Assembly (NCBI RefSeq): GCF_004402235.1
Contig: NZ_SOFS01000023.1
Span: 1 to 64,000 of the forward strand
Reading direction: 5' to 3'
Length of the DNA: 64,000 nucleotides
DNA from: Cryobacterium glucosi
GTDB lineage: Bacteria > Actinomycetota > Actinomycetes > Actinomycetales > Microbacteriaceae
Every line of letters begins with the position of its first letter. Position 1 is the first letter of the stretch. Of the stretch, positions 1 through 64,000 are shown piece after piece. Made by a program: the position numbers and the translations under genes. Below the pieces are notes generated by a model. It was not told the DNA's origin, ran no database searches, and saw only the letters and a program-made list of their open reading frames with translations.

Positions 1-222
1 CACCACGCGGTGAAGAGCTACACACGGTGGTCGCCGAAACACCTCGGCGACGGCCGCATCGAATGGACCTCACCCGCCGGGTACAGCTACATCGTCGAAC
101 CCTCCGCCGATATGAGACCACCCCGGAAACCCAAACCCGAACCGAAACCACCGGTCCCGATCGTGGACGTCTGGAACCTCGACCCCACACCCGACGACCC
201 CGACGACCCGACACCGTTCTAG
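1..222 (+). CDS. HNH endonuclease (DUF222/13E12-type), C-terminal fragment
   Basis: This is the last 73 codons of a gene that begins left of the window. The frame is open from base 1 and reads H-H-A-V-K-S-Y-T-R-W followed by K-H-L-G-D-G-R-I-E-W-T-S-P-A-G. That is how the HNH domain ends in the DUF222-HNH proteins that occur in many copies in Microbacteriaceae and as the 13E12 family in mycobacteria. The remaining ~40 residues are a Pro/Lys/Asp-rich tail with no domain. The catalytic HNH core lies mostly outside the window, so activity cannot be judged. In this family, single copies are often isolated genes and mark places where mobile DNA or repeats have inserted. Confidence 0.8.
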   Translation, partial: HHAVKSYTRWSPKHLGDGRIEWTSPAGYSYIVEPSADMRPPRKPKPEPKPPVPIVDVWNLDPTPDDPDDPTPF

Positions 223-341
223 AACGCAGGGCGTTGCCCGGCAGGAAGTATTGCTCGTGGCGTGCGGTCGTGAGCCTCAAAGTCATGGTCGAATCTGGCG
301 GACCTGCACATGTCGCAGACATGGCTGAATCTCGATGCAAC

Positions 342-375
342 AAAAAAGGGCCCCGTTCGTGAGAACGGAACCCTT
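342..375 (-). terminator. Rho-independent terminator after tRNA-Lys
   Basis: Read on the minus strand, an interrupted stem (AAGGG..CCGTTC / GAACGG..CCCTT, small internal loop) is followed directly by a run of six T. It lies 18 bases beyond the CCA end of tRNA-Lys, so it is placed to end that transcript. Confidence 0.75.
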
Positions 376-392
376 CGCTGATCTGGCTTTAC

Positions 393-468
<76 letters not shown>

Positions 469-552
469 GTATTTGTTTCTCCGGGACGACCCGAAGCGAC
501 TCTAGAGAATAACACCGGAAACGTCCCCGGCGCCAATCGAGGCCGCGCACCG

Positions 553-1464
553 GTGAGTCGCGCGGAAATTACTATCCTTGGGAGTGTGACCGACGCGACA
601 ATTCCTCCCCGAAACAGTGCCTCCGACGAGGCCTCGACCTACAGCCTCGACGATGACCTGGCCCTCGCCATCGAACTCGCCGATGCCGCGGATGCCATCT
701 CCCGCGACCGCTTCACCGCGATGGACCTCGTCGTCACGACCAAGCCGGACCGCACCCCCGTGACGGACGCCGACCAGGCCGTCGAACGAGCCATCCGCGC
801 CCTCCTCGCGGAACGACGTCCGAACGACGGCATTCTCGGCGAGGAATACGGCACCGCCGGCTCGACCGTGCGCCAGTGGATCATCGACCCGATCGACGGC
901 ACCGCCGGTTTCCTGCGCGGCGTGCAGATCTGGGGAACTCTGATCTCCCTTGCTGTCGACGGTATCCCCGTCGTCGGAGTGGTGAGCTCCCCCGCCCTCG
1001 GCAAGCGCTGGTGGGCGCGAGCCGGCGCCGGCGCCTGGTCCAGCGACGAGCGCACCCCCGACGCAGCCCCGCGCCGGCTCCAGGTCTCCGGCGTCCCGAC
1101 CCTCGCCGACGCGTCCCTCAGCTACAACAGCATCCAGCAGTGGGACCAGACCGGCCACCTCGAGGAGCTTGTCGTCCTCTCCCGGTCGGTGTGGCGCACC
1201 CGGGCATACGGCGACATGTGGTCGTACATGCTCCTGGCCGAAGGCGTGCTCGATATCGTGGCCGAATTCGACCTCAAGCCATACGACATGTCCGCGCTCG
1301 CCCCGATCGTCCAGGAGGCCGGCGGCACCTTCACCTCGGCCGACGGGCTCGAGGGACCCTGGCACGGCAGCTCCCTCGCCACCAACGGGCTGCTGCACGC
1401 CGCGACCCTCGAGGTCCTCCGTGCGTCCGCTGCCGGCACCGCCGGCACGGCCCGTCACGGCTGA
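553..1464 (+). CDS. hisN: Inositol-monophosphatase-family phosphatase, probable histidinol-phosphatase
   Basis: A Mg-dependent sugar/histidinol phosphatase of the inositol monophosphatase superfamily. The metal-binding motifs are in order: KPDRTPVTDAD (64-74), GEEYG (96-100) and DPIDGT (112-117), with a later Y-D-M-S-A-L-A-P and E-A-G-G segment. In actinobacteria this subgroup includes the HisN enzyme that makes histidinol from histidinol phosphate. A role on another phosphate ester (inositol, fructose-1,6-bisphosphate) cannot be excluded. The start is a GTG at 553 with GAGG 11 bases upstream. A second GTG at 586 would remove 11 residues ahead of the conserved region but has too short an SD spacing. 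The stop overlaps the next start (TGATG), so the lipoprotein downstream is probably translated with it. Confidence 0.75.
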   Translation: MSRAEITILGSVTDATIPPRNSASDEASTYSLDDDLALAIELADAADAISRDRFTAMDLVVTTKPDRTPVTDADQAVERAIRALLAERRPNDGILGEEYGTAGSTVRQWIIDPIDGTAGFLRGVQIWGTLISLAVDGIPVVGVVSSPALGKRWWARAGAGAWSSDERTPDAAPRRLQVSGVPTLADASLSYNSIQQWDQTGHLEELVVLSRSVWRTRAYGDMWSYMLLAEGVLDIVAEFDLKPYDMSALAPIVQEAGGTFTSADGLEGPWHGSSLATNGLLHAATLEVLRASAAGTAGTARHG

Positions 1465-2027
1465 TGCCACCCTCGCGCCCCGGGCCGGTCCGGGTTGCCC
1501 CCCTCTCTGCCCGGCGCGCCGTCATCGCGCGAGCCGCGGCCACAGCAGCACTCGCCCTCGGCCTGTCGCTTGCGGTGAGCGGATGCGCCTCCGTCGCCCG
1601 TCTCGCCCCCTCGGCCAGTGACGGGGCCGCCTCGCTTGCCGCATCAGCCACGGCCGTGCCGATCGAGGTGTCAAAGGTCGTAGTCGGGGACTGCCTCGAC
1701 AACGTCGGGGACGCCGATGTGGCATCCGCTGTCACCGTCACGCTGGTGCCGTGTGCCGAAGTGCACGCCTTCGAGGTCTACGCGGGCTTCGACCTGCCGA
1801 TGGAGTCGTATCCCGGCGAAGACGCTGTCGTCGCGTCGGCCGAAGACGGCTGCGGAACCCGGTTCGAGGCCTTCACCGGCAGCGCCTATGACGGCTCCCA
1901 GCTCGATTACAACTACTTCGTTCCGCCGGAGGACGGCTGGACGATCTCCGGCAGCCACCTGGTCTCGTGCCTGATCGACGACCCCGCCGGCCCCGTGACC
2001 GGAACCCTCGCCCAGGCCCGCCGTTGA
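1464..2027 (+). CDS. Septum-formation-family lipoprotein
   Basis: A 187-residue exported lipoprotein. After a basic N-terminus there is a hydrophobic stretch (about 28-44) and the lipobox L-A-V-S-G-C, so the mature protein should be anchored outside the membrane by its N-terminal cysteine. The body has V-G-D-C-L, V-P-C-A-E-V-H-A-F-E-V, G-C-G-T-R-F and L-V-S-C motifs: four regularly placed cysteines around a C-x-x-x-H-x-x-E pattern. This is typical of the actinobacterial 'septum formation' domain (PF13845), whose biochemical role is unknown. The ATG is embedded in the stop of the upstream phosphatase gene, so the two form an operon. Confidence 0.7.
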   Translation: MPPSRPGPVRVAPLSARRAVIARAAATAALALGLSLAVSGCASVARLAPSASDGAASLAASATAVPIEVSKVVVGDCLDNVGDADVASAVTVTLVPCAEVHAFEVYAGFDLPMESYPGEDAVVASAEDGCGTRFEAFTGSAYDGSQLDYNYFVPPEDGWTISGSHLVSCLIDDPAGPVTGTLAQARR

Positions 2028-2055
2028 TGCCCTGACATCACGAGGTCAGGCGTCA
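2025..2055. terminator. Hairpin shared by two convergent genes
   Basis: CCTGAC (2031-2036) pairs with GTCAGG (2045-2050) across an eight-base loop, and the stem extends outward with TGATGC/GCGTCA. The stop codons of the lipoprotein gene and the convergent sulP gene both fall in or beside the stem. There is no clear T run, so bidirectional termination is an inference. Confidence 0.45.
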
Positions 2056-3770
2056 CGGTCCCACTGCGTGCCGTCGAGGTCGCCCCGCAGCGTGCCGGTC
2101 GCCGCGTCGACGGCGGCGCCGACGGTGTCGGCGAATCGCTCGGGAGGGAACCGTTTGCCGAGGCCGTATCGACGCAGGACGTCTTTCACGGGACCCTTCA
2201 TCTCCGCGAAAACGAGGGTGGCGCCGCGCTTCTGCAGGAATTCATCCAGTTCGAGCAGTTCGTCGACGGCGGTGGTGTCGATATCGGTGATGGGTTCCGC
2301 TGCCAGGATCACGGTGCGCACGTCGGCGCCGGCCGCGCTGACGGTCGCCCGGACGTAGTCGTCGAAGATCCCGCCATTGGCGAAGAAGAGCGGCGCGTCG
2401 AAACGCACGATGACGATTCCGGGCAGGCGCTCGCCTTCCGGGTGCCGGGACAGGTCGTGGTAGCCCCGGAGGCCATGAATGCGACCCAGCTCCGCACGAT
2501 ACGGCCGCCAGGCGTGGCCGACGAATTCGCCGAGCGACAAGACGACCGCGACGATGATCCCTTCGATCACTCCGACGACGAGCACGCCGAAGAAGGCAGC
2601 GACGGACAAGAAGGCATCGGTCCTGCTCATCCGCACGAGGGCGACGAATCCCGTGATGTCGACGAGCCCCGACGCCGCGACCATCACGACGGCCGCGATC
2701 GTGGCGGATGGCAGGAAGTCCGTGAGGCCGGGTGCGAGCAGCATGAACAGAACGAGGAGGACAGCCCCGGCCACTCCGGCGAGTTGAGAGCGCGCCCCGG
2801 CGCTCTCAGCGGCGGCAGTACGCGACGACGACGCCGAGATGGGGAACCCGCCGAACAGGCCGGCGAGCAGATTCGAAGCGCCGACCGCCACCATCTCCTG
2901 GCTGCCGTCGACGTTGTCCCCGCGGCGCGCGGCGAAGGTGCGGGAGAGCACCGCGGTGTCCGCGAAGGCGATGAGCGCCATCCCGAGCGCGGGAAGGGCC
3001 AGGCCGACGACATCCGCCCCCTGCAGGCCGGCGAGGGCGGGTGCCGGAAGGCCGGCGGGGAGAGCGCCGACGACGGGGAGGCCGTCGTGGAGGCCGAGGG
3101 CGAACGTCAGCACCATCGAGGCCACGACCGCGACGAGGATCCCAGGGATCCGGCTCTTCGTCCAGACCAGGACGACGATGACACCCAGTGAGCCGATCCC
3201 GAACAGCATCGCGGTCGGGTTCACCTGGCCGCCGACGATGCCGGTGACGATGGCGATCGCATCTCGCAGCGGCGATGCCGACGAGAGAGAGAATCCGAGG
3301 AGCGGCGGGATCTGCGACAGAATGACGATCACCGCGAGTGCGTTGAGGTAGCCGACCCGGAGCGGCTTGGAAAGCAGGTCGGTCACGAACCCCAGGCGCA
3401 GCAATCCGCCCAGGATGAGTACCGCGCCGACCATGATTCCCAGGAGTCCGGCGAGGGCAACGGCACGGGCGCTGTCCCCGGCGGCGAGCGGCAGGATGGC
3501 CGCGGCGATGATCGGCGCGAGAGCCGAGTCGGGAGCGAGCACCAGGATCCGGGACGGCCCGACGACGGCGTAGACGAGAAGAGGAACGATCGTGGCGAAC
3601 AGGCCGGACTCGGGCGGAAGGCCGGCGACCTCGGCATAGCCGATGCCGACCGGGATGAGCAGGGCGGTCAGGATCGCCCCTGCGCGCAGATCGGGCAGCA
3701 GCCAGATGCGCCGATAGCCCAGCGCTGTAGCGACGCCTGGCGCCCATTTCCGCAGTCCGGTGTCGGCCAT
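2046..3770 (-). CDS. SulP-family anion permease with STAS domain
   Basis: A 574-residue membrane protein. A hydrophobic half of about 10-12 segments starts with I-W-L-L-P-D-L-R-A-G and includes the SulP-typical P-V-G-I-G-Y-A-E-V-A-G-L-P-P-E-S-G-L-F-A. A C-terminal STAS domain (about 430-545) contains I-V-I-V-R-F-D-A-P-L-F-F-A-N and a D-I-D-T-T-A-V-D-E-L stretch. The family moves sulfate, bicarbonate or other anions in exchange for or together with H+ or Na+. The substrate cannot be told from the sequence; no sulfate-assimilation or carbonic-anhydrase gene is adjacent. It is monocistronic and convergent with the lipoprotein gene. Confidence 0.88.
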   Translation of the reverse strand: MADTGLRKWAPGVATALGYRRIWLLPDLRAGAILTALLIPVGIGYAEVAGLPPESGLFATIVPLLVYAVVGPSRILVLAPDSALAPIIAAAILPLAAGDSARAVALAGLLGIMVGAVLILGGLLRLGFVTDLLSKPLRVGYLNALAVIVILSQIPPLLGFSLSSASPLRDAIAIVTGIVGGQVNPTAMLFGIGSLGVIVVLVWTKSRIPGILVAVVASMVLTFALGLHDGLPVVGALPAGLPAPALAGLQGADVVGLALPALGMALIAFADTAVLSRTFAARRGDNVDGSQEMVAVGASNLLAGLFGGFPISASSSRTAAAESAGARSQLAGVAGAVLLVLFMLLAPGLTDFLPSATIAAVVMVAASGLVDITGFVALVRMSRTDAFLSVAAFFGVLVVGVIEGIIVAVVLSLGEFVGHAWRPYRAELGRIHGLRGYHDLSRHPEGERLPGIVIVRFDAPLFFANGGIFDDYVRATVSAAGADVRTVILAAEPITDIDTTAVDELLELDEFLQKRGATLVFAEMKGPVKDVLRRYGLGKRFPPERFADTVGAAVDAATGTLRGDLDGTQWDRDA

Positions 3771-3816
3771 GAGACTCCTCGTCCGAGGTCATCATGCCCC
3801 GAAAGCGCGCGGCGGA

Positions 3817-4476
3817 CTACCGAGCCGTGCGACGGGTGAAGACCAGATGGACGACTCCGGACGGAGAAGGGGTCGCCTCGATGTCAAAGCGTTGCTCGAG
3901 CCCTTCGAGTCCGTCCCACAGTCGTTCGCCCCGGCCCAGGACGATCGGTACGAGGACGATGTGCATGTGATCGATCAGGTCGGCCTCGAGGAACTGTCGA
4001 ACCGTGCTGACGCCGCCACCGACCCGGACGTCGCGGTCGCCGGCCAGGGCGCGAGCCTGTTCGAGCGCCGAGACGGGGTCGGAATCAACGAAATGGAAGG
4101 TTGTTCCGCCGTCCATCACGAGCATCGGCCGGGGATGGTGCGTCAGCACGACCACGGGGGTGTGGAACACCGGGTTGTCGCCCCACCATCCCTTCCACTC
4201 TTCGTCCTCCCAGGGACCACGCACCGGGCCGAACTTGTTGCGGCCCATGATCTCCACGCCGATCCCGGGACCCCAGGCGCTGGCGAACGCATCGTCGACG
4301 CCGAAGGATGCCGCAGACTCCCCGTGAAGGCCCATCTCGCGGAAGGTGCGTGTCGCGATCGCCCATTCCAGGAGCCGGGAGCCTGCGTGTCCGAAGGGAG
4401 CGTCGAGTTTCTGGCCTTCTCCGGTGCCGAAGCCGTCGAGGGAGACCGAGAAGTTGTGCACGCGGACGAGGGACAT
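3817..4476 (-). CDS. Dihydrofolate-reductase-like (RibD C-terminal) protein
   Basis: 219 residues with the fold of the RibD C-terminal / DHFR-like family. It begins V-H-N-F-S-V-S-L-D-G-F, followed by I-M-G-R-N-K-F-G-P, V-V-V-L-T-H-H-P-R, a glycine-rich cofactor loop V-G-G-G-V-S-T-V-R-Q-F-L and the terminal L-I-D-H-M-H-I-V-L-V-P-I-V-L-G-R-G-E. These small proteins are widespread in actinobacteria and presumably bind NADPH; their substrates are mostly unknown. It should not be taken as the housekeeping FolA. It is a single gene between sulP and ssrA. A 7-base inverted repeat 28 bases upstream of the start may be its operator or promoter. Confidence 0.75.
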   Translation of the reverse strand: MSLVRVHNFSVSLDGFGTGEGQKLDAPFGHAGSRLLEWAIATRTFREMGLHGESAASFGVDDAFASAWGPGIGVEIMGRNKFGPVRGPWEDEEWKGWWGDNPVFHTPVVVLTHHPRPMLVMDGGTTFHFVDSDPVSALEQARALAGDRDVRVGGGVSTVRQFLEADLIDHMHIVLVPIVLGRGERLWDGLEGLEQRFDIEATPSPSGVVHLVFTRRTAR

Positions 4477-4503
4477 GTCATCTCCTGGAGTCGTGGTCGT
4501 AGG

Positions 4504-4523
4504 GAATCACACTATGGTGATTC
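4504..4523. promoter_or_regulatory. Inverted repeat upstream of the DHFR-like gene
   Basis: GAATCAC and GTGATTC face each other across a six-base spacer. Read on the minus strand the spacer is CATAGT, which could be a -10 element for the gene starting at 4476. A bound repressor would then cover the promoter. This is inference from position only. Confidence 0.35.
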
Positions 4524-4603
4524 GACCCACGGGCTCAAGGGGTCACGAGCTCACGACCGACGGTCCGAGACTCGAGGACTCAAGAGCGTGTGATAGGAAC
4601 CGA

Positions 4604-4990
4604 TGGTGGAGATGGGGGGAATTGAACCCCCGTCCACTGCTGTGGTCATATGCCTTCTACGGGTGTATCCAGTGAAGTCGTTCTACTCGGCTCCGGAATT
4701 TGCCACTGTCAGCTAATCCGACGAGCCCAGCCCTCGTTTAAGTCCCCCTACACCCCGCGGCTCAGAGTAGGAGCAATCTCTCTAAATGACGTCAGGGTCC
4801 GGGTAGAGAGCATTCCCGGCCTGACGGACTCTCTAGTTGCTTTACTTAGGCCGCGAGGGCGTAAGCAGAAGCAGAGTCAGTGCGGTTTGTTTTGGCACTT
4901 ATTGTTTTGCAGGGAGCGTTAACGAGTTAACCCTGCATCCTCGACCCGCTTCTCACAATTGCGCAGGCAATGTCGAAACCGATCATCCCC
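4604..4990 (-). ncRNA. ssrA: Transfer-messenger RNA (tmRNA)
   Basis: A 387-base one-piece tmRNA on the minus strand. Its 5' end, GGGGATGATCGGTTTCGAC, pairs with its 3' end, which has GTTCAATTCCCCCC and the terminal CATCTCC-A-CCA, giving the Ala-tRNA-like half. The resume codon GCC starts at 4896. The tag frame (4896 down to 4846) encodes AKTNRTDSASAYALAA and stops at TAA. The ALAA end is the usual proteolysis signal. The partner protein gene smpB lies 1.2 kb away on the same strand, separated by one gene. tmRNA rescues stalled ribosomes and tags the unfinished protein. Confidence 0.97.
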
Positions 4991-5109
4991 ATGAGCACTC
5001 GTCGCCATTGTTCGGCGCCACCGACGTACGGCGGAATGAGTGGGTCCTGTCACACGCTGTTGAGTTGTCAATACTGCACTCGTTCTTTTCGAACTGATCG
5101 TGCAGCCCT

Positions 5110-6093
5110 TCAGTCTACAACACTTCTGCCGGAATGCGGGGCGACGGCCAGCAGGACGCGCTCGGCCTCGGAGTCGCCGGGAACGATCACATCGATGCGC
5201 GCAGCACCAGACCGGACCGTGACGATACTCGCCTCGGCGTAACGCGGATGCCGCTGCACGGTGACCGACTCCAACCGCGCCAGGAACACGATCAGCCGGG
5301 AGCTCGACAATTCGGACCGATCGGCCAGACCGAACCAGTCGCGACGGGACAGCACTTGAACCTCCGCGTCGGTCCCGCAGACGATGGCGCCGTGCAGCAC
5401 AGTCGGACGGAACAGGTTCAACACCCGCGCCATGAAGCCGCCGGTCGCCCGAACCCGCTCACGCGGATGCGCGGCGTAGAGGTGGAGTTCCGGCTCGCGA
5501 TCCCGCAGATTCGTCCAGTCCGCCATCAGGTCCGCGTCGGTTGCCCGGAATACGGCAGAGTTGAGGACGGCATTGGGCCGCCGGTCGATGGCGGGGCCGA
5601 CCGGGAAAGTCAGCATCGAAGCAGCGGCCGTTGCGGCGTCGTGTGAGCCCAACGTCACTCCCGAGCCCAGCGACACGTCACGGAGCATGTCGACGAATCC
5701 GCTGACGACCTCGCGCGAGGAGCCGTTGTAGCCGACCTGGAGCACGCTGCCGTCCCGGGAGCACACCCGAAGGCGCCCGTCGGTGAGGTCGACGCTGTCC
5801 TCGATGGCAACGACGGCGTCGTAGGGCAGAGTCGAGCCGGCGTATGCCGAACCTGTCCTGCTCAGCACGGTGAGGGCGTCGCTCCCCGCGATGATCAGGT
5901 GGTCATAGAGGTCCATGGTCGGATCCGCGTCCCGGCGCGGGATGTTCCGCGGCACCTTGAGCACGAGCCGCTCCGACGTGGGATCGCACCCGAAGTCGCG
6001 AAACAGCCGCGGGACCTCATCCAGTGTCCGCACCGCGTCCACCCAGGGGCCGAAGGCGTTGTATTCCGCGTCCGCTGTACTCATTGCCTTCAT
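5110..6093 (-). CDS. Conserved protein of unknown function between ssrA and smpB
   Basis: About 328 residues if the ATG at 6093 is used; ATGs at 6084 and 6117 are also possible, and no Shine-Dalgarno sequence decides. I do not recognise the family. There is no signal peptide and no long hydrophobic segment, so it is probably cytoplasmic. Two stretches look alike in pattern: one near the first third (L-Y-D-H-L-I-I-A-G-S-D-A-L-T-V-L-S-R with a later C-S-R-D-G-S-V-L-Q-V-G-Y) and one near the end (L-H-G-A-I-V-C-G-T-D-A-E-V-Q-V-L-S-R-R-D-W-F). Both alternate beta-strand-like segments, as in PH-like domains; that reading is speculative. It shares the orientation of ssrA and smpB. Confidence 0.6.
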   Translation of the reverse strand: MKAMSTADAEYNAFGPWVDAVRTLDEVPRLFRDFGCDPTSERLVLKVPRNIPRRDADPTMDLYDHLIIAGSDALTVLSRTGSAYAGSTLPYDAVVAIEDSVDLTDGRLRVCSRDGSVLQVGYNGSSREVVSGFVDMLRDVSLGSGVTLGSHDAATAAASMLTFPVGPAIDRRPNAVLNSAVFRATDADLMADWTNLRDREPELHLYAAHPRERVRATGGFMARVLNLFRPTVLHGAIVCGTDAEVQVLSRRDWFGLADRSELSSSRLIVFLARLESVTVQRHPRYAEASIVTVRSGAARIDVIVPGDSEAERVLLAVAPHSGRSVVD

Positions 6094-6174
6094 CGTAACG
6101 CCCCGCATCCGCCGCATCGACGCGTGCGGATGCCGTCGCCCGCTCGTCCGACGGGCGGGCGATTCAACCGGGTG

Positions 6175-6651
6175 TCAGTCGCCGAGGTGCTTGCGCGCGG
6201 ACATCGCGCGGTCGGACTCGCGCTTGTCCTGGCGCTCACGGAGCGTCTGGCGCTTGTCGTATTCCTTCTTGCCCTTGGCGACGGCGATCTCGACCTTGGC
6301 CTTGCCGTTGCTGAAGTAGATCCGCAGGGGAACGAGCGTGTAGCCGCCCTCCTTGGTCTTGTGGCTGATCTTGATGATCTCCTGCTTGTGCAGCAGCAGT
6401 TTGCGTTTGCGCCGCGGCGGGTGGTTCGTCCAGGTACCGGCCATGTATTCCTGGATGTGCACGGCGTCGAGCCAGGCTTCGCCGCCCTCGATGAAGGCAT
6501 AGCCGTCGACGAGCGAGGCGCGGCCGGCGCGCAGGGATTTCACCTCGGTCCCGGTGAGCACCATTCCGGCCTCGTACGTCTCCTCGATGAGGTAGTCGTG
6601 GCGTGCCTTGCGATTGGTCGAGACGACCTTTTCGCCGATTTCCCTGGGCAC
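6175..6651 (-). CDS. smpB: SsrA-binding protein
   Basis: A 158-residue protein with the full SmpB pattern. It has N-R-K-A-R-H-D-Y near the start, then [18 protein letters not shown], a [16 protein letters not shown] core, L-Y-F-type strand ([12 protein letters not shown]), and the basic tail [13 protein letters not shown] that enters the mRNA channel. It binds tmRNA and delivers it to stalled ribosomes. It sits after ftsX, with an 89-base gap, in the order prfB-ftsE-ftsX-smpB that is conserved in actinobacteria. Confidence 0.97.
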
Positions 6652-6740
6652 GGGTTACTCCTCAACGTCGGTGGGTGGGCAGACCGGTACCGGCCAGCCC
6701 ACCAGTCTAGCTCTCGGCCTCGAGCCGTTCGGACGAACGG

Positions 6741-7655
6741 CTAGACCTTCAGGTAGCGGGTGATGGCGAAGTTGGCGGAGAAGGCCGCGAGTACCGCGCC
6801 GACCACCAGCAGGATCGGCACGACGAGGAGCGCATCCTGCATGCCCACAAGCGAGAAGCCTGTCAGCCGGGAACCGAGGAAGCCCTGGACGAACCATTGC
6901 ACGAGGGCAAGGACCGCACCACCTGCCAGAAGGGATCCCAGCAGCGCCGCAAAGACGCCCTCGAGGATGAACGGCGTCTGGATGAACCGGTTCGATGCAC
7001 CGACGAGTCTCATGATGCCGAGCTCACGCCGCCTCGAGAAGGCCGACAGCCGGATGGTGGTGGCGATCAGCAACGCTGCAGCCACGAGCATGAGCGAGGC
7101 GATGCCGATCGCCGTGTAGCTCGCCGCATTGAGCACGGAGAAGATCTGGTCGAGGTACTTGCGCTGGTCCGCGACGTTCTCGACCCCGGCCACGCCGGAC
7201 AGGCTCTCCACGAGCACGTCCGATTGGGACGGGTCCTTGAGGTTCACCCAGAAGGTCTGGTTCAGTTGCTCCGGAGTCACATAGTCGGCGACCGGGTTGC
7301 CTGCGAACTGCTTCTTGAAGTTCTCGAAGGCCTGTTCATGCGTCTCGAAATAGTACTTGTCCACGAACGGCGAGAGCGTCGGCGACTCGAGCTGGGCCTT
7401 GACGGCGTCGATCTGACCCTGGCTCGCCTCTCCCCCGGTGCAGGTCTCCCCCGGTGAGATCGCGGTGCACATGTAGATTCCGACCTGGGCGCGGTCGTAC
7501 CAGAAGTTCTTCATCTGGCCGATCTGCATCTGCATCAGGATCGCAGCGCCGACGAAGGTCAGCGAGATGAAGGTCACGAGCACGACAGAGACAACCATCG
7601 AGGCATTGCGACGCAGGCCGTTGGCGGCTTCGGAGAGCACCAGTCCGAGTCTCAT
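6741..7655 (-). CDS. ftsX: Cell-division protein FtsX
   Basis: 304 residues, four membrane segments: one near the N-terminus (about 20-43, [11 protein letters not shown]) and three in the C-terminal half. An extracytoplasmic region of about 120 residues lies between the first two, with two cysteines in [10 protein letters not shown] that may form a disulfide. The [14 protein letters not shown] motif before the third segment is typical. FtsX with FtsE controls peptidoglycan hydrolases at the septum. The start overlaps the end of ftsE by four bases (ATGA), so translation is coupled. Confidence 0.95.
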
Positions 7656-8986
7656 CGGGTGGGTCCCACATTCTGTTCGCCGGTCTGGTCTGGTTTTTCG
7701 CCGGGAGCACGAAGCCCCAGCCTCTCGGCCAGGGTGAGCTGGTCGAGAACGTCGTCCTGGGTAGGTGCCATCGGACGCGACATGTACTTCGGTTGCTCGG
7801 CAGCACCCGCATCTGACGGGGAATCGTCTGCACCGGTCCCGGTTGGCGTCGTCGCGGCATCCGCCTGCGGCTCGCGGCCGGGCAGGAAGATCGCCGAGGT
7901 CAGCGGGAGGGGCATACCGGAATCTGAGGCAATAGCCATGGCCTGCTCGCCGAACGGCTGCGGAATGGCGGCGGGCGGCGTGGCCGGGGCCGCAGCGTCT
8001 GCGCCCGTCTCGGCGAGGGCGCCCGCACGAGCCGGGGCGTCGGGGACGATGACGACCGGCGTGATGGGTGCAGCAGGAACGGGAACGGCTGCTGGCACGA
8101 GCGGCGCGGGCACGGGTGCGGAGGGGTGGGTGAGGGCAGGAGTGGCCGGGGCCATCGGGTTCGCCTGGTTTGCCTGGTTCGCCGGGTTCGCCGGGGCGAA
8201 CACCGACGGCAGTGCGCTCGGCGCAAGTGCTGACACGGTGTGCTGCGGGTCGATGGCCGGCTTCCGGTGCAGGCCAGCTCCGAGCGGAATGATCGGGATG
8301 CCTGCGGTCGCGTAACCACCCTGGCGTTCGTCGCGCACGATCTTGCCGCCGGAGAGCTCGATGACCCGGCGCTGCATCTGGTCGACGATGCCGGCCTCGT
8401 GCGTGGCCATGACCACGGTCGTGCCGCCCGCGTTGATGCGCTCGAGCAGGGCCATGATGCCCGCGCTCGTGGTGGGGTCGAGGTTTCCGGTCGGCTCGTC
8501 GGCGAGAAGCACCTGGGGCTTGTTGACGATGGCTCGCGCGATCGCGACCCGCTGCTGCTCACCGCCGGAGAGTTCGTGGGGCAGCCGGAGCGCCTTCTCG
8601 GCGAGTCCGACCATCTTGAGCGTGTCAGGAACGGCCTCCTGGATGAAGCCGCGCGACTTGCCGATCACCTGCAGGCTGAAGGCGACGTTCTCGAACACGC
8701 TCTTGTTCGGCAACAGCCGGAAGTCCTGGAAGACGACTCCTAGGTTGCGCCGGAAGTACGGGACTTTGCGGTTCGAGATCGACCGCAGGTCCTGTCCGAG
8801 CACGTGGATGCGCCCGCTCGTGGGCTTATCCTCCTTGAGGATCAGCCGCAGGCAGGTTGACTTACCCGAACCGGATGCACCGACGAGGAAGACGAACTCG
8901 CCGCGCAGAACCTCGACGTTGATGTCGTCGAGAGCCGGTCGGGTCGTTCCCGGATATTTCTTAGTGATGCTGTCAAAACGGATCAT
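7652..8986 (-). CDS. ftsE: Cell-division ATPase FtsE with long C-terminal extension
   Basis: The first ~228 residues are a normal FtsE: Walker [10 protein letters not shown] (36-44), signature LSGGEQQRV (139-147), Walker B L-L-A-D-E-P (160-165) and the switch histidine in M-A-T-H-E (193-197). The protein then continues for about 215 more residues (to 444), mostly Ala/Pro/Thr-rich with a short A-N-Q-A-N-Q-A-N-P run. It ends with a more ordered-looking segment, [20 protein letters not shown], then A-E-R-L-G-L-R. FtsE is usually about 230 residues, so the tail is an addition. The reading frame is unbroken and codon use does not change. ftsX follows with a 4-base overlap. Confidence 0.95.
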
Positions 8987-9076
8987 GGCCCCTTGAGCCT
9001 AGGCAGGCATCCTGTGTTTTGCCAGTTCGACATACCGGCAAGCTTTTCCTCACAGGCAGGAACCGCCGAATTGGGC

Positions 9077-10189
9077 TCAATCCTGCGGTGCCTGCTTCCG
9101 CCAGCGGATGCCGGCGGCGATGAAACCGTCGAGGTCGCCGTCGAAGACCTGGGTGGGATTGTTGACCTCATAGTTGGTGCGGAGGTCCTTGACCATTTGG
9201 TACGGGGCGAGCACGTAGCTGCGCATCTGGTCGCCCCAGCTCGCCGTGATGACGCCGGCGAATTCCTTCTTGGTCGCGGCTTCCTGCTCGCGCTGGATCA
9301 GCAACAGCCGGGACTGCAGCACCCGCATGGCGGCCGCGCGGTTCTGGATCTGGCTCTTCTCGTTCTGGCAGCTCACCACCGTGCCGGTCGGGAGGTGGGT
9401 GATCCGGACGGCGGAGTCCGTCGTGTTGACGGACTGGCCGCCGGGTCCGCTCGACCGGAACACGTCCACGCGGATGTCGGTGTCCGGGATCTCGATCAAC
9501 TCGGTCTGCTCGATGAGCGGCACGACCTCGACGGCGGCGAAAGAGGTCTGGCGCTTGCCCGCGGAGTTGAACGGGCTCATCCGCACGAGCCGGTGGGTGC
9601 CGGCCTCGACGCTCAGCGTGCCGAAGGCATACGGCGAATCGATCTGCAGGGTCGCGGACTTGATGCCGGCCTCTTCCGCGTATCCGACGTCCAGCACCGT
9701 CACCGGGTAGTCGTGCTGTTCGGCCCAGCGCAGGTACATCCGCATCAGCATCTCGGCGAAGTCGGCGGCGTCGACGCCACCGGCGCCCGAGCGGATGGTC
9801 ATCACGGCGGGTCGTTCGTCGAATTCGCCGTTGAGAAGGGTGTGCACTTCGAGTTCGCCGAGCACCTTCTGCAGGCTCGCGAGCTCTGCGGTGGCTTCCT
9901 CGGCCGACTCCTCGTCGCCCTCGCCGTCGTTGGCCATCTCCACGAGGACTTCGAGGTCGTCGAGCCGGGACTCGATGCTCTCGATGCGCGCGAGCTCCGA
10001 CTGGCGGTGGCTGAGGTCGCTCGTGACCTTCTGGGCGTGCTCCGAGTCGTCCCACAGGTCGGGGGCGCCGGCCTGGTCGTTCAGGTCGGCGATGTCGGTG
10101 CGCAGTTGATCGATGTCGATCACGGCCCGAATGTCGCCGAAGGTGGCCCGCAATGCGGCGATCTGCTCCGAAATGTCCAGCTCAATCAT
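9077..10189 (-). CDS. prfB: Peptide chain release factor 2
   Basis: 370 residues. The stop-codon-reading tripeptide is S-P-F (205-207), which marks RF2 (UGA/UAA), and the peptidyl-tRNA hydrolysis motif G-G-Q is at 250-252 within [10 protein letters not shown]. The N-terminal coiled-coil domain is complete. There is no in-frame TGA and no CTTTGA frameshift site near codon 25, so the programmed frameshift that regulates prfB in many bacteria is absent, as is common in actinobacteria. It is the first gene of the prfB-ftsE-ftsX-smpB block; the 90-base gap to ftsE shows no clear terminator. Confidence 0.97.
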
Positions 10190-10274
10190 TTGCTGCCCAG
10201 CCTACCCGGCGTCGCAGGTCCCGGGCTGGTGCCCGCCCGGGCGCGGCTGCGCACCCGGGTAGCATCGAGGAGTC

Positions 10275-11588
10275 ATGACAAGCACCGAACGCCCCTTCAG
10301 CCTGCGCTCGGTGGCCCTTGCCGCCTTCCTGCCGACGTTCCTCTTCTCCGTCGGTGAGGGTGCGATCATCCCGCTGATCCCGATCGTGGCCAACAACCTC
10401 GGGGCGTCACTCGCCATGGCCGGGTTCATCGCCGCGATGATCATGGTCGGCGAGCTCATCGGCGACATCCCGAGCGGCTGGGTCGTCTCCCGGATCGGCG
10501 AGCGCAACGCGATGATCTGGGCATCGTTCCTCGCGATCATCGCGATCCTCGTCTGCCTGGTCGCCCCGAACCCGCTCGTGCTGGGCGTCGGGATCTTCAT
10601 CGTCGGCCTCGCGACGGCGATCTTCTCCCTCGCCAGGCACGCCTTCATGACGAGCTACGTGCCGGTCGCCTACCGGGCGCGTGCGCTGTCGACCCTCGGC
10701 GGGATCTTCCGCGGCGGCTGGTTCGTCGGCCCCTTCATCGCGACCGCCGTCATCCGCTTCACCGGGGGCACCCAGGCCGTGTTCTGGGTGTTCGTCGTCG
10801 CGTGCCTCGGCGCGGCCCTCGTGCTCCTGCTGCTGCCGGACCCCGCGAGCACCTTCGGCACTCCCGAACTCGCGACGTCGCCGGATGGAACCGTGCGCCC
10901 GGCCGGCCAGGAACTCGCGGAGGAGGAGAGCCAGGGCCTGTTCCAGACCATCTGGAGCTTCCGCGGCGTCCTCATCCGGCTCGGCACCGGCGCGGGCCTC
11001 GTCGGCGCGATGCGGTCCGCGCGCGCCGTCCTCATCCCGCTCTGGGCCGTCAGCATCGGCATCAGCGAGCCGGACATCGCGCTCATCATCGGCATCGCCG
11101 GCGGCATCGACTTCGCCCTGTTCTACGCGAGCGGCCAGATCATGGACCGTTACGGTCGCATGTGGAGCGCGCTCCCCTCGATGATCGGCCTCGGCCTCGG
11201 CCTCCTCGTCCTCGCGTTCACGCATGACCTGTCCACCAACGTGCAGTGGCTCATCGGTGTCGCGATGTTCCTGTCGGTCGCGAACGGGATCGGCAGCGGA
11301 ATCCTGATGACTCTCGGCGCCGACCTGGCCCCCAAGGACAACCCGGCACCGTTCCTCGGGGCGTGGCGGTTCACCGGCGACTTCGGCAGCGCCGTCGCCC
11401 CCGTCGCGGTCGCCGGGCTCACGATCGTGTCGATCTCCCTCGCGAGCGGCGTGATGGGCGCCTTCGGGCTGATCGGCGCCGTGTTGCTCGGCCGGTACAT
11501 TCCGCGCTACGTGCCCCGCCGCCCCCGGCCCGGAACCAAGCCCGGACCAGCGTCGGGGACCCCCGGAACGCTGCCCGGCCGGGAATGA
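10275..11588 (+). CDS. Major facilitator superfamily transporter
   Basis: A 437-residue protein with about 12 hydrophobic segments. The cytoplasmic loop after segment 2-3 reads [16 protein letters not shown], the MFS motif A region, and a weaker copy follows segment 8 (I-M-D-R-Y-G-R-M). Start ATG 10275 is preceded by GAGGAG at good spacing. This is the drug/metabolite exporter type of MFS; the substrate is unknown. It is divergent from prfB and 43 bases upstream of the deazaflavin enzyme gene, with which it may be co-transcribed. Confidence 0.85.
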
Positions 11589-11631
11589 CCGATGTGGAAT
11601 GTTCCCCAGTGCAGTGACGTTTAATGGTGTC

Positions 11632-12120
11632 ATGCCTCTCATCGGAGAATATGAACCCAGCCCACAGCAGTGGGTCCGCGACCAGGTCGCCCTCTACGAG
11701 AGCTCCGGCGGCGAGCAGGGCACCACGATGCGCGGCATGCCCGTCATCGTCCTGACCACGCTCGGTGCGAAGTCCGGCAAGATCCGCAAGGCCCCGCTGA
11801 TGCGCGTCGAGCACGACGGCAGCTACGCGGCCATCGCCTCGCTCGGCGGCGCACCACGGAACCCGGTCTGGTACGCCAACGTCGTCGCCCACCCCGAGGT
11901 CGAGCTGCAGGACGGCACCCGGAAATGGGACATGGTCGCCCGTGAGGTCACCGGCGACGAACGCGCCGCGTGGTGGGAGCGCGCCGTCGCGGCGTATCCC
12001 GACTATGCCGACTACCAGGTCAAGACCGAACGGATCATCCCCGTCTTCGTACTCGAGCCCCTCACCACAGAGCCCGTCTCCGCCGTTCAGAGCCCCACCG
12101 TACCCACGGCGCAGGGCTGA
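11632..12120 (+). CDS. F420/flavin-dependent Ddn-type nitroreductase
   Basis: 162 residues of the nitroreductase/deazaflavin-dependent oxidoreductase family (PF04075). Recognisable parts are W-V-R-D-Q-V near the start, [18 protein letters not shown], then [21 protein letters not shown]-type sequence, and the C-terminal [16 protein letters not shown]. In mycobacteria, members reduce quinones or nitroaromatics with F420H2. The ATG at 11632 (M-P-L-I-G-E-Y) is preferred over an upstream ATG, because conserved sequence starts here. The pentapeptide gene begins two bases after its stop, so the two are likely co-transcribed. Confidence 0.82.
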
Positions 12121-12122
12121 GC

Positions 12123-12785
12123 GTGGCGCGCGCCCGCTCCGGCACCAGACCTCCCCTTCTCGACCCGATCCGCCTCGACGACCTCACGGACGCCGATGGC
12201 TCAGAACTCGTCTCTGGCGCCGACGTCGAGGCGCAGCGTTTCAGCGACTGCGACTTCGACGGACGGGACCTCACCGGGGTCGCCTTCCGCGAATGCGAAT
12301 TCCACACGGTGTCGCTGAACGATGCGAAACTGCGCGGCGCGACCCTCTCGGAGTGCGTCGCGGGCGAACTGCACGCGGCCATCTTCAGCGCACCCCGCTC
12401 GGTCTGGCGCGACGTGCGCGTCGAGCACTCCCGCCTCGGCTCGGTCGAACTCTACGAGTCGAGCCTCCGGTCCGTGCAGTTCGACGGCAGCAAGCTCGAC
12501 TTCGTCAATCTGCGCAATGCCCAGCTGCACGATGTCCTGCTGAGCAATTGCATCATCGAGGAGCTCGACCTCGGCAGCGCGACGGTGCAGCGCCTCGAGC
12601 TCCGGGGCTGCCGGATCGGCACTCTCGACGTGACGAGGGCCACGCTCAAGGACGTCGACCTGCGCGGAAGCGATTTCAGCGTGATCCGTGGTCTCGAGGG
12701 TCTCCGCGGAGCCACGATCGACGACCCCCAGCTGAGCCTCCTCGCCCCGATCATGGCGGATCACCTGGGCATCATCGTCGAGTAG
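12123..12785 (+). CDS. Pentapeptide-repeat protein
   Basis: A 220-residue protein, largely built of degenerate five-residue repeats of the A(D/N)Lxx kind: C-D-F-D-G, R-D-L-T-G, V-A-F-R-E, C-E-F-H-T, A-K-L-R-G, A-T-L-S-E and, later, S-K-L-D-F, V-N-L-R-N, A-Q-L-H-D, V-L-L-S-N. These should form a right-handed quadrilateral beta-helix that mimics the surface of DNA; some relatives protect gyrase from inhibitors, but most have no known role. The GTG start lies two bases after the deazaflavin enzyme gene. Its stop codon falls inside a threefold 13-base tandem repeat. Confidence 0.85.
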   Translation: MARARSGTRPPLLDPIRLDDLTDADGSELVSGADVEAQRFSDCDFDGRDLTGVAFRECEFHTVSLNDAKLRGATLSECVAGELHAAIFSAPRSVWRDVRVEHSRLGSVELYESSLRSVQFDGSKLDFVNLRNAQLHDVLLSNCIIEELDLGSATVQRLELRGCRIGTLDVTRATLKDVDLRGSDFSVIRGLEGLRGATIDDPQLSLLAPIMADHLGIIVE

Positions 12786-12817
12786 CGGCGTCGAGTAGCG
12801 GCGTCGAGTAGCGGCGT
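12779..12817. repeat. Three tandem copies of a 13-base unit
   Basis: CGAGTAGCGGCGT is present three times without interruption. The first copy contains the TAG stop of the pentapeptide-repeat gene, so changes in copy number would not alter the protein. It lies between convergent genes. Confidence 0.9.
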
Positions 12818-12868
12818 CGCGGCGCGTTACTGCCCCTACGCGCAACGTCTCGCCGGTCCGGTGCGGGC

Positions 12869-13393
12869 TCAGGGCTTCCGCGCACCGCCCGATTTTGCCC
12901 GCTTCCGGAGTTTCCCGGCCTTCGACTTTGCGGACTTCTTGTGCGGCTTCGGGGACTTCGGGGACTTCGCTCGTCGAGGAGAAGCGGACGGGACCCCAGA
13001 GGGCCGGGATGCGGCCTGCGCGTCGCTCGGGTCGGCACCCGCTGCAACCGTCGTCAACACCGAATCGGCGAGCGGATCGCTCTCCCCTGTCGCAGCCCGG
13101 CGATACCCCTGCAGCCAGGCGTCGAGCTCGTCGAACGCGGTGGATGCGAGCGAGTAGATGCGTTGCTGGGCGCGGGGCTCCACGGTGACGAAGCCCGCCT
13201 CGCGCAGGGTGCGCAGATGCCGGGAGGTTCCGGGCTGGCTGAGGCCCAGGTGCGCCGCGAGCTGTCCGGTGCTGCGCACGCCGAGCCGCAGCTCGGCAAG
13301 GATCAATCGACGATTCGGGTCGACAAGGACATCGAACGCGGTTTGCATACCCCCGGCATGGGTATCTTTCGGCGAACTGCCCATGGTCTGCAT
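12869..13393 (-). CDS. ArsR-family regulator with lysine-rich C-terminal tail
   Basis: 174 residues. Residues ~16-100 form an ArsR-like winged helix: F-D-V-L-V-D-P-N-R-R-L-I-L-A-E-L, then the recognition helix region L-G-L-S-Q-P-G-T-S-R-H-L-R-T-L and the wing R-A-Q-Q-R-I-Y-S-L. The segment A-F-D-E-L-D-A-W-L-Q follows. No cysteine pair for arsenic-type metal sensing is present. The last ~45 residues are Ala/Lys/Ser/Pro-rich with repeated K-S-P-K and K-K-S-A-K-S-K, resembling histone-H1-like tails, which may add non-specific DNA binding. Starts at 13393, 13384 and 13348 are possible; 13393 is chosen because a -10-like CATACT lies six bases before it. The nearest gene downstream is convergent. 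Confidence 0.82.
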   Translation of the reverse strand: MQTMGSSPKDTHAGGMQTAFDVLVDPNRRLILAELRLGVRSTGQLAAHLGLSQPGTSRHLRTLREAGFVTVEPRAQQRIYSLASTAFDELDAWLQGYRRAATGESDPLADSVLTTVAAGADPSDAQAASRPSGVPSASPRRAKSPKSPKPHKKSAKSKAGKLRKRAKSGGARKP

Positions 13394-13411
13394 TGCTTTA
13401 GTATGCCTTCG

Positions 13412-13440
13412 GCTTATATAACCGTCAAGCTCATATAAGC
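13412..13440. promoter_or_regulatory. Inverted repeat and promoter of the ArsR-like gene
   Basis: GCTTATAT (13412-13419) and ATATAAGC (13433-13440) form a perfect 8-base inverted repeat with a 13-base spacer, 19 bases upstream of the regulator start. On the minus strand TTGACG (within the spacer) and CATACT, 17 bases apart, look like -35 and -10 elements; CATACT ends six bases from the ATG. A regulator dimer bound to the repeat would block this promoter, which suggests autoregulation. Confidence 0.5.
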
Positions 13441-13452
13441 GCCGGTCCTGGA

Positions 13453-14361
13453 CTACGGGATGGCGCCCGCTGTCGCCTCCAGGTCGGAGATCGGGCGGTC
13501 GCGCTGGGTCGCGATCGCGGCGCCCGCGGCCACGCAGACCACGACGATCGCGATCTGCTGCTGGAGCAGCAGAGTCTCCCCGAGCACGAGCACACCGAAT
13601 ATCGCCGCGATGACCGGTCCGAAGCTCGTGATGATCGCGTAGAGGCGCGGGGTGATCCGGCGCAGGATGTACGTGTCGAGCACGTACGGGAATGCAGAGG
13701 AGAGCACCCCGATCGCGAGCAGCAGCCCGAGCACACCCCAGTCGAGCCGGGTGTAGTCGACGGTGAGGAGCGCAAACGGCACGAGCAGGGTGAGACTGAC
13801 GACGCTCGCGACCGAGATGCCCTCGAGGCCGGGGAAGGTCACGGCGACCCGTCGGGTCAGCAGGATGTACCCGGCCCACGCCGCCGCCGCGACGAGGGCG
13901 TAGAACAGGCCGAGCAGGTTGATCTCTCCGGAGGACCAGGTCAGCAGGAAGACTCCCCCGGCCGCCGTGGTCGCGCAGATGAAGTCGAGCGGTCGCCGCG
14001 AGGTGAAGAGGGCGAGGGAGAACGGGCCCAGGAATTCGATCGTCGCAGCGATGCCGAGCCCGAGCAGGTGCACCGCCTCGTAGAAGGCGAGGTTCATCAC
14101 GGCGAGGTCAAGTCCGAGAAGGAGCGCGGGCCAGAGCAGCCGCCACGTCAGGGTCGACAGCTTCGGTCGGTAGAACGGCAGGACCGCGCAGGCCATCACG
14201 ATCTGCCTGGCCGCGACGACGACGGGGGAACCGACGATCGGGATCGCGAGTCCGGCGAGCGAGGAGCCGTAGTTGATGCTGACCTCGGTGACGAGCTGGG
14301 CACCGGCCCCCGCCAGCCGTTTGGATTTCGCCGTCACGCCGGGCGCCCCTGTCTCGTTCAC
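13453..14361 (-). CDS. EamA/DMT-family exporter (RhtA-like)
   Basis: 302 residues, ten predicted membrane segments in two EamA halves. The first half carries E-F-L-G-P-F-S-L-A-L-F-T-S-R-R and the second I-T-S-F-G-P-V-I-A-A-I-F-G-V-L-V-L-G-E, the hallmark of the amino-acid/metabolite exporters related to E. coli RhtA. Substrate is unknown. It ends 60 bases from the start of the ArsR-like gene on the same strand, with the regulator's inverted repeat in the gap. Confidence 0.85.
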   Translation of the reverse strand: MNETGAPGVTAKSKRLAGAGAQLVTEVSINYGSSLAGLAIPIVGSPVVVAARQIVMACAVLPFYRPKLSTLTWRLLWPALLLGLDLAVMNLAFYEAVHLLGLGIAATIEFLGPFSLALFTSRRPLDFICATTAAGGVFLLTWSSGEINLLGLFYALVAAAAWAGYILLTRRVAVTFPGLEGISVASVVSLTLLVPFALLTVDYTRLDWGVLGLLLAIGVLSSAFPYVLDTYILRRITPRLYAIITSFGPVIAAIFGVLVLGETLLLQQQIAIVVVCVAAGAAIATQRDRPISDLEATAGAIP

Positions 14362-14417
14362 GATGTCGTGCCGCGCGGATCGCGCTCGAATTCGAGGCTA
14401 GCGGGTGACGGGACGGT

Positions 14418-15062
14418 TCAAGGCCCGGCCCACGCCTCGGCCAGGAGTGTGACCGTTTCGTCATCGGAGAGCTGGTGGAAGTCGACGTAGAACTGGCCGA
14501 TCGCCCAGAACTGCTCGGGGGTCTGCACCACGACGACGTCGTCCGCGAGCCCGCGCATCTCCTCGACGACATCGGCCGGGGCGACGGGCACCGCAAGGAC
14601 GATACGGGCGGCGCCCTGGCGCTTCACTGCGGCGAGGGCCGCCTTGGCCGTCGCTCCCGTGGCCAGCCCGTCGTCCACGACCACGACGACCCGTCCGTCT
14701 GGGTTCACCCGGGGACGGTCTCCGAGATAGGCGGCGCGCCGCCGCTCGATCTCGGTGAGCTCCCGGCGCCTGGCCCGGCCGAGTCCCGCGGCGTCGGCCC
14801 CGGTCTCGACGAAGACGTCCTCGTTGACGATCATCTGGGCGTCTGCCCCGTCCACGACGGCGCCCATCGCGACCTCGGGGAATCCGGGTGCACCGAGCTT
14901 GCGCACGAGGATCAGGTCGAGGGGAGCGTGCAGGCGCCGGGCGACCTCGAGGGCGACCGGCACTCCGCCGCGTGGCAGCGCATAGACGACGGGGTCGGTG
15001 AGGTCCAGCTCGGCGACGAGCTCGGCGAGCAAGCGGCCGGCGTCGCGGCGATCGGTGAACAT
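14418..15062 (-). CDS. Phosphoribosyltransferase-family protein
   Basis: 214 residues. The PRPP-binding loop is V-V-V-V-V-D-D-G-L-A-T-G-A-T; the N-terminal part has L-P-R-G-G-V-P-V-A and L-V-R-K-L-G-A-P, which together define the ComF/YhfQ-like phosphoribosyltransferase group. The substrate of this group is not settled. ATG at 15062 is chosen because GGGAGG lies just upstream; the frame upstream is rich in arginine and not convincing. A short tandem repeat of CGGTTCCTCC lies immediately upstream of the ribosome-binding site. Confidence 0.78.
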   Translation of the reverse strand: MFTDRRDAGRLLAELVAELDLTDPVVYALPRGGVPVALEVARRLHAPLDLILVRKLGAPGFPEVAMGAVVDGADAQMIVNEDVFVETGADAAGLGRARRRELTEIERRRAAYLGDRPRVNPDGRVVVVVDDGLATGATAKAALAAVKRQGAARIVLAVPVAPADVVEEMRGLADDVVVVQTPEQFWAIGQFYVDFHQLSDDETVTLLAEAWAGP

Positions 15063-15135
15063 GGGGCCTCCCGGTTCCTCCCGGTTCCTCCCGGACTCTC
15101 CCGGTTCGCTGTGGAGAGTAGCCCCGCGTGCGCCT

Positions 15136-15633
15136 CTACCGGAAGACCGAGCGGGCGACGGCCGACACCTCGAGGGGAACACCCGCCGGCAGCACGAGGG
15201 TGAGGATGGGCGGGCGCCAGTACGCACTCAGGGACACCGTCGCACTCTGACCGTCTGCGGATGCCGCCCGGCTCACGACCAGTTCCTCGAGGGTGGGGTG
15301 CGGGGCCGCCGCGAGGTAGGCATCCGCTGCCGTGCGTACCGCACCGGAATCGAGTTCGGTGCGCAGCGGGACCGCCGAACCATCCGGAGCGATGGTGACC
15401 GCGTCCAGGGTGTACGCCTCAGCAGCGGCGAGCGCGGCACCGTCCGCGAGGGTGAGCAGGCGTTTCCGCTCGAGGTAGAGGGACGATGCGGCCACGACCA
15501 GGAGGATCACGACGAGCGCGAGAAAGCCGTAGAAGATGGTGAGCAGGAGGGTGGAACCGGTGTCGTCCGACAGGTCGTCCGGCCTGTCGGCGGCTCGCAC
15601 CTCGGGCGCCCGGCGTCGTGGTCGCACGGTCAT
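15136..15633 (-). CDS. TadG/Rv3654c-like membrane-anchored pilus assembly protein
   Basis: 165 residues. The N-terminal part S-D-D-T-G-S-T-L-L-L-T-I-F-Y-G-F and following hydrophobic helix (about 25-50), then L-Y-L-E-R-K-R-L-L-T-L-A-D-G-A-A-L-A-A-A-E-A, is the Tad-like Flp-assembly signature (PF13400). The rest is extracytoplasmic. It is the last gene of the Tad cluster. The ATG overlaps the stop of the preceding TadE-like gene by four bases (ATGA). Confidence 0.75.
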   Translation of the reverse strand: MTVRPRRRAPEVRAADRPDDLSDDTGSTLLLTIFYGFLALVVILLVVAASSLYLERKRLLTLADGAALAAAEAYTLDAVTIAPDGSAVPLRTELDSGAVRTAADAYLAAAPHPTLEELVVSRAASADGQSATVSLSAYWRPPILTLVLPAGVPLEVSAVARSVFR

Positions 15634-16157
15634 GGTCCGGTCCCCGGCTGCCAGAATCGGGACACGGTCTGGGTCGCGTTCGACTCGAGGGGCACGCTCG
15701 CCGTCCCGGCCAGCCCAAGCACGTCCGGTACAAGGGGCAGGGACACCCGCAGGCGCACGGTGACCGTCACTGCGGTGCGGCGTTTCAGGCATCCGCCGGC
15801 CGCGGCCGCGCAGTCGATCGACACCTGCGCGTCCCCGGCCGGAAGGCCGTAGTCGGCGAGGGCGAAGTCGACCGCGCGCTGAGCGCGCTCCGCCGCGACT
15901 GCCTCGCTCGGCGCGCGCACATAGACCCGGGCGGCCTGCCGGGCGGCGCCCTCCACGGCGAGCGCGCCGCCCTGAAGCACGGACATGGCGAGCACGAGGT
16001 AGACGAGCGGCACAAGGAGAATCATGCCCGTCGTGATGAATTCGAGGGACGCTGACCCGTGGTCAGAGCGCAGTCGGCGGGAGATTCGTTTCACAAAACC
16101 GGCGGGGGCTGAATGACGGGTGGCGTCTGCCTCAGTCCGAGCCTTCGACGACGGCAC
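15630..16157 (-). CDS. TadE-like pseudopilin
   Basis: 175 residues. After a basic leader (to ~32) comes D-H-G-S-A-S-L-E-F-I-T-T-G-M-I-L-L-V-P-L, the TadE motif with a glutamate five residues into the hydrophobic helix. About 110 extracytoplasmic residues follow, with a C-A-A-A-A-G-G-C pair of cysteines. It overlaps the upstream TadE-like gene by 26 bases and the downstream TadG-like gene by four. Confidence 0.78.
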   Translation of the reverse strand: MPSSKARTEADATRHSAPAGFVKRISRRLRSDHGSASLEFITTGMILLVPLVYLVLAMSVLQGGALAVEGAARQAARVYVRAPSEAVAAERAQRAVDFALADYGLPAGDAQVSIDCAAAAGGCLKRRTAVTVTVRLRVSLPLVPDVLGLAGTASVPLESNATQTVSRFWQPGTGP

Positions 16158-16524
16158 GCCCGATCACCTCCAGGCTCCGATCGGGGCCGAGCAACCCGAG
16201 CAGCGGAAGCGGGGCGACCACCCGCATCCGCACGGTTGGGAAGCCTCTGTCACTCGCGTAGGTCGCGGTCACGTCGGTCGCGAAGGCGGGACCGAGCGCG
16301 GCCACGATCAGGTCCCGGGTGCGCGCGGTGCCGGCATCGAGGCCGGTGTCGGCGAGCGAACCGTAACGTGCGCCCTCGGCGGCGGCATCGAGCACGGTGT
16401 TGCGCACGTGCAGCGCGAGTGCGAGTTGAAGCACGGTCAGGGTCAGCACCGTCAGCAGTGCCGCGACGAGCACGAACTCGGCCGGCGAGGAGCCGCGGTC
16501 GGCACCGAAATCGAGGCGCAGCAT
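16132..16524 (-). CDS. TadE-like pseudopilin
   Basis: 130 residues. D-R-G-S-S-P-A-E-F-V-L-V-A-A-L-L-T-V-L is the TadE-type segment with the conserved glutamate, followed by a single membrane helix and A-A-A-E-G-A-R-Y-G-S. ATG 16524 is used because the upstream frame is arginine/proline-rich and is the shadow of tadC. Same strand and operon as the other Tad genes; 56 bases after the small pilin gene. Confidence 0.78.
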   Translation of the reverse strand: MLRLDFGADRGSSPAEFVLVAALLTVLTLTVLQLALALHVRNTVLDAAAEGARYGSLADTGLDAGTARTRDLIVAALGPAFATDVTATYASDRGFPTVRMRVVAPLPLLGLLGPDRSLEVIGRAVVEGSD

Positions 16525-16580
16525 CCCTCGCCGACCGCCGGTCTGCGGCGCGACGCCGTGCGCCGGGCGGGCCGAACCCG

Positions 16581-16766
16581 TCAGAGTCCGCTCACCCGGT
16601 TGATCGCCTGTTGGAAGATGCCGCTCAGCGCCGGCCCGGCGAGACCCCAGATCACGATCACCAGCCCGGCGGTCATCAGCGTGATCAGGACCCAGCCGGG
16701 CACGTCCCCGGTGTCGTCGTGCCTCGCCGTCCACTGCCTGCGGATGCGCCGCGTCAGGGTATGCAT
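16581..16766 (-). CDS. Small Flp-pilin-like protein (DUF4244 type)
   Basis: 61 residues: a basic N-terminus (T-R-R-I-R-R-Q-W), a short polar stretch D-D-T-G-D-V-P-G-W and one hydrophobic helix V-L-I-T-L-M-T-A-G-L-V-I-V-I-W-G-L-A-G-P-type, then a short tail. Size and place, between the TadC and TadE genes, match the Flp pilin subunit or its DUF4244 counterpart in actinobacterial Tad clusters. AGGAGA lies eight bases before the ATG. The cleavage site for a prepilin peptidase is not obvious. Confidence 0.65.
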   Translation of the reverse strand: MHTLTRRIRRQWTARHDDTGDVPGWVLITLMTAGLVIVIWGLAGPALSGIFQQAINRVSGL

Positions 16767-16865
16767 GTTCGTCTCCTCTTCTCGGTGGTCGTCGTGTCGG
16801 TGCTTGTCGTGCAGGTGGTGAGGGTGCCAGGGTGCGGTCCATATATGCGGTCGAGGCCGGCACGG

Positions 16866-17804
16866 TCAGAAACCGGCCTGCAGGATGAAAAGGCCGGGGA
16901 AGATCGCGAACAGGATCGTCATGGGGAGGATCAGGAATACGAGCGGAACGAGCATCGCGACCTCCTTCTTCCCCGCGACCTCGAGGAGCTCGCGCTTGGT
17001 CTCCTCGCGGGCGTCCTGCGCCTGGGCGCGCAGCACCTCGGCGAGCGGGGTGCCGCGGTCGAGTGCACCGCCGACCTGGTCGACGAAGCGGGTCAGCGCC
17101 GTCAGTTGCAGGGACCTGGCGAGTGACTGGAGGGCCTCGACGAGCGGGATCCCGGAGTGCACCTCGGCGACGACGCCGGCGAATTCGCGGGACAGCTCCC
17201 CCGCGCTCGTGCGGGACACCCTGGCCAATGCATCGAGGATGCCTTCCCCGGCCGACAGGGACAGGGTGAGGAACTCGAGAATGGTCGGCAGCTCGGCACG
17301 CATCCTCGTGAGTCGGCCGTATGCGGCTCGGCGCAGGACCCCATCCCAGAGCAAGGCACCGCCGAGCCCGACGAGCACGGGGATCGCGGCAGCCGCCAGC
17401 ACCGGGAGGGCGTGCAGGGCGGGGACGAACACGACCGCGACGAGGCCGGCGGCAAGGGACAGGAGTGCGCAGACGAGCTGCTGGGAGCGGAACTCGTCGA
17501 GGCTGCGCCGGGACCCCGATTGCCGGAGACGCCGTTCGACGGTGTCGGAACCGCCGAGGAGAGCCGCGAGTCCGCGTCGAAGCCGGCCGAAGACCGGCAC
17601 GAACAGGGTGCCGAGCACCGGGATCGGATCGACGGTGGTGCGCCCGACGAACGCGCGGGCCTCCGGCGACACGTCCAGGATGTACGGGGCCAACCGGTCG
17701 GCCAGCCGGGGCCGGCTGAGCCGGGGGAAGACGCTCACGAGCGACCAGAGCCCGATACCGAGCACCGCGCCGAAGAACACACCCCACGCGAGCGGGGCGC
17801 TCAC
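16866..17804 (-). CDS. tadC: Tad secretion membrane protein (TadC-like, T2SS F domain)
   Basis: 312 residues. It has N-terminal membrane segments, then the T2SS F domain in the C-terminal half with E-L-P-T-I-L-E-F-L-T-L-S-L-S-A-G, A-L-Q-S-L-A-R-S, the K-R-E-L-L-E-V-A-G-K-K-E-V-A-M-L-V-P-L segment and a last hydrophobic stretch ending I-L-Q-A-G-F. It forms the inner-membrane platform with TadB. The GTG at 17804 overlaps the tadB stop (GTGA). Confidence 0.82.
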   Translation of the reverse strand: MSAPLAWGVFFGAVLGIGLWSLVSVFPRLSRPRLADRLAPYILDVSPEARAFVGRTTVDPIPVLGTLFVPVFGRLRRGLAALLGGSDTVERRLRQSGSRRSLDEFRSQQLVCALLSLAAGLVAVVFVPALHALPVLAAAAIPVLVGLGGALLWDGVLRRAAYGRLTRMRAELPTILEFLTLSLSAGEGILDALARVSRTSAGELSREFAGVVAEVHSGIPLVEALQSLARSLQLTALTRFVDQVGGALDRGTPLAEVLRAQAQDAREETKRELLEVAGKKEVAMLVPLVFLILPMTILFAIFPGLFILQAGF

Positions 17805-18709
17805 CGGAACCACCGGCGTTCCTCGGGCAGGCGGCCGATGAAGACCATCAGGCGGTACGCGATCACCGACACCACAAGTCCGGAGACGATCACGGCAACT
17901 CCGCTGCCGGTGTTGTATGCGACCGCTCCCTCCGGCCGGGAGGACAACAACAGGAGCACGATCCAGGGTGCGGCGACGCCGAGCCTTGCGGCGTTGACGA
18001 CCCACGACTGCCGGGCTTCCACCTCCGCCCGAATCGCGGCATCCTGCCGCAGCCAGGCCGCGAGGTCACGGAGCACGAGGGTGAGGTCACTTCCCCCGAC
18101 CTCCCTGGCCATCCGCAGGGTCTCCAGAATGCGGTCGGCCACCGGATCGGCAAGGCCGGCCTTGAGCCGGTCGACGGAGTAACCGAAACTCCCGGTCGCG
18201 CGGTAGTCGCGGGCGAAGTCGGCGAAGGCGGCCCTCGTCGGCACCGGCCCGGATTCGGCGAGCGTGCTGATGCTGTCGGGCAGGGCGAGGCCGGAGCGCA
18301 CGCCCGAAACCAGGTGGTCGACGACGTCCGGCCAGACCGTACGGTGCGAGCGCCGCCGCTCGCGGGCCCGCCAGAGCACGATCGTCATCGGCACCAGGGT
18401 GCCGACAACGCCGGCGACAAGGGCGAGCACCCTGACTCCGATCAGCGCCTGGGCGAGGGCAGCGCAGGCCAGGCCCAACAGGAGCGAAATCGCCGTGAAC
18501 GCCGGGAGCGGCAGCGAGCCGAGGCCGGCAAGGGCGAGGGACCCGCGCAAGGTCGCAGGGCCGCGCGGCTGGGGCCGTCCGCTTGCGCCGTCAGCCGGGC
18601 TCGGGGGTGAATCCTGTGCGCCCGCCGCCACCCGGCGCCGCGGCCAGAGGAACGGCGCGGCCATGAGCAGCAGGCCGGCGCCGAGGAGGCAGCCCAGCGC
18701 GAGCCTCAT
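17801..18709 (-). CDS. tadB: Tad secretion membrane protein (TadB-like, T2SS F domain)
   Basis: 302 residues. N-terminal hydrophobic segments are separated by a Pro/Gly-rich linker. The F domain contains W-P-D-V-V-D-H-L-V-S-G-V-R-S-G-L-A-L-P, L-R-M-A-R-E-V-G-G-S-D-L and L-R-D-L-A-A-W-L-R, then two C-terminal membrane helices. ATG 18709 overlaps the ATPase stop by four bases. Partner of TadC in the platform. Confidence 0.82.
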   Translation of the reverse strand: MRLALGCLLGAGLLLMAAPFLWPRRRVAAGAQDSPPSPADGASGRPQPRGPATLRGSLALAGLGSLPLPAFTAISLLLGLACAALAQALIGVRVLALVAGVVGTLVPMTIVLWRARERRRSHRTVWPDVVDHLVSGVRSGLALPDSISTLAESGPVPTRAAFADFARDYRATGSFGYSVDRLKAGLADPVADRILETLRMAREVGGSDLTLVLRDLAAWLRQDAAIRAEVEARQSWVVNAARLGVAAPWIVLLLLSSRPEGAVAYNTGSGVAVIVSGLVVSVIAYRLMVFIGRLPEERRWFR

Positions 18710-19941
18710 GCGCGGTCCGCCCGCAACACGATCGCGGGGTCGAGCCCCACCGCCCGGAACTTGGCCAGCTTGCCGGGGTGGCCGCCCGTCGGCGTGAGCC
18801 CGCCCCGGTCGGCGAGGAAGATCGGGCTCGCCTCGATCACGGTGCCGGCGAGCCGTCCGCTGACCGCGAGGATCTCCGTCACCCGCCGGCGCCCGTGCCG
18901 GTCGATCTCGCACTGCACGACGATGTCGATGCACCCGGCGACGGTCGGCAGCACGAACGCGGAATCGATGTTGCGCCCCGCGAGCAACGGCAGCGTGCAG
19001 AGCTTGGCGAGGGCGTCCCTCGCACTGTTCGCGTGGATGGAGCACATCCCCGGAAGGCCGCTGTTGAGGGCGATCAGGAGGTCGAGGCTCTCGGCCTCGC
19101 GAACCTCGCCGACGACGAGGCGGTCGGGGCGCATCCGCAATGACTCCTTGATCAGTCGCCGCAAGGTGATCTCGCCACGACCCTCGAGGCTCGGCTGCCG
19201 GCACTGCATCGACACGACGTCGCGGGCGGACAGGTCGAGTTCGAAGGTCTCCTCGACCGTCACGATCCGTTCGTTGCGCCGGGTCGCCGACAGCAGGGCG
19301 TTCAGCATCGTGGTCTTCCCGGTCTGGGTGGCTCCCGACACGAGGATGTTCTGTCCGGCGAGCACGCACATCCGCAGGAACTCCGAGGCCTGCTGGGTGA
19401 GCGAGCCGAGTCCGACGAGCTGGTTCAGGTCGCGGATGCGCCGGGTAAACTTCCGGATGTTGACCGACCACTCCCGCGTGATGTCGGGAATCACGACGTG
19501 AAGCCGCGAACCATCCGGCAGGGAGGCGTCGACGAACGGTGAACTCAGGTCGACACGACGGCCGGAGGCCTGCAGCATCCGTTCGACGAGGTCGCGCACC
19601 TCCCGTGCGGTGAGGACCATGTCGGTGAGTTCGGGTACGCCGTCCCGAGCGACGAACACCAGGGACGGTCCATTGATCCAGATCTCCTCGATCTCCGGAT
19701 CGTCGAGGAGCGGCTGGAGCGCCCCGAACCCGGTCAGGGAGGCGACGACTTCCCTGGCCGCCTGATGCTCGTCGGAGATGAGCGGGTGCGCCCCGCCGAG
19801 GGCCCGCTCGCTGTAGCGCTGGAGCTCGGCGCGCACATACCGTTCGGCGAGGTTCTCGTCGGAGGCGAGGTCGACGCCGTCACGGCGCACCCGGGAGCGC
19901 ACCTGCTCGGTGATGATGCGGACGGCCTCGCTCATGCGCAC
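18706..19941 (-). CDS. cpaF: Tad/CpaF-family secretion ATPase
   Basis: A 411-residue hexameric ATPase of the CpaF/TadA family. Walker A is G-A-T-Q-T-G-K-T (203-210); the Asp box and Walker B regions are V-E-E-T-F-E-L and R-M-R-P-D-R-L-V-V-G-E-V-R, and the His box is M-C-S-I-H-A-N-S. The N-terminal domain has G-F-G-A-L-Q-P-L-L-D-D-P-E-I-E-E-I-W-I-N-G. It powers assembly of the pilus or secretion through TadB/TadC and is the first gene of the seven-gene cluster. A second ATG two codons in is equally possible. No TadZ-like gene precedes it; the next gene upstream belongs to another unit. Confidence 0.9.
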   Translation of the reverse strand: MRMSEAVRIITEQVRSRVRRDGVDLASDENLAERYVRAELQRYSERALGGAHPLISDEHQAAREVVASLTGFGALQPLLDDPEIEEIWINGPSLVFVARDGVPELTDMVLTAREVRDLVERMLQASGRRVDLSSPFVDASLPDGSRLHVVIPDITREWSVNIRKFTRRIRDLNQLVGLGSLTQQASEFLRMCVLAGQNILVSGATQTGKTTMLNALLSATRRNERIVTVEETFELDLSARDVVSMQCRQPSLEGRGEITLRRLIKESLRMRPDRLVVGEVREAESLDLLIALNSGLPGMCSIHANSARDALAKLCTLPLLAGRNIDSAFVLPTVAGCIDIVVQCEIDRHGRRRVTEILAVSGRLAGTVIEASPIFLADRGGLTPTGGHPGKLAKFRAVGLDPAIVLRADRA

Positions 19942-20025
19942 AGTGTGCCCGGACGGCCGGATCCCCGTTGAAGTTATCCACAGGCATCCGCCGCCCGGGC
20001 CGCACTCCGCAATGCTCCCGTCGGA

Positions 20026-20796
20026 TCAGCGGGCCGACCAGCCGCCGTCCATGCCATAGCTCGAGCCGGTGACCATCGCCGCGTCCGTCGAGGCGAGCCA
20101 GGCCACGAGCGAACCGACCTCCGCCGGCTCGACGAGGCGCTTGACCGCGCTCTCGGTGAGCATGATCCGGCTGAGCACCTCCGCCTCCGGGATCCCGTGC
20201 ACGACGGCCTGGTCGGCGATCTGCTTCTCGACCATCGGCGTGCGCACATAGCCGGGGCTGACACAGTTGCTCGTGACACCGTGGTCACCGCCCTCGAGGG
20301 CGGTCACCTTCGAGAGCCCCTCGAGCCCGTGCTTCGCCGAGACGTATGCGGCCTTGAACGGCGACGCACGGATGCCGTGCACCGAGGTGACATTGACCAC
20401 CCGTCCGAAACCGCGTTTGTACATCCCAGGGAGCGCCGCCCGGATCAGCAGGAACGGGGCCTCGAGCATGAGGGCGAGGATCAGCCGGAAGTCGGCGGGG
20501 TCGAAGTCGGGGATCGGGTTGATGCGCTGGATCCCAGCGTTGTTCACGAGGATGTCCACGTCGCCGAGCACGTCCGCGAGCCGGGCGTCCGTCAGGGCCG
20601 GAGTGTCGGCGAGGTTGACGTCCCACGTCGAACCGTGAACCTCCGCGGCGAGCACCGAAGCACTCGCCGCGTCGATGTCGGCGACCGTGACGTGGGCTCC
20701 GCGGGCAGCGAGGGAGCGCACGACGGCCTCGCCGATGCCGCTCGCTCCCCCGGTGACGAGGGCGCGCCTCCCTGCGAGGGACTGTTCCACGGTCAA
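20026..20796 (-). CDS. Short-chain dehydrogenase, probable 3-hydroxybutyrate dehydrogenase
   Basis: 256 residues of a classical SDR: cofactor motif TGGASGIG (15-22), N-N-A-G (85-88), and catalytic S138, Y151 and K155. An acidic residue in V-A-D-I-D after the second strand (D40) favours NAD over NADP. The stretches S-V-H-G-I-R-A-S-P-F-K-A-A-Y-V-S-A-K-H-G and V-C/N-C-V-S-P-G-Y-V-R-T-P-M-V-E-K-Q resemble D-3-hydroxybutyrate dehydrogenases. The start overlaps the stop of the MHS-family transporter (ATGA), so the two work together, presumably uptake and oxidation of a hydroxy acid. Confidence 0.75.
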   Translation of the reverse strand: MTVEQSLAGRRALVTGGASGIGEAVVRSLAARGAHVTVADIDAASASVLAAEVHGSTWDVNLADTPALTDARLADVLGDVDILVNNAGIQRINPIPDFDPADFRLILALMLEAPFLLIRAALPGMYKRGFGRVVNVTSVHGIRASPFKAAYVSAKHGLEGLSKVTALEGGDHGVTSNCVSPGYVRTPMVEKQIADQAVVHGIPEAEVLSRIMLTESAVKRLVEPAEVGSLVAWLASTDAAMVTGSSYGMDGGWSAR

Positions 20797-22196
20797 CGCA
20801 GCGCCGGGGCCGGTTCGAGGCCGTGCCTGGCGGCATCCGCTGCGTCAACGTCGCGGAGCGAGATGCCGTTGGTCTCCTTGAGTGTCACAACGGCGACGAC
20901 CGTGATCGCACACGCGATCACGAGGTAGAACGCGACCGGCAGCCAGGACTTGTACTGCTGGAGCAGCGCCGTCGCGATGATGGGCGCGAGCGAGCCGGCG
21001 AGGATCGACGTGACCTGGTAGCCGAGGGAGACGCCGGAGTAGCGCATCCGGGTCGGGAACATCTCGGCCATGATCGCCGGCTGCCCGGCGTACATGAAGG
21101 CGTGGAAGCACAGCCCGATCGTGATCGCGGCGACGATGACGACCGGGTTGAGGGTGTCGAACATCGGGAAGGCGAAGAACGCCCAGCTGGCCCCGAGAAT
21201 CGCGCCGGTGAGGTAGATCGGTTTGCGGCCGAAGCGGTCGGAGAGCCTGCCGACCTGCGGGATCACGAGGAAGTGCACGACGTGGGCGATCAGCAGGGCC
21301 AGGAGCAGCTGGCTGGTGTTGTACTTGTGCACCGTGACGAGGTACACGATCGAGAAGCTCACGATCGTGTAGTAGAGGATGTTCTCGGCGAACCGCAGCC
21401 CCATCGCGCCGAGGATGCCGCGCGGGTACTTGCGGACGACCTCCATCACGCCGTAGCTGATGGCCTTCTCGGCCTCGACCTGGGCGCGGGCCTCGAGGAA
21501 GATCGGCGCTTCGCTGACATGGGTGCGGATGTAGTAGCCGATCACCACAATGATCGCGGACAGCCAGAAGGCCACCCGCCAGCCCCAGCCGAGGAATTGC
21601 TCCGCAGGCAGGATCCACGACATGGTGAGCAGCACGAGGGTCGCGAGCAGGTTGCCGACCGGGACGGCGGCCTGCGGCCAGCTCGCCCAGAAGCCGCGGG
21701 ACTTGTCCGGGCTGTGCTCCGCGACGAGCAGCACGGCGCCGCCCCATTCCCCGCCGACGGCGAAGCCCTGGATGAAGCGGAGTGCAACGAGCAGCGCGGG
21801 CGCCCAGTATCCGATCGTGTTGTAGCCGGGCAGGCAGCCCATCAGGAAGGTCGCGGCCCCGACGAGGATGATCGTGACCTGCAGGGTGTGCTTGCGGCCC
21901 AGGCGATCGCCGATCTGGCCGAAGACGATGCCTCCGAGCGGCCGGGCGATGAAGCCCACCGCGTAGGTGAGGAACGCGGCGATGATCCCGTCGAGTTCGC
22001 TGCCCGCGTTCGGGAAGAAGAACTTACCGAAGACGAGGCTCGCCGCAGTCGCATAGAGGAAGAATTCGTACCATTCGACGACCGTGCCGACCATCGAGGC
22101 GGCCACGATCTTCCTGAGGCCGGAGGTCTCTTCCCGGTCGTCGCGGGATCCCGCGCCTCCGGGGCTGTCGGCAGTGATGCGTTCGTTGACGCTCAT
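20793..22196 (-). CDS. MHS-family metabolite:H+ symporter (MFS)
   Basis: 467 residues, 12 membrane segments, of the metabolite:H+ symporter branch of MFS. It has M-V-G-T-V-V-E-W-Y-E-F-F-L-Y, then F-G-Q-I-G-D-R-L-G-R-K-H-T-L (motif A) and R-F-I-Q-G-F-A-V-G-G-E-W-G-G-A-V-L. Relatives carry organic acids such as citrate, alpha-ketoglutarate, shikimate or betaines. ATG 22196 has AAGGAG eight bases upstream. It is followed by and overlaps the hydroxybutyrate-dehydrogenase-like gene and is divergent from a LysR-type regulator, which is the likely controller. Confidence 0.88.
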   Translation of the reverse strand: MSVNERITADSPGGAGSRDDREETSGLRKIVAASMVGTVVEWYEFFLYATAASLVFGKFFFPNAGSELDGIIAAFLTYAVGFIARPLGGIVFGQIGDRLGRKHTLQVTIILVGAATFLMGCLPGYNTIGYWAPALLVALRFIQGFAVGGEWGGAVLLVAEHSPDKSRGFWASWPQAAVPVGNLLATLVLLTMSWILPAEQFLGWGWRVAFWLSAIIVVIGYYIRTHVSEAPIFLEARAQVEAEKAISYGVMEVVRKYPRGILGAMGLRFAENILYYTIVSFSIVYLVTVHKYNTSQLLLALLIAHVVHFLVIPQVGRLSDRFGRKPIYLTGAILGASWAFFAFPMFDTLNPVVIVAAITIGLCFHAFMYAGQPAIMAEMFPTRMRYSGVSLGYQVTSILAGSLAPIIATALLQQYKSWLPVAFYLVIACAITVVAVVTLKETNGISLRDVDAADAARHGLEPAPALR

Positions 22197-22323
22197 GTCT
22201 GTCTCCTTCGGTGTCTTCGCTGACACTGTCGCTGGATGCCGGGGGCGGGTCGCCGCCCTGGCTCCACCGAGTATTGCCGCCCGTCGGCTCTGCGGCCATG
22301 ACCACTTCCGAACTCCGTGTGTG

Positions 22324-22329
22324 CATAAT
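22324..22329 (+). promoter_or_regulatory. -10-like element of the LysR gene
   Basis: CATAAT ends seven bases before the ATG at 22337. In actinobacteria this spacing puts the transcription start on the start codon, giving a leaderless mRNA. No good -35 was found at the right distance. Confidence 0.4.
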
Positions 22330-22336
22330 TGCAGAT

Positions 22337-23263
22337 ATGACCGGACCCCGCCCCACCCTGCCGCCGAACGCCGACGACCTCCTCGTGCTGCTCGCGGTCG
22401 CACGCAGCGGCCGTTTCGTGACCGCGGCGGAAAGTCTCGGCCTCAATCACACCACGGTCTCGCGCCGCATTGCAGCCCTCGAGAAGGCACTCGACGGCCG
22501 GGTGCTGTCCCGCACGGTCGGCGGCTGGGAGCTCACGGAACTCGGCTCCCGCGCGGTCAACGCCGCGGAAAACGTCGAGGCCGCCGTCTCCCTGCTCGGC
22601 GGCCCTCCCGGGCAGGCCGCTCAGCTCTCCGGCGTCGTGCGGCTCTCGGCGACGGATGGCTTCAGCGCGTACATCGCAACGCCGGCGGTCGCCGCGCTGC
22701 AGCGCCGGCATCCCGGCCTGCGGGTCGAGATCGTCACGGTGACGCGGCGCGCGCTCCAGCACCGGTCGGGACTCGATATCGAGGTCGTCGTCGGAGAGCC
22801 TCAGGTGCACCGGGCCGACGCGATCCTGCTCGGGCACTATGTCCTGGGCATGTATGCGTCGCGGGACTACCTGGCCGAGAACGGCACGCCCGTGAGCGTT
22901 GCAGAGCTCACCGAGCATCCGCTCGTCTACTTCGTCGATTCGATGCTGCTCGTCGACGACCTCGATGCCCCCAGGCGGCAGGTGCCGTCGATGCGCCCCT
23001 CGCTGAGTTCGACCAACGTGTTCGTGCACGTCGAAGCGACCAGGGCGGGAGCAGGGATCGGTTTCCTGCCGTGTTTCATGGCCGACCAGCACCCGGACCT
23101 CGTGCGCCTCCTGCCGGACAAGTTCAACGAGGAACTGCCGTACTGGATGGTGCTCCGCGCCGAGTCCCTGCACCAGCCCGCCGTCGCCGCCGTCGTCGAC
23201 GCCCTCCGTGCCCGAACCGCGGCGTTCACCCACGCCCTGCAGGGCCGCGGAGGGGCAGGCTGA
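22337..23263 (+). CDS. LysR-family transcriptional regulator
   Basis: 308 residues. The N-terminal helix-turn-helix has L-L-V-L-L-A-V-A-R-S-G-R-F-V-T-A-A-E-S-L-G-L-N-H-type sequence followed by T-T-V-S-R-R-I-A-A-L-E. The rest is the ligand-binding domain, with V-R-L-S-A-T-D-G-F and the final A-G-A-G-I-G-F-L-P-C-F. The start is ATG 22337; an upstream ATG at 22298 would add residues before the conserved part. It is divergent from the MHS transporter/dehydrogenase pair across a 140-base gap and very probably regulates it. Confidence 0.88.
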   Translation: MTGPRPTLPPNADDLLVLLAVARSGRFVTAAESLGLNHTTVSRRIAALEKALDGRVLSRTVGGWELTELGSRAVNAAENVEAAVSLLGGPPGQAAQLSGVVRLSATDGFSAYIATPAVAALQRRHPGLRVEIVTVTRRALQHRSGLDIEVVVGEPQVHRADAILLGHYVLGMYASRDYLAENGTPVSVAELTEHPLVYFVDSMLLVDDLDAPRRQVPSMRPSLSSTNVFVHVEATRAGAGIGFLPCFMADQHPDLVRLLPDKFNEELPYWMVLRAESLHQPAVAAVVDALRARTAAFTHALQGRGGAG

Positions 23264-23295
23264 CCAGACGATCTGGCTACACTGGAACGGCACAA

Positions 23296-23377
23296 GCGGG
23301 AGTGGTGAAATTGGCAGACACGCAGGATTTAGGTTCCTGTGCTTTCGAGCGTGGGGGTTCAAGTCCCCTCTCCCGCA
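23296..23377 (+). tRNA. tRNA-Leu(TAG)
   Basis: Class II tRNA with acceptor stem GCGGGAG/CTCCCGC, anticodon stem CAGGA/TCCTG with loop TTTAGGT (anticodon TAG), a short variable arm and T arm GGGGGTTCAAGTCCCC. Discriminator A at 23377. CCA is not encoded; the next bases are CAT, where AT begins a start codon. A -10-like TACACT lies at 23278-23283. Confidence 0.95.
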
Positions 23378-23378
23378 C

Positions 23379-24080
23379 ATGATGAGCACATCGGCCCTCG
23401 ACGGCCAACTGACCGATGTGCTCGCGAACACGGGCGTCATCGTGTTCTACCTGCTCGTCTGGGCCCTCGTCTTCGCCGGGACCGCGGTATTCCTCGGAGT
23501 CTTCATCCCGTTCATCACCGGGGATTCGCTCCTGTTCGGGTCCGGGCTCGTCGCGGCATCGGCGGCGAACGTGGACATCGTCGTGCTGATGATCGGAACC
23601 GGAATCGCCGCATTCCTCGGCGACCAGGTCGGATTCCTGCTCGGGAGGCATTTCGGCCGCGGCTACCTCGATCGCCGCGGTGGCCGTCGCACCCGCGCTG
23701 CCATCGTGAAGACCGAGGCCTTCTACCGCAAGTACGGCTGGTGGTCGGTCGTGATCGCCCGGTTCATGCCCTGGGCGCGCGTCTTCGTGCCCGTCATCGC
23801 AGGGGTCGGCCGGATGAACTACTACCGGTTCCTCTCCAGTAACCTCGTCGGCGCACTCGCCTGGGGCGTCGGGCTCACCCTGACGGGATACTTCGCGGCG
23901 AGCCTGCCCGGCGTGAAGAGCGCCGCGTACGCCATCGCCGGGGTCTTCATCGCGGCATCCATCTTCTTCGGAGGCCGCACCTGGCTCGCCGACCGCGCCG
24001 AGAACCGCCGGGACGCGGCCGGCGGCGGCCGACCAGACGGCCCGGCCGATACCCCGGCCGACGACCCCGCGGCCGGGTAA
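23379..24080 (+). CDS. DedA-family membrane protein
   Basis: 233 residues from the ATG at 23379 (a second ATG follows directly). The DedA domain has F-I-P-F-I-T-G-D-S-L-L-F, then F-L-G-D-Q-V-G-F-L-L-G-R-H-F-G and R-F-M-P-W-A-R-V-F-V-P-V-I-A-G-V-G-R-M, with 5-6 hydrophobic segments and a polar Pro/Asp-rich tail. DedA proteins are lipid scramblases/flippases, including undecaprenyl-phosphate recycling. No Shine-Dalgarno is possible: the start lies one base after the mature end of tRNA-Leu, so the message must be a tRNA read-through product or be freed by 3' tRNA processing. A second DedA gene follows. Confidence 0.88.
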   Translation: MMSTSALDGQLTDVLANTGVIVFYLLVWALVFAGTAVFLGVFIPFITGDSLLFGSGLVAASAANVDIVVLMIGTGIAAFLGDQVGFLLGRHFGRGYLDRRGGRRTRAAIVKTEAFYRKYGWWSVVIARFMPWARVFVPVIAGVGRMNYYRFLSSNLVGALAWGVGLTLTGYFAASLPGVKSAAYAIAGVFIAASIFFGGRTWLADRAENRRDAAGGGRPDGPADTPADDPAAG

Positions 24081-24178
24081 TTCACGGGTTCCACCCTCCC
24101 TTTAGCGCTAGCCTGTAACAGACCATCCTGCTCATCACCGTGCGGTCGCCATGGCCACCACCGACTGGAGTCATCTTC

Positions 24179-24934
24179 GTGCTCAACACTGCTCTCAACC
24201 ACGCCGGACTCATCCCGTGGCTTGACCCGGTAAACATCATCGACGGGTTCGGTCCATGGGCCCTGCTCGGAGTGTGCGCGATCATCTTCGCCGAAACCGG
24301 CCTTCTCGTCGGCTTCCTGCTGCCCGGCGACACCCTCCTCGTCATCACCGGCCTCCTCACCTTCGCGGGCGTCATCCACATCAACATCTGGTGGGTCGCC
24401 CTCGCCATCGGCTTCGCGGCGTTCCTCGGCGGCGAGGTCGGCTACCTGATCGGTCACAAGCTCGGCCCGCGCGTCTTCGAACGCAAGGAATCCGGACTGT
24501 TCAGCGTCGAGAACGTGCAGCGCACCAACGGTTTCTTCGAACGCTTCGGCGGCTTCGCCGTGATCATCGCACGCTTCGTGCCGATCGTGCGCACGTTCGC
24601 ACCCGTCGCCGCGGGCGTCGGCCACATGAATTACCGCAAGTATTCCCTGTACAACCTCGTCGGCGCCATGATCTGGGGCGCCGGCCTCACCTTCGGGGGG
24701 TACTTCCTGGGGTACATCCCGCCGGTCGCCGACTTCGTCACGCACTACATCGACCTGATCCTGATCGCGGCCGTGCTCGGCACGCTCATCCCCACCGCGT
24801 TCCACTACGTGCAGTCCTCGCGCAAGGCGAAGAAGGCCAAGGCGCTCGCCGCGGCCGCGCCGGCGACGACCGACACCGGCAGCCTCGTCCTCGACGCGGA
24901 TGTCTTCACCGGCCACCCCAAGCACGACGACTAA
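24179..24934 (+). CDS. DedA-family membrane protein
   Basis: 251 residues from GTG 24179, which has GGAG nine bases upstream; an ATG 39 bases earlier gives a poor N-terminus. It has F-A-E-T-G-L-L-V-G-F-L-L-P-G-D-T-L-L, then G-G-E-V-G-Y-L-I-G-H-K-L-G and A-R-F-V-P-I-V-R-T-F-A-P-V-A-A-G-V-G-H-M. That set is the classic DedA arrangement, more canonical than the neighbour. Its Lys/Ala-rich tail is cytoplasmic. It may be in one transcript with the first DedA gene. A long inverted repeat follows the stop. Confidence 0.9.
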   Translation: MLNTALNHAGLIPWLDPVNIIDGFGPWALLGVCAIIFAETGLLVGFLLPGDTLLVITGLLTFAGVIHINIWWVALAIGFAAFLGGEVGYLIGHKLGPRVFERKESGLFSVENVQRTNGFFERFGGFAVIIARFVPIVRTFAPVAAGVGHMNYRKYSLYNLVGAMIWGAGLTFGGYFLGYIPPVADFVTHYIDLILIAAVLGTLIPTAFHYVQSSRKAKKAKALAAAAPATTDTGSLVLDADVFTGHPKHDD

Positions 24935-24966
24935 CACTCCCCATCGCGGACTCCAGCGCGCGCTGC

Positions 24967-25052
24967 GTTCCGAATTCAGGAGCTGAGCCCGGCTGAACCG
25001 CTTCAGGAGTGCGTTGATCCCGGTTCCGGGCCTCAACTCCTGAATTCGGAAC
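24967..25052. repeat. Long inverted repeat, copy 1 of a dispersed type
   Basis: GTTCCGAATTCAGGAG (24967-24982) faces its exact complement (25037-25052) across a 54-base loop; TGAG/CTCA next to the arms adds pairs after one mismatch. The same 16-base arm forms an element at 57282-57367 with an unrelated loop. It lies between two convergent genes and could end transcription from both sides. Confidence 0.85.
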
Positions 25053-25104
25053 AGGCGCGGACGTCATTGAGGCGCGCGCGGGGAGTGGAAGCGGGAGGTC
25101 GGGG

Positions 25105-26028
25105 TCAGCGGTGCGGGAAGTCCTCGTGATCGGCATGCTCGGCCGGCTCGAGCTGGAACGTGGAGTGCTCGACATCGAAGTGGGTGCTGAGGCACTCCGA
25201 GAGGGCGTCGAGCAGCGCCCCTGAGCCGCCGGACTGCAGTACGGCGGGTTCGACGACGACGTGCGCACTGAACACGTGCGCGCCGGACGTGATCGCCCAG
25301 ACGTGCACGTCGTGCACCGCTGCGACCCCCGGCGTTTCGATGAGGTGCCTGCGGATCTCTGCGACGTCGGTGTCGACGGGCACCGATTCGCTGAGCACCC
25401 GTACGACGTCTCTGAGCAGGGTGAAGCTGCGGGGCACGATCATGGCCGCGATCAGCAGGGACGCAATCGAGTCCGCCTGCTCGAAACCGGTGGTGAGGAT
25501 GACCCCGGCCGCGACGATGACCGCGACGGAGCCGAGAGTGTCTCCGAGTACCTCGAGGTAGGCGCCACGCATGTTGATCGAGGAGCCGGCAGCAGGGCGC
25601 AGCAGGAGCAGCGCGCCGATGTTCGCGACGAGGCCGATCACGGCGACCCAGAGCATCGGTCCGGCCTGAACGTGGCCCTCGCCCGGCCCGAGCAGCCGGG
25701 AAACCGCGCCGATCACGACGGACACGGCGACGCCGAGCAGGATCAGCCCATTGATGAGCGCGCCGAACACTTCGGCGCGCTGGTAGCCGAACGTCTGCCG
25801 GTCCGTCGCCGGCCGGGCGGCCACGACGGTGGCGATGAGGGCGATGATCAGGCCGGCAAGGTCCGAGAACATGTGCCCGGCATCCGCGAGCAGGGCAAGC
25901 GACCCGGTCAGCCAGGCCCCCGCGACCTCGACGAGGAGCACGAGGGCGACGATCCCGATCGCGAAGGACAACCGGGTGCGATTGGTGGCGGATGCCTGCC
26001 CGTGCCCGTGCGCGTGATCGTGGCCCAT
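25105..26028 (-). CDS. CDF-family metal cation exporter
   Basis: 307 residues. A His-rich start (M-G-H-D-H-A-H-G-H-G) precedes six membrane segments. Segment 2 has the metal site L-A-D-A-G-H-M-F-S-D; segment 5 has Y-L-E-V-L-G-D-T-L-G-S, so its usual H-x-x-x-D is E-x-x-x-D here. The C-terminal cytoplasmic domain has V-H-D-V-H-V-W and a final H-F-D-V-E-H-S-T. The family exports Zn, Co, Mn or Fe in exchange for protons. The changed residue in segment 5 may alter metal choice. Single gene, convergent with the DedA gene. Confidence 0.9.
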   Translation of the reverse strand: MGHDHAHGHGQASATNRTRLSFAIGIVALVLLVEVAGAWLTGSLALLADAGHMFSDLAGLIIALIATVVAARPATDRQTFGYQRAEVFGALINGLILLGVAVSVVIGAVSRLLGPGEGHVQAGPMLWVAVIGLVANIGALLLLRPAAGSSINMRGAYLEVLGDTLGSVAVIVAAGVILTTGFEQADSIASLLIAAMIVPRSFTLLRDVVRVLSESVPVDTDVAEIRRHLIETPGVAAVHDVHVWAITSGAHVFSAHVVVEPAVLQSGGSGALLDALSECLSTHFDVEHSTFQLEPAEHADHEDFPHR

Positions 26029-26153
26029 GCCTCCACGCTAGGCGGTGCCGGGGCGCGTCGCCAGTTCAGCGCCCAGTTGGGAATGAGAGCCGTTATCAGG
26101 GCTTGAGCGGCGCCTCCGCCGGTATCGAGACCGGTGCCGGTGCCGGTGCCGGA

Positions 26154-26741
26154 TCAGCCGAGCAGCTCCCGCAGTACGGGGACGAGCCCGTCGAAGGCGC
26201 GCGCCCGGTGGCTGTCGCGATTCTTGACGGATGCCGTCAGCTCCGCCGCCGAGATCGCATAACCGTCCGGGAGAAAGATCGGGTCGTACCCGAAGCCGCC
26301 GGCCCCCGCGGCCTCGGTCAGGATCCGGCCGGGCCACTCCCCCGTCACGACCCGTTCGGTGCCGTCCGGCAGCGCCAGGGCAGCGACGCAGGTGAAATGC
26401 GCGGTGCGGTGTTCCTCCGGCACGTCCCCGAGCTGCCAGAGCAGCAGGCGCAGGTTCTCGCCGGAATCTCTGGCCGGGCCCGACCAGCGTGCGGAGAAGA
26501 TGCCCGGCGCGCCGCCGAGGATGTCGACGCAGATACCCGAGTCGTCCGCGATGGCGGGCAGGCCGGTGTGTGCCGCGGCTGCACGAGCCTTGATGAGGGC
26601 GTTCTCGGCGAAGGTCGTTCCGTCTTCGACGGGTTCAGGGCCGTCGTACGCGAGCACGTCGACCCCCGGGAGCTGCGGCGCGAGAATGCGGCGCAACTCG
26701 TCGACCTTGTGCGCGTTGTGGGTGGCCAGTACGAGCCGCAT
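26154..26741 (-). CDS. rdgB: Non-canonical purine NTP pyrophosphatase (RdgB/HAM1)
   Basis: 195 residues from M-R-L-V-L-A-T-H-N-A-H-K; an ATG at 26756 would add five residues. The family motifs are T-H-N-A-H-K near the start, A-I-A-D-D-S-G-I-C-V-D in the middle with P-G-I-F-S-A-R-W-S-G after it, and S-H-R-A-R-A-F near the end. It removes ITP, dITP and XTP from the nucleotide pool by hydrolysis to the monophosphate. It follows rph by 18 bases in the murI-rph-rdgB operon, a conserved order in actinobacteria. Confidence 0.95.
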   Translation of the reverse strand: MRLVLATHNAHKVDELRRILAPQLPGVDVLAYDGPEPVEDGTTFAENALIKARAAAAHTGLPAIADDSGICVDILGGAPGIFSARWSGPARDSGENLRLLLWQLGDVPEEHRTAHFTCVAALALPDGTERVVTGEWPGRILTEAAGAGGFGYDPIFLPDGYAISAAELTASVKNRDSHRARAFDGLVPVLRELLG

Positions 26742-26759
26742 GGTGTCAGCGCCCATCCG

Positions 26760-27494
26760 TCAGCGCCCGAGGGCGGCGTTCTGCAGTTCGGTCAGGGTGA
26801 CGGTCCCTGCGAGGGCGAGGTCGAGCAGTGAGTTCAGCTCCGCACGATCGAAGGGGGCGCCCTCCGCCGTGCCCTGCACCTCGACGAAGGAGCCCCGGCC
26901 GGTGACGACGACGTTCATGTCTGTCTCGGCACTCGAGTCCTCGGTATATGCGAGGTCGAGCATGGGAACGCCTTTGATGATGCCGACGGAAATCGCGGCG
27001 ACGCTGTCGGTGAGGGGCTGCGCCTTCTGGCCGATGAACTTCTGCTGCCGACCCCACTCGAGCGCGTCGAAGAGTGCGACGTAGGCTCCGGTGATCGCGG
27101 CGGTACGGGTGCCGCCGTCGGCCTGAAGCACATCGCAGTCGATCACGATGGTGTTCTCGCCGAGCGCCTTCATATCGACGACCGCTCGGAGGCTGCGGCC
27201 GACAAGACGGCTGATCTCGTGCGTTCGGCCGCCGATCTTGCCCTTGACCGCCTCGCGGGCCATCCGCTCGTTCGTGGAACGCGGGAGCATCGCGTATTCC
27301 GCGGTGACCCAGCCCTTGCCCTTGCCGCTCATCCAGCGCGGGACACCGTTGGTGAACGACGCGGTGCAGAGCACCTTCGTGCGTCCGCAGGAGATGAGCG
27401 CGGACCCTTCGGCCTGGTCGCTCCAGCCGCGTTCGATCGTGACCGGCCTTAGTTCGTCGATGGCCCGTCCGTCTGCGCGCACGATGTCGGTCAT
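26760..27494 (-). CDS. rph: Ribonuclease PH
   Basis: 244 residues: [11 protein letters not shown] at the start, [17 protein letters not shown], then R-S-T-N-E-R, the I-G-R-x-x-R-A-V-V-type phosphate-binding region ([10 protein letters not shown]), and [16 protein letters not shown]. It trims the 3' ends of tRNA precursors using phosphate. Length is normal. The start overlaps the murI stop by four bases. Confidence 0.96.
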
Positions 27495-28405
27495 GAGGTC
27501 TCCTTGGTGTGCCGGGCATCCCTCGGGTGGAGGAGGGACGCTGCGTGGTTGTGCTCGGAATTAGGGTGGGTTGCTGCGAACTCGACGAGCTCGCTGAGAC
27601 TGAAGACACCGGTCTCGACCAGGTCGACGGTCGAGACCTCCGGGCCGGCCAGGCGATGGGCGAGGTCGAGGAAGTCATCGGCGCTGTTGCCCGTCGCCTC
27701 GTAGCGGTAACTCGGAGGTGCCTTCTCGGTGCGGGCGAGGCCCTGCCCGACGAGGATCCGGTAGACGTCGTTGGCGGTTTCGGTGTCGCTCGAGACGATC
27801 GACACGGCGTCGCCCATCACGTACGAGATCGCGCCGCGCAGGAACGGGTAGTGCGTGCAGCCCAGCACGAGGGTGTCGATGTCCGCAGCGCGCAGGGGGG
27901 CGAGGTATTCCTCGGCGACGGCGAGCACCTCGTCGCCGGTCGTGACCCCGGCTTCGACGAATTCGACGAATCGGGGGCAGGCCCTGGTGAAAAGCCTGAT
28001 GTTCGTCGCTGCCGCGAAGGCGTCCTCGTATGCCCGTGAATTCACGGTGCCGATCGTGCCGATCACACCGACCCTGTTGTTGCGGGTCGTGCCGACCGCG
28101 CGTCGCACGGCGGGCTGGATGACCTCGACCACCGGGACGCTGTAACGCTCCCGCGCATCTCGGAGCACAGCGGCCGACGCGGTGTTGCAGGCAATTACCA
28201 GCATCTTCACGTCCTGGGCCACGAGGTCGTCGAGAACCTTGAGTGCGAAGCCGCGGACGTCGGCGATCTTCTTCGGCCCGTACGGCGAATTGGCCGTGTC
28301 TCCGATGTACAGAATCGACTCGTTGGGCAGCTGGTCCTTGATCGCCCGAGCGACGGTCAAACCGCCGACGCCAGAATCGAAAATTCCTATGGGTGCATCC
28401 GTCAC
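27491..28405 (-). CDS. murI: Glutamate racemase
   Basis: 304 residues. The two catalytic cysteines are in V-I-A-C-N-T-A-S-A (C73) and [10 protein letters not shown] (C183); the N-terminal D-S-G-V-G-G-L-T-V (10-18) and P-Y-G segments are also present. It makes D-glutamate for peptidoglycan. First gene of the murI-rph-rdgB operon. The C-terminal ~35 residues ([10 protein letters not shown]) extend slightly beyond the usual length. Confidence 0.96.
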
Positions 28406-28572
28406 GACAATCGAGCTTAGTCGGCCCGGCTGACCGAGGCTCCGAGGCCGTGCGGGCGCCCGCGTGTACCACGCCGGGAATATGGCCGTAACTACACTCG
28501 AAAGAGGGTTCCCGCCAACCGACGGTCGCCGCGCAGGACGGCGTCAGATTCGCCGCCGAGGAGATGATCGTC

Positions 28573-29805
28573 ATGATTGACCGAGTCGTAATCACCGGGT
28601 TGGGCGCTCTCACGCCCCTGGGTAACACCTGGCGGGAGACCTGGTCCGGCCTCACGAACGGTCGCAGCGGCGTCGCACGCATCACCCAGTTCGACCCCTC
28701 CGGATTGCCCACCCGCATCGCGGGCGAGGTCAAGAACTTCATCGCCTCAGAGCGGATGCCGTTCAAGCAGGCCAAGCGCGCCACACGCGCATCACAACTC
28801 GCCATCGCCGCGGCACGCGAAGCCGTCCAGGACGCCGGGTTCGGCGAATCCATGGAAGGCATCGACACCGCCGTCGTCGTCAACAGCGCCGTCTCGGGAT
28901 ATGCAGAGATCCAGGAGGCGACGGAACTCGTCAACTCGGGCGGCTCACGCCGGATCCCGCCGCGCTTCGTACCCTCCTCCCTGCTCAACATGGCCGCATG
29001 CGAGGTCGCGATCGACCTCGGCGTGCACGGCCCGGTCAACGCGAGCGCGCTCGCCTGTGCGAGCGGCGCATACGCCCTCCTCGAGGCACGCACGATGCTG
29101 ATGATGGGCGACGCGGACGTCGTCATCGCCGGTGGCGTCGAAGCGGCGATCACCCCGGTGATGTTCGCCGGCCTCAATGCGATGCACGCGGCATCCACCC
29201 ACAACGACTCGCCCGCCGAGGCAAGCCGCCCCTTCGACGCCGACCGGAGCGGACTCGTCTTCGGCGAGGGCGCCGTCATCTTCGTGATGGAACTCCTCTC
29301 CCACGCCAGGGCACGCGGAGCGAAGGTCTACGCCGAGGTGCTCGGCGGGGCGCTCACGAGCGACGGCTTCAGCATCGTCGCCCCTGACCCCACCGGACAG
29401 TACGCGAGCGCCGCGATGACGAAGGCGCTCACGAAGGCGAAGCTCAACCCGAGCGACATCGACGTGATCTGCGCGCACGGCACCTCGACGCAGGCCAACG
29501 ACCGCGCCGAGACCTCCGCGATCCGGCGGGCGCTCGGGCACGCCGCCGACCGCATCGCCGTCACGGCGCCCAAGTCGATGACCGGACACATGATCGGTGC
29601 GGCCGGGGCGCTGTCCGGACTGCTCTGTGCGCTGAGCATCAAGACGGGCATCATCCCCCCGACGATCAACTACACGACGCCGGACCCCGACTGCACGCTC
29701 GACTACGTGCCGCTCGTGGCCCGTGAGCGGCCCGTGCGCTACGCCCTCGCGAACGCCTTCGGCTTCGGCGGCCAGAACTGCATCGTCGCGTTCGGCGCGC
29801 TGTAG
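28573..29805 (+). CDS. fabF: Beta-ketoacyl-ACP synthase II
   Basis: 410 residues from ATG 28573, chosen because GGAG lies nine bases upstream; the ATG at 28564 overlaps that site. Catalytic triad: C162 (A-L-A-C-A-S-G-A), H302 (C-A-H-G-T-S-T) and H339 (M-T-G-H-M-I-G-A-A-G). Late features include A-N-A-F-G-F-G-G-Q-N near the end. It condenses malonyl-ACP with acyl-ACP in fatty-acid elongation. No other fab gene is adjacent; the gene is divergent from murI with a 167-base gap that should hold both promoters. A role in a separate lipid pathway is possible, because FabF genes outside fab operons often have one. Confidence 0.88.
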   Translation: MIDRVVITGLGALTPLGNTWRETWSGLTNGRSGVARITQFDPSGLPTRIAGEVKNFIASERMPFKQAKRATRASQLAIAAAREAVQDAGFGESMEGIDTAVVVNSAVSGYAEIQEATELVNSGGSRRIPPRFVPSSLLNMAACEVAIDLGVHGPVNASALACASGAYALLEARTMLMMGDADVVIAGGVEAAITPVMFAGLNAMHAASTHNDSPAEASRPFDADRSGLVFGEGAVIFVMELLSHARARGAKVYAEVLGGALTSDGFSIVAPDPTGQYASAAMTKALTKAKLNPSDIDVICAHGTSTQANDRAETSAIRRALGHAADRIAVTAPKSMTGHMIGAAGALSGLLCALSIKTGIIPPTINYTTPDPDCTLDYVPLVARERPVRYALANAFGFGGQNCIVAFGAL

Positions 29806-29898
29806 GGAAAGTATGACCAGGCGCGGCCGGGGCAGGCTGGGAACGCCGGCCGCGGCCCGTCCGCTGGGGCAACCCCGCCGGAGGAATAGGCTGGCCGG

Positions 29899-31227
29899 GT
29901 GACTGAATCCTCCGCGTTCCGCACCGACCGATACGAGCTCACCATGGTGGACGCCGCCATCCAGAGCGGCACCGCAGACCGGGAGTGCCTCTTCGAGGCG
30001 TTCGCCCGGCGGCTGCCGGATGGGCGCCGCTACGGCATCGTCGCGGGCACGGGGCGCCTGCTCGAGCTCATCCGGGACTTCCGATTCACGGATGCCGAGC
30101 TCACCTGGCTGCGCGACAACCACGTCGTGCGCACGCCCACCCTCGACTGGCTCGCCGACTACGCCTTCCGCGGCAATATCTGGGGCTACCAGGAGGGCGA
30201 GGCGTACTTCCCCGGCTCTCCCCTGTTCTCCGTCGAGGGCAGCTTCGCCGACGCCGTCGTGCTCGAAACCCTGGTGTTGAGCGTGCTCAACTACGACAGC
30301 GCCGTCGCTAGCGCGGCCGCGCGCATGGTCTCGGTGAGCCTCGGCCGGCCGATCGCCGAGATGGGCTCGCGCCGCACGAGCGAGTACGCCGCCGTCGCCG
30401 CCGCCCGCGCGGCGTACATCGCCGGGTTCGCGTCCACGAGCAATCTCGAGGCCGGGCGCAGCTGGGGCATCCCCACGATGGGTACGGCGGCCCATTCCTT
30501 CACGCTCCTGCACGACAGCGAAGCGGATGCCTTCGAAGCCCAGGTGGCGGCGTTCGGCTCCTCGACGACCCTACTCGTCGACACCTACAACATCCAGGCC
30601 GGAATCGACAGGGCCGTCGCGGTCGCCGGGACAGGGCTCGGTTCGATCCGGATCGACTCAGGGGACCTCCCGACCGTCGTCGCCGGCGCGCGCGCCCAGC
30701 TCGACTCGCTCGGCGCGGTCAACACCCACATCACGGTGACAAGCGACCTCGACGAGTATTCGATCGCCGCACTGTCGGCGTCTCCCGTCGACGCGTTCGG
30801 CGTCGGCACCTCCCTCGTCACGGGTTCTGGTGCCCCCGCCGCCGGGATGGTCTACAAGCTCGTCGCGCACCGGAACGACGCCGGCGAGTGGGTGTCTGTC
30901 GCGAAGACATCCGCGGCCAAGGTCTCGGTCGGGGGCCTCAAGCGGGCCGTTCGACGTCTCGACGCGAGCGGAACGGCCCGCGCCGAGGTCGTCCTGCTCG
31001 GCGGCGACCCCGCAGACACGACGGAGCCCGCGGAGGAATCCGGGCGGGACCGGGTACTGCTCGTCCCGCTCGTCACAGACGGCGTGATCGACGAAAGCCA
31101 CCTCGGGGCGGCCGGCACGGAACGCGCGAGACTGCACCATGCCTCTGTGATGCGTGAGCTGCCGATCGAGGCTTTCCGCCTCGGCCGCGGGGAGCCCGTC
31201 ATCCCGACGATCTACGAGCAGGGGTAG
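29899..31227 (+). CDS. pncB: Nicotinate phosphoribosyltransferase
   Basis: 442 residues from GTG 29899. F-R-T-D-R-Y-E-L-T-M near the start, then E-M-G-S-R-R-T, then the phosphorylated-histidine region M-G-T-A-A-H-S-F, D-T-Y-N-I, and I-R-I-D-S-G-D-L define NAPRTase. It converts nicotinate and PRPP to nicotinate mononucleotide, the salvage entry to NAD. The de novo NAD operon is 27 kb away. No copy of that operon's operator-like sequence was found in front of this gene. Confidence 0.93.
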   Translation: MTESSAFRTDRYELTMVDAAIQSGTADRECLFEAFARRLPDGRRYGIVAGTGRLLELIRDFRFTDAELTWLRDNHVVRTPTLDWLADYAFRGNIWGYQEGEAYFPGSPLFSVEGSFADAVVLETLVLSVLNYDSAVASAAARMVSVSLGRPIAEMGSRRTSEYAAVAAARAAYIAGFASTSNLEAGRSWGIPTMGTAAHSFTLLHDSEADAFEAQVAAFGSSTTLLVDTYNIQAGIDRAVAVAGTGLGSIRIDSGDLPTVVAGARAQLDSLGAVNTHITVTSDLDEYSIAALSASPVDAFGVGTSLVTGSGAPAAGMVYKLVAHRNDAGEWVSVAKTSAAKVSVGGLKRAVRRLDASGTARAEVVLLGGDPADTTEPAEESGRDRVLLVPLVTDGVIDESHLGAAGTERARLHHASVMRELPIEAFRLGRGEPVIPTIYEQG

Positions 31228-31264
31228 ACAGGTACGGGTAGACCGGAAGGGGTCTGCGGAACCG

Positions 31265-31558
31265 CTACTTCTTCATCGTGTCGTAGATCTCTTTACAGGT
31301 CGGGCAGATCGGGAACTTCTCCGGGTCGCGACCGGGAATCCACATCTTCCCGCACAGTGCCTTGACCGGCTTGCCGGAGATGGCGCTCTCGAGGATCTTG
31401 TCTTTGGGTACGTAGTGGGAGAACCGCTCGTGGTCGCCCGGTTCGATCTGCTCGGTGTTGAGCAGTTCCTCGAGCTCGCGGTCGAGCGTGGACGTACCGC
31501 CGCCCGGCTGGCCGGGGTTGCCCGGTTCGGCGATACTGGCGCGAATGATTCTGATCAT
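31265..31558 (-). CDS. DUF3039 protein
   Basis: 97 residues. A flexible Gly/Pro start leads to S-T-L-D-R-E-L-E-E-L-L, then H-Y-V-P-K-D-K-I-L-E-S-A-I-S-G-K-P-V-K-A-L-C-G and the cysteine set C-G-K-M-W-I-P and I-C-P-T-C-K-E, a probable zinc-binding site. This is the actinobacterial DUF3039 family of unknown function. It begins 20 bases after the end of the AlkD-like gene on the same strand and is convergent with pncB. Confidence 0.82.
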   Translation of the reverse strand: MIRIIRASIAEPGNPGQPGGGTSTLDRELEELLNTEQIEPGDHERFSHYVPKDKILESAISGKPVKALCGKMWIPGRDPEKFPICPTCKEIYDTMKK

Positions 31559-31578
31559 GGGTCCTAGTCTAGGCAGCG

Positions 31579-32061
31579 TCAGGCTTCCCTCACGAGGGCG
31601 GCGGTGCGGCGGAGCCACGGGTCCTGGTCGCGCGCCCAGCGCTCGATGGCGGCATCCGCCCTGGTGCGAGGGAGTCCGGAGAGCCGTCCGACGAGGGGGC
31701 GGGTGACATCGCGGGCGAGCGGATCCGCGAGCGCGGCCAGCCGGGCGTCGCGGAGGAAGCCTTCGATCCGGGTGAGATCGGTGTTGGTCAGCAGTGCGAC
31801 GTTCGACTGCAGCAGGACGACGGCGGCGAACCGGCGCTCGAAGACGGGAACGTCCCACAGCTCTGTGCTGAGCGCCGTGACCTCGTCATGCGTCAGCCCC
31901 GGGTACCGCCGGGCAGCGTCCCGGATCGTGCCCCGGATCGCCCCGATCGTCGCCCCGTAGAAGTCCAGGTCGCTTCCGAGTCTGGTCTTCTCCGCCTGGG
32001 CCCGGTATTCGTCCCCCTCGTTGCGCAGGGTGGTATCGACGAACTCGCAGGCGGCGCTCAC
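31579..32061 (-). CDS. AlkD-like DNA alkylation-repair protein, C-terminally short
   Basis: 160 residues. F-V-D-T-T-L-R near the start, S-D-L-D-F-Y-G-A-T, then L-W-D-V-P-V-F-E-R-R-F-A-A-V-V-L and E-R-W-A-R-D-Q-D-P-W-L-R-R-T-A-A-L-V are the N-terminal two-thirds of HEAT-repeat DNA glycosylases (PF08713). Members are usually about 220-240 residues; this one stops just after the W-x-R-R helix, so the last helices that help grip DNA are missing. No matching sequence follows in any frame before DUF3039. The GTG start is seven bases from the ABC permease stop, with no clear ribosome-binding site. It may be a decayed gene. Confidence 0.6.
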   Translation of the reverse strand: MSAACEFVDTTLRNEGDEYRAQAEKTRLGSDLDFYGATIGAIRGTIRDAARRYPGLTHDEVTALSTELWDVPVFERRFAAVVLLQSNVALLTNTDLTRIEGFLRDARLAALADPLARDVTRPLVGRLSGLPRTRADAAIERWARDQDPWLRRTAALVREA

Positions 32062-32068
32062 CGACGGG

Positions 32069-33646
32069 TCAGGCGCGCAGCGCCGAGGCGAGCATCTCGG
32101 GTCCGCGGGCGTCGAACGTGCGGCCCCCGAGCCAGATGCCGCCCCAGAGGGTGAGCAGGCCGACGACGACACCACTCGCGAGGGACGGCAGCAGCCAGAC
32201 CGGATCGACGAAGAGGCCGAGGACCGCGAACCCGATCGCCGGGAGCGAGAGGATGACCGATCCGACGAGGGTCACGGACTGGATCAGCGCTGCCGCGGTG
32301 TCGGAGGCTTGCGGCTGCGTGAACGGGCTGTCGCCTGGCTTGGATGCCGGGTAGGGGAAGCGCGCCGAGCTGTAGCTCGAGAAACCGAGTCCGGTCAGCA
32401 GGATGCAGGTGCTCACGCCGAGCACGGCGGGGAACGCGCCCCAGTCGCCGTACACGGCGACGCTGATGCACGAGCCGATGCCGATCAGTGGGATTCCGAC
32501 CAGGAACGCGGGAACGAGACGGCCCATCCGGTCGGCCATGCCCCGGGTGCCGGAGACGACGTGCAGCCAGATCGCGGTGTGGTCGAACGCGACGTCGTTG
32601 TGAAGCGCCCAGCCGAGGAAGATGCACATCAGCGGCACCGGCAGGAGCGCGAGGGCCTGGACCGGAACCCCGGCGAACGCGAGCGGGAGAACGACGAGCA
32701 CCGGGATCACCGGGATCATCACGAGGGACATGCCGTAGCGGGGGTCCCTGCGCCAGTAGGTCAGGCTTCGTGCGGCGATGGCGCCCGCGGCATTGTTCGG
32801 CAGGCGGTCGAACCAGCCGAGGCCGCCGTACTCCTTGGCGACGGCTTCCCTGCCGGGTGAGACGAGCATCCGGCTCACGAGCGCTTGCCAGGCGACCCAG
32901 AGGACGAGCAGGAATGCCGCGGCCTCGAGCAGCTTGAGGAGTGCAGCACCCCAGTCCCCACCTGCCGCGTCGCCGGGCGCCGACCAGGCCGCCCCGAGCG
33001 GAGTCCAGCCGAGGATACTGCTGAGGCCGCCGATGAAGCCCGTGCCGTAGAGACTCCAGTCGAGGTTGACCACGAGCACGGTGACGGGAGCGAACATGAC
33101 GAGCAGGAGAACGCCGACGATTCCGGCGATCTCCCGCGCGCGGCGAGTGGCCAGCAGGAACGAAGCAATGGACGTACTGACCCGGGAGCCGAGCATGCAG
33201 GTGGCAAGGAGGAGCGCCGCGGACAGGACGGCGAACACGGTCTCACCGGGTCCGCGCGACCAGGTCACGATGGTGCCGAGCAGCACGATCGTGAGCACGA
33301 TTGCGGGGACGCCGATCAGTGCGGACACGGCAAGCCCCAGCGACAGTTGCCGGTTGGGGATGCCCATGACCGCGAACTTGCGGGGGTCCATGCTGTCGTC
33401 GATGCCCGTCATGAGCGGAATCAGCAGGAAGCCGAGCACGACGAGCGAGCCGGCGACCACGATGCCGTCACGGATCGAACCGACGCCGTCGTCGACGAAG
33501 CGCAGGCCGACAAGCAGGGCGAAGATCCCGGCCGCGACCGCGAGCCCATAGAGCAGTCCGATCACGATGCCGACGACCTGCCAGGGGCTCCGCCGGAAGA
33601 GATTGCCGAAGAGCCGGAGCTTCAGTCCGAGAAACTGTGCAACCAT
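32069..33646 (-). CDS. ABC transporter permease
   Basis: 525 residues with about 12-14 hydrophobic segments. It begins F-L-G-L-K-L-R-L-F-G-N-L-F-R-R-S-P-W-Q. This is the large unpartitioned permease of an exporter-type ABC system; Pfam assignment and substrate cannot be given from sequence alone. Its start overlaps the end of the ATPase gene by 25 bases, so the two form one transporter. The AlkD-like gene follows. Confidence 0.78.
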   Translation of the reverse strand: MVAQFLGLKLRLFGNLFRRSPWQVVGIVIGLLYGLAVAAGIFALLVGLRFVDDGVGSIRDGIVVAGSLVVLGFLLIPLMTGIDDSMDPRKFAVMGIPNRQLSLGLAVSALIGVPAIVLTIVLLGTIVTWSRGPGETVFAVLSAALLLATCMLGSRVSTSIASFLLATRRAREIAGIVGVLLLVMFAPVTVLVVNLDWSLYGTGFIGGLSSILGWTPLGAAWSAPGDAAGGDWGAALLKLLEAAAFLLVLWVAWQALVSRMLVSPGREAVAKEYGGLGWFDRLPNNAAGAIAARSLTYWRRDPRYGMSLVMIPVIPVLVVLPLAFAGVPVQALALLPVPLMCIFLGWALHNDVAFDHTAIWLHVVSGTRGMADRMGRLVPAFLVGIPLIGIGSCISVAVYGDWGAFPAVLGVSTCILLTGLGFSSYSSARFPYPASKPGDSPFTQPQASDTAAALIQSVTLVGSVILSLPAIGFAVLGLFVDPVWLLPSLASGVVVGLLTLWGGIWLGGRTFDARGPEMLASALRA

Positions 33647-35823
33647 TCCATCCCCTCCGCCACTTTTCGCCCTCCGGCGAGTTCGATGAACCGTTCTTCG
33701 AGGGTCTGCCCGCCACGCACCTCGTCGACAGTGCCGGCCGCGAGGACCTTGCCGTTGACGATGATCGCGACGTGATCGCAGACCCGCTGGATCAGGTCCA
33801 TGCTGTGGCTCGAGAGGACGACGGTGCCGCCACTTGCAACGTACTTCTGCAGGATCTCGGTCACGTTGACCGCCGAGACCGGGTCGACGGATTCGAACGG
33901 TTCGTCGAGAACGAGCAGGCGCGGCGAGTGGATCATCGCGCAGGCCAGGGCGATCTTCTTGGTCATGCCCGCCGAGTAATCGGCGACCAGTCGGTTGAGT
34001 GCGTCCTCGAGTCCGAACGCAACGGCGAGGTCGGCGGATCGTTTCCGGACGGTCGCCCCGTCGAGCCCGCGGAGCACGCCGGCGTAGTAGAGCAGCTGGG
34101 CGCCGGTCAGGCGGTCGAAGAGACGCAGTCGGTCCGGCAGCACCCCGATGACGCGCTTCGCGGCGATCGGGTCGCTCCAGACGTCGATGCCGTGGACCTC
34201 GATCGAACCGTCGTCCGGACGGAGGAGGCCGGTGACCATGGAGAGGGTCGTGGTCTTGCCCGCACCGTTCGGGCCGACGATGCCGTAGAAGGAGCCGGTG
34301 CGGACCTCGAGGTTGATTCCGGAGACGGCGAGCGTGCTTCCGAAGGACTTACGCAGGGCCGTGACAGAGAGGACGACAGGGGCGGGTGCGGTACGGGCAC
34401 CGGGAGCGATGGCGAGGTTCGCGGCAGCCGGCTCGGCAGGCTCGACCTCTGGCTCTGGCTCCGGTTCCGGTTCGGGTTCCGGCTCGGGTTCTGGTTCCGG
34501 TTCCGGTTCCGGTTCGGACACGAGCTCCGGCACGGGCGGGGCCTGCGGCTCCACCGAGTGCACGGTTTCGGGCTCGGTTTCTGTCTCGGGCACGAGTTCG
34601 GTTTCCGACTCGGTGACGGGCTCAGTTTCGGGCTCACTGGGGAGATCGGTGACGGGCTCCGCGTCAGGCTCGGTTGCGGGCTCGGTGACGGTCGCCGGCT
34701 CGTCGAGAGTCGAGGACCCTGCCGCCTTCGCGACGATCGGCACGGGTGCTGCGGCGACGACGGGCCCGGGGTCGGGCTCCGGAGCGTCGATCGGCTCAGG
34801 GACAGCGACGAGTCCCGGTTCCGGAACGGATGGGGCAATCGGCTCACCAGCACGAACCGGTGCCGGTACCGGCATGACCTTGGTCGCGGGCGGAGGTGTC
34901 GGGTCCGGACGGACCGTCGACACCTCGTCGTCCTTCGGCTGCGTGGCTGCCGGCGTGGTGGACTTGTTCTCGACGGGGGGCAGGTGCAGGCCGAGGACGG
35001 CCGTGGCGACCCAGTCTCTGGAGGTCCCGACTCCCGGGCGGATGCGTGGGGGCTTGGGAACGGCGGGAGGCGCTGAGACAACGGATGGCACGACGATCGG
35101 CACGACGCCGGGTACGGGAAGCCAGCCGCCGCGTGCGGGCGCGTCCGGCGGCATGGGGCCGAGTGAACGCTTGGCGAGGGCCTCGGTGCGGGCCTGCGCC
35201 TGGGCGCGGGCAAGCGCCTCCGGGTCGGGACGCGGTTTGATCGCGGCCAGAGCCAGGGCATCGGCCTGCGCCTTCGCGCGTGCGGCGGCATCCGCCTGGG
35301 CGCGCGCCTCGGCCGCCTCGTACTCGCGAGCCTGGGCAGCTGCGTACTCTTCGGCTTCGGCACGGGCACGAGCCTCCGCCTCCGCCTCGGCCTGCGCCTG
35401 GGCGAGGGCTTCCGCGGCGGCAAGGGCCTCCGCACGGACGACGGCAGCCTTCGCGGCACGCGACTTCGCCGCGCTCGCCCTCGCGGCGCGTTGACGAGCG
35501 GCCGTCTCGGCCTTTTCTGCGGTCGTGCGGGTCTTGGCCGCGGCTCCTGCCGCAGGGGCGACATGGGTCGGGGACGGCTCGGCCGGATCAGCGGGTTTCT
35601 GGGGAGCCGCGGCAACCTTGCGAACCGGGCTGGCGCGGGGCTTCTGGGTTCGGGCGACGGGGGTTCGGGCTGCCGGAGTTCGGGGTGAAGCGGTGCGCGC
35701 CGAGGTTGCGCGGTCGGGCGTCGTCTTGGCCGGACGCGCCGGAATGGCTGCGTCGTTCGACGGGGCCGAATCGGACGCGGGCACAGTTGTGGTCGGCTCG
35801 TTGGGCTCGGAGTTGGGAGGCAC
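33622..35823 (-). CDS. ABC transporter ATPase with ~480-residue low-complexity N-terminus
   Basis: 733 residues from GTG 35823, which has GAGG eight bases upstream. The ATPase domain occupies only the last ~250 residues (from about 482): Walker A G-P-N-G-A-G-K-T-T (517-525), signature region Y-S-A-G-M-T-K-K, Walker B L-L-V-L-D-E-P, H-switch S-S-H-S-M. Before it come a basic/Thr/Pro stretch (1-90), an Ala-rich charged helix (about 97-228; A-E-A-E-A-R-A-R-A-E-A-E-E), a segment R-D-W-V-A-T-A-V-L-G-L-H-L-P (269-282), Pro/Val/Glu-rich sequence and an EP dipeptide run (437-463). The frame is unbroken. It is coupled to the permease gene downstream. What the N-terminus does is unknown; such a fusion is far from the normal ~250-300 residues. 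Confidence 0.85.
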   Translation of the reverse strand: MPPNSEPNEPTTTVPASDSAPSNDAAIPARPAKTTPDRATSARTASPRTPAARTPVARTQKPRASPVRKVAAAPQKPADPAEPSPTHVAPAAGAAAKTRTTAEKAETAARQRAARASAAKSRAAKAAVVRAEALAAAEALAQAQAEAEAEARARAEAEEYAAAQAREYEAAEARAQADAAARAKAQADALALAAIKPRPDPEALARAQAQARTEALAKRSLGPMPPDAPARGGWLPVPGVVPIVVPSVVSAPPAVPKPPRIRPGVGTSRDWVATAVLGLHLPPVENKSTTPAATQPKDDEVSTVRPDPTPPPATKVMPVPAPVRAGEPIAPSVPEPGLVAVPEPIDAPEPDPGPVVAAAPVPIVAKAAGSSTLDEPATVTEPATEPDAEPVTDLPSEPETEPVTESETELVPETETEPETVHSVEPQAPPVPELVSEPEPEPEPEPEPEPEPEPEPEPEVEPAEPAAANLAIAPGARTAPAPVVLSVTALRKSFGSTLAVSGINLEVRTGSFYGIVGPNGAGKTTTLSMVTGLLRPDDGSIEVHGIDVWSDPIAAKRVIGVLPDRLRLFDRLTGAQLLYYAGVLRGLDGATVRKRSADLAVAFGLEDALNRLVADYSAGMTKKIALACAMIHSPRLLVLDEPFESVDPVSAVNVTEILQKYVASGGTVVLSSHSMDLIQRVCDHVAIIVNGKVLAAGTVDEVRGGQTLEERFIELAGGRKVAEGMEWLHSFSD
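34435..34515 (-). repeat. EP-dipeptide coding repeat
   Basis: A run of six-base units of the CTCGGG/TTCCGG type encodes about 13 successive Glu-Pro pairs in the N-terminus of the ABC ATPase. The units differ at synonymous positions, so this is an old or selected repeat rather than a fresh expansion. Length variation between strains is likely. Confidence 0.85.
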
Positions 35824-36081
35824 GTGAGTCACCTCGCCAACCCTACCAACGACCCTCCGACAAGACTGGATGGCGGGCGCGAATCCCGCCGAAAACGCGC
35901 TCGACCCGGCCCGTTCACCGGGGCCGATTCCACGCGGCGGCACCCGAAAGGGGCACTTCGGGTAGACTGACCCTTTCATGTTGGTGTGTCTGAACGGAAA
36001 AGACGAGGTGAACCACAGGCAAACTGGCTCGACATTTTTCGAACCGGGCGCAGGTAGCCCGACACTGTTAAGGAGACAAAT

Positions 36082-36774
36082 ATGGCCACCCAGGTAGTCA
36101 TTTTGGCAGCGGGAATGGGCAGCAGACTGGGTCGTTCACTGCCCAAGCCGCTCACGGAACTCAGCGACGGCCGGTCGATCATGCGTCAGCAGTTCGACAA
36201 CATCGAGCACGCATTCGGATCCCTGGCCCGCGTCACCATCGTCGTCGGTTACAAGCTCGAGCACATCATCGAGGCGTTCCCCCAGGCATCCTTCGTCTAC
36301 AACGAGGAATATGACCAGACCAACACGTCCAAGAGCCTCCTGCGCGCCCTGCAGGCCTCCGGCGCGGGCGGGGTGCTCTGGATGAACGGCGACGTCGTCT
36401 TCGATCCCGCCGTCCTCGATCGGGCGCACGCCATGGTCGAACGCGACCAGTCTTTCGTGACGGTCAACACCTCACAGGTGTCCGAAGAAGAGGTCAAGTA
36501 CACGACCGACGACGAGGGATACATCAGGGAACTCTCCAAGACCGTGACCGGTGGACTCGGAGAGGCCGTTGGCATCAACTTCATCTCCAGTGCGCACAAG
36601 GCGATCCTGGTGCGCCATCTCGCCAGGGTGAACGACCAGGACTACTTCGAGCGCGGCATCGAACTCGCGATCGAGAAGAACGGCCTGCTGATCGAACCCC
36701 TCGACATCTCCGACTTCTACGCTGTCGAGGTCGATTTCGCCGAAGACCTCGAGCGCGCGAACCTGTTCGTCTGA
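36082..36774 (+). CDS. Nucleotidyltransferase (sugar-phosphate/cytidylyltransferase type)
   Basis: 230 residues with a Rossmann-type N-terminus: V-V-I-L-A-A-G-M-G-S-R-L-G (5-17) and P-K-P-L-T-E-L, then G-Y-K-L-E-H-I, N-E-E-Y-D-Q-T-N-T-S-K-S-L, and M-N-G-D-V-V-F-D. The N-T-S-K-S/S-L pattern resembles phosphocholine- and inositol-phosphate-type cytidylyltransferases, which supply CDP-activated groups. An AAGGAG lies before the ATG. It opens the glycopolymer locus; the ABC exporter follows. Nucleotide (CTP or other) and substrate are not fixed by sequence. Confidence 0.78.
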   Translation: MATQVVILAAGMGSRLGRSLPKPLTELSDGRSIMRQQFDNIEHAFGSLARVTIVVGYKLEHIIEAFPQASFVYNEEYDQTNTSKSLLRALQASGAGGVLWMNGDVVFDPAVLDRAHAMVERDQSFVTVNTSQVSEEEVKYTTDDEGYIRELSKTVTGGLGEAVGINFISSAHKAILVRHLARVNDQDYFERGIELAIEKNGLLIEPLDISDFYAVEVDFAEDLERANLFV

Positions 36775-36807
36775 TTCGCATTCACCCTGATTTTGTGAAC
36801 ATCTAGA

Positions 36808-37617
36808 GTGGAGTCTGTGAGTAGCTACGCAGAAGTGCGCCCTGAACAGCTCACCGCTCTCTCCCGCTACCGCCACTCACTGTGGCTCCTGACCCAGCGC
36901 GACCTGCGGGTCCGCTACTCCACCTCGTTCCTCGGCTATTTCTGGTCGATCCTCGACCCGCTCGTGATGGCCGGGATCTACTGGTTCGTGTTCACCCAGG
37001 TGTTCCACCGGGGCGTCGGGCACGAGCCGTACATCATCTTCCTGCTCAGCGCGCTGCTGCCCTGGATGTGGTTCAACGGAACCGTCTCCGATTGCACGCG
37101 CGCGTTCCTGCGCGAGGCGAAGCTGATCCGGTCGACCCGGATCCCCCGCACCATCTGGGTGAACCGGCTCGTGCTCTCCAAGGGCATCGAATTCCTCGCC
37201 TCGATCCCGGTGCTCGTGCTGTTCGCCGTGTTCGCCGGCGCCCGGCCGAGCGTCGAAATCGTGTTCTTCCCGCTCGCCATCGTGATCCAGGCGATCCTCA
37301 CGGCGGGGGTCGGCCTCATCGTCGCGCCGCTCGTCGTGTTCTTCCGCGATCTGGAACGCGCCGTCAAACTCATCCTGCGCTTCCTGTTCTACGCATCCCC
37401 GATCATCTACAGCACCCAGGACCTGCCGCACCAGCTGCACTTCTGGGCGGCGTTCAATCCCCTCAGCGGCATCTTCAGCCTCTACCGGGCGGCCTTCTTC
37501 CCCGGCAACCTCGACTGGTTCACCGTCGGCGTCAGCGCGGCCATGTCCGTCGCCTTCCTCGGGCTCGGGCTGCTGGTCTTCACGCGCACCGAGCGCGCGG
37601 TCCTGAAGGAGCTGTGA
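36808..37617 (+). CDS. Polysaccharide/teichoic-acid ABC exporter permease
   Basis: About 269 residues, six membrane segments, of the ABC-2 family that includes TagG and Wzm. W-L-L-T-Q-R-D-L-R-V-R-Y-S-T-S-F-L-G-Y-F-W-S-I-L-D-P-L is the amphipathic-interface and first segment region, and the later F-F-R-D-L-E-R-A-V and L-R-F-L-F-Y-A-S-P-I-I-Y are typical. GTG 36808 and GTG 36817 are both possible starts; GGAG lies just before the second. Exports lipid-linked glycopolymer. Its stop overlaps the ATPase start (TGATG). Confidence 0.88.
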   Translation: MESVSSYAEVRPEQLTALSRYRHSLWLLTQRDLRVRYSTSFLGYFWSILDPLVMAGIYWFVFTQVFHRGVGHEPYIIFLLSALLPWMWFNGTVSDCTRAFLREAKLIRSTRIPRTIWVNRLVLSKGIEFLASIPVLVLFAVFAGARPSVEIVFFPLAIVIQAILTAGVGLIVAPLVVFFRDLERAVKLILRFLFYASPIIYSTQDLPHQLHFWAAFNPLSGIFSLYRAAFFPGNLDWFTVGVSAAMSVAFLGLGLLVFTRTERAVLKEL

Positions 37618-38399
37618 TGACGGGAACAGTCCGGACGCCGGGATCGGCCGTGACCGGGGCGCCTGTGATCGCCCTGGCCGGGGTCGGCATCCGTTTTCGC
37701 CGTAACCGACGCGGCAGGCGCAGCTTCAAGGACCTGTTCGCGAGCGGGGCCCGGCGCACCAGACCCGGCGAATTCTGGGCCTTGCGCGCCGTATCCTTCA
37801 CGGTGCAGCGCGGAGAGGCCATCGGCGTTGTCGGTCGCAACGGCCAGGGAAAGTCGACCCTGCTCAAGCTCGTGACCGGGGTCGTCCTGCCCGATGAGGG
37901 CACTGTGCGGGTGACGGAGGGCGTCGCACCACTGATCGAGATCACCGGCGGTTTCGTCGATGACCTCACCGTGCGCGACAACGTCTATCTCACGGCGGGC
38001 CTGCACGGCATGACGAAGAAACAGATCGGCGAGCGTTTTGACGAGATTCTCGACTTCGCCGAGATTGGAGACTTCGTCGACACCCCGTACAAGCATCTCT
38101 CGAGCGGTATGAAGGTGCGCATCGCCTTCGCGGTCATCTCCCGGCTCGAGGAGCCGATCATCCTCGTCGATGAGGTGCTCGCCGTCGGCGACAAGGCCTT
38201 CCGGGAGAAGTGCTATCGCCGGATCGAGGAACTGCTCGCCGGCGGCCGCACCCTGTTCTTCGTCTCGCACAACGAACGTGACCTGCGTCGCTTCTGCGCC
38301 AGGGGCCTCTACCTCGACAAGGGCGCGCTCGTCCTCGACGGTCCACTCGACGAGGTCCTCGCCCGGTACGACGCCGATTACGGCGTGCGGCCCGCCTGA
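37617..38399 (+). CDS. Polysaccharide/teichoic-acid ABC exporter ATPase
   Basis: 260 residues of the TagH/Wzt type without the extra C-terminal carbohydrate-binding domain. Walker A G-R-N-G-Q-G-K-S-T, a signature L-S-S-G-M-K-V-R, Walker B I-I-L-V-D-E-V-L-A-V-G-D, and F-V-S-H-N. The N-terminus V-G-I-R-F-R-R-N-R-R-G-R-R-S-F-K-D is characteristic of the group. It pairs with the permease in front. Final stop sits in a 12-base palindrome shared with the convergent XRE gene. Confidence 0.9.
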   Translation: MTGTVRTPGSAVTGAPVIALAGVGIRFRRNRRGRRSFKDLFASGARRTRPGEFWALRAVSFTVQRGEAIGVVGRNGQGKSTLLKLVTGVVLPDEGTVRVTEGVAPLIEITGGFVDDLTVRDNVYLTAGLHGMTKKQIGERFDEILDFAEIGDFVDTPYKHLSSGMKVRIAFAVISRLEEPIILVDEVLAVGDKAFREKCYRRIEELLAGGRTLFFVSHNERDLRRFCARGLYLDKGALVLDGPLDEVLARYDADYGVRPA

Positions 38400-38408
38400 G
38401 CCGGCTCA
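38397..38408. terminator. Palindrome holding both stop codons of convergent genes
   Basis: TGAGCCGGCTCA is a perfect 12-base palindrome. Its first three bases are the stop codon of the ABC ATPase gene; its last three (TGA on the minus strand) are that of the XRE gene. Only six bases separate the two coding ends. The stem is short and there is no T run, so true termination here is uncertain. Confidence 0.4.
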
Positions 38409-38681
38409 AGGATCGACGATGGCGAGGCTGTCGCGATCGGGCGGCAGCTGTTCCTTGGTCAGGCCGGTGAGGAGGTCCCCGACCTCGAGGCTCAGCACGT
38501 CCGCGAGCCGGATCAGGGTGTGGAAGGTCGGATTCCCAGTGCCGCGGTCGATCCTGGCGTAATTGGACACGTTGAGTCCGGCCCGGTGCGCGACAGACTC
38601 CTGGTTGAGCTCGAGTTCCGTTCGGCGCTGCCGCAGGCGCAGTCCCAGCAGGCGGCTCGCTTCTGACTTCGGCTCCGGCAT
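38406..38681 (-). CDS. XRE-family transcriptional regulator
   Basis: 91 residues. Residues ~13-66 form a Cro/C1-type helix-turn-helix: L-R-Q-R-R-T-E-L-E-L-N-Q-E-S-V-A-H-R-A-G-type sequence with L-N-V-S-N-Y-A-R-I-D-R-G, then P-T-F-H-T-L-I-R-L-A-D-V-L. There is no effector domain. Its place inside the glycopolymer locus suggests local control, but no operator was identified. Divergent from the EcsC-like gene. Confidence 0.85.
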   Translation of the reverse strand: MPEPKSEASRLLGLRLRQRRTELELNQESVAHRAGLNVSNYARIDRGTGNPTFHTLIRLADVLSLEVGDLLTGLTKEQLPPDRDSLAIVDP

Positions 38682-38798
38682 CCTCCATCTATAGGCTTGA
38701 AGTGGGAAAACCGCCAGTGGCCGGGGAAAAGATGTGAATACCTTCCCCTGTCAGACCGGCAACGTAAACTCGACGGAAATCGGAAGGACGGCATCGAC

Positions 38799-39830
38799 AT
38801 GGCACGAAGAGTGAAACCCCTCGTCTCGACGACCGGGGGTCTGCCGCAGGGCGGCCAGCTTCCGACCGGCATCATCCGGGGATTCGACCGGGTCATGGCC
38901 ATCCACCGCCCGGCTGTGCTCGCCCACATCCGCGGCATCCGCCGGCGCTCACCGGACTCGGACCCCGCACAGATCATCAGGATCCTCGAACGCCGCTACC
39001 TCGCCATGGTCACGACCGGCGGCGCGGCCGTCGGGGCGACGGCCGTCATTCCCGGCGTCGGCACCGGGGTGACCCTCGCACTGTCCGGCGTCGAGACCGC
39101 CGGGTTCCTCGAAGCGACAGCCTTGTTCGCCCAGTCGGTGAGCGAGGTGCACGGTATTGCCGTCGACGACCCGGAGCGCGCCCGCGCCCTCGTCATGACG
39201 ATGATGCTCGGCAGGGAGGGCTCCGACCTCGTCCGCCAGCTTGCCGGCCAGTTCAGCGGAACGGGTGCGGTCCGAACGGCCTATTGGGGCGAACTCGTCA
39301 CCGCGAGCATTCCGCGCGCCATCATGGGTCCGCTCACCGATCGCCTGAAGAGCTCGTTCATCCGCCAGTTCGCGACCCGCGGCTCCGCGAGTTTCGTCGG
39401 CAAGGCGCTCCCCTTCGGCGTCGGCGCCGTCGTCGGCGGCGCCGGCAACCATATTCTGGGCAAGCGGGTGCTGACCTCGTCCCGGCTCGCCTTCGGCCAG
39501 CCGCCTGCGGACTTCCGTCCCGAACTCGACCCGCGCATACGCGAGGCGATCGTGCGCGAGGGCGGCGGCCTCGAGGGAGTCGGCCGTGCCGGCGCGCTGC
39601 GGGTCGCCGCCGGCCACCGCATCACCCAGCTCGGGCAGCTCGGGCACGGCACCCTCACCGTGCTCCCCCGCATGGTCCCGCGGCTGCTGCGCCGTGGCCG
39701 ACCGCTGGAGTCAGGGGTTCCAGGCACCGCAACGGCGGATCACCCGGATTCGGCTCACGCGGATTCGGATCACGCGGCCGCCGGGCAGGACGTGTCTCCC
39801 CGCGAACCGGCCTCCTCTCCGCGACCGTAG
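38799..39830 (+). CDS. EcsC-like protein of unknown function
   Basis: 343 residues from ATG 38799, preceded by GGAAGGA. The central part has glycine/alanine-rich hydrophobic stretches (T-T-G-G-A-A-V-G-A-T-A-V-I-P-G-V-G-T-G-V, then S-G-V-E-T-A-G-F-L-E-A) and S-E-V-H-G-I, which recall the EcsC family of membrane-associated proteins. The last ~45 residues are Asp/His/Ala/Pro-rich, with an imperfect D-S-A-H-A-D-S-D-H repeat encoded by repeated GCGGATTCGG-like units. I am not sure of the family. It is convergent with the CDP-glycerol-type transferase. Confidence 0.5.
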   Translation: MARRVKPLVSTTGGLPQGGQLPTGIIRGFDRVMAIHRPAVLAHIRGIRRRSPDSDPAQIIRILERRYLAMVTTGGAAVGATAVIPGVGTGVTLALSGVETAGFLEATALFAQSVSEVHGIAVDDPERARALVMTMMLGREGSDLVRQLAGQFSGTGAVRTAYWGELVTASIPRAIMGPLTDRLKSSFIRQFATRGSASFVGKALPFGVGAVVGGAGNHILGKRVLTSSRLAFGQPPADFRPELDPRIREAIVREGGGLEGVGRAGALRVAAGHRITQLGQLGHGTLTVLPRMVPRLLRRGRPLESGVPGTATADHPDSAHADSDHAAAGQDVSPREPASSPRP

Positions 39831-39838
39831 CAGGCCGC

Positions 39839-41065
39839 TCAGGGCCGAACGGCGTCGAACCGCTCCCACTCGTCCATCAGGTGCTGCACGGCCGCGTGGA
39901 AGCGAGCGGTGGCCGCACCGGGTGCCGCGTCGCCGAAGTAGCGTTCGACCCACACACCCAACCGGGCCTCGGCCTCCGGGTCGTGCGCGAGCGCATCCAC
40001 CGTGCCCACGATCGAGGAGGCGGCGGACGCGTCGAGCCATTCGCACGCCGCGAGGTACCCGCCGGTGTCGATCTCGGCAGCGGGATCGGCGGGGCGGGTG
40101 ACGAGAAGGGCCTTGCCTGCGGCGAGCCGGTCGTAGACCATGGCTGAGATGTCGACGATGGCAACGTCCGCCGCCGCGAGCTGCCAGCCGAGCTCCGCAC
40201 CGGTGTCGTACATGTGGTGAGCGGCGGGATCGCGGGCGTTCGCCGCCTTGATCAGGGCGATGATCCTGCGGTTGGCTGCGCCGTATGCCTCGTCGGTGAC
40301 CCCGCTGCGCGGGTGCGGCCGGTAGATCAGGCGATGCCGCGACGAGGCGAGGAGCGCAGTGGCGAGTGCGACGCCGTGGCTCGCGATCGAGCCGTATGCC
40401 GCGGTGGGCCGGTCTCCTTCCCAGGTCGGCGCGTAGAGCACGACCTGCCGGTCGTCGGGAACGTACGGAAGCACGCCGCTGTAGTGGTCAGCCTGCGGGC
40501 GGCCGATGGTGATCGCCCGCTTGTCGAAGTCGTAGTCCCAGAGCACCCGGTCGAGACGGGCGAGGGCGGCGTCACCGGCGACGAAGGCGTAGTCGTACGC
40601 CTTGATCTGGTTCGTGACCATGTACATCTTGTCGCTCTCGCCATGGTTGATGAACACGTGCCAGCACCGCGGGTAGCGCATCATCTGGAAGTTCCGGGCG
40701 TTCTGGTTGACGTAGAACACGATGCGGATGTCCTGTTCCGCGACGACCCGCTCGAGGTCGGCGACCTTGCGCACGTAGGTCACCGGCACCGGGCACTCCT
40801 CGGACATCGGCAGCGCCCCGGTCCCGGTGCGGCTCAACACGATGACGGGCCAGGTCTCGGCGAGCACGGCGAGCGGCCGGTACCACTGCCGCATCTGATA
40901 CAGGTTGACGGCGCCGTCGGCGAAGTAGACCGCGATCTTGAAACGGCCGAGCGGAAGCGGACCGTCCCCGAGGAGCCGGCCGGCGAGCAGTTTCTGTGCC
41001 CGGCGCGACGCGGCGACATCCTTGACCAGCTTGACGGCCAGGCCGATGTCTTTTCGAATGGTCAT
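39839..41065 (-). CDS. CDP-glycerol glycerophosphotransferase-family protein
   Basis: 408 residues with the TagB/TagF-like C-terminal fold. Clear matches: H-V-F-I-N-H-G-E-S-D-K, then A-Y-D-Y-A-F-V-A-G, I-G-R-P-Q-A-D, V-L-Y-A-P-T-W-E-G-D, Y-R-P-H-P-R-S-G and V-A-I-V-D-I-S-A-M-V-Y-D. The H-G and R-P-H-P residues correspond to the active site. Members transfer glycerol-phosphate or a related group from a CDP donor to a growing teichoic-acid-like polymer. It has no N-terminal glycosyltransferase domain. Only 24 bases separate it from the GT2 gene upstream. Confidence 0.85.
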   Translation of the reverse strand: MTIRKDIGLAVKLVKDVAASRRAQKLLAGRLLGDGPLPLGRFKIAVYFADGAVNLYQMRQWYRPLAVLAETWPVIVLSRTGTGALPMSEECPVPVTYVRKVADLERVVAEQDIRIVFYVNQNARNFQMMRYPRCWHVFINHGESDKMYMVTNQIKAYDYAFVAGDAALARLDRVLWDYDFDKRAITIGRPQADHYSGVLPYVPDDRQVVLYAPTWEGDRPTAAYGSIASHGVALATALLASSRHRLIYRPHPRSGVTDEAYGAANRRIIALIKAANARDPAAHHMYDTGAELGWQLAAADVAIVDISAMVYDRLAAGKALLVTRPADPAAEIDTGGYLAACEWLDASAASSIVGTVDALAHDPEAEARLGVWVERYFGDAAPGAATARFHAAVQHLMDEWERFDAVRP

Positions 41066-41089
41066 CCCTCCAGAGTACCGAGCACCGGG

Positions 41090-41968
41090 TCAGACGATGG
41101 GGGGACGGCCGGCCAGGGACATCCGCCAGATCGTGCGAGCGCTGATCGGCCGCCGCTCCCCCGGGTTGCTGCGCCAGCCCTCCCGGAATCCGGCGAGCCA
41201 GGCCCGCAGTGCCGGCCGGTCGCTGCGGAATCGCAGCAGCTGGATCGCGAGCCAGGAACCGGCGTAGACCGGGACCAGCACGGCAGGCAGGTTGCGCCGG
41301 GCGAGCCAGACCCGGTTGCGCGCGTTCAGCCGGTAGTAGTCGGCGTGCCGGGTGGGCTGGATGACGGGATGATTTGCTTCGAGGTTTCCCGCGTACCAGG
41401 TGCGCAGCCCCTGGTCCCAGACCCGCCACGCCAGTTCGATGCCCTCGTGCGCGTAGAAGAACGGTTCGGCCCAGCCTCCGGTGGCCAGGAAGACCGCACG
41501 GGGCATCACCACGGCACCTTCCCAGACCGAGAAGACGGCGCCGGACTCGGTCGCGGCTCCCTTACGGATGCGCGGAATCCAGCGGGTCGGCGCCGCCGCG
41601 CCCGTGGGATCGGTCACCCGGGGTTGCAGCAGGCCGATCGACGGGTCCGCGCGGAGCTGCGCGACCGCGCGACTGAGGAACCGGGGGTCCGGGATGCTCG
41701 CGTCGTCGTCGAGGAAGAAGAGGTACTCGCCCGTCACAAGGGGGACGCCGCGATTGCGACCGGCGGGGATGCCCAGGTTCTCCGTCAGGGCCAGCGCCTG
41801 GACGGCACCCGGTAACCCGGTCGGTACCCAGCCGTTGCCCACGCAGACCACGTCGAGGACGACCTCCTGCTGGGCGAGCACCGAGCGGATGCCGCTGGCG
41901 AGGTCATCCGGCCGGGTGCCCTGGGTGAGCACGACGACACCGACCCTCGGCAGCACGGTGTCGCTCAC
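41090..41968 (-). CDS. Glycosyltransferase family 2
   Basis: 292 residues of a GT-A fold. V-G-V-V-V-L-T-Q-G-T-R-P near the start, G-I-P-A-G-R-N-R-G, the metal-binding F-F-L-D-D-D-A, then G-A-V-V-M-P-R and E-L-A-W-R-V-W. The late hydrophobic part suggests membrane contact. It begins three bases after the CDP-alcohol transferase gene. Sugar donor unknown. Confidence 0.88.
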   Translation of the reverse strand: MSDTVLPRVGVVVLTQGTRPDDLASGIRSVLAQQEVVLDVVCVGNGWVPTGLPGAVQALALTENLGIPAGRNRGVPLVTGEYLFFLDDDASIPDPRFLSRAVAQLRADPSIGLLQPRVTDPTGAAAPTRWIPRIRKGAATESGAVFSVWEGAVVMPRAVFLATGGWAEPFFYAHEGIELAWRVWDQGLRTWYAGNLEANHPVIQPTRHADYYRLNARNRVWLARRNLPAVLVPVYAGSWLAIQLLRFRSDRPALRAWLAGFREGWRSNPGERRPISARTIWRMSLAGRPPIV

Positions 41969-41971
41969 CGC

Positions 41972-42799
41972 TCAGGACCGGACGCGGCGCGACGCCATGA
42001 TTGCGACGAAATGGCCGAAAAGAGCGAGGATCGACAGGGGCACGAGAGCGATGAGCACGATCCGGTCCATGAGAGGCTCGCCGACGAAACGGCCGATCAC
42101 CGCGGAGGCGAAGATCAGGATCGTGAGTTCGACGGAGTGGTACAGGCGGTGGAACGGCAGGAACCGGGCGAGCCTGCGCAGCTGGGCGATCCTGCCGGGA
42201 GTCGGGGTCTGCTCACCGCGCGTGTCGGCGAGCTTGGTGAGCCCCGCGTTCGCCCTGGCGACGTGCACCATGTCGTTGAGCGCCTTGTTGAGCACGATCA
42301 CGAGGGCGAGCAGCAACGCGAGAGTCGTCCAGAGGAAATCCTCCGGCGATTCGAACGGGTAGGCCGCCGCGCGAATGCCGAACGCGATCGGAATGAGCGC
42401 CTCCGTCGAGTAGTGACCGACCTTGTCGAGGAAGACCCCGGCTGGCGACGATTCGCCTCGCCAGCGCGCGACTTCGCCGTCGCAGCAGTCGACGAGCATC
42501 TGCAGCTGCCCGAGGATCAGCGCGAGCAGGGCCCCCCAGACACCGGGGATGAGCAGCGCCGCAGCGGTCGACCAGCCGACGAGGATCATCAGCGCCGTGA
42601 CACCGTTCGCGGTCACGCTCGTCTTCAGCAGCAGCCAGGTGAGATACGGCGACACGTCGCGCAGGTAGAGCGAGGCCGTCCAGTGCTCGGCGTTCGCCCG
42701 CAGGCGTACCTCGGGCGGCTGCGCGACGGCCCGCAACTCGGCGATCGACGTCGGCCGGGGCTGGCGCACCCGACCGGTGGAATGTGAGTGGGATGTCAT
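41972..42799 (-). CDS. CDP-alcohol phosphotransferase family protein with altered fourth catalytic Asp
   Basis: 275 residues with several membrane segments. The family motif D-x-x-D-G-x-x-A-R-x8-G-x3-D-x3-D is present at 104-129 as D104, D107-G108, A111-R112, G121, D125, but the last position is H129 (K-V-G-H-Y). That Asp is the general base in characterised enzymes. The rest looks well preserved, so a variant subfamily is more likely than decay. It joins a CDP-linked phospho-alcohol to a hydroxyl acceptor. Its start overlaps the neighbouring GT2 gene by four bases. Confidence 0.85.
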   Translation of the reverse strand: MTSHSHSTGRVRQPRPTSIAELRAVAQPPEVRLRANAEHWTASLYLRDVSPYLTWLLLKTSVTANGVTALMILVGWSTAAALLIPGVWGALLALILGQLQMLVDCCDGEVARWRGESSPAGVFLDKVGHYSTEALIPIAFGIRAAAYPFESPEDFLWTTLALLLALVIVLNKALNDMVHVARANAGLTKLADTRGEQTPTPGRIAQLRRLARFLPFHRLYHSVELTILIFASAVIGRFVGEPLMDRIVLIALVPLSILALFGHFVAIMASRRVRS

Positions 42800-43785
42800 A
42801 GGTGTCTCCCGGTCCGTGCCGCGATATTGCTGGTGAGTTTCAGGTATCCGAGCAGGAAGCCGAAACCCCAGCAGAAGTGGATACAGGGCAAGACTAGAAG
42901 GAACCAGGCGCCGGAGCGCCCGCCATCAGGGCGAGTCACGACCACGGTGGCCAGGAGGACGACGAGCAGGTATCCGACCGGGGCGATCCAGCCCAGCAGC
43001 AGCCACGGTACGACGACGCCGGCGAAGCCCAGTACCACTCCGGCGGTGACGAGGAGCACCATCACGGGAGGCACGAAATAGCGGATGCCGTTGTCTGCGG
43101 GGAAGCGCCGCGCGAGTTCCCCGCGCCACATTCCGGTGGACAGCATCTGGCGGGCGAGTCTGGACAGGCTCGGTCGCGGCCGGTAGACGACGCGCAGCCT
43201 CGGTGTGAACCAGACCGTGCCGCCCTGCTCGCGGAGGCGCCGATTGAGCTCCCAGTCCTGGCCGCGCTTGATGGTCTCGTCGAAGAGCCCGGCACGCAGG
43301 AGGCTGTCGCGGCGGAAGCAGCCGAGGTAGACCGTCTCTGCGGCGCCCTCCGGCCCACCGACGTGGAGGGGCGTTCCGCCGAGGCCGATCCGGGTGCCGT
43401 AAGCCCGGGCGACGGCGCGCTGGAACGGAGCGGTGCCCCGCGCGTCCATGACTCCGCCGACGTTGTCCGCCCCGGTGCGCTCGAGGGTATCGACGGCGAC
43501 GCGCGCATAGTCGCTCGGCAGCACCGAGTGGGCGTCGACCCGGATCACGACGGGGTAGGCGGATGCACGGATCGCGGCGTTGAGGCCGGCAGGGGTCGAT
43601 CCGATCTCGTTGGGCACGACACGGATGCGCGGGTCGAGTTCGGCGAGTTCCGCGACGAGTTCCTCCGTGCCGTCGATGCTCGGTGCAAGGGCCAGCGTGA
43701 CGTCGAACGGACCGGTGTAATCCTGGCCCAGGAGGCTCGTCACCGCGGCCCGGACGTGCAGCACATCGTTGAGCACGGGCATCAC
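42796..43785 (-). CDS. Glycosyltransferase family 2 (succinoglycan-type)
   Basis: 329 residues from GTG 43785. M-P-V-L-N-D-V at the start, then A-L-A-P-S-I-D-G-T, N-E-I-G-S-T-P-A-G-L-N-A-A-I, the metal motif V-R-V-D-A-H-S, G-C-F-R-R and Q-D-W-E-L-N-R-R-L. The C-terminal ~100 residues are membrane helices, as in ExoA-like enzymes. The frame stays open upstream and encodes a convincing first strand (E-A-P-L-I-G-V-S-Y-V), but no start codon in that frame precedes it; the nearest ATG (43847) is in another frame. Confidence 0.85.
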   Translation of the reverse strand: MMPVLNDVLHVRAAVTSLLGQDYTGPFDVTLALAPSIDGTEELVAELAELDPRIRVVPNEIGSTPAGLNAAIRASAYPVVIRVDAHSVLPSDYARVAVDTLERTGADNVGGVMDARGTAPFQRAVARAYGTRIGLGGTPLHVGGPEGAAETVYLGCFRRDSLLRAGLFDETIKRGQDWELNRRLREQGGTVWFTPRLRVVYRPRPSLSRLARQMLSTGMWRGELARRFPADNGIRYFVPPVMVLLVTAGVVLGFAGVVVPWLLLGWIAPVGYLLVVLLATVVVTRPDGGRSGAWFLLVLPCIHFCWGFGFLLGYLKLTSNIAARTGRHL

Positions 43786-43926
43786 GTAGGAGACACCGAT
43801 CAGGGGCGCTTCGCCGGTGTGTGCTGCCTGTTCGATCGGGTGTCCATTCCGTTGCGGACTGTCCAGACTACCAGCCCACCCCTTTGGGGGCCTCCTGACG
43901 GCTGGCGCACCGGAGCGGAAACACGA

Positions 43927-43957
43927 CTGCGCCGCCGGTCGATGACCGGCGGCGCAG
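43927..43957 (-). terminator. Hairpin terminator after htrA
   Basis: A perfect 14-base stem (CTGCGCCGCCGGTC with its complement) around a three-base loop lies 25 bases beyond the htrA stop on the minus strand. It is followed by TCGTGTTTCC. It separates htrA from the glycopolymer genes downstream. Confidence 0.7.
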
Positions 43958-43981
43958 GGCGTGGAAGGAGGACGGGAGCTG

Positions 43982-45682
43982 CTAGCTGGACAGTTCCCCG
44001 ACCGTGACGGTCACGGTGTACGACTTGCCGTCGCGGACGTAGACGAGGTCGGCGGTGGCGCCGGCGGCGAGTACCCGCACCTGGGCGGTGAGATCCTTCG
44101 CGTCGGTGATCGGCACTCCGTTGAACTTCGTGACGACGTCGCCCTTCTTCAGGCCCGCCTTCTCGGCTGCGCCACCGGAGCTGACCTCGCTGACGAGGGC
44201 GCCGACCGTGCTGCTCGTGTCACTCGTCGCGCTCGTGATGCTCGCACCGAGCAGCCCGTGGGTGGCCTTGCCGTTGGCGATGAGCTCGTCGGAGACGCGC
44301 TTGGCGAGGTTCGACGGGATCGAGAAGCCGACGCCGATGCTTCCGGCAGCCGTTCCCGATGAGGAGGACCCGCCCGCGTTGGCGATGGCGACGTTGATGC
44401 CGATCAGTTCACCCTTGGAGTTGAGCAGGGCGCCGCCGGAGTTGCCGGGGTTGATCGCGGCATCCGTCTGGATTACGGAGAGCGAAATGCTGCTCGTCGT
44501 GCTCGGAGTGGTCGACTGCGCGCTTCCGTCCTTGTTCGGGAGGTCGAAGTTCCAGAAGTACGGGTTGTCCGTGCTCGGGGCCGTGGTGTCCGGCGTGTCC
44601 GTGGTGGGCGCCGCCGATGAGGCGATCGAGATGCTCCGGTTGAGGGCGCTCACGATGCCGTCGGTGACGGTTCCGGAGAGGCCGAGCGGTGCGCCGATGG
44701 CGATCGTGGTGTCGCCGACGTTGAGCTTGCTCGAGTCTGCCCAGTTGATCGGGGTGAGGCCGCTCGCGTCGGTCAGTTTGACGACCGCGAGGTCGGAGAT
44801 CGGGTCTGTGCCGACGATTGTCGCCTTGTAGACCTTCCCGTCACTGGCCGTGACTTCGAGGGTCGCGTCTGCGCTCGCGCCGTCGAGTGTCACGACGTGG
44901 GTGTTGGTCAGGACATAGCCATCGGAGGTGAGGACGACTCCGGAACCGGTGCCGCCGGAGGTTCCGCTGGTCGCGTTGATGGTGACGACGCTCGGCATGG
45001 CCTTCGCGGTGGCTGCCGTGATCTGGTTGACGCTCTCGGTGTTGTTGACGACGACGGTGCTCGACCCCTGGGCCTGACTGACGGGGGTGCCGTTGCCCTG
45101 GCCTCCGGAAAGGAGCGCCATCACGCCGGCGCCGGATGCGCCGCCGATGAGGGCGCCGATCGCGAGCGCCGCAACGAGGCTGAGTCCGGCACGGCGGCGG
45201 GCCGGGTCCTTCGGATGGGGGGCCGACGACGGGCCGGTCGGTCCGTTCGGGCCGCCACCCTGGGGAGCGTAGGAGAAGGGTGCAGCCGATGCTGCGAAGT
45301 GCGGCGGGACAGAGCCGTCGGCTCCGCCGAGGGGCCGTCCGAAGGCATCCGTCGCGTAGGGAAGCGTCGGCTGGGTGATCTGGTTCGACGCGTTCGCGAC
45401 GGGCTGCTGGGGAGCCTGGGCGGCCTGGACGTCTGCGGGGGCGGACGCCTGCTGGGCGACGACGCCCTGCGGCTGCTCTGCAACCGGCTGCGCGGCCTGC
45501 GGGAAGCCGACGACCTCGGTCGTGTTGTCCGCGTTCGCGGAGGGGGCCGGGTACTCGGTGGTATCGGCGGGGACGGCGGCGTTGGCCGGCTGTCCGGACG
45601 CGGCGGCCTGGCCGGCGTCGGAGGGAACGTCGGCAGCGGGACGATCTCGATTAATGTCTGGGTCCTGAGGGTGTTCGGTCAT
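43982..45682 (-). CDS. HtrA/DegP-family serine protease with PDZ domain
   Basis: 566 residues from ATG 45682, which has AAGGAG nine bases upstream. The first ~160 residues are a cytoplasmic Ala/Gln/Pro-rich region, then a single membrane anchor (about 165-191), then an extracytoplasmic trypsin-like domain. Its catalytic triad is H262 (L-T-N-T-H-V-V), D297 (I-S-D-L-A-V) and S415 (I-N-P-G-N-S-G-G-A). A Ser/Thr-rich insert of about 45 residues precedes the serine. The final ~95 residues form a PDZ domain that ends at the C-terminus. Such proteins remove misfolded exported proteins. Single gene; a hairpin follows. Confidence 0.94.
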   Translation of the reverse strand: MTEHPQDPDINRDRPAADVPSDAGQAAASGQPANAAVPADTTEYPAPSANADNTTEVVGFPQAAQPVAEQPQGVVAQQASAPADVQAAQAPQQPVANASNQITQPTLPYATDAFGRPLGGADGSVPPHFAASAAPFSYAPQGGGPNGPTGPSSAPHPKDPARRRAGLSLVAALAIGALIGGASGAGVMALLSGGQGNGTPVSQAQGSSTVVVNNTESVNQITAATAKAMPSVVTINATSGTSGGTGSGVVLTSDGYVLTNTHVVTLDGASADATLEVTASDGKVYKATIVGTDPISDLAVVKLTDASGLTPINWADSSKLNVGDTTIAIGAPLGLSGTVTDGIVSALNRSISIASSAAPTTDTPDTTAPSTDNPYFWNFDLPNKDGSAQSTTPSTTSSISLSVIQTDAAINPGNSGGALLNSKGELIGINVAIANAGGSSSSGTAAGSIGVGFSIPSNLAKRVSDELIANGKATHGLLGASITSATSDTSSTVGALVSEVSSGGAAEKAGLKKGDVVTKFNGVPITDAKDLTAQVRVLAAGATADLVYVRDGKSYTVTVTVGELSS

Positions 45683-45885
45683 GAGGTGCTCCTTCCAAGC
45701 GATGCCAGCTTCGCGCCCGAACCTGAACGAATCCTCCGCCCAAGCTGAGAGCATTCAATGACGAAGCCGTGATGTTGCTTGGGGTGGCAGCCCAGCGACC
45801 GGGGTCGGCCGGATCGGCGCAGCAATCCTCGCCTGCGAACCGGTCCCGTGAGCCACCGACACGGGGGATGTCGTAGTTTGGAGTC

Positions 45886-47121
45886 ATGCACGGCTCCCCC
45901 GAGACAGTTCCGACCGCGGCCATTCCGGGCGCCTGGCGCCGGACGGCCCGTGGTGCCGGCCTGCTGGGCGCCGACGGCACGATCGCCGCCACCATCTTCG
46001 CCGAGATGAGCGCGCTCGCCGTCCGCACCGGCGCGATCAATCTCGGACAGGGGTTCCCGGATGAGGACGGACCCATCGAGGTTCTCGACGCCGCCAGACA
46101 GGCCATCACGGACGGGGTCAACCAGTACCCGCCTGGCCGCGGCTTCCCCGTGCTTCTCGACGCGATCGCCCGCCACCAGCAGCGTTTCTACGGCCTCAGT
46201 GTCGACCAGGAGACCGAGGTCCTCGTGACCGCGGGGGCGACAGAGGCGCTCGCTGCGACGATCCTCGCCCTGATCGAGCCCGGCGACGAAGTCGTGACGT
46301 TCGAACCGTTCTATGACGCGTACGGCGGCCTCATCGCACTCGGCGGCGGCATCCATCGCACCGTGCGCCTGCGCACGCCGGACTTCCAGCCGGATCTCGA
46401 CGAGCTCAGTGCGGTGATCACCGATCGCACCCGGCTCATACTCGTGAACAACCCGCACAATCCGACCGGGACCGTGTTCTCCCGCGAGACGCTCGAGTTC
46501 ATCGTGCGGCTCGCCGAACAGCACAACGCGATCATCGTCACCGACGAGGTCTACGAACACCTCACTTTCGGTGTGCAGCACCTGCCCGTCGCGACGCTTC
46601 CGGGGGCTTTCGAGCGCACCGTGACGATCTCCTCCGGCGGGAAGACCTTCAACACGACCGGATGGAAGATCGGCTGGCTGACAGCACCCGCCGCGCTCGT
46701 GACGGCGATCCTCGCGGTCAAGCAGTTCCTGACCTACGTGAACGGTGCGCCGTTCCAGCCGGCGATCGCGAGGGGGCTCGATCTCCCGGACTCGTACTTC
46801 ACGGGTATCGCGGCCTCGCTGCAGGGCAAGCGTGACGTCCTCGAGCGCGGCCTGGTCGCCGCGGGCTTCGCCGTGTCGCGCCCGAGCGGTTCGTATTTCA
46901 TCGTGGCGGATGCCGCGCCGCTCGGATACGAGGACGGCGCTGACTTCTGTCGCGACCTTCCCGCCCTCGCCGGCGTGGTCGCCGTGCCGATCGGTGCGTT
47001 CTGCAGTCCGGAACACCGGCCGCAGTATGCCTCGCTCGTGCGCTTCGCCTTCTGCAAGAAGGTGGACCTGTTGGAGCAGGCTGCCGCACGGCTCGCCGCC
47101 CTGCGCCCGGCCGCCCGGTAG
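45886..47121 (+). CDS. PLP-dependent class I/II aminotransferase
   Basis: 411 residues. I-N-L-G-Q-G-F-P-D, then Y-P-P-G-R-G-F-P-V-L, then V-T-A-G-A-T-E-A-L, N-N-P-H-N-P-T-G, and the PLP lysine in S-S-G-G-K-T-F-N-T-T-G-W-K (first K) are conserved. This arrangement matches methionine/kynurenine-type transaminases (YbdL/KAT-like) and the related DapC enzymes; which amino acid it uses is not decided. A long inverted repeat follows the stop. Confidence 0.85.
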   Translation: MHGSPETVPTAAIPGAWRRTARGAGLLGADGTIAATIFAEMSALAVRTGAINLGQGFPDEDGPIEVLDAARQAITDGVNQYPPGRGFPVLLDAIARHQQRFYGLSVDQETEVLVTAGATEALAATILALIEPGDEVVTFEPFYDAYGGLIALGGGIHRTVRLRTPDFQPDLDELSAVITDRTRLILVNNPHNPTGTVFSRETLEFIVRLAEQHNAIIVTDEVYEHLTFGVQHLPVATLPGAFERTVTISSGGKTFNTTGWKIGWLTAPAALVTAILAVKQFLTYVNGAPFQPAIARGLDLPDSYFTGIAASLQGKRDVLERGLVAAGFAVSRPSGSYFIVADAAPLGYEDGADFCRDLPALAGVVAVPIGAFCSPEHRPQYASLVRFAFCKKVDLLEQAAARLAALRPAAR

Positions 47122-47129
47122 CGCGAGGC

Positions 47130-47226
47130 CGCCCGAACCGATTCGACGGAGATGCCGGGTTTTCGTAACCTGGGCGGCCGCAAACCGGCCCAGAAACTCA
47201 AAAAGTCCGTCGAATCGGTTCGGGCG
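47130..47226. repeat. Long inverted repeat with 21-base perfect arms
   Basis: The arm at 47130-47150 (CGCCCGAACCGATTCGACGG plus one A) is an exact complement of 47206-47226. The 55-base loop contains a smaller GC-rich inverted repeat. It begins nine bases after the aminotransferase stop and ends four bases before the end of the convergent flavin oxidoreductase gene, so it fills the whole gap. Confidence 0.9.
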
Positions 47227-47230
47227 AGTG

Positions 47231-48316
47231 TTACTCCGCGGCGGCGGCGGCGAGCGCCGGGTAGTCCGTGTAGCCGGCGGCCGTGCTGCCGTAGAGGGTC
47301 TGCGGGTCGAGGGCATTGAGCGGGAGGTCGTCGCGCCAGCGGTGCACGAGGTCGGGGTTGGCGATGACGGCGCGTCCCACGACGACGGCGTCTGCGACGT
47401 CATCGGCCAGGATGGCCATGGCCTCGGCCCGGGTCGTGACGGTGCCGAAGCCGGTGTTGATCAGGAGCGGTCCGCCGAAGCGGGTGCGCAGTCCCTGGAT
47501 CAGGTCGCCGGTCGGGTCCTGGTGCAGCACGCTGAGGTAGGCGAGGCCGAGCGGGGCCAGCCCGTCGACCAGGGCGGTGTAGGTCGCGAGGGTCTCTGCG
47601 GCATCCGTCTCGAGCACGTCCTGGATGTTGTGCTCCGGTGAGATGCGGATCCCGACCCGGCCGGCGCCGATCGCGGCGGCAACAGCAGTCGCGACCTCGA
47701 TCACGAAGCTGGCGCGGTTCGCGGGCGAACCGCCGTGGGCATCCGTGCGCTGGTTCGAGGCCGGTGACAGGAACTCGTGCAGGAGGTAGCCGTTGGCACT
47801 GTGGATCTCGACGCCGTCGAGCCCTGCCGCGATGGCGTTCTGCGACGCGCGCACGAATTCCGCGACGATTCCGGGGAGTTCGGCCTCGGTCAGCGCGTGC
47901 GGAACGGGGTATGGCTTCTTGCCCTCCGGGGTGTGCGTCTCGCCCTCGATGGCGATCGCGCTCGGCGCGACGACGTCGAAGCCGCCGTTGACGAGGTCGT
48001 GCGAGACCCGGCCGGCGTGCATGACCTGGGCGACGATGAGGCCGCCGGCCTCATGCACGGCCGACGCGACGGAACGCCAGCCGTCGACCTGCTCGGCGGT
48101 GACGAGTCCGGGCTGGCCGGTGTAGCCCTGTCCGGCGTGGCTCGGGTAGACCCCCTCCGACACGATCAGGCCGAGGGATGCGCGCTGGCGATAGTGCTCG
48201 ATGACCATCGGTCCGGGGATGCCGTCGAGGCCCGCCCTGGTGCGGGTCAGCGGCGCCATCACGAGTCGGTTCGGCAGGTGCAGGTCGCCGAGGGTCAGCG
48301 GGGAGAACAGGGTCAC
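47231..48316 (-). CDS. Old-yellow-enzyme-family NADH:flavin oxidoreductase
   Basis: 361 residues from GTG 48316. L-F-S-P-L-T-L-G-D-L-H-L-P-N-R-L-V-M-A-P-L-T-R, then Q-V-M-H-A-G-R, D-G-V-E-I-H-S-A-N-G-Y-L, R-T-D-A-H-G-G-S, and V-G-R-I/A-V-I-A-N-P-D-L are the FMN-binding and substrate regions. The H-S-A-N pair binds the substrate carbonyl. Relatives such as NemA reduce alpha,beta-unsaturated carbonyls, nitro-compounds and N-ethylmaleimide. Upstream, 48317-48546 contains no gene; I see only GC-rich sequence with probable promoters of the two divergent genes. Confidence 0.92.
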   Translation of the reverse strand: MTLFSPLTLGDLHLPNRLVMAPLTRTRAGLDGIPGPMVIEHYRQRASLGLIVSEGVYPSHAGQGYTGQPGLVTAEQVDGWRSVASAVHEAGGLIVAQVMHAGRVSHDLVNGGFDVVAPSAIAIEGETHTPEGKKPYPVPHALTEAELPGIVAEFVRASQNAIAAGLDGVEIHSANGYLLHEFLSPASNQRTDAHGGSPANRASFVIEVATAVAAAIGAGRVGIRISPEHNIQDVLETDAAETLATYTALVDGLAPLGLAYLSVLHQDPTGDLIQGLRTRFGGPLLINTGFGTVTTRAEAMAILADDVADAVVVGRAVIANPDLVHRWRDDLPLNALDPQTLYGSTAAGYTDYPALAAAAAE

Positions 48317-48546
48317 AGTCGCTCTTTTCGTAGTACGGAAGTTCCGCCGGGCGCGGCCGAACGGGCCGGCGCAGGGAAACGCAGGGTGCGCTGCAGACAA
48401 CGGGCCCGGGCCCGGTCCTATTCCACACGCGGTCCACACCGTCGTCCGCCGCCGGGACGCCGACGCCGGGCCGGGCCGGGCTGCGAGCGGTCTCAGCCTG
48501 TCCCGACGCGGGCAAACCGATCGCCCCGCGGCGACGAATACCAGGC

Positions 48547-49668
48547 ATGACCATCCTGGTGACACGAACTCCCGACCGCACGGCGGCGCCCGCCCCGGTG
48601 ACGTCTCTCGTGCCGGCCGGGACGTCCAGGACGTCCGTGACGTCCGTGCCCGAAACTCGGCGGGATGAGTATTGCCCGTTCCCACTCTCGACAGACGCAC
48701 GCGCCTTCGGCCTCACCACGAGTTCGATGCGCCTCGGCTCCGGCACGCTTGCGGTGCGTCACGGCCGCCGCACGGGCAGCGACACGGCGACGGTCCTGCT
48801 GCACGGGGCTGCCGGCTCCTGGACGACCTGGACCCCGCTCCTCTCGGCGGCGACGAACGGTGGCTCGGCGGGCTCGACGGGACGCGTTCCATCCGGCGCA
48901 CTCGCCCTGACCGACCTGATCATTCCGGACCTACCCGGCTGGGGCGACAGCGAACCAGCGGATGCCTCCGGCCGGCACTCCACCCGGCCCGCCCCGGGCA
49001 TCACGACCGTCGCGGCCGCGATCGCCGAAACCGTCCGTGCACTCGGCTACGAGCGCTGGCACGTCGTCGGGCACTCGCTCGGCGGTTTCCTCGCCCTCGA
49101 ACTGGCCGCACTCGAACCTGCCGCAACCGTGTCGGTCTCCCTCGTCTCTGCGACGACGTTCTCGGTGGTGGACAGCGTGCGGCATCCGATCACCAGGTTC
49201 ACCCTGCTGCCCGGGTACACGGCCCTGCTCGGCGTCATGCGCGCCCTCGCGGTCGCCGAGCCCCCCGGCCGCGGCCTCGTGCGCTGGCTCAACAGGGTGG
49301 GTGTGCTGCGCGGGCTCACCGCGCCGCTGTTCAGCCGGGTCGACGCCGTACCGGCGAGCGTGATCTCGGCGCTCGCGACGGAAGTCCGTCCGCGGGCCTT
49401 CGTCGAGGCATCCGCCCTCGCCGGAGCCCATGACCCGGAACGGTCCTGGGCCCGCATCACCTGCCCGGTGCGCGCGATCCAGGGCGACGCGGACATCTTC
49501 GTCGCCGATTCGGACCGCGCCCGGCTCTCCGCCGTCATTCCCGGGTTCGTTTCGCGAACGATCGCGGGCACGGGCCACTTCGCCCACATCGAGAAGCCCT
49601 TCGCCGCCCTCGAAGCCCTGAGCAGCCTCCGCGAGAGTACACTTTCGGCCCCTAAACCGATGGTTTAA
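48547..49668 (+). CDS. Alpha/beta-hydrolase
   Basis: 373 residues from ATG 48547; an ATG at 48727 would remove a Thr/Pro-rich 60-residue leader and may be the true start. V-L-L-H-G-A-A-G-S-W, then P-D-L-P-G-W-G-D-S, the nucleophile S177 in V-G-H-S-L-G-G, and a late A-G-T-G-H-F-A-H with the catalytic His. I-Q-G-D-A-D-I-F carries the acid. The substrate is unknown. The last 14 codons and the stop lie inside a 61-base hairpin. Confidence 0.82.
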   Translation: MTILVTRTPDRTAAPAPVTSLVPAGTSRTSVTSVPETRRDEYCPFPLSTDARAFGLTTSSMRLGSGTLAVRHGRRTGSDTATVLLHGAAGSWTTWTPLLSAATNGGSAGSTGRVPSGALALTDLIIPDLPGWGDSEPADASGRHSTRPAPGITTVAAAIAETVRALGYERWHVVGHSLGGFLALELAALEPAATVSVSLVSATTFSVVDSVRHPITRFTLLPGYTALLGVMRALAVAEPPGRGLVRWLNRVGVLRGLTAPLFSRVDAVPASVISALATEVRPRAFVEASALAGAHDPERSWARITCPVRAIQGDADIFVADSDRARLSAVIPGFVSRTIAGTGHFAHIEKPFAALEALSSLRESTLSAPKPMV

Positions 49669-49690
49669 GGGCCGAAAGTGTACTCTCGCG
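49630..49690. repeat. 61-base near-perfect hairpin overlapping a stop codon
   Basis: Two 29-base arms with one mismatch flank a three-base loop (GAT). The arm contains GAGTACACTTTCGGCCC. The stem covers the last 13 codons of the hydrolase gene, so those residues (R-E-S-T-L-S-A-P-K-P-M-V) are encoded in the structure. It is placed between convergent genes, where it could stop transcription both ways. Confidence 0.92.
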
Positions 49691-49721
49691 GGCCCGCCGG
49701 GCGGAGCGGGGACGTGAACGA

Positions 49722-50456
49722 TCAGTTGTGCGGGATGCCGATCGTGAGGCCGCCGTCGATGACGAACTCTGCTCCGGTCGAGTAGCTCGACTCGTCGCTC
49801 GCGAGGTACAGCACCAGGCTCGATACTTCCTCGGGCTTGGCGCCACGGCGCAACGGGATCTCAACCATGTCGACGTCGAGGGACTTCGTCATGGCCGTCT
49901 CGATGAAGCCGGGGTGGATCGAGTTCACGCGGATGCCGAGGGGCGCCACGTCGAGCGCGACCGACTTCGTGATGCCGCGCACGCCGAACTTCGACGCGAC
50001 GTAGGCGTGCAGGCCCGCGCTGCCGAGGAGGCCCTCGACCGATGAGACGTTGACGATCGAGCCGCCGCCGCGGCGTGAGAGCGCAGGGATGGCGGCCCGC
50101 ATGCCGAGGAACGTACCGGTGAGGTTGATCTCGATGGTGCGGGTCCAGACGTCGATCGGGAAGCTCTCGATCGGCGCGGCGCTCGCGATTCCGGCGTTGT
50201 TGACGAGGATGTCCAGCCCGCCGAAGGTTTCCACGGCGAACAGGACAGCGGCAGACCAGTCGTCTGCGTCGGTGACGTTGAGGTGCACGTAGCGTGCGGA
50301 CGGGCCGAGTTCGGTCGCCATGGCCTCGCCCTCGGTGTCGAGGAGGTCTCCGATGACCACCTGCGCTCCCTCCGCGATCAGCCGACGCGCGTGTGATGCT
50401 CCCATTCCGCGGGCACCGCCACTGATCAGTGCCACTTTGCCTTGAACGCGACCCAT
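49722..50456 (-). CDS. Short-chain dehydrogenase/reductase
   Basis: 244 residues from ATG 50456, which has AAAGGTGG upstream; a start nine codons earlier is possible. Cofactor motif S-G-G-A-R-G-M-G (12-19), N-N-A-G (86-89) and catalytic S139, Y152, K156. D37 after the second strand favours NAD. The sequence is of the FabG/hydroxysteroid-dehydrogenase type; substrate unknown. Divergent from a TetR regulator 151 bases away, which is the likely controller. Confidence 0.85.
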   Translation of the reverse strand: MGRVQGKVALISGGARGMGASHARRLIAEGAQVVIGDLLDTEGEAMATELGPSARYVHLNVTDADDWSAAVLFAVETFGGLDILVNNAGIASAAPIESFPIDVWTRTIEINLTGTFLGMRAAIPALSRRGGGSIVNVSSVEGLLGSAGLHAYVASKFGVRGITKSVALDVAPLGIRVNSIHPGFIETAMTKSLDVDMVEIPLRRGAKPEEVSSLVLYLASDESSYSTGAEFVIDGGLTIGIPHN

Positions 50457-50528
50457 GATGGCCACCTTTCTCTTCGGGTTCAATGAATCTGTACTCTACT
50501 CAAAAATGAGCGTACTCCGTTATATTGG

Positions 50529-50540
50529 AATCAGCTGATT
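50529..50540. promoter_or_regulatory. Palindrome between SDR and TetR genes
   Basis: AATCAGCTGATT is a perfect 12-base palindrome in the AT-richer gap between the two divergent genes. Such sites are typical TetR operators. A repeated GTACTC lies nearby (50493 and 50513 region). Assignment to this TetR protein is inference. Confidence 0.45.
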
Positions 50541-50607
50541 GAATCTACGATTGAGAAAACCCCGTGGCACCGTCCCGGGAAGCAGCCGACCCAGAGTGAG
50601 GATCCCC

Positions 50608-51339
50608 GTGCGCCGACCAGACGAAGGCACGACACCGGCCGCCGGTGCCGCCGCCGTTGCCGACGCCGACGCCGCCAGTGCCACTCCTGGCCGCCGCGAA
50701 CGCAACAAGCGTGACAAGCAGGGCCGCATCCTCGCGGCCGCCGAGGATCTCTTCGCCGAGCGCGGCTACGCGCTCGTCACGACCCAGGACATCGCCGATC
50801 GCGCGGATGTCGCGGCGGGGACGCTCTTCCGGTACGCGAGCTCGAAGCCCGAGCTCCTCCTGATGGTCTTCAACAACGAGTGGCGCAGGGCCCTGACCGG
50901 AACCCGGCACGATCCAACGAAGGCGGACGCATCCCTCGCCCCGACGGACGCGATCATGGCCCTCCTCCTCCCCCTGCTGACCTCCGCCGCGCGCCACCCG
51001 GAGAACACCGCCTATTACCAGCGCGAGATCCTGTGCGGCGAGCCCACCGGGACCTACCGCGCCGAGGCCCTCGAGCTCGTCGACGGGCTCGAGGCCACCA
51101 TCGCGACCGTGCTCAGCGGCTACGGGACGGAGACCCCCGGAGAATCGGAGCGGCTCCGGCGGGGGGTGGACCCGGCGCTTGCGGCACGCAGTATCTTCTC
51201 GCTGCTCCACCTCGCCCTGATCCGATGCGGGCTGGGACGGGAGCCGATGGAGAGCCTGCCGGACTCGCTCCGCACCGAGATCGACCTCGTGCTGCACGGC
51301 ATCGTCGAGCAGGTGCCGGCCGCGACCGCCGAGGCCTGA
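50608..51339 (+). CDS. TetR-family transcriptional regulator
   Basis: 243 residues from GTG 50608 (GTGAGG six bases upstream); other starts at 50596 or an upstream TTG are less likely. After an Ala-rich leader, the helix-turn-helix is G-R-I-L-A-A-A-E-D-L-F-A-E-R-G-Y, then T-T-Q-D-I-A-D-R-A-D-V-A-A-G-T-L-F-R-Y. The C-terminal ligand domain is not recognisable. Divergent from the SDR gene. Confidence 0.87.
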   Translation: MRRPDEGTTPAAGAAAVADADAASATPGRRERNKRDKQGRILAAAEDLFAERGYALVTTQDIADRADVAAGTLFRYASSKPELLLMVFNNEWRRALTGTRHDPTKADASLAPTDAIMALLLPLLTSAARHPENTAYYQREILCGEPTGTYRAEALELVDGLEATIATVLSGYGTETPGESERLRRGVDPALAARSIFSLLHLALIRCGLGREPMESLPDSLRTEIDLVLHGIVEQVPAATAEA

Positions 51340-51455
51340 CGATTCCCTTGTATTGACCGGGAATTACGACCACACTTAAAGTGCGAACCCAGCGGATGCC
51401 CCACAAGGGCGGTCTGCTGTTCGCGCGAGAGTTCACCGACTGAAAGCGGCGCCCC

Positions 51456-51842
51456 ATGGGTTCGTTGACGTATGACCGGGTCACCGTCGAATTCGACGAC
51501 CGGATCCTCGCGCACCTGCAAATCGTGATCGTGCAGAAGTTACGCCGCGGCGAGAGTTTCCTGTTGTCCTGGCGGAACGCCGCAGAGGCAGGAGACGGTC
51601 GCAGTTCCGCCTGGCTGCACCCGGCCATCCCGCTGTACTTCAAGTTCTCCGGCGGCCAGCCGCCGACCATCAATCCGCTGTGGCTCGCCCAGCTCACCCG
51701 CTCGGCGAACAGCTCCCAGGGACTCGTCGCCACGGGAGAGGAGCGGGCGATGTCCGAGCAAAACCACGTGATGCGCAAGGAACCCGGTTTCCGTTCCCGG
51801 GCGGCAGCGGCCTCCCAGGACACGATCGCGACCGAGGGCTGA
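51456..51842 (+). CDS. DUF7882-type small protein
   Basis: 128 residues. M-G-S-L-T-Y-D-R-V-T-V-E-F-D-D-R-I-L-A-H-L, then L-R-R-G-E-S-F-L-L-S-W, W-L-H-P-A-I-P-L-Y-F-K-F-S-G, P-T-I-N-P-L-W form the DUF7882 domain common in Microbacteriaceae. Databases often label it 'ATP-dependent DNA ligase', but no ligase motif (K-x-D-G) is present. The C-terminal ~45 residues are polar. Function unknown. It lies alone between TetR and the convergent nitrilase gene. Confidence 0.75.
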   Translation: MGSLTYDRVTVEFDDRILAHLQIVIVQKLRRGESFLLSWRNAAEAGDGRSSAWLHPAIPLYFKFSGGQPPTINPLWLAQLTRSANSSQGLVATGEERAMSEQNHVMRKEPGFRSRAAAASQDTIATEG

Positions 51843-51855
51843 GGCTCCCCGGCGG

Positions 51856-52713
51856 CTAGACCTCGACGATCCCGAAGCGCCGGAGCCGGAGTGCGGGGTT
51901 GACCGCACGCACCTGCCCGAGGCGAGCCGAGGTGAGCCAGGCGAGGCCGACATCCGTCGTCTCGCCGATCGTGACCAGTTCGACCCCCATCGGGTCGACG
52001 ATCATGCTCGTGCCGACGCCGATCGGCGGGGCGTGGTCGGCGGCGGCGACATAAACAGTGTTCTCGATCGCGCGCGCGGTCAGGAGGGTGCGCCACTGCT
52101 GCTCCTTGAGCGGGCCCCGCACCCATTCGGCGGGCACGAGCACGAGCTCGGCACCCGCGTCGACGAGTCGCCGGGTGACCTCGGGAAAGCGGATGTCGTA
52201 ACAGGTCTGCAACCCCACCCGCAGCCCTCCGACCGAGAAGGTCTGCGGCGGCTCGATCGCGCCGGGCAGCACCCAGTCGGATTCGCGCTCGCCGAATGCG
52301 TCGTAGAGGTGCAGCTTGCGGTAGCGGGCGAGGAGCTCGCCCGTCGGCCCGACGCTCACGATGGTGTTGAAGAATCGTCCGGCACCGACGGCCTCCTCGA
52401 GCATGCCCGCGACGATGACGAGGCCGAGGCCTTCGGCGAGCGCCGCGAGCGCCGTCACGAACGGCCCGTCGATCGGCTCGGCGGCCGCGACGAACGCGGG
52501 CCCGAGGGTCGGCTCGAAGAACGCGGAATACTCGGGGAACACGACGAGCTGCGCGCCGCGGTCGACCGCGATGCCGGCCAGGCGGGCGACCTCGGCGAGG
52601 TTCGCCTCCCGGTCGGCCCCTGGGACGAACTGGGCGACGGCGACACCGACGGCCGTCGGGTCGACAGGCACCGTCCGGGCGGGCGCTGGCGTGGCAGGCG
52701 GGGTTTCGACCAT
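51856..52713 (-). CDS. Carbon-nitrogen hydrolase (nitrilase superfamily)
   Basis: 285 residues. The E-K-C triad is E61 (V-F-P-E-Y), K133 (Y-R-K-L-H-L) and C171 (Q-T-C-Y-D-I-R-F-P-E). A second glutamate and G-L-Q-T-C-Y-D-I-R are typical of the omega-amidase/deaminated-glutathione-amidase branch, so an amide is the likelier substrate than a nitrile. The first ~20 residues are Pro/Thr-rich. Single gene, convergent with the DUF7882 gene. Confidence 0.88.
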   Translation of the reverse strand: MVETPPATPAPARTVPVDPTAVGVAVAQFVPGADREANLAEVARLAGIAVDRGAQLVVFPEYSAFFEPTLGPAFVAAAEPIDGPFVTALAALAEGLGLVIVAGMLEEAVGAGRFFNTIVSVGPTGELLARYRKLHLYDAFGERESDWVLPGAIEPPQTFSVGGLRVGLQTCYDIRFPEVTRRLVDAGAELVLVPAEWVRGPLKEQQWRTLLTARAIENTVYVAAADHAPPIGVGTSMIVDPMGVELVTIGETTDVGLAWLTSARLGQVRAVNPALRLRRFGIVEV

Positions 52714-52831
52714 GGCGTCAGCCTAGCCACGAGGGCGGCGCGATTGGAGCGGAACCCTCAGACTGGTCACGCTCCGCACCGGGAACGTGCCAGCATGAAG
52801 AGGTAGCGGCGTACGAGCAAAAGGGGCGGGC

Positions 52832-53509
52832 ATGACGAAGATCCTGGTCGTGGAAGACGACGAACAAATGGGCGCGCTGATCGAACGCGGACTCGAGGCA
52901 GAGGGCTACGAGATCGTCAGGGTCGGGAACGGGATGGATGCCCTGATCGCGATCAACAACAACGAATTCGACCTTGCGGCCATCGACGTGATGTTGCCGC
53001 AGATGACCGGGTTCGAGATCTGTCGGCGCATCCGCGACTCCGGCAACACCATGCCGGTCCTGCTCCTGACCGCCAGGGACACCGTCGACGACCGGGTCTT
53101 CGGGCTCGACAGCGGCGCGGACGACTACCTCACCAAGCCCTTCGCCTTCCTCGAGCTCACCGCCCGGGTGCGCGCCCTGCTCAGACGCCAGTCGATGGCA
53201 ACACCGCTGAGCCTCGAACTCGGCAACCTCGCCATCGATTCCCGGGACCTCAAGGTGACCGTGGCCGGCCGGTCCGTCTCGATGAGCCCCAAGGAAGTCG
53301 CGCTGCTCCGCCTGCTGTGCAGCCGGGCGGGGACGACCGTCGACCGCACGACGATCCTCGAAGAGATCTGGAACGGCACCGAACACATCGACCCGAACAT
53401 CGTCGACCAGTACATCAGCTACCTGCGGCGCAAGATCGACTCTGCGGCGGCCGGGATGCGGATCGTGACCGTACGCGGCTCCGGGTATGCCGTGGAACTC
53501 GTCGAGTGA
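52832..53509 (+). CDS. OmpR-family response regulator
   Basis: 225 residues. The receiver domain has the acidic pocket E-D-D (8-10), phosphorylation site D52 (A-I-D-V-M-L-P), T80 and K102 (L-T-K-P-F). The C-terminal DNA-binding winged helix contains P-K-E-V-A-L-L-R-L-L, then G-T-T-V-D-R-T-T-I-L and Y-L-R-R-K-I. Paired with the histidine kinase that begins 14 bases downstream. The signal and targets are unknown. Confidence 0.95.
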   Translation: MTKILVVEDDEQMGALIERGLEAEGYEIVRVGNGMDALIAINNNEFDLAAIDVMLPQMTGFEICRRIRDSGNTMPVLLLTARDTVDDRVFGLDSGADDYLTKPFAFLELTARVRALLRRQSMATPLSLELGNLAIDSRDLKVTVAGRSVSMSPKEVALLRLLCSRAGTTVDRTTILEEIWNGTEHIDPNIVDQYISYLRRKIDSAAAGMRIVTVRGSGYAVELVE

Positions 53510-53522
53510 GCGGAGCACGTCC

Positions 53523-54905
53523 ATGAGGTTGCCAGGGCTGTCGATCCGGGCCCGCATCACCGTCGGCAGTCTCGTGATCGCCGCTGTCCTGTTCAGCGGT
53601 GCAGCGGTGTTCTTCCGCGGCGAGGTCCAGGCGATCCTGATCGAGACGACGACGACACTGCTGCACAGCGACGCTGCCCCGATCGTGACGGACCTGATCC
53701 GCAACCCGACCGAACCCATCGACGGCCCGAGCGAGGGCCAGCTCATCGCGATCGTCGGTCCGGACGGCCAGATCTCCAAGTCCTCGCTGCCGATGGCGCT
53801 GCGGAAACGCGTGAGTGAGCTCGCGACGATCGGCGAGACGCCGCAGACGATCGACGCGGGCAACGCCAGGTACCTTGTCGCCGCGACGACGGCCGTGACC
53901 AACCAGGGCAACTGGGTCGTCATCACGGCGCGGAACGAGGAGGCACTCGGCTTGCTGCTCGACGAACTGGGCCGGGTGCTCATCATGGGCACCGTGCTGC
54001 TGACCGTGGGATTCGGCCTCGCCTCGTGGCTGCTCACCGGCGCGGCCCTCCGCCCGGTGAACCGGCTGCGCAAGGAGGCGGAGAGCCTGAGCACGACCGG
54101 GTCGTCCGCGCAACTGCTCGTCCCGGCGGGCAGGGACGAGGTCAGCCGCCTCGCGGTCACGCTCAATGACTTCATCTCCCGGCTGCGCCGCAGTCTCGAC
54201 AGGGAGAAGCAGGTGGTGTCGGATGCGAGCCACGAGTTGCGCACTCCCCTCGCCGTGCTCAAGGCGCAGCTCGAGCTCGCGCATCTCAATTCCGGCGACG
54301 CTCCGGCCCTCGAGGCGGACATCGACGACGCCTCCCGCACCGTGGACCGCCTCTCCCGGCTCGCGACGAACCTGCTGGAACTGTCCAAGCTCGAGAGCCA
54401 GCAGGCCCCGCCGGAGTGCGGCTGGGAGAACCTGATCGCCGAGATCTCGGCCTCGGTCGACCGCGCAAGGGTGGTTCGCAACGGGGAGGATCTCGACGTC
54501 GACTACGAGATCGAGGGCGAGGACCCGACCGGCCGCTATGCGATCTCGGTGACCAACGTCGGGCAGCTCATCGACAATCTCATCTCGAACGCCATCAACG
54601 CCATGGGCGGCCGCGGCGCCGTGACCGTCACGCTCCGCAGCCTCGCAGAGGGTGCCATGCTGAGCGTCGTGGACACGGGGCCCGGCATGCCGGAATCGTT
54701 CATCCCGGTGGCCTTCGACCGGTTCTCCCGGCCGGAACAGTCCCGCGCGAGCGGCTCGATCGGGTCGGGGCTCGGCCTCGCGATCGTGCACGCCATCGTG
54801 ACGCGGGCGAAGGGAACCATCAGCCTGCGCAACACGGGGACGGGCCTGGCCATCGACATCCGCCTGCCGCGAAGCACCCGCACCGGACAGGGCCCGCGGG
54901 CCTGA
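53523..54905 (+). CDS. Sensor histidine kinase
   Basis: 460 residues from ATG 53523 with GGAG upstream. Two membrane segments (about 11-31 and 152-175) frame a ~120-residue extracytoplasmic sensor domain, followed by HAMP (L-R-P-V-N-R-L-R-K-E-A). H237 is the phosphoacceptor in S-D-A-S-H-E-L-R-T-P-L. The ATPase domain has N-A-I-N-A-M (N box), D-T-G-P-G-M and G-S-G-L-G-L-A-I-V. The sensed signal is not evident. Confidence 0.94.
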   Translation: MRLPGLSIRARITVGSLVIAAVLFSGAAVFFRGEVQAILIETTTTLLHSDAAPIVTDLIRNPTEPIDGPSEGQLIAIVGPDGQISKSSLPMALRKRVSELATIGETPQTIDAGNARYLVAATTAVTNQGNWVVITARNEEALGLLLDELGRVLIMGTVLLTVGFGLASWLLTGAALRPVNRLRKEAESLSTTGSSAQLLVPAGRDEVSRLAVTLNDFISRLRRSLDREKQVVSDASHELRTPLAVLKAQLELAHLNSGDAPALEADIDDASRTVDRLSRLATNLLELSKLESQQAPPECGWENLIAEISASVDRARVVRNGEDLDVDYEIEGEDPTGRYAISVTNVGQLIDNLISNAINAMGGRGAVTVTLRSLAEGAMLSVVDTGPGMPESFIPVAFDRFSRPEQSRASGSIGSGLGLAIVHAIVTRAKGTISLRNTGTGLAIDIRLPRSTRTGQGPRA

Positions 54906-54989
54906 CGACAGCGCCAAACTGAGAGCCTTCGCAGGCGCCCGACACCGGGTCGTCGGGAAACCCCCGACCGGGTGGCATAACGTAATGGG

Positions 54990-56528
54990 GTGACTTATCT
55001 GCCCGCGACCCATGATCCAGAGCTGCGCCCGCAGCGGCGATCCTGGCCCACCCACCGGCAGCTGGCCCCGCTGTACGTCGGTGTTCTCGGCCTGTTGATC
55101 TCCGCCGCGGCGGCCTGGAACCCGTCCTATTGGGGCGATGAAGCCGCGAGCGTGATGTCCGCGGAGCGTTCGTTGCCCTCCCTGTTCCGGATGCTCGGCA
55201 CGATCGATGCCGTTCATGGCACCTATTACCTGATGCTGCACTTCTGGATCGACCTCTTCGGTGCGTCCGAGTTCTCCACCAGGCTCCCGAGCGCGATTGC
55301 GATCGGTGTCGCAACGGCGGGAACGTTCGTCCTCGCCCGGATGCTGACCGGGGCCAGGGTCGCCTGGATCGCAGCCCTCGTCTTCGCGGTACTTCCCCGG
55401 GTGACGTACATGGGCGCAGAGGCGCGATCGACGGCGCTCGCGACGGCTATCGCCGTGTGGCTCGTCGTGCTGCTCGTGCATCTGGTCCGCGCAGGGACGG
55501 CGAGCCGGTCGACCCAGAGCTGGCTCTGGATCGGCTTCACCGCGCTCTTCGCCCTCGGAATCTATGTCTTCCTCTACGTCGCGCTTCTCGTCCCCGTACT
55601 CGGGATCGCGGTGTTCCTGCTCGCGCCCGATCGGGCCCGGCGACGCGGACAGCTGATGGCCTGGTCGGGCGCGACCGTCGTCGGTCTCATCATCGCTTCC
55701 CCGGTCCTGTTCGCGGGCGTCAGTCAGAAGGACCAGCTCTCGTTCATCGGGCGGCGAGCCCAGACGGGCGTGCTCGACGCGGCCGTCAACCAGTGGTTCG
55801 GCAACGTGCCCGCGGCGGTCATCGCCTGGGCTCTGATCCTGCTCGCGGTCGTTCTCGCCTGGTTCAGTCGCGGAAGGGTGCCCGCCCTCGAGCGGAACAG
55901 GGCAGCGTTGGGCGTGATGCTCGCCTGGATGCTCGTGCCGAGTGCGGCTCTGCTGATCGGCACGCATGTCGTCACGCCGATGTACTCGCTACGGTACCTC
56001 TCCATCTGCACGCCGGCCGCAGCAATCGCGCTCGGGATCGCCGTGGCCTGGATCAGGCCCCGCTGGGCCGGGATCGCGGCACTCGTACTACTCGTCGTCG
56101 CCGTGGTGCCGAGTTACGTCGACCAGCGCGGCCCGTACGCCAAGAACGCCGGGAGCGACTGGCGCCAGGCCGCATCCATCGTCCAGGCCGGTGCGCACCC
56201 CGGAGACGCGATCGTGTTCGACGAGAGCGTGCGGCCCTCACGGAAGCCGCGGCTCGCGCTGCACCTGTACCCGGCATCCTTCACCGGGCTGCGCGACGTG
56301 ACCCTCGACACGGCCTATGGGGACACCGGATCGCTCTGGGACACCACCCGGCCGCTCACGAGCGTCCTGGATTCACTCGCGGGCACGGATACGGTATGGC
56401 TGGTGCAGTATTCGGGCAGCAGTGAAGAAAAAGCGGGCACCGACCTGCACACGCTGCAAGACCTGGGATTTTCCGTCGCCTCAACGGCCACGGTCGTACA
56501 CACAACAATCACCGAACTGACAAGGTAG
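54990..56528 (+). CDS. GT39-like membrane glycosyltransferase
   Basis: 512 residues from GTG 54990, with about 10-12 hydrophobic segments. The first loop has Y-W-G-D-E-A-A-S-V-M-S-A-E-R, including the D-E pair used by lipid-linked-sugar transferases of the GT-C fold, then H-G-T-Y-Y-L-M-L-H-F-W. The C-terminal ~120 residues are soluble and extracytoplasmic. The gene is five bases upstream of a polyprenol-phosphate-mannose synthase gene. It probably uses that lipid-linked mannose to modify a surface protein or polymer. Confidence 0.78.
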   Translation: MTYLPATHDPELRPQRRSWPTHRQLAPLYVGVLGLLISAAAAWNPSYWGDEAASVMSAERSLPSLFRMLGTIDAVHGTYYLMLHFWIDLFGASEFSTRLPSAIAIGVATAGTFVLARMLTGARVAWIAALVFAVLPRVTYMGAEARSTALATAIAVWLVVLLVHLVRAGTASRSTQSWLWIGFTALFALGIYVFLYVALLVPVLGIAVFLLAPDRARRRGQLMAWSGATVVGLIIASPVLFAGVSQKDQLSFIGRRAQTGVLDAAVNQWFGNVPAAVIAWALILLAVVLAWFSRGRVPALERNRAALGVMLAWMLVPSAALLIGTHVVTPMYSLRYLSICTPAAAIALGIAVAWIRPRWAGIAALVLLVVAVVPSYVDQRGPYAKNAGSDWRQAASIVQAGAHPGDAIVFDESVRPSRKPRLALHLYPASFTGLRDVTLDTAYGDTGSLWDTTRPLTSVLDSLAGTDTVWLVQYSGSSEEKAGTDLHTLQDLGFSVASTATVVHTTITELTR

Positions 56529-56533
56529 TTTTC

Positions 56534-57274
56534 ATGGCACAGACACTGGTCATCATCCCGACCTACAACGAACGCGAGAACATCAATCCGATCGTGGCCA
56601 GGGTGCGCGCGAGCGTCCCGTCCGCGGACATCCTCGTCGTCGACGACGCCTCCCCCGATGGCACCGGCCAGCTCGCCGATGCCATCGCCGCAGCGGACTC
56701 CCAGGTGCACGTCCTGCACCGCACGAAGAAGAACGGCCTCGGAGCGGCCTACCTCGAGGCCTTCGGCTGGGGCCTGTCCCGCGGCTACGACGAGCTCGTG
56801 CAGCTCGATTCGGACGGTTCGCACCAGCCTGAGCAGCTCCCCGACCTGCTGGCGGCGGCGAAGACCGCCGACGTCGTGATGGGATCGCGCTGGGTTCCTG
56901 GCGGAGCCGTGCAGAACTGGCCGTGGCACCGCCGCGCGCTGTCCCGCGGTGGATCGACATACTCACGCCTCGTGCTCCGGCTCCGCCAGCACGATGTCAC
57001 AGGCGGCTACCGCGTCTACACGGCGCATGCCCTCGAACGCATGGACCTCGAGAGCGTCGAGAGCCTGGGCTATTGCTTCCAGATCGACATGCTGCTCACG
57101 AGCGTGCGGGCCGGCCTGACCGTCGTCGAGGTGCCGATCACCTTCGTCGAGCGTGTGCTCGGCTCATCCAAGATGAGCGGAAGCATCGTCGTCGAAGCGA
57201 TGGCCCGCGTCACCCTGTGGGGCCTCACGGGCAAGGGCGCCCGTCGGTCCGTCGTTGCCGCCGCCAAGAACTGA
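56534..57274 (+). CDS. Polyprenol-phosphate mannose synthase (GT2)
   Basis: 246 residues. I-I-P-T-Y-N-E-R-E-N at the start, D-D-A-S-P-D-G-T-G, the metal-binding D-S-D (92-94, in L-D-S-D-G-S-H), then G-S-R-W-V-P-G-G and R-V-Y-T are as in Ppm1/DPM1. There is no membrane domain, so it needs only a peripheral interaction with the lipid. It transfers mannose from GDP-mannose to polyprenol phosphate. It follows the GT39-like gene directly; a long inverted repeat follows its stop. Confidence 0.9.
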   Translation: MAQTLVIIPTYNERENINPIVARVRASVPSADILVVDDASPDGTGQLADAIAAADSQVHVLHRTKKNGLGAAYLEAFGWGLSRGYDELVQLDSDGSHQPEQLPDLLAAAKTADVVMGSRWVPGGAVQNWPWHRRALSRGGSTYSRLVLRLRQHDVTGGYRVYTAHALERMDLESVESLGYCFQIDMLLTSVRAGLTVVEVPITFVERVLGSSKMSGSIVVEAMARVTLWGLTGKGARRSVVAAAKN

Positions 57275-57281
57275 GCCGCGC

Positions 57282-57367
57282 GTTCCGAATTCAGGAGTCG
57301 AGCCATCTTGACGCCGGAACCCGGCCGATAAACCGGTTCAGACCAGTCCTACTCCTGAATTCGGAAC
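57282..57367. repeat. Long inverted repeat, copy 2 of the dispersed type
   Basis: The 17-base arms at 57282-57298 and 57351-57367 are exact complements; 16 bases (GTTCCGAATTCAGGAG) are identical to the arms at 24967-25052. The loop (52 bases) has no similarity to that of copy 1. It begins seven bases after the mannose-synthase stop, between two genes of the same direction, and so could insulate them. Confidence 0.9.
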
Positions 57368-57392
57368 AGGAACGAAGTCGGGGGCGACTTCG

Positions 57393-57441
57393 GGTCAGAA
57401 TGACTATATGATGGGTTCACCCAGTTAGAGTCATACTGACC
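57393..57441. promoter_or_regulatory. Two inverted operator-like sites for the NAD operon
   Basis: GGTCAGAATGACTATA (57393-57408) and TAGAGTCATACTGACC (57426-57441) match each other in opposite orientation at 14 of 16 positions. Each has a GTCA-N3-TGAC core; the core centres are 36 bases apart. They lie 54 and 18 bases before the regulator gene's first possible start. NrtR proteins bind palindromes upstream of NAD genes, so they are the natural candidate. Confidence 0.65.
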
Positions 57442-57461
57442 TTTACCTAGTGGATGCCCCC

Positions 57462-58178
57462 ATGAGCGCTCAAGCCGCTGTCGCACTCGCCGTGTCGACC
57501 GTGATCTTCGCCCTGCGCTCCGACGCGGAATCCGACTTCAAGACGCTGTGGCTCCCCCTGGTCCGCCGCACCAGGGACCCATACCTCGACCAGTGGGCGT
57601 TGCCGGGCGGCGGGCTGCCCGGCGACGAGGAACTCGCCGCGGCCGCCGCCCGTACCCTGCACGAGACAACCGGCCTCGCGCCCAGGTACCTCGAGCAGCT
57701 CTATACCTTCGGCGATCCGGGCCGCTCTGCCGGCGGCCGCGTGGTGTCCGTCGTCTACTGGGCCCTCGTCGAGTCCGGTGAGGCCGACCTCGCCGTCGTC
57801 GGCGACAATGTGCGCTGGTTCGCCGCAGACCGCCTGCCGCGGCTCGCCTTCGACCACAACCGGATCGTCGAGTACGCCCTCTGGCGGCTGCGGACCAAGG
57901 TCGAGTATTCCCGGATCGCCCACGCCTTCCTCGGCGAGACCTTCACGCTCTCCCAGTTGCGCGACGTGCACGAGGCCGTGCTTCAGAAGTCCCTCGACCC
58001 GGCCAATTTCCGTCGCACGATCGAGGCATCCGGTTCCATCGTCGACACCGGCGAACGCGTCGCGGGCACCCGGCACCGTCCGCCCCGTCTCTACCGGTAC
58101 AACGACTCCGGACGACAGGGCGAACCGGATCCTTTCGGGCCGGAACCCGCGACCGCCGCCATCCCCACCACGAACTGA
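57462..58178 (+). CDS. nrtR: NrtR-type NUDIX regulator of NAD synthesis
   Basis: 238 residues from ATG 57462 (a GTG 12 bases earlier is possible). Residues ~5-130 are a NUDIX fold and the rest a winged-helix domain (Y-S-R-I-A-H-A-F-L-G-E-T-F-T-L-S-Q-L-R-D, then F-R-R-T-I-E-A). The NUDIX box (50-72) reads G-x5-E-x7-R-T-L-H-E-T-T-G-L: two of the catalytic glutamates are replaced, which fits a protein that binds, but does not cleave, ADP-ribose or a relative. It is the first gene of the nad operon, 44 bases before nadA. NrtR represses NAD genes and is released by a NAD-derived ligand. Confidence 0.85.
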   Translation: MSAQAAVALAVSTVIFALRSDAESDFKTLWLPLVRRTRDPYLDQWALPGGGLPGDEELAAAAARTLHETTGLAPRYLEQLYTFGDPGRSAGGRVVSVVYWALVESGEADLAVVGDNVRWFAADRLPRLAFDHNRIVEYALWRLRTKVEYSRIAHAFLGETFTLSQLRDVHEAVLQKSLDPANFRRTIEASGSIVDTGERVAGTRHRPPRLYRYNDSGRQGEPDPFGPEPATAAIPTTN

Positions 58179-58222
58179 ATCACCGTGTACAACGCTTTTT
58201 GTGAAAATCGAGGAGTTACAGC

Positions 58223-59548
58223 ATGACCATCGCATCGGTCGACCGCACCATTCGTCTGATCAGCACGGGCACCGCGCCCGGAAGCACCTGCAGCCCGCAG
58301 CTGGCCGCAGGCCCCTGGGAATTCGACTCCGGCACCCCCGGCTACGGCCCAGGGTCCTCGATGGGCGATGTGCTCCCGACCGGGTCCCCGCGCCAGGGCG
58401 CGCTGCCCGAGCGCTACCGGACCGCCTCCGCAGAGGAACTCGACGCGCGCATCCGCTCGGCCAAGGCCACCCTCGGCGACCGGGTCGTGATTCTCGGGCA
58501 CTTCTACCAGCGCTCGGAGGTCCTCGAGCACGCCGACTTCGTCGGTGACTCCTTCCAGCTCGCGCAGGCGACGAAGAGCCGCCCCGATGCCGAGGCGATC
58601 GTCTTCTGCGGCGTGCACTTCATGGCCGAGACCGCAGACCTCCTCTCCGGGCCCGACCAGGCGGTCATCCTGCCCAACCTCGCCGCCGGCTGTTCGATGG
58701 CGGACATGGCCGACATCGACTCGGTCACCGACTGCTGGGAACAGCTCGAAGAACTCTACGGAACCGAGGCGGATGCCTCCGGCCGGGTCCCGGTGATCCC
58801 GGTCACCTATATGAATTCCTCGGCGGCCCTCAAAGCGTTCTGCGGCGCCAACGGCGGCATCGTCTGCACCTCCTCGAACGCCGAGACCGTGCTGAAGTGG
58901 GCCTTCGAACGCGGCCAGCGGGTACTCTTCTTCCCCGACCAGCACCTCGGCCGCAACACCGCGAAGGCGATGGGCATCCCGCTCGAGCGGATGCCGATGT
59001 GGAACCCGCGTAAGCCACTCGGCGGCAGCACCGGGACCGAACTGGAGGCCGCCCAGGTCATCCTGTGGCACGGATTCTGCAGTGTGCACAAGCGCTTCAC
59101 CGTCGACCAGATCACCACCGCCCGTGCAGAGCACCCCGGGGTGCGTGTCATCGTGCACCCGGAGTGCCCGATGGCGGTCGTCGACGCCGCCGACGAATAC
59201 GGCTCCACCGACTACATCAAGAAGGCCATCGAGGCCGCCCCTGCCGGATCGACCTTCGCGATCGGCACCGAGATCAACCTCGTGCAGCGCCTCGCGGCTG
59301 AGCACCCCGAGCACACCATCTTCTGCCTCGACCCCGTCGTCTGCCCGTGCTCGACGATGTACCGCATCCACTCCGGCTATCTCGCCTGGGTGCTCGAAGC
59401 CCTCGTCGGCGATGCCGGGCAGCCGCCCGCCGTGCTCAACCGCATCGAGGTCCCCGCGACCGACGCGACGAACGCCAGGGTCGCCCTCGAGCGGATGCTT
59501 ACCGCGCGTCCTCCCGTCGGCGCACCGGTGAGCGGAGCACGCGCGTGA
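58223..59548 (+). CDS. nadA: Quinolinate synthase
   Basis: 441 residues, the long type. G-H-F-Y-Q-R-S-E-V and D-F-V-G-D-S-F-Q-L-A near residues 92-113, then cysteines C129 (V-F-C-G-V-H-F-M-A-E-T), C215 (I-V-C-T-S-S-N-A) and C374/C376 (V-V-C-P-C-S-T-M-Y) as likely ligands of the [4Fe-4S] cluster; P-D-Q-H-L-G-R-N also matches. It condenses iminoaspartate with dihydroxyacetone phosphate. GAGG precedes ATG 58223. Its stop overlaps nadB (GTGA). Confidence 0.96.
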   Translation: MTIASVDRTIRLISTGTAPGSTCSPQLAAGPWEFDSGTPGYGPGSSMGDVLPTGSPRQGALPERYRTASAEELDARIRSAKATLGDRVVILGHFYQRSEVLEHADFVGDSFQLAQATKSRPDAEAIVFCGVHFMAETADLLSGPDQAVILPNLAAGCSMADMADIDSVTDCWEQLEELYGTEADASGRVPVIPVTYMNSSAALKAFCGANGGIVCTSSNAETVLKWAFERGQRVLFFPDQHLGRNTAKAMGIPLERMPMWNPRKPLGGSTGTELEAAQVILWHGFCSVHKRFTVDQITTARAEHPGVRVIVHPECPMAVVDAADEYGSTDYIKKAIEAAPAGSTFAIGTEINLVQRLAAEHPEHTIFCLDPVVCPCSTMYRIHSGYLAWVLEALVGDAGQPPAVLNRIEVPATDATNARVALERMLTARPPVGAPVSGARA

Positions 59549-61254
59549 CGCCCGCAGCACCGATCGCACCCGTCGCACCATCGCTCCGGATCCTCGTGAT
59601 CGGGAGCGGCCTCGCCGGACTCATCGCCGCGGTGCGCGCGACCGACGCGGGTCATTCCGTCACCCTGGTCACCAAGCAGGGACTCCCGGACAGCAACACC
59701 CGCTATGCCCAGGGCGGCATCGCCGCGGCCATGTTCCCCGACGACTCGGTGGACCTGCACATCCTCGATACCCTCCGCGCCGGGGCAGGCCTCTGCGACC
59801 CGGCGGCCGTCGAGGTGCTCTGCGGCGAAGGGCCTGCCAGGGTCCGCGACCTGATCCGCTTCGGCGTCGACTTCGACAAGGACGACTCCGGCGTGACGCG
59901 CGGGCTCGAGGCCGCCCACTCCCGCTCCCGGGTGCTGCACGCCGGCGGGGACGCGACCGGCGCCGCGATCGAAGCCGCACTCGTTTCGACCGTCCGCGAA
60001 CGGGCCGCCCGCTCGGCCCAGACCCCGGGTATCCCGCGCGTCCAGCTCCGTGAGCACACCATGCTCGTCGACCTCCTCGTCGCGGGCGACCGGGTGACCG
60101 GCGCCTCCCTGCTCGGACCGGACGGGCTCGTGCACCGGGCCGACGCCGACGCGGTGATCCTCGCCACCGGCGGGGCGGGCTCGCTCTTCCCGCACACCAC
60201 CAATCCCGCGCTCGCGACCGGCGACGGCGTCGCAGCGGCCTGGCGCGCCGGCGCGGCGATCGCCGACCTCGAGTTCTACCAGTTCCACCCGACCGCCCTC
60301 GCGGTGCCGGGAACCCCGCTCGTCTCCGAGGCGGTCCGCGGCGAGGGCGCCGTGCTCCTGAACGCTCGCGGCGAGCGCTTCATGCTCGCCATCCACCCCG
60401 GCGCCGAACTCGCCCCCCGCGACATCGTCGCCCGCAGCATCGCCCGCGAAATGTCCGCCCAGGGCGGCACACCCGTGCTCCTCGACGCGACCGGCCTCGG
60501 CAGGGAACTCCTCGAAACCCGCTTCCCCACGATCACGGCCGCGTGCCTCGCCGCCGGGATCGACTGGGCCGTCGAGCCCATCCCCGTCGCACCCGCCGCC
60601 CACTACTGGATGGGTGGCGTCAGCACCGACCTGTGGGGCCGCACCTCACTGCCCGGCCTCTACGCCGTCGGCGAGACCGCACGAACCGGGACCCACGGCG
60701 CCAACCGCCTCGCCTCGAACTCCCTGTTGGAGGCCGCGGTCTTCGCCGACCGAGCCGTGCGCGCCCTCGGCACTGGCCAGGTCGACGCCGACGGCAGGCG
60801 CCTGCCGCCAGTGCCGGCCTCCAGCGGCACGGCCGACGCGACCGTTCCCGCCAGGGCCGTCGACGGACCCGGCGCGCATGTCGACCGCGCCGAACTCCAG
60901 CGCCTGATGTGGGACGCGGCCGGTGTGCTGCGCGACGGTGACGGGCTCGCCGCGGCATCCGCTGCCCTCGCCGGCTGGAAGCACCCGGCACCCGCCGGTC
61001 AGGACGCGACCCCGGCCGACCGGGTGCGCGCCGTCGAAGACGCCAACCTGCTCGACCTGGCGAGGGTCACCGTGGCCTCCGCGTTCGCCCGCGAGGAATC
61101 CCGGGGCGCGCACTACCGCGCCGATTTCCCCGAGAGCCGGCCGGAGCTGGCCCACAGCCAGGCGTGGGTGCGACCCGCCGATTCCGACGATCCGTTCCTC
61201 GTGCTCGAATCCCCTGAACGCGCCAGAGAGGCCGAGGAGGCCATCGCATGCTGA
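59545..61254 (+). CDS. nadB: L-aspartate oxidase
   Basis: 569 residues from GTG 59545. FAD-binding G-S-G-L-A-G-L near the start, then S-N-T-R-Y-A-Q-G-G-I-A, H-S-R-S-R-V-L-H-A-G-G-D-A-T-G, E-F-Y-Q-F-H-P-T and G-T-H-G-A-N-R-L-A-S-N-S-L-L-E. It oxidises aspartate to iminoaspartate, the substrate of NadA. The C-terminal helical domain is complete. It overlaps nadA by four bases and nadC by seven. Confidence 0.96.
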   Translation: MTPAAPIAPVAPSLRILVIGSGLAGLIAAVRATDAGHSVTLVTKQGLPDSNTRYAQGGIAAAMFPDDSVDLHILDTLRAGAGLCDPAAVEVLCGEGPARVRDLIRFGVDFDKDDSGVTRGLEAAHSRSRVLHAGGDATGAAIEAALVSTVRERAARSAQTPGIPRVQLREHTMLVDLLVAGDRVTGASLLGPDGLVHRADADAVILATGGAGSLFPHTTNPALATGDGVAAAWRAGAAIADLEFYQFHPTALAVPGTPLVSEAVRGEGAVLLNARGERFMLAIHPGAELAPRDIVARSIAREMSAQGGTPVLLDATGLGRELLETRFPTITAACLAAGIDWAVEPIPVAPAAHYWMGGVSTDLWGRTSLPGLYAVGETARTGTHGANRLASNSLLEAAVFADRAVRALGTGQVDADGRRLPPVPASSGTADATVPARAVDGPGAHVDRAELQRLMWDAAGVLRDGDGLAAASAALAGWKHPAPAGQDATPADRVRAVEDANLLDLARVTVASAFAREESRGAHYRADFPESRPELAHSQAWVRPADSDDPFLVLESPERAREAEEAIAC

Positions 61255-62132
61255 GCACCACCGCCATCGACACCGTGGTGCGCGCCGCACTCGACGAGGA
61301 CGCCCCCTGGGGCGACCTGACCTCCGAGGTGCTCATCCCCGCAGACGCCACGGCGACCGCGAGGCTCGTCGCCCGCGAACCCGGCGTTTTCAGCGGCAGC
61401 GCCGTCTTCGAATCCGCCTTCCGGCTCACCGACCCCGCCATCGCGGTCACGCTGCTCACAACCGACGGCACTCCCTTCGCGACCGGCGACGTGCTCGCAG
61501 AGGTCGCCGGCCCCGCCAGGGGCATCCTCCAGGCCGAACGCATCGGCCTGAACTTCGTGCAGCGGATGAGCGGCATCGCGACGCTCACCGCCCGGTACGT
61601 CGCCGAGACCGCCGGCACCCGCGCCCGCATCGTCGACACCCGCAAGACCACGCCGGGGCTGCGGGCCTTCGAACGCACCGCCGTCCGCGACGGCGGCGGC
61701 CACAACCACCGCTTCAGCCTCTCCGACGCGGTCATGGCCAAGGACAACCATCTCGCCGTCCTGCAGTCCGGCGGGCTTGGCCTCACCGAGGCGCTCCTGC
61801 TCGTGCGCGACCGGATCTCGCACACCACCCACCTCGAGGTCGAAGTGGACCGCATCGACCAGATCGAAGCCGTGCTCGCGGCCCGCGTCGACACGATCAT
61901 GCTTGACAACTTCGACCCCGATCGGCTCGCGGAAGGCGTGCGCCTGGTCGCAGGCCGCGCCATCGTCGAAGCGAGCGGCGGCGTGAACCTCGACACGGTC
62001 CGGGCCATCGCGTTATCCGGCGTCGACGTCATCTCCGTCGGCGCGCTCACCCACAGCGTGCGCTCCCTCGACCTCGGCCTCGACGTCGTCGTGGTCGCCG
62101 GCACCGAACTCGACGGCGCCGTCCGGAACTGA
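61248..62132 (+). CDS. nadC: Quinolinate phosphoribosyltransferase
   Basis: 294 residues. A-L-D-E-D-A-P-W-G-D-L-T, then E-R-I-G-L-N-F-V-Q-R-M-S-G-I-A-T, D-T-R-K-T-T-P-G-L-R, K-D-N-H, and L-E-V-E-V-D and S-G-G-V-N-L-D-T-V are the conserved PRPP and quinolinate contacts. It makes nicotinate mononucleotide with release of CO2, completing the pathway. Length is normal. Confidence 0.97.
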   Translation: MLSTTAIDTVVRAALDEDAPWGDLTSEVLIPADATATARLVAREPGVFSGSAVFESAFRLTDPAIAVTLLTTDGTPFATGDVLAEVAGPARGILQAERIGLNFVQRMSGIATLTARYVAETAGTRARIVDTRKTTPGLRAFERTAVRDGGGHNHRFSLSDAVMAKDNHLAVLQSGGLGLTEALLLVRDRISHTTHLEVEVDRIDQIEAVLAARVDTIMLDNFDPDRLAEGVRLVAGRAIVEASGGVNLDTVRAIALSGVDVISVGALTHSVRSLDLGLDVVVVAGTELDGAVRN

Positions 62133-62167
62133 CCGCCGACCGCCAGCAGACACCCAAGGAGCCCGGA

Positions 62168-63313
62168 GTGATCTACCTCGACAACGCAGCGACGACGCCC
62201 GTGCGCCGCGAAGTCCTCGAGGCCATCTGGCCGTTGCTCACCACCGGCTTCGGCAATCCCTCGAGCCACCACCGGGTCGGCGAGGCCGCGGCGGCCGCCC
62301 TCGCCGACGCGCGCGCAACGGTCGCCGCCGTTCTCGGCTGCCGACCCGCCGAGGTGCTGTTCACGAGCGGCGGGACCGAGTCCGACAACCTCGCGATCAA
62401 GGGCATCGCCCTCGCCGCGCCGCGGGGCCGGCACCTGATCATTTCGGCGGTCGAGCACGAAGCGGTCCTCGAATCCTGCGACTACCTGCACCGGTTGCAC
62501 GGCTTCGACGTGACCCTGCTGCCGGTGGATGCCCAGGGTCTCGTCGATCCGGCAGACCTCGCCCGTGCGCTCACCCCCGCCACGACCCTCGTCTCGGTGC
62601 AGTACGCCAACAACGAGGTCGGCACCGTGCAGCCGATCAGAGATCTGTCCGCGCTCGCCCGCGCCCAGGGCGTCCCGTTCCACACCGACGCCGTCCAGGC
62701 CGCCGGCTGGCTGCCACTGTCCGTCGCCGACCTCGGAGTCGATGCGCTCAGTATCTCCGGCCACAAGCTCGGGGCGCCCCAGGGAACGGGGGCGCTCTTC
62801 CTGCGACGCCGGGTACCGCTCGAACCCGTCCAGCATGGCGGCGGCCAGGAGCGCGGCAACCGGAGCGGCACCGAGAACGTCGCCGGAGCCGTAGCCCTCG
62901 CGACAGCGTTGCGGCTCGCCGAGACCGAACGCGCATCGAATGCTCCCAGGGTCGCGGCCCTCCGCGACACCTTCATCGCAGAAGTGCTCGGCGCGGCGCC
63001 GGGCGCACGCCTCACCGGGCATCCGCTGCAGCGCCTGCCCGGAACGGCGTCGTTCGTGTTCCCCGGCACGAGCGGGGAGGCCGTGCTGCTCGAGCTGGAA
63101 GGACACGGGATCGTCTGCTCGAGCGGCTCGGCGTGCGCGGCGGGCAGCGACGAACCCTCCCCCACCCTCACGGCCATGGGGCTTCCCGCGGAGGTCGCCC
63201 AGACCGCAGTCCGGTTCACCCTTGCCTCGTCGACGACCGGAGCAGAGCTCTCCGAAACGGCCCGGGCCGCCGGTCTCGCTGTCGCGACAATCCGAGGTCT
63301 CGGCCGACGCTGA
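62168..63313 (+). CDS. nadS: Cysteine desulfurase of the NAD operon
   Basis: 381 residues from GTG 62168. Y-L-D-N-A-A-T-T-P, T-S-G-G-T-E-S-D-N, then PLP lysine K200 in S-I-S-G-H-K-L-G-A-P-Q-G and catalytic C323 in S-S-G-S-A-C-A-A-G. It belongs to the IscS/NifS class. Its place directly behind nadC, and the lack of an iscU-like gene, suggest it supplies sulfur for the NadA cluster (NadS role). The gap to nadC is 35 bases. Confidence 0.87.
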   Translation: MIYLDNAATTPVRREVLEAIWPLLTTGFGNPSSHHRVGEAAAAALADARATVAAVLGCRPAEVLFTSGGTESDNLAIKGIALAAPRGRHLIISAVEHEAVLESCDYLHRLHGFDVTLLPVDAQGLVDPADLARALTPATTLVSVQYANNEVGTVQPIRDLSALARAQGVPFHTDAVQAAGWLPLSVADLGVDALSISGHKLGAPQGTGALFLRRRVPLEPVQHGGGQERGNRSGTENVAGAVALATALRLAETERASNAPRVAALRDTFIAEVLGAAPGARLTGHPLQRLPGTASFVFPGTSGEAVLLELEGHGIVCSSGSACAAGSDEPSPTLTAMGLPAEVAQTAVRFTLASSTTGAELSETARAAGLAVATIRGLGRR

Positions 63314-63335
63314 ATCGGGCCGTGGAATCTGCGGA

Positions 63336-63356
63336 ATTTCTACGAATCGTAGAAAT
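63336..63356. terminator. Palindrome after the NAD operon
   Basis: ATTTCTACGA and TCGTAGAAAT are perfect 10-base arms around one base, 22 bases after the nadS stop. The stem is AT-rich and without a T run, so it could be a weak terminator or an operator for the gene to the right. Confidence 0.45.
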
Positions 63357-63482
63357 CGACTAGCCGATCACGTCGAATGAGAAACAGACGGCTAATCAGC
63401 CAAAATGCTCAATTGAAACGTCGCAATCCCGGCACCCTGCCCATCGTTAAAGATGCGTCCCTCGGCGCGGGGTCGTAAGCTT

Positions 63483-63512
63483 GCCTAAAGAGGCGAAAAG
63501 CCCAAGTTGGGC
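63483..63512 (+). other. Two adjacent small hairpins in the adhE leader
   Basis: GCCTAAAGAGGC and GCCCAAGTTGGGC follow each other with GAAAA between, 18 bases before the adhE start. They may form a small structured leader. I recognise no known riboswitch. The rest of 63357-63529 holds no gene. Confidence 0.3.
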
Positions 63513-63529
63513 CGCCGAAGAGGGGCACC

Positions 63530-64000
63530 ATGACCATTACGGACAAACCAGTCACTGAGTCACTTGCTAGCCAAATCGACTCACTCGTTCAGGGAGCACA
63601 GCAGGCGCTCACCGAATACGCTGACTTCACCCAAGAGCAGATCGACCACATCGTAAAAAAGGCCTCCGTCGCGGCCCTCAGCAAACATGCTGAGCTCGCC
63701 GTCCACGCAGTAGCCGAAACCGGTCGTGGCGTATTCGAGGACAAGGCCGTGAAGAACCTGTTCGCGTGCGAGCACGTCACGAACTCGATGCAGAATCTTA
63801 AGACCGTCGGCATTATCAGCCGCGACGCTATTACCGGAATTACAGAAATCGCCGAGCCGGTCGGTGTTATCGCAGGTATCACCCCGGTGACCAACCCCAC
63901 CTCGACTGCAATCTTCAAATCCCTTATCGCCATTAAGACCCGCAACCCGATCATCTTCGGCTTCCACCCGGGAGCCCAGCAGTCTTCTGTCGCAGCTGCC
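63530..64000 (+). CDS. adhE: AdhE-type acetaldehyde/alcohol dehydrogenase, N-terminal part
   Basis: The first 157 codons of a gene running off the right edge. R-G-V-F-E-D-K-A-V-K-N-L-F-A-C-E, then T-V-G-I-I, E-I-A-E-P-V-G-V-I-A-G-I-T-P-V-T-N-P-T-S and L-I-A-I-K-T-R-N-P-I-I-F-G-F-H-P belong to the CoA-linked aldehyde dehydrogenase domain of AdhE. A full AdhE is ~860-890 residues and reduces acetyl-CoA to ethanol; whether the alcohol dehydrogenase half is present cannot be seen. Codons ATT, CTT, GTT, GCT and AAA are frequent here, unlike in the preceding nad genes. Confidence 0.88.
   Translation, partial: MTITDKPVTESLASQIDSLVQGAQQALTEYADFTQEQIDHIVKKASVAALSKHAELAVHAVAETGRGVFEDKAVKNLFACEHVTNSMQNLKTVGIISRDAITGITEIAEPVGVIAGITPVTNPTSTAIFKSLIAIKTRNPIIFGFHPGAQQSSVAAA

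Follow-up and report, generated by a model that had tools for sequence, protein, structure and literature searches.

In the window analyzed here, a stretch of 64,000 nucleotides from Cryobacterium glucosi, a single open frame on the minus strand encodes an ABC ATPase at its C-terminal end, preceded by about 480 residues that are not ATPase, as the preliminary description of this DNA had proposed. We consider it somewhat probable that this extension is a translated, clade-specific and fast-evolving polyampholyte tail that acts via its length and charge on an ABC-2-type exporter. Counted from the predicted leaderless GTG, the tail takes up 484 of 736 residues (66%), which agrees with the two-thirds claimed earlier.

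The ATPase and its partner permease

33622..35832, minus strand: whole gene, 736-aa ABC ATPase with a 484-residue N-terminal tail (open frame, start signal, ABC_tran match)
33622-33624 and 35830-35832, minus strand: stop codon and predicted leaderless GTG start
33625..34380, minus strand: ABC ATPase domain with catalytic motifs, residues 485-736 (Pfam, alignment, AlphaFold2)
32069..33646, minus strand: partner permease, 525 aa, probably a single chain containing both TMD halves; the first 25 bp of its gene overlap the ATPase gene

The ATPase domain scores 90.4 bits against ABC_tran (PF00005), for which the Pfam gathering score is 25. Residues G520-T528 (GPNGAGKTT), Y619, S620, G622, M623, D643, E644, P645 and H676, covering Walker A, the signature, Walker B and the H-loop, are invariant in 47 rows, and the alignment thus supports an ATPase with intact motifs. 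Searches with the permease found nothing in Pfam at E 0.1 or in NCBIfam at E 0.01, and its one match in a PDB sequence search (E 0.63) is taken as chance. Its AlphaFold2 model (pLDDT 83.3) matches CcmB (Z 15.8) and NosY (Z 13.3) in the second half; the first half matches ABCG25 only (Z 11.1), which according to the comparison tool may be generic for helical bundles. On this predicted ABC-2-type membrane fold, the gene would encode the ATPase of an ABC-2-type exporter and the overlapping downstream gene its permease.

Start site and translation of the tail

35840..35849, minus strand: predicted extended -10 promoter TTGGTAGGGT, 7 nt before the GTG, for a leaderless transcript (TANNNT-type signal)

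PMC3160421 and PMC3898074 describe TANNNT about 10-12 bp upstream of the start as a mark of leaderless genes in actinobacteria. Of 74 uncut loci, 72 have a TANNNT 6-7 nt before the GTG or ATG of the far start, L061 and L110 being those without it (other loci, cut by contig ends, have no start), and none of the 576 other in-frame starts has one. For the window alone a looser promoter pattern is not rare, being present in 24 of 100 shuffles, and the exact pattern with 6-nt spacing has 0 matches there because the spacing is 7. A Shine-Dalgarno start was rejected as a general rule: in a crude scan, SD-like strings precede in-frame starts only in a minority of loci, and the leaderless signal explains far more of them. 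The GTG chosen in the preliminary description lies three codons downstream of the leaderless GTG with AGGTGA ahead of it and could therefore also be used, yielding a product that differs by three residues.

The tail changes as a coding sequence does. Third codon positions change most in 21 of 21 diverged pairs (24 pairs were compared), and differences between related pairs are in-frame. Tail dN/dS, calculated without a frame-shifted or neutral control on hand-chosen, overlapping pairs of related and hence not independent sequences, is 0.23-0.61 in 20 of the 21 diverged pairs and 0.76 in L113/L114, where the compared frame exceeds the real tail; for the Agreia loci the frame was taken from the upstream stop and is 12 codons too long. 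ATPase dN/dS is at most 0.10 in the same pairs.

The start signal and the in-frame coding pattern are thus supported by sequence comparison, and the N-terminal region is very probably translated together with the ATPase. That the upstream frame is untranslated or a GC-rich artefact, with the ATPase starting near 34,380, would fit the high-GC DNA here, which gives long open frames in several frames including those of the opposite strand. However, because the leaderless signal marks a single, far in-frame start at nearly every locus, and because the tail shows a coding pattern of codon positions and low dN/dS, such a start is unlikely and the artefact reading as a whole scarcely credible.

Composition and predicted structure of the tail

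35797..35832, minus strand: N-terminal head MTHVPPNSEPNE, common to many Cryobacterium tails (consensus)
35593..35712, minus strand: basic Arg/Pro/Thr/Ala-rich segment, residues 41-80, net +10, predicted disordered (block pLDDT 41-46)
35239..35511, minus strand: long Ala-rich helix, residues 108-198, basic at its start and then A/E/R/Q (AlphaFold2)
35164..35223, minus strand: second helix, residues 204-223 (AlphaFold2)
34978..35019, minus strand: RDWVATAVLGLHLP, residues 272-285, the possible docking motif of the preliminary description (not conserved; disordered by prediction)
34438..34752, minus strand: acidic Glu/Pro/Thr block including (EP)11, its DNA with 6-, 12-, 24- and 36-bp tandem repeats

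The basic segment reported earlier is present as listed, an acidic Pro/Glu block is also found, and the window tail is acidic overall (net -25). The protein includes a 210-residue stretch almost without order-promoting residues, and the longest such stretch among the other 60 ORFs picked in the window is 74, by a crude picking that left some spurious frames among the 60. A helix of 130 residues had been proposed; AlphaFold2 does predict two helices (108-198 and 204-223; block pLDDT mostly 81-92) set in predicted disorder, but their length comes to about 111 residues. A stiff rod would apply at most to this predicted helix and not to the remainder of the tail. The earlier count of 13 EP pairs has to be corrected to 28 EP dipeptides, with a longest run of 11 that is encoded by tandem hexamers. 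The window tail matches 0 Pfam families at E 0.1, and a PDB sequence search with residues 95-240 gave 0 matches at E 0.01.

The preliminary description suggested that RDWVATAVLGLHLP looks ordered and may be a docking motif in a protein with stiff spacers, possibly a scaffold. The predicted helix, modeled with fair confidence, suits a spacer, and WVATAVLG is intact in the closest genome (L142). Nevertheless, the segment is predicted to be disordered, lying within residues 266-291 at pLDDT below 50, and a listing of every Trp-containing segment of 103 extensions contains WVATAVLG in 2 of them, those of the window and of L142, whose ATPase is 98.4% identical to the window's. At another place in the tail, nine other Cryobacterium genomes, and these only, carry an aromatic motif of a different kind, similar to RRPFWRLPR. 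WVATAVLG is thus probably not a docking site, and a stiff spacer or scaffold with this specific motif is very improbable; a scaffold role as such may still apply.

Distribution and variation among homologues

Tails of 95-661 residues are found in 69 of 72 Microbacteriaceae orthologues. Short tails of 22-34 aa occur in L113 and L114 (Amnibacterium) and L116 (Galbitalea), and the exporter can therefore do without a long one. Among 16 homologues outside the clade (12 order-level homologues and 4 same-genus paralogues), the assigned tail is 2-59 residues long in 11 and can be at most 92 in 3, while 2 are not clearly assigned. In the tree, support of 100/99 unites the 81 orthologue rows and leaves the 16 outgroup and paralogue rows, without exception, on the other side; L048 is short in the tree set only because its contig ends. 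By this comparison the long tail is a Microbacteriaceae trait, and the arm earlier called unusual for an ATPase is so relative to homologues outside this clade and to same-genus paralogues.

Tail sequence is hypervariable across orthologues, and 34 gap columns separate two genomes with 98.4%-identical ATPases. The EP run and the A/E/R/Q helix form are not common to other tails, and the repeats listed for other species include AAK, VRKP, TAAK and DTDT. In a search for a motif shared between genera, nothing recurs except the N-terminal head and stretches rich in Ala/Lys/Arg. Conservation of the N-terminus, proposed earlier as a check, holds for the head in many Cryobacterium tails, within an otherwise largely hypervariable sequence.

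Bulk properties were compared over the 95 tails left after removal of 3 contig-edge rows (L028, L048 and L077) and 9 duplicates, L113 and L114 not being among them. A basic part precedes an acidic part in 77 of 92 tails (those of at least 100 aa). By genus-level groups, which are hand labels, this order holds in 21 of 29, with 8 of 29 opposite, against a shuffle mean of 14.2 and a largest value among 300 shuffles of also 21; the charge order is a tendency. Net neutrality does not hold, as net charge ranges from -49 to +30. Pro/Gly-free 24-mers rich in Ala and Lys/Arg, by criteria set after the sequences had been inspected, occur in 51 of 94 tails (those of at least 60 aa) against 6.8 expected from shuffles, but in only 9 of 30 groups.

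The main rival takes the tail to be near-neutral ballast, a translated low-complexity sequence. Repeat slippage in GC-rich DNA would lengthen and shorten it, and the ATPase would tolerate it because its own N-terminus is free. The 6 to 36 bp tandem repeats, orthologue tail lengths of 22-661 aa and the gaps between nearly identical genomes would all be expected of such ballast, and PMC8004648 places A-rich compositionally biased regions among the most variable in bacteria. Conversely, at least 95 residues are kept in nearly all orthologues, tail dN/dS is below 1 in 21 of 21 diverged pairs, and conserved islands (the head, an Ala/Lys stretch and the RRPFWRLPR-like motif) persist over nine Cryobacterium genomes. 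Ballast is therefore possible but rather doubtful.

A proposed role for the tail

Under the preferred reading, that of a polyampholyte tail acting via length and charge, the ATPase would have acquired this tail close to the base of the Microbacteriaceae orthologue clade. Translated from its leaderless start, the tail would since then mostly have stayed long while its sequence changed freely. Both its clade restriction and its hypervariability are supported by the homologues compared. It most likely works by bulk properties, as a long, mostly disordered polyampholyte in which a basic Ala-rich part (helical in the window's lineage, as predicted) is followed by an acidic Pro/Glu part adjoining the ATPase. 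Such a tail, presumably in two copies per transporter, may serve as a flexible, electrostatically acting arm at the inner face of the membrane. By binding polyanions, whether nucleic acid, lipid of the inner leaflet or the tail's own acidic part, its basic part would position or tune the ATPase.

The bold rival makes the tail a nucleic-acid-binding arm of histone-H1-like type, by which the exporter would be tethered to the nucleoid or ribosomes. Sub-threshold Hc2 (PF07382) matches were found in 4 of 10 tails tested, and a second profile search matched Hc2 or another H1-like model, again sub-threshold, in 3 of 10. PMC10665949 reports that HupB owes its efficient DNA binding to AKKA/PAKKA repeats and that HbhA, with AKKA repeats, binds DNA. 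However, 0 of 10 tails reach the Hc2 cut-off (PF07382 / NF038052; best 30.3 against 40 and 16.6 against 135), and 2 of the 4 Hc2-matching tails also match the plant-type Extensin_1 below cut-off, in one tail more strongly (E 7.9e-15) than Hc2. Such scores therefore follow composition, and the acidic window tail matches neither Hc2 nor Extensin. An H1-like tether is thus unlikely. Equally unlikely is its extension to a tethered machine, in which each transporter would have two H1-like or polyampholyte arms that attach to the nucleoid, polysomes or anionic lipid and use charge to gate ATP hydrolysis, the sequence being free to change provided that length and charge layout are preserved.

According to PMC8004648, low-complexity regions are not common among bacteria. 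A family in which an exporter ATPase, ordinary in other respects, keeps a disordered arm, usually of 95-661 residues, offers a natural set of tails that differ in length and charge while the engine behind them is conserved. Such a set would allow a test of whether a disordered tail is under selection for its bulk properties rather than for motifs, and of how such a tail affects an ABC exporter.

Comparison with known systems

A search of the open-licence literature for such a tail gave nothing on target. The mycobacterial Rv1217c-Rv1218c efflux pump (PDB 8k1m-8k1p) is a close known system: the window ATPase matches Rv1218c (E 1.6e-35), and the permease model aligns with Rv1217c along most of its length (Z 10.5, 395 aligned, rmsd 12.2). 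Rv1217c is also the best Foldseek match of the permease, a weak one (E 2.8e-3, TM-score 0.27, with 0 matches at E 0.001). The Rv1218c PDB chains, at 289-311 residues, are too short for such a tail. By NCBIfam the ATPase best matches drrA, at 203.2 bits, below the DrrA subfamily (TIGR01188) cut-off of 312.45, and its best solved relatives by sequence are the nucleotide-binding domains of ABCA7 (E 5.3e-61), ABCA3 (2.1e-60) and ABCA4 (2e-58). The window ATPase differs from DrrA-type and ABCA-type ATPases in its long N-terminal tail.

The TolA/TonB spacers likewise combine a long Ala-rich charged helix with EP/Pro-rich sequence, although they sit between a membrane anchor and a periplasmic domain, whereas the window tail precedes the ATPase domain. 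The window tail scores 20.9 bits against a TolA (TIGR02794) cut-off of 59.45 and has no Pfam match to a TonB domain at E 0.1, so that the TonB-type linker suggested earlier reduces to a resemblance. The Ala/Lys/Pro-rich repeats of histone H1-like bacterial tails (Hc2; HupB, HbhA) also occur in several exporter tails; unlike H1-like tails, the exporter tails sit on an ATPase and combine these repeats with acidic blocks.

Start and coding status of the extension

On the minus strand, a single open frame encodes a protein whose C-terminal part is an ABC ATPase domain (Pfam family ABC_tran, 90.4 bits, cut-off 25), followed by a permease gene:

residues 485-736 of the frame at 33622-35832, minus strand: ABC ATPase domain (ABC_tran match, open frame)
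484 residues ahead of the ATPase domain, minus strand: low-complexity tail (open frame)
32069-33646, minus strand: permease, 525 residues, start 25 bp inside the ATPase gene

In actinobacteria, TANNNT ahead of a start codon marks leaderless mRNA (PMC3160421, PMC3898074). Among the window and 80 homologous loci, 74 of 81 are uncut by a contig end, and 72 of these 74 (all except L061 and L110) have TANNNT ahead of an in-frame GTG or ATG, at a spacing of exactly 6 nt in 62 loci and 7 nt in 10; in 54 it takes the form TTGGTA... Of the remaining 576 start codons in frame at these loci, none carries the signal. A start near 34,380, which the preliminary description named as the finding that would refute it, is unlikely in view of this distribution. 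In the window, the signal (TTGGTAGGGT) precedes a GTG at 35832-35830 by 7 nt. On its own it carries little weight, because a looser promoter pattern, found once in the window, is also present in 24 of 100 shuffles; the evidence for the putative leaderless start is the conservation of the signal across loci. The GTG originally assigned lies three codons downstream, with AGGTGA ahead of it, and could be used as well.

Coding of the tail was assessed in 24 pairs of related loci, of which 3 are identical and 21 diverged. Within the tail, the third codon position is the most variable in all 21 diverged pairs, and tail dN/dS is 0.23-0.61 in 20 of them and 0.76 in the Amnibacterium pair L113/L114, where the frame compared extends beyond the true tail; for the ATPase, dN/dS never exceeds 0.10. 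The window and its nearest genome (L142) share 98.4% identity in the ATPase and 90.1% in the tail, where the alignment has 34 gap columns. Very probably, then, the tail is translated under mild constraint and gains and loses segments quickly. In its DNA, 6- to 36-bp tandem repeats occur.

Distribution and origin of the tail

In a family-wide search with an E-value limit of 1e-70, the ATPase is present in 327 of 398 genomes and 71 of 85 genera, with open frames of 261 to 979 aa among the matches listed, some perhaps shortened by contig ends. The 20 listed of the 71 Microbacteriaceae genomes with no match at this threshold are all 0.9-2.4 Mb. In one genome (G193:C1, G193:C2), three ATPase copies of equal score, identity and frame length point to duplication or an assembly artefact.

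Measured from the leaderless start, the tail spans 22-661 aa in 72 loci and at least 95 in 69 of them. Sixteen homologues outside the clade were compared, 4 of them same-genus paralogues and 12 belonging to other families of the order. Eleven start 2-59 residues ahead of the domain under a looser TANNNT rule, and in L132, L133 and L134 the frame is open only 38, 48 and 92 residues ahead of it; L123 and L128 are not among the assigned starts. The upstream frame remains open for 163-671 codons in five order-level loci (L121, L123, L125, L128 and L130), where a longer tail is thus improbable rather than impossible. In the midpoint-rooted ATPase tree, 81 orthologue rows split from the 16 others at 100/99, and the short-tailed rows, Amnibacterium (L113, L114) and Galbitalea (L116), sit within the long-tailed ones. 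The simplest account would be one gain of the tail with later shortening. L113 (JABBOB010000021.1) is titled as an Acidobacteria MAG; its ATPase nests with Amnibacterium, and the contig is probably misassigned.

Composition and possible role of the tail

The segment WVATAVLG, initially proposed as an ordered docking motif, occurs in 2 of 103 extensions (some duplicate records), those of the window and L142, and AlphaFold2 gives pLDDT below 50 over residues 266-291, so neither conservation nor order is borne out. The EP run is not a conserved feature among the tails compared. AlphaFold2 predicts helices at residues 108-198 and 204-223 of the window tail and no further secondary structure ahead of residue 486. 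Nine other Cryobacterium genomes have a common head (MTPVPPNSEPDE...), Ala/Lys-rich stretches and RRPFWRLPR-like and VRKP-like islands, of which the window tail shares the head and, loosely, an Ala-rich basic stretch. An aromatic-basic motif, (R/K)(R/K)PFW(R/K)(L/F)(P/N)R, lies inside nine Cryobacterium tails (L043, L045, L051, L144, L146, L147, L148, L149 and L154), and is more plausible than WVATAVLG as a site of specific contact.

By criteria set after the sequences had been inspected, 51 of 94 tails (6.8 expected from shuffles) and 9 of 30 genus-level groups contain a 24-mer that lacks Pro and Gly and is rich in Ala and Lys/Arg. In 77 of 92 tails and 21 of 29 genus-level groups (shuffle mean 14.2, maximum 21 in 300), a basic part comes first and an acidic part second, and net charge spans -49 to +30. 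Length is mostly kept while the letters change, as would be expected if selection acted on the bulk properties of a disordered region. The favoured reading is that the tail acts as an electrostatic arm on the cytoplasmic side; its basic, Ala-rich part would bind either polyanions or the acidic part of the tail itself, and would thereby position or tune the ATPase. Near-neutral ballast is a serious, though less probable, rival. A histone-like tether is also suggested, by DNA binding of the AKKA/PAKKA-bearing proteins HupB and HbhA (PMC10665949) and by matches to Hc2 below threshold in 4 of 10 tails tested. However, none of the 10 reaches the Hc2 cut-off, 3 also match Extensin_1 below cut-off (one at E 7.9e-15), and the window tail matches neither.

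The transporter and its known relatives

The ATPase motifs are intact in the window protein, and the engine is therefore ordinary. Because the permease start overlaps the ATPase gene by 25 bp, the two are probably translationally coupled. The permease matches no Pfam family at E 0.1 and no NCBIfam family at E 0.01, yet has a homologue in every one of the 36 genomes searched within the genus and in 12 of 23 searched elsewhere in the order. A model of the permease built with AlphaFold2 from 46 sequences (mean pLDDT 83.3) resembles ABC-2-type membrane domains, the second half matching CcmB (Z 15.8), NosY (Z 13.3) and ABCG and ABCA proteins (Z about 11-13), the first half ABCG25 (Z 11.1) and the whole chain Rv1217c (Z 10.5, 395 aligned, rmsd 12.2); the tool cautions that helical bundles in general may give Z values under about 13. 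Foldseek returns no hit at E 0.001 (best 2.8e-3, TM-score 0.27). If the single chain supplies both membrane halves, each transporter would have two ATPases and thus two tails.

Pfam-named neighbours are an AlkD-type DNA alkylation repair protein (31579-32175, between the permease and DUF3039 genes), DUF3039, NAPRTase, an NTP transferase, an ABC2_membrane protein and a second ABC ATPase.

Judged from listings, no description of such a tail was found in the open-licence literature. The nearest known engines are Rv1217c-Rv1218c and the ABCA- and DrrA-type ATPases; the exporter engine is already known, and the tail, judging from the homologues compared, is a clade-specific elaboration of it.
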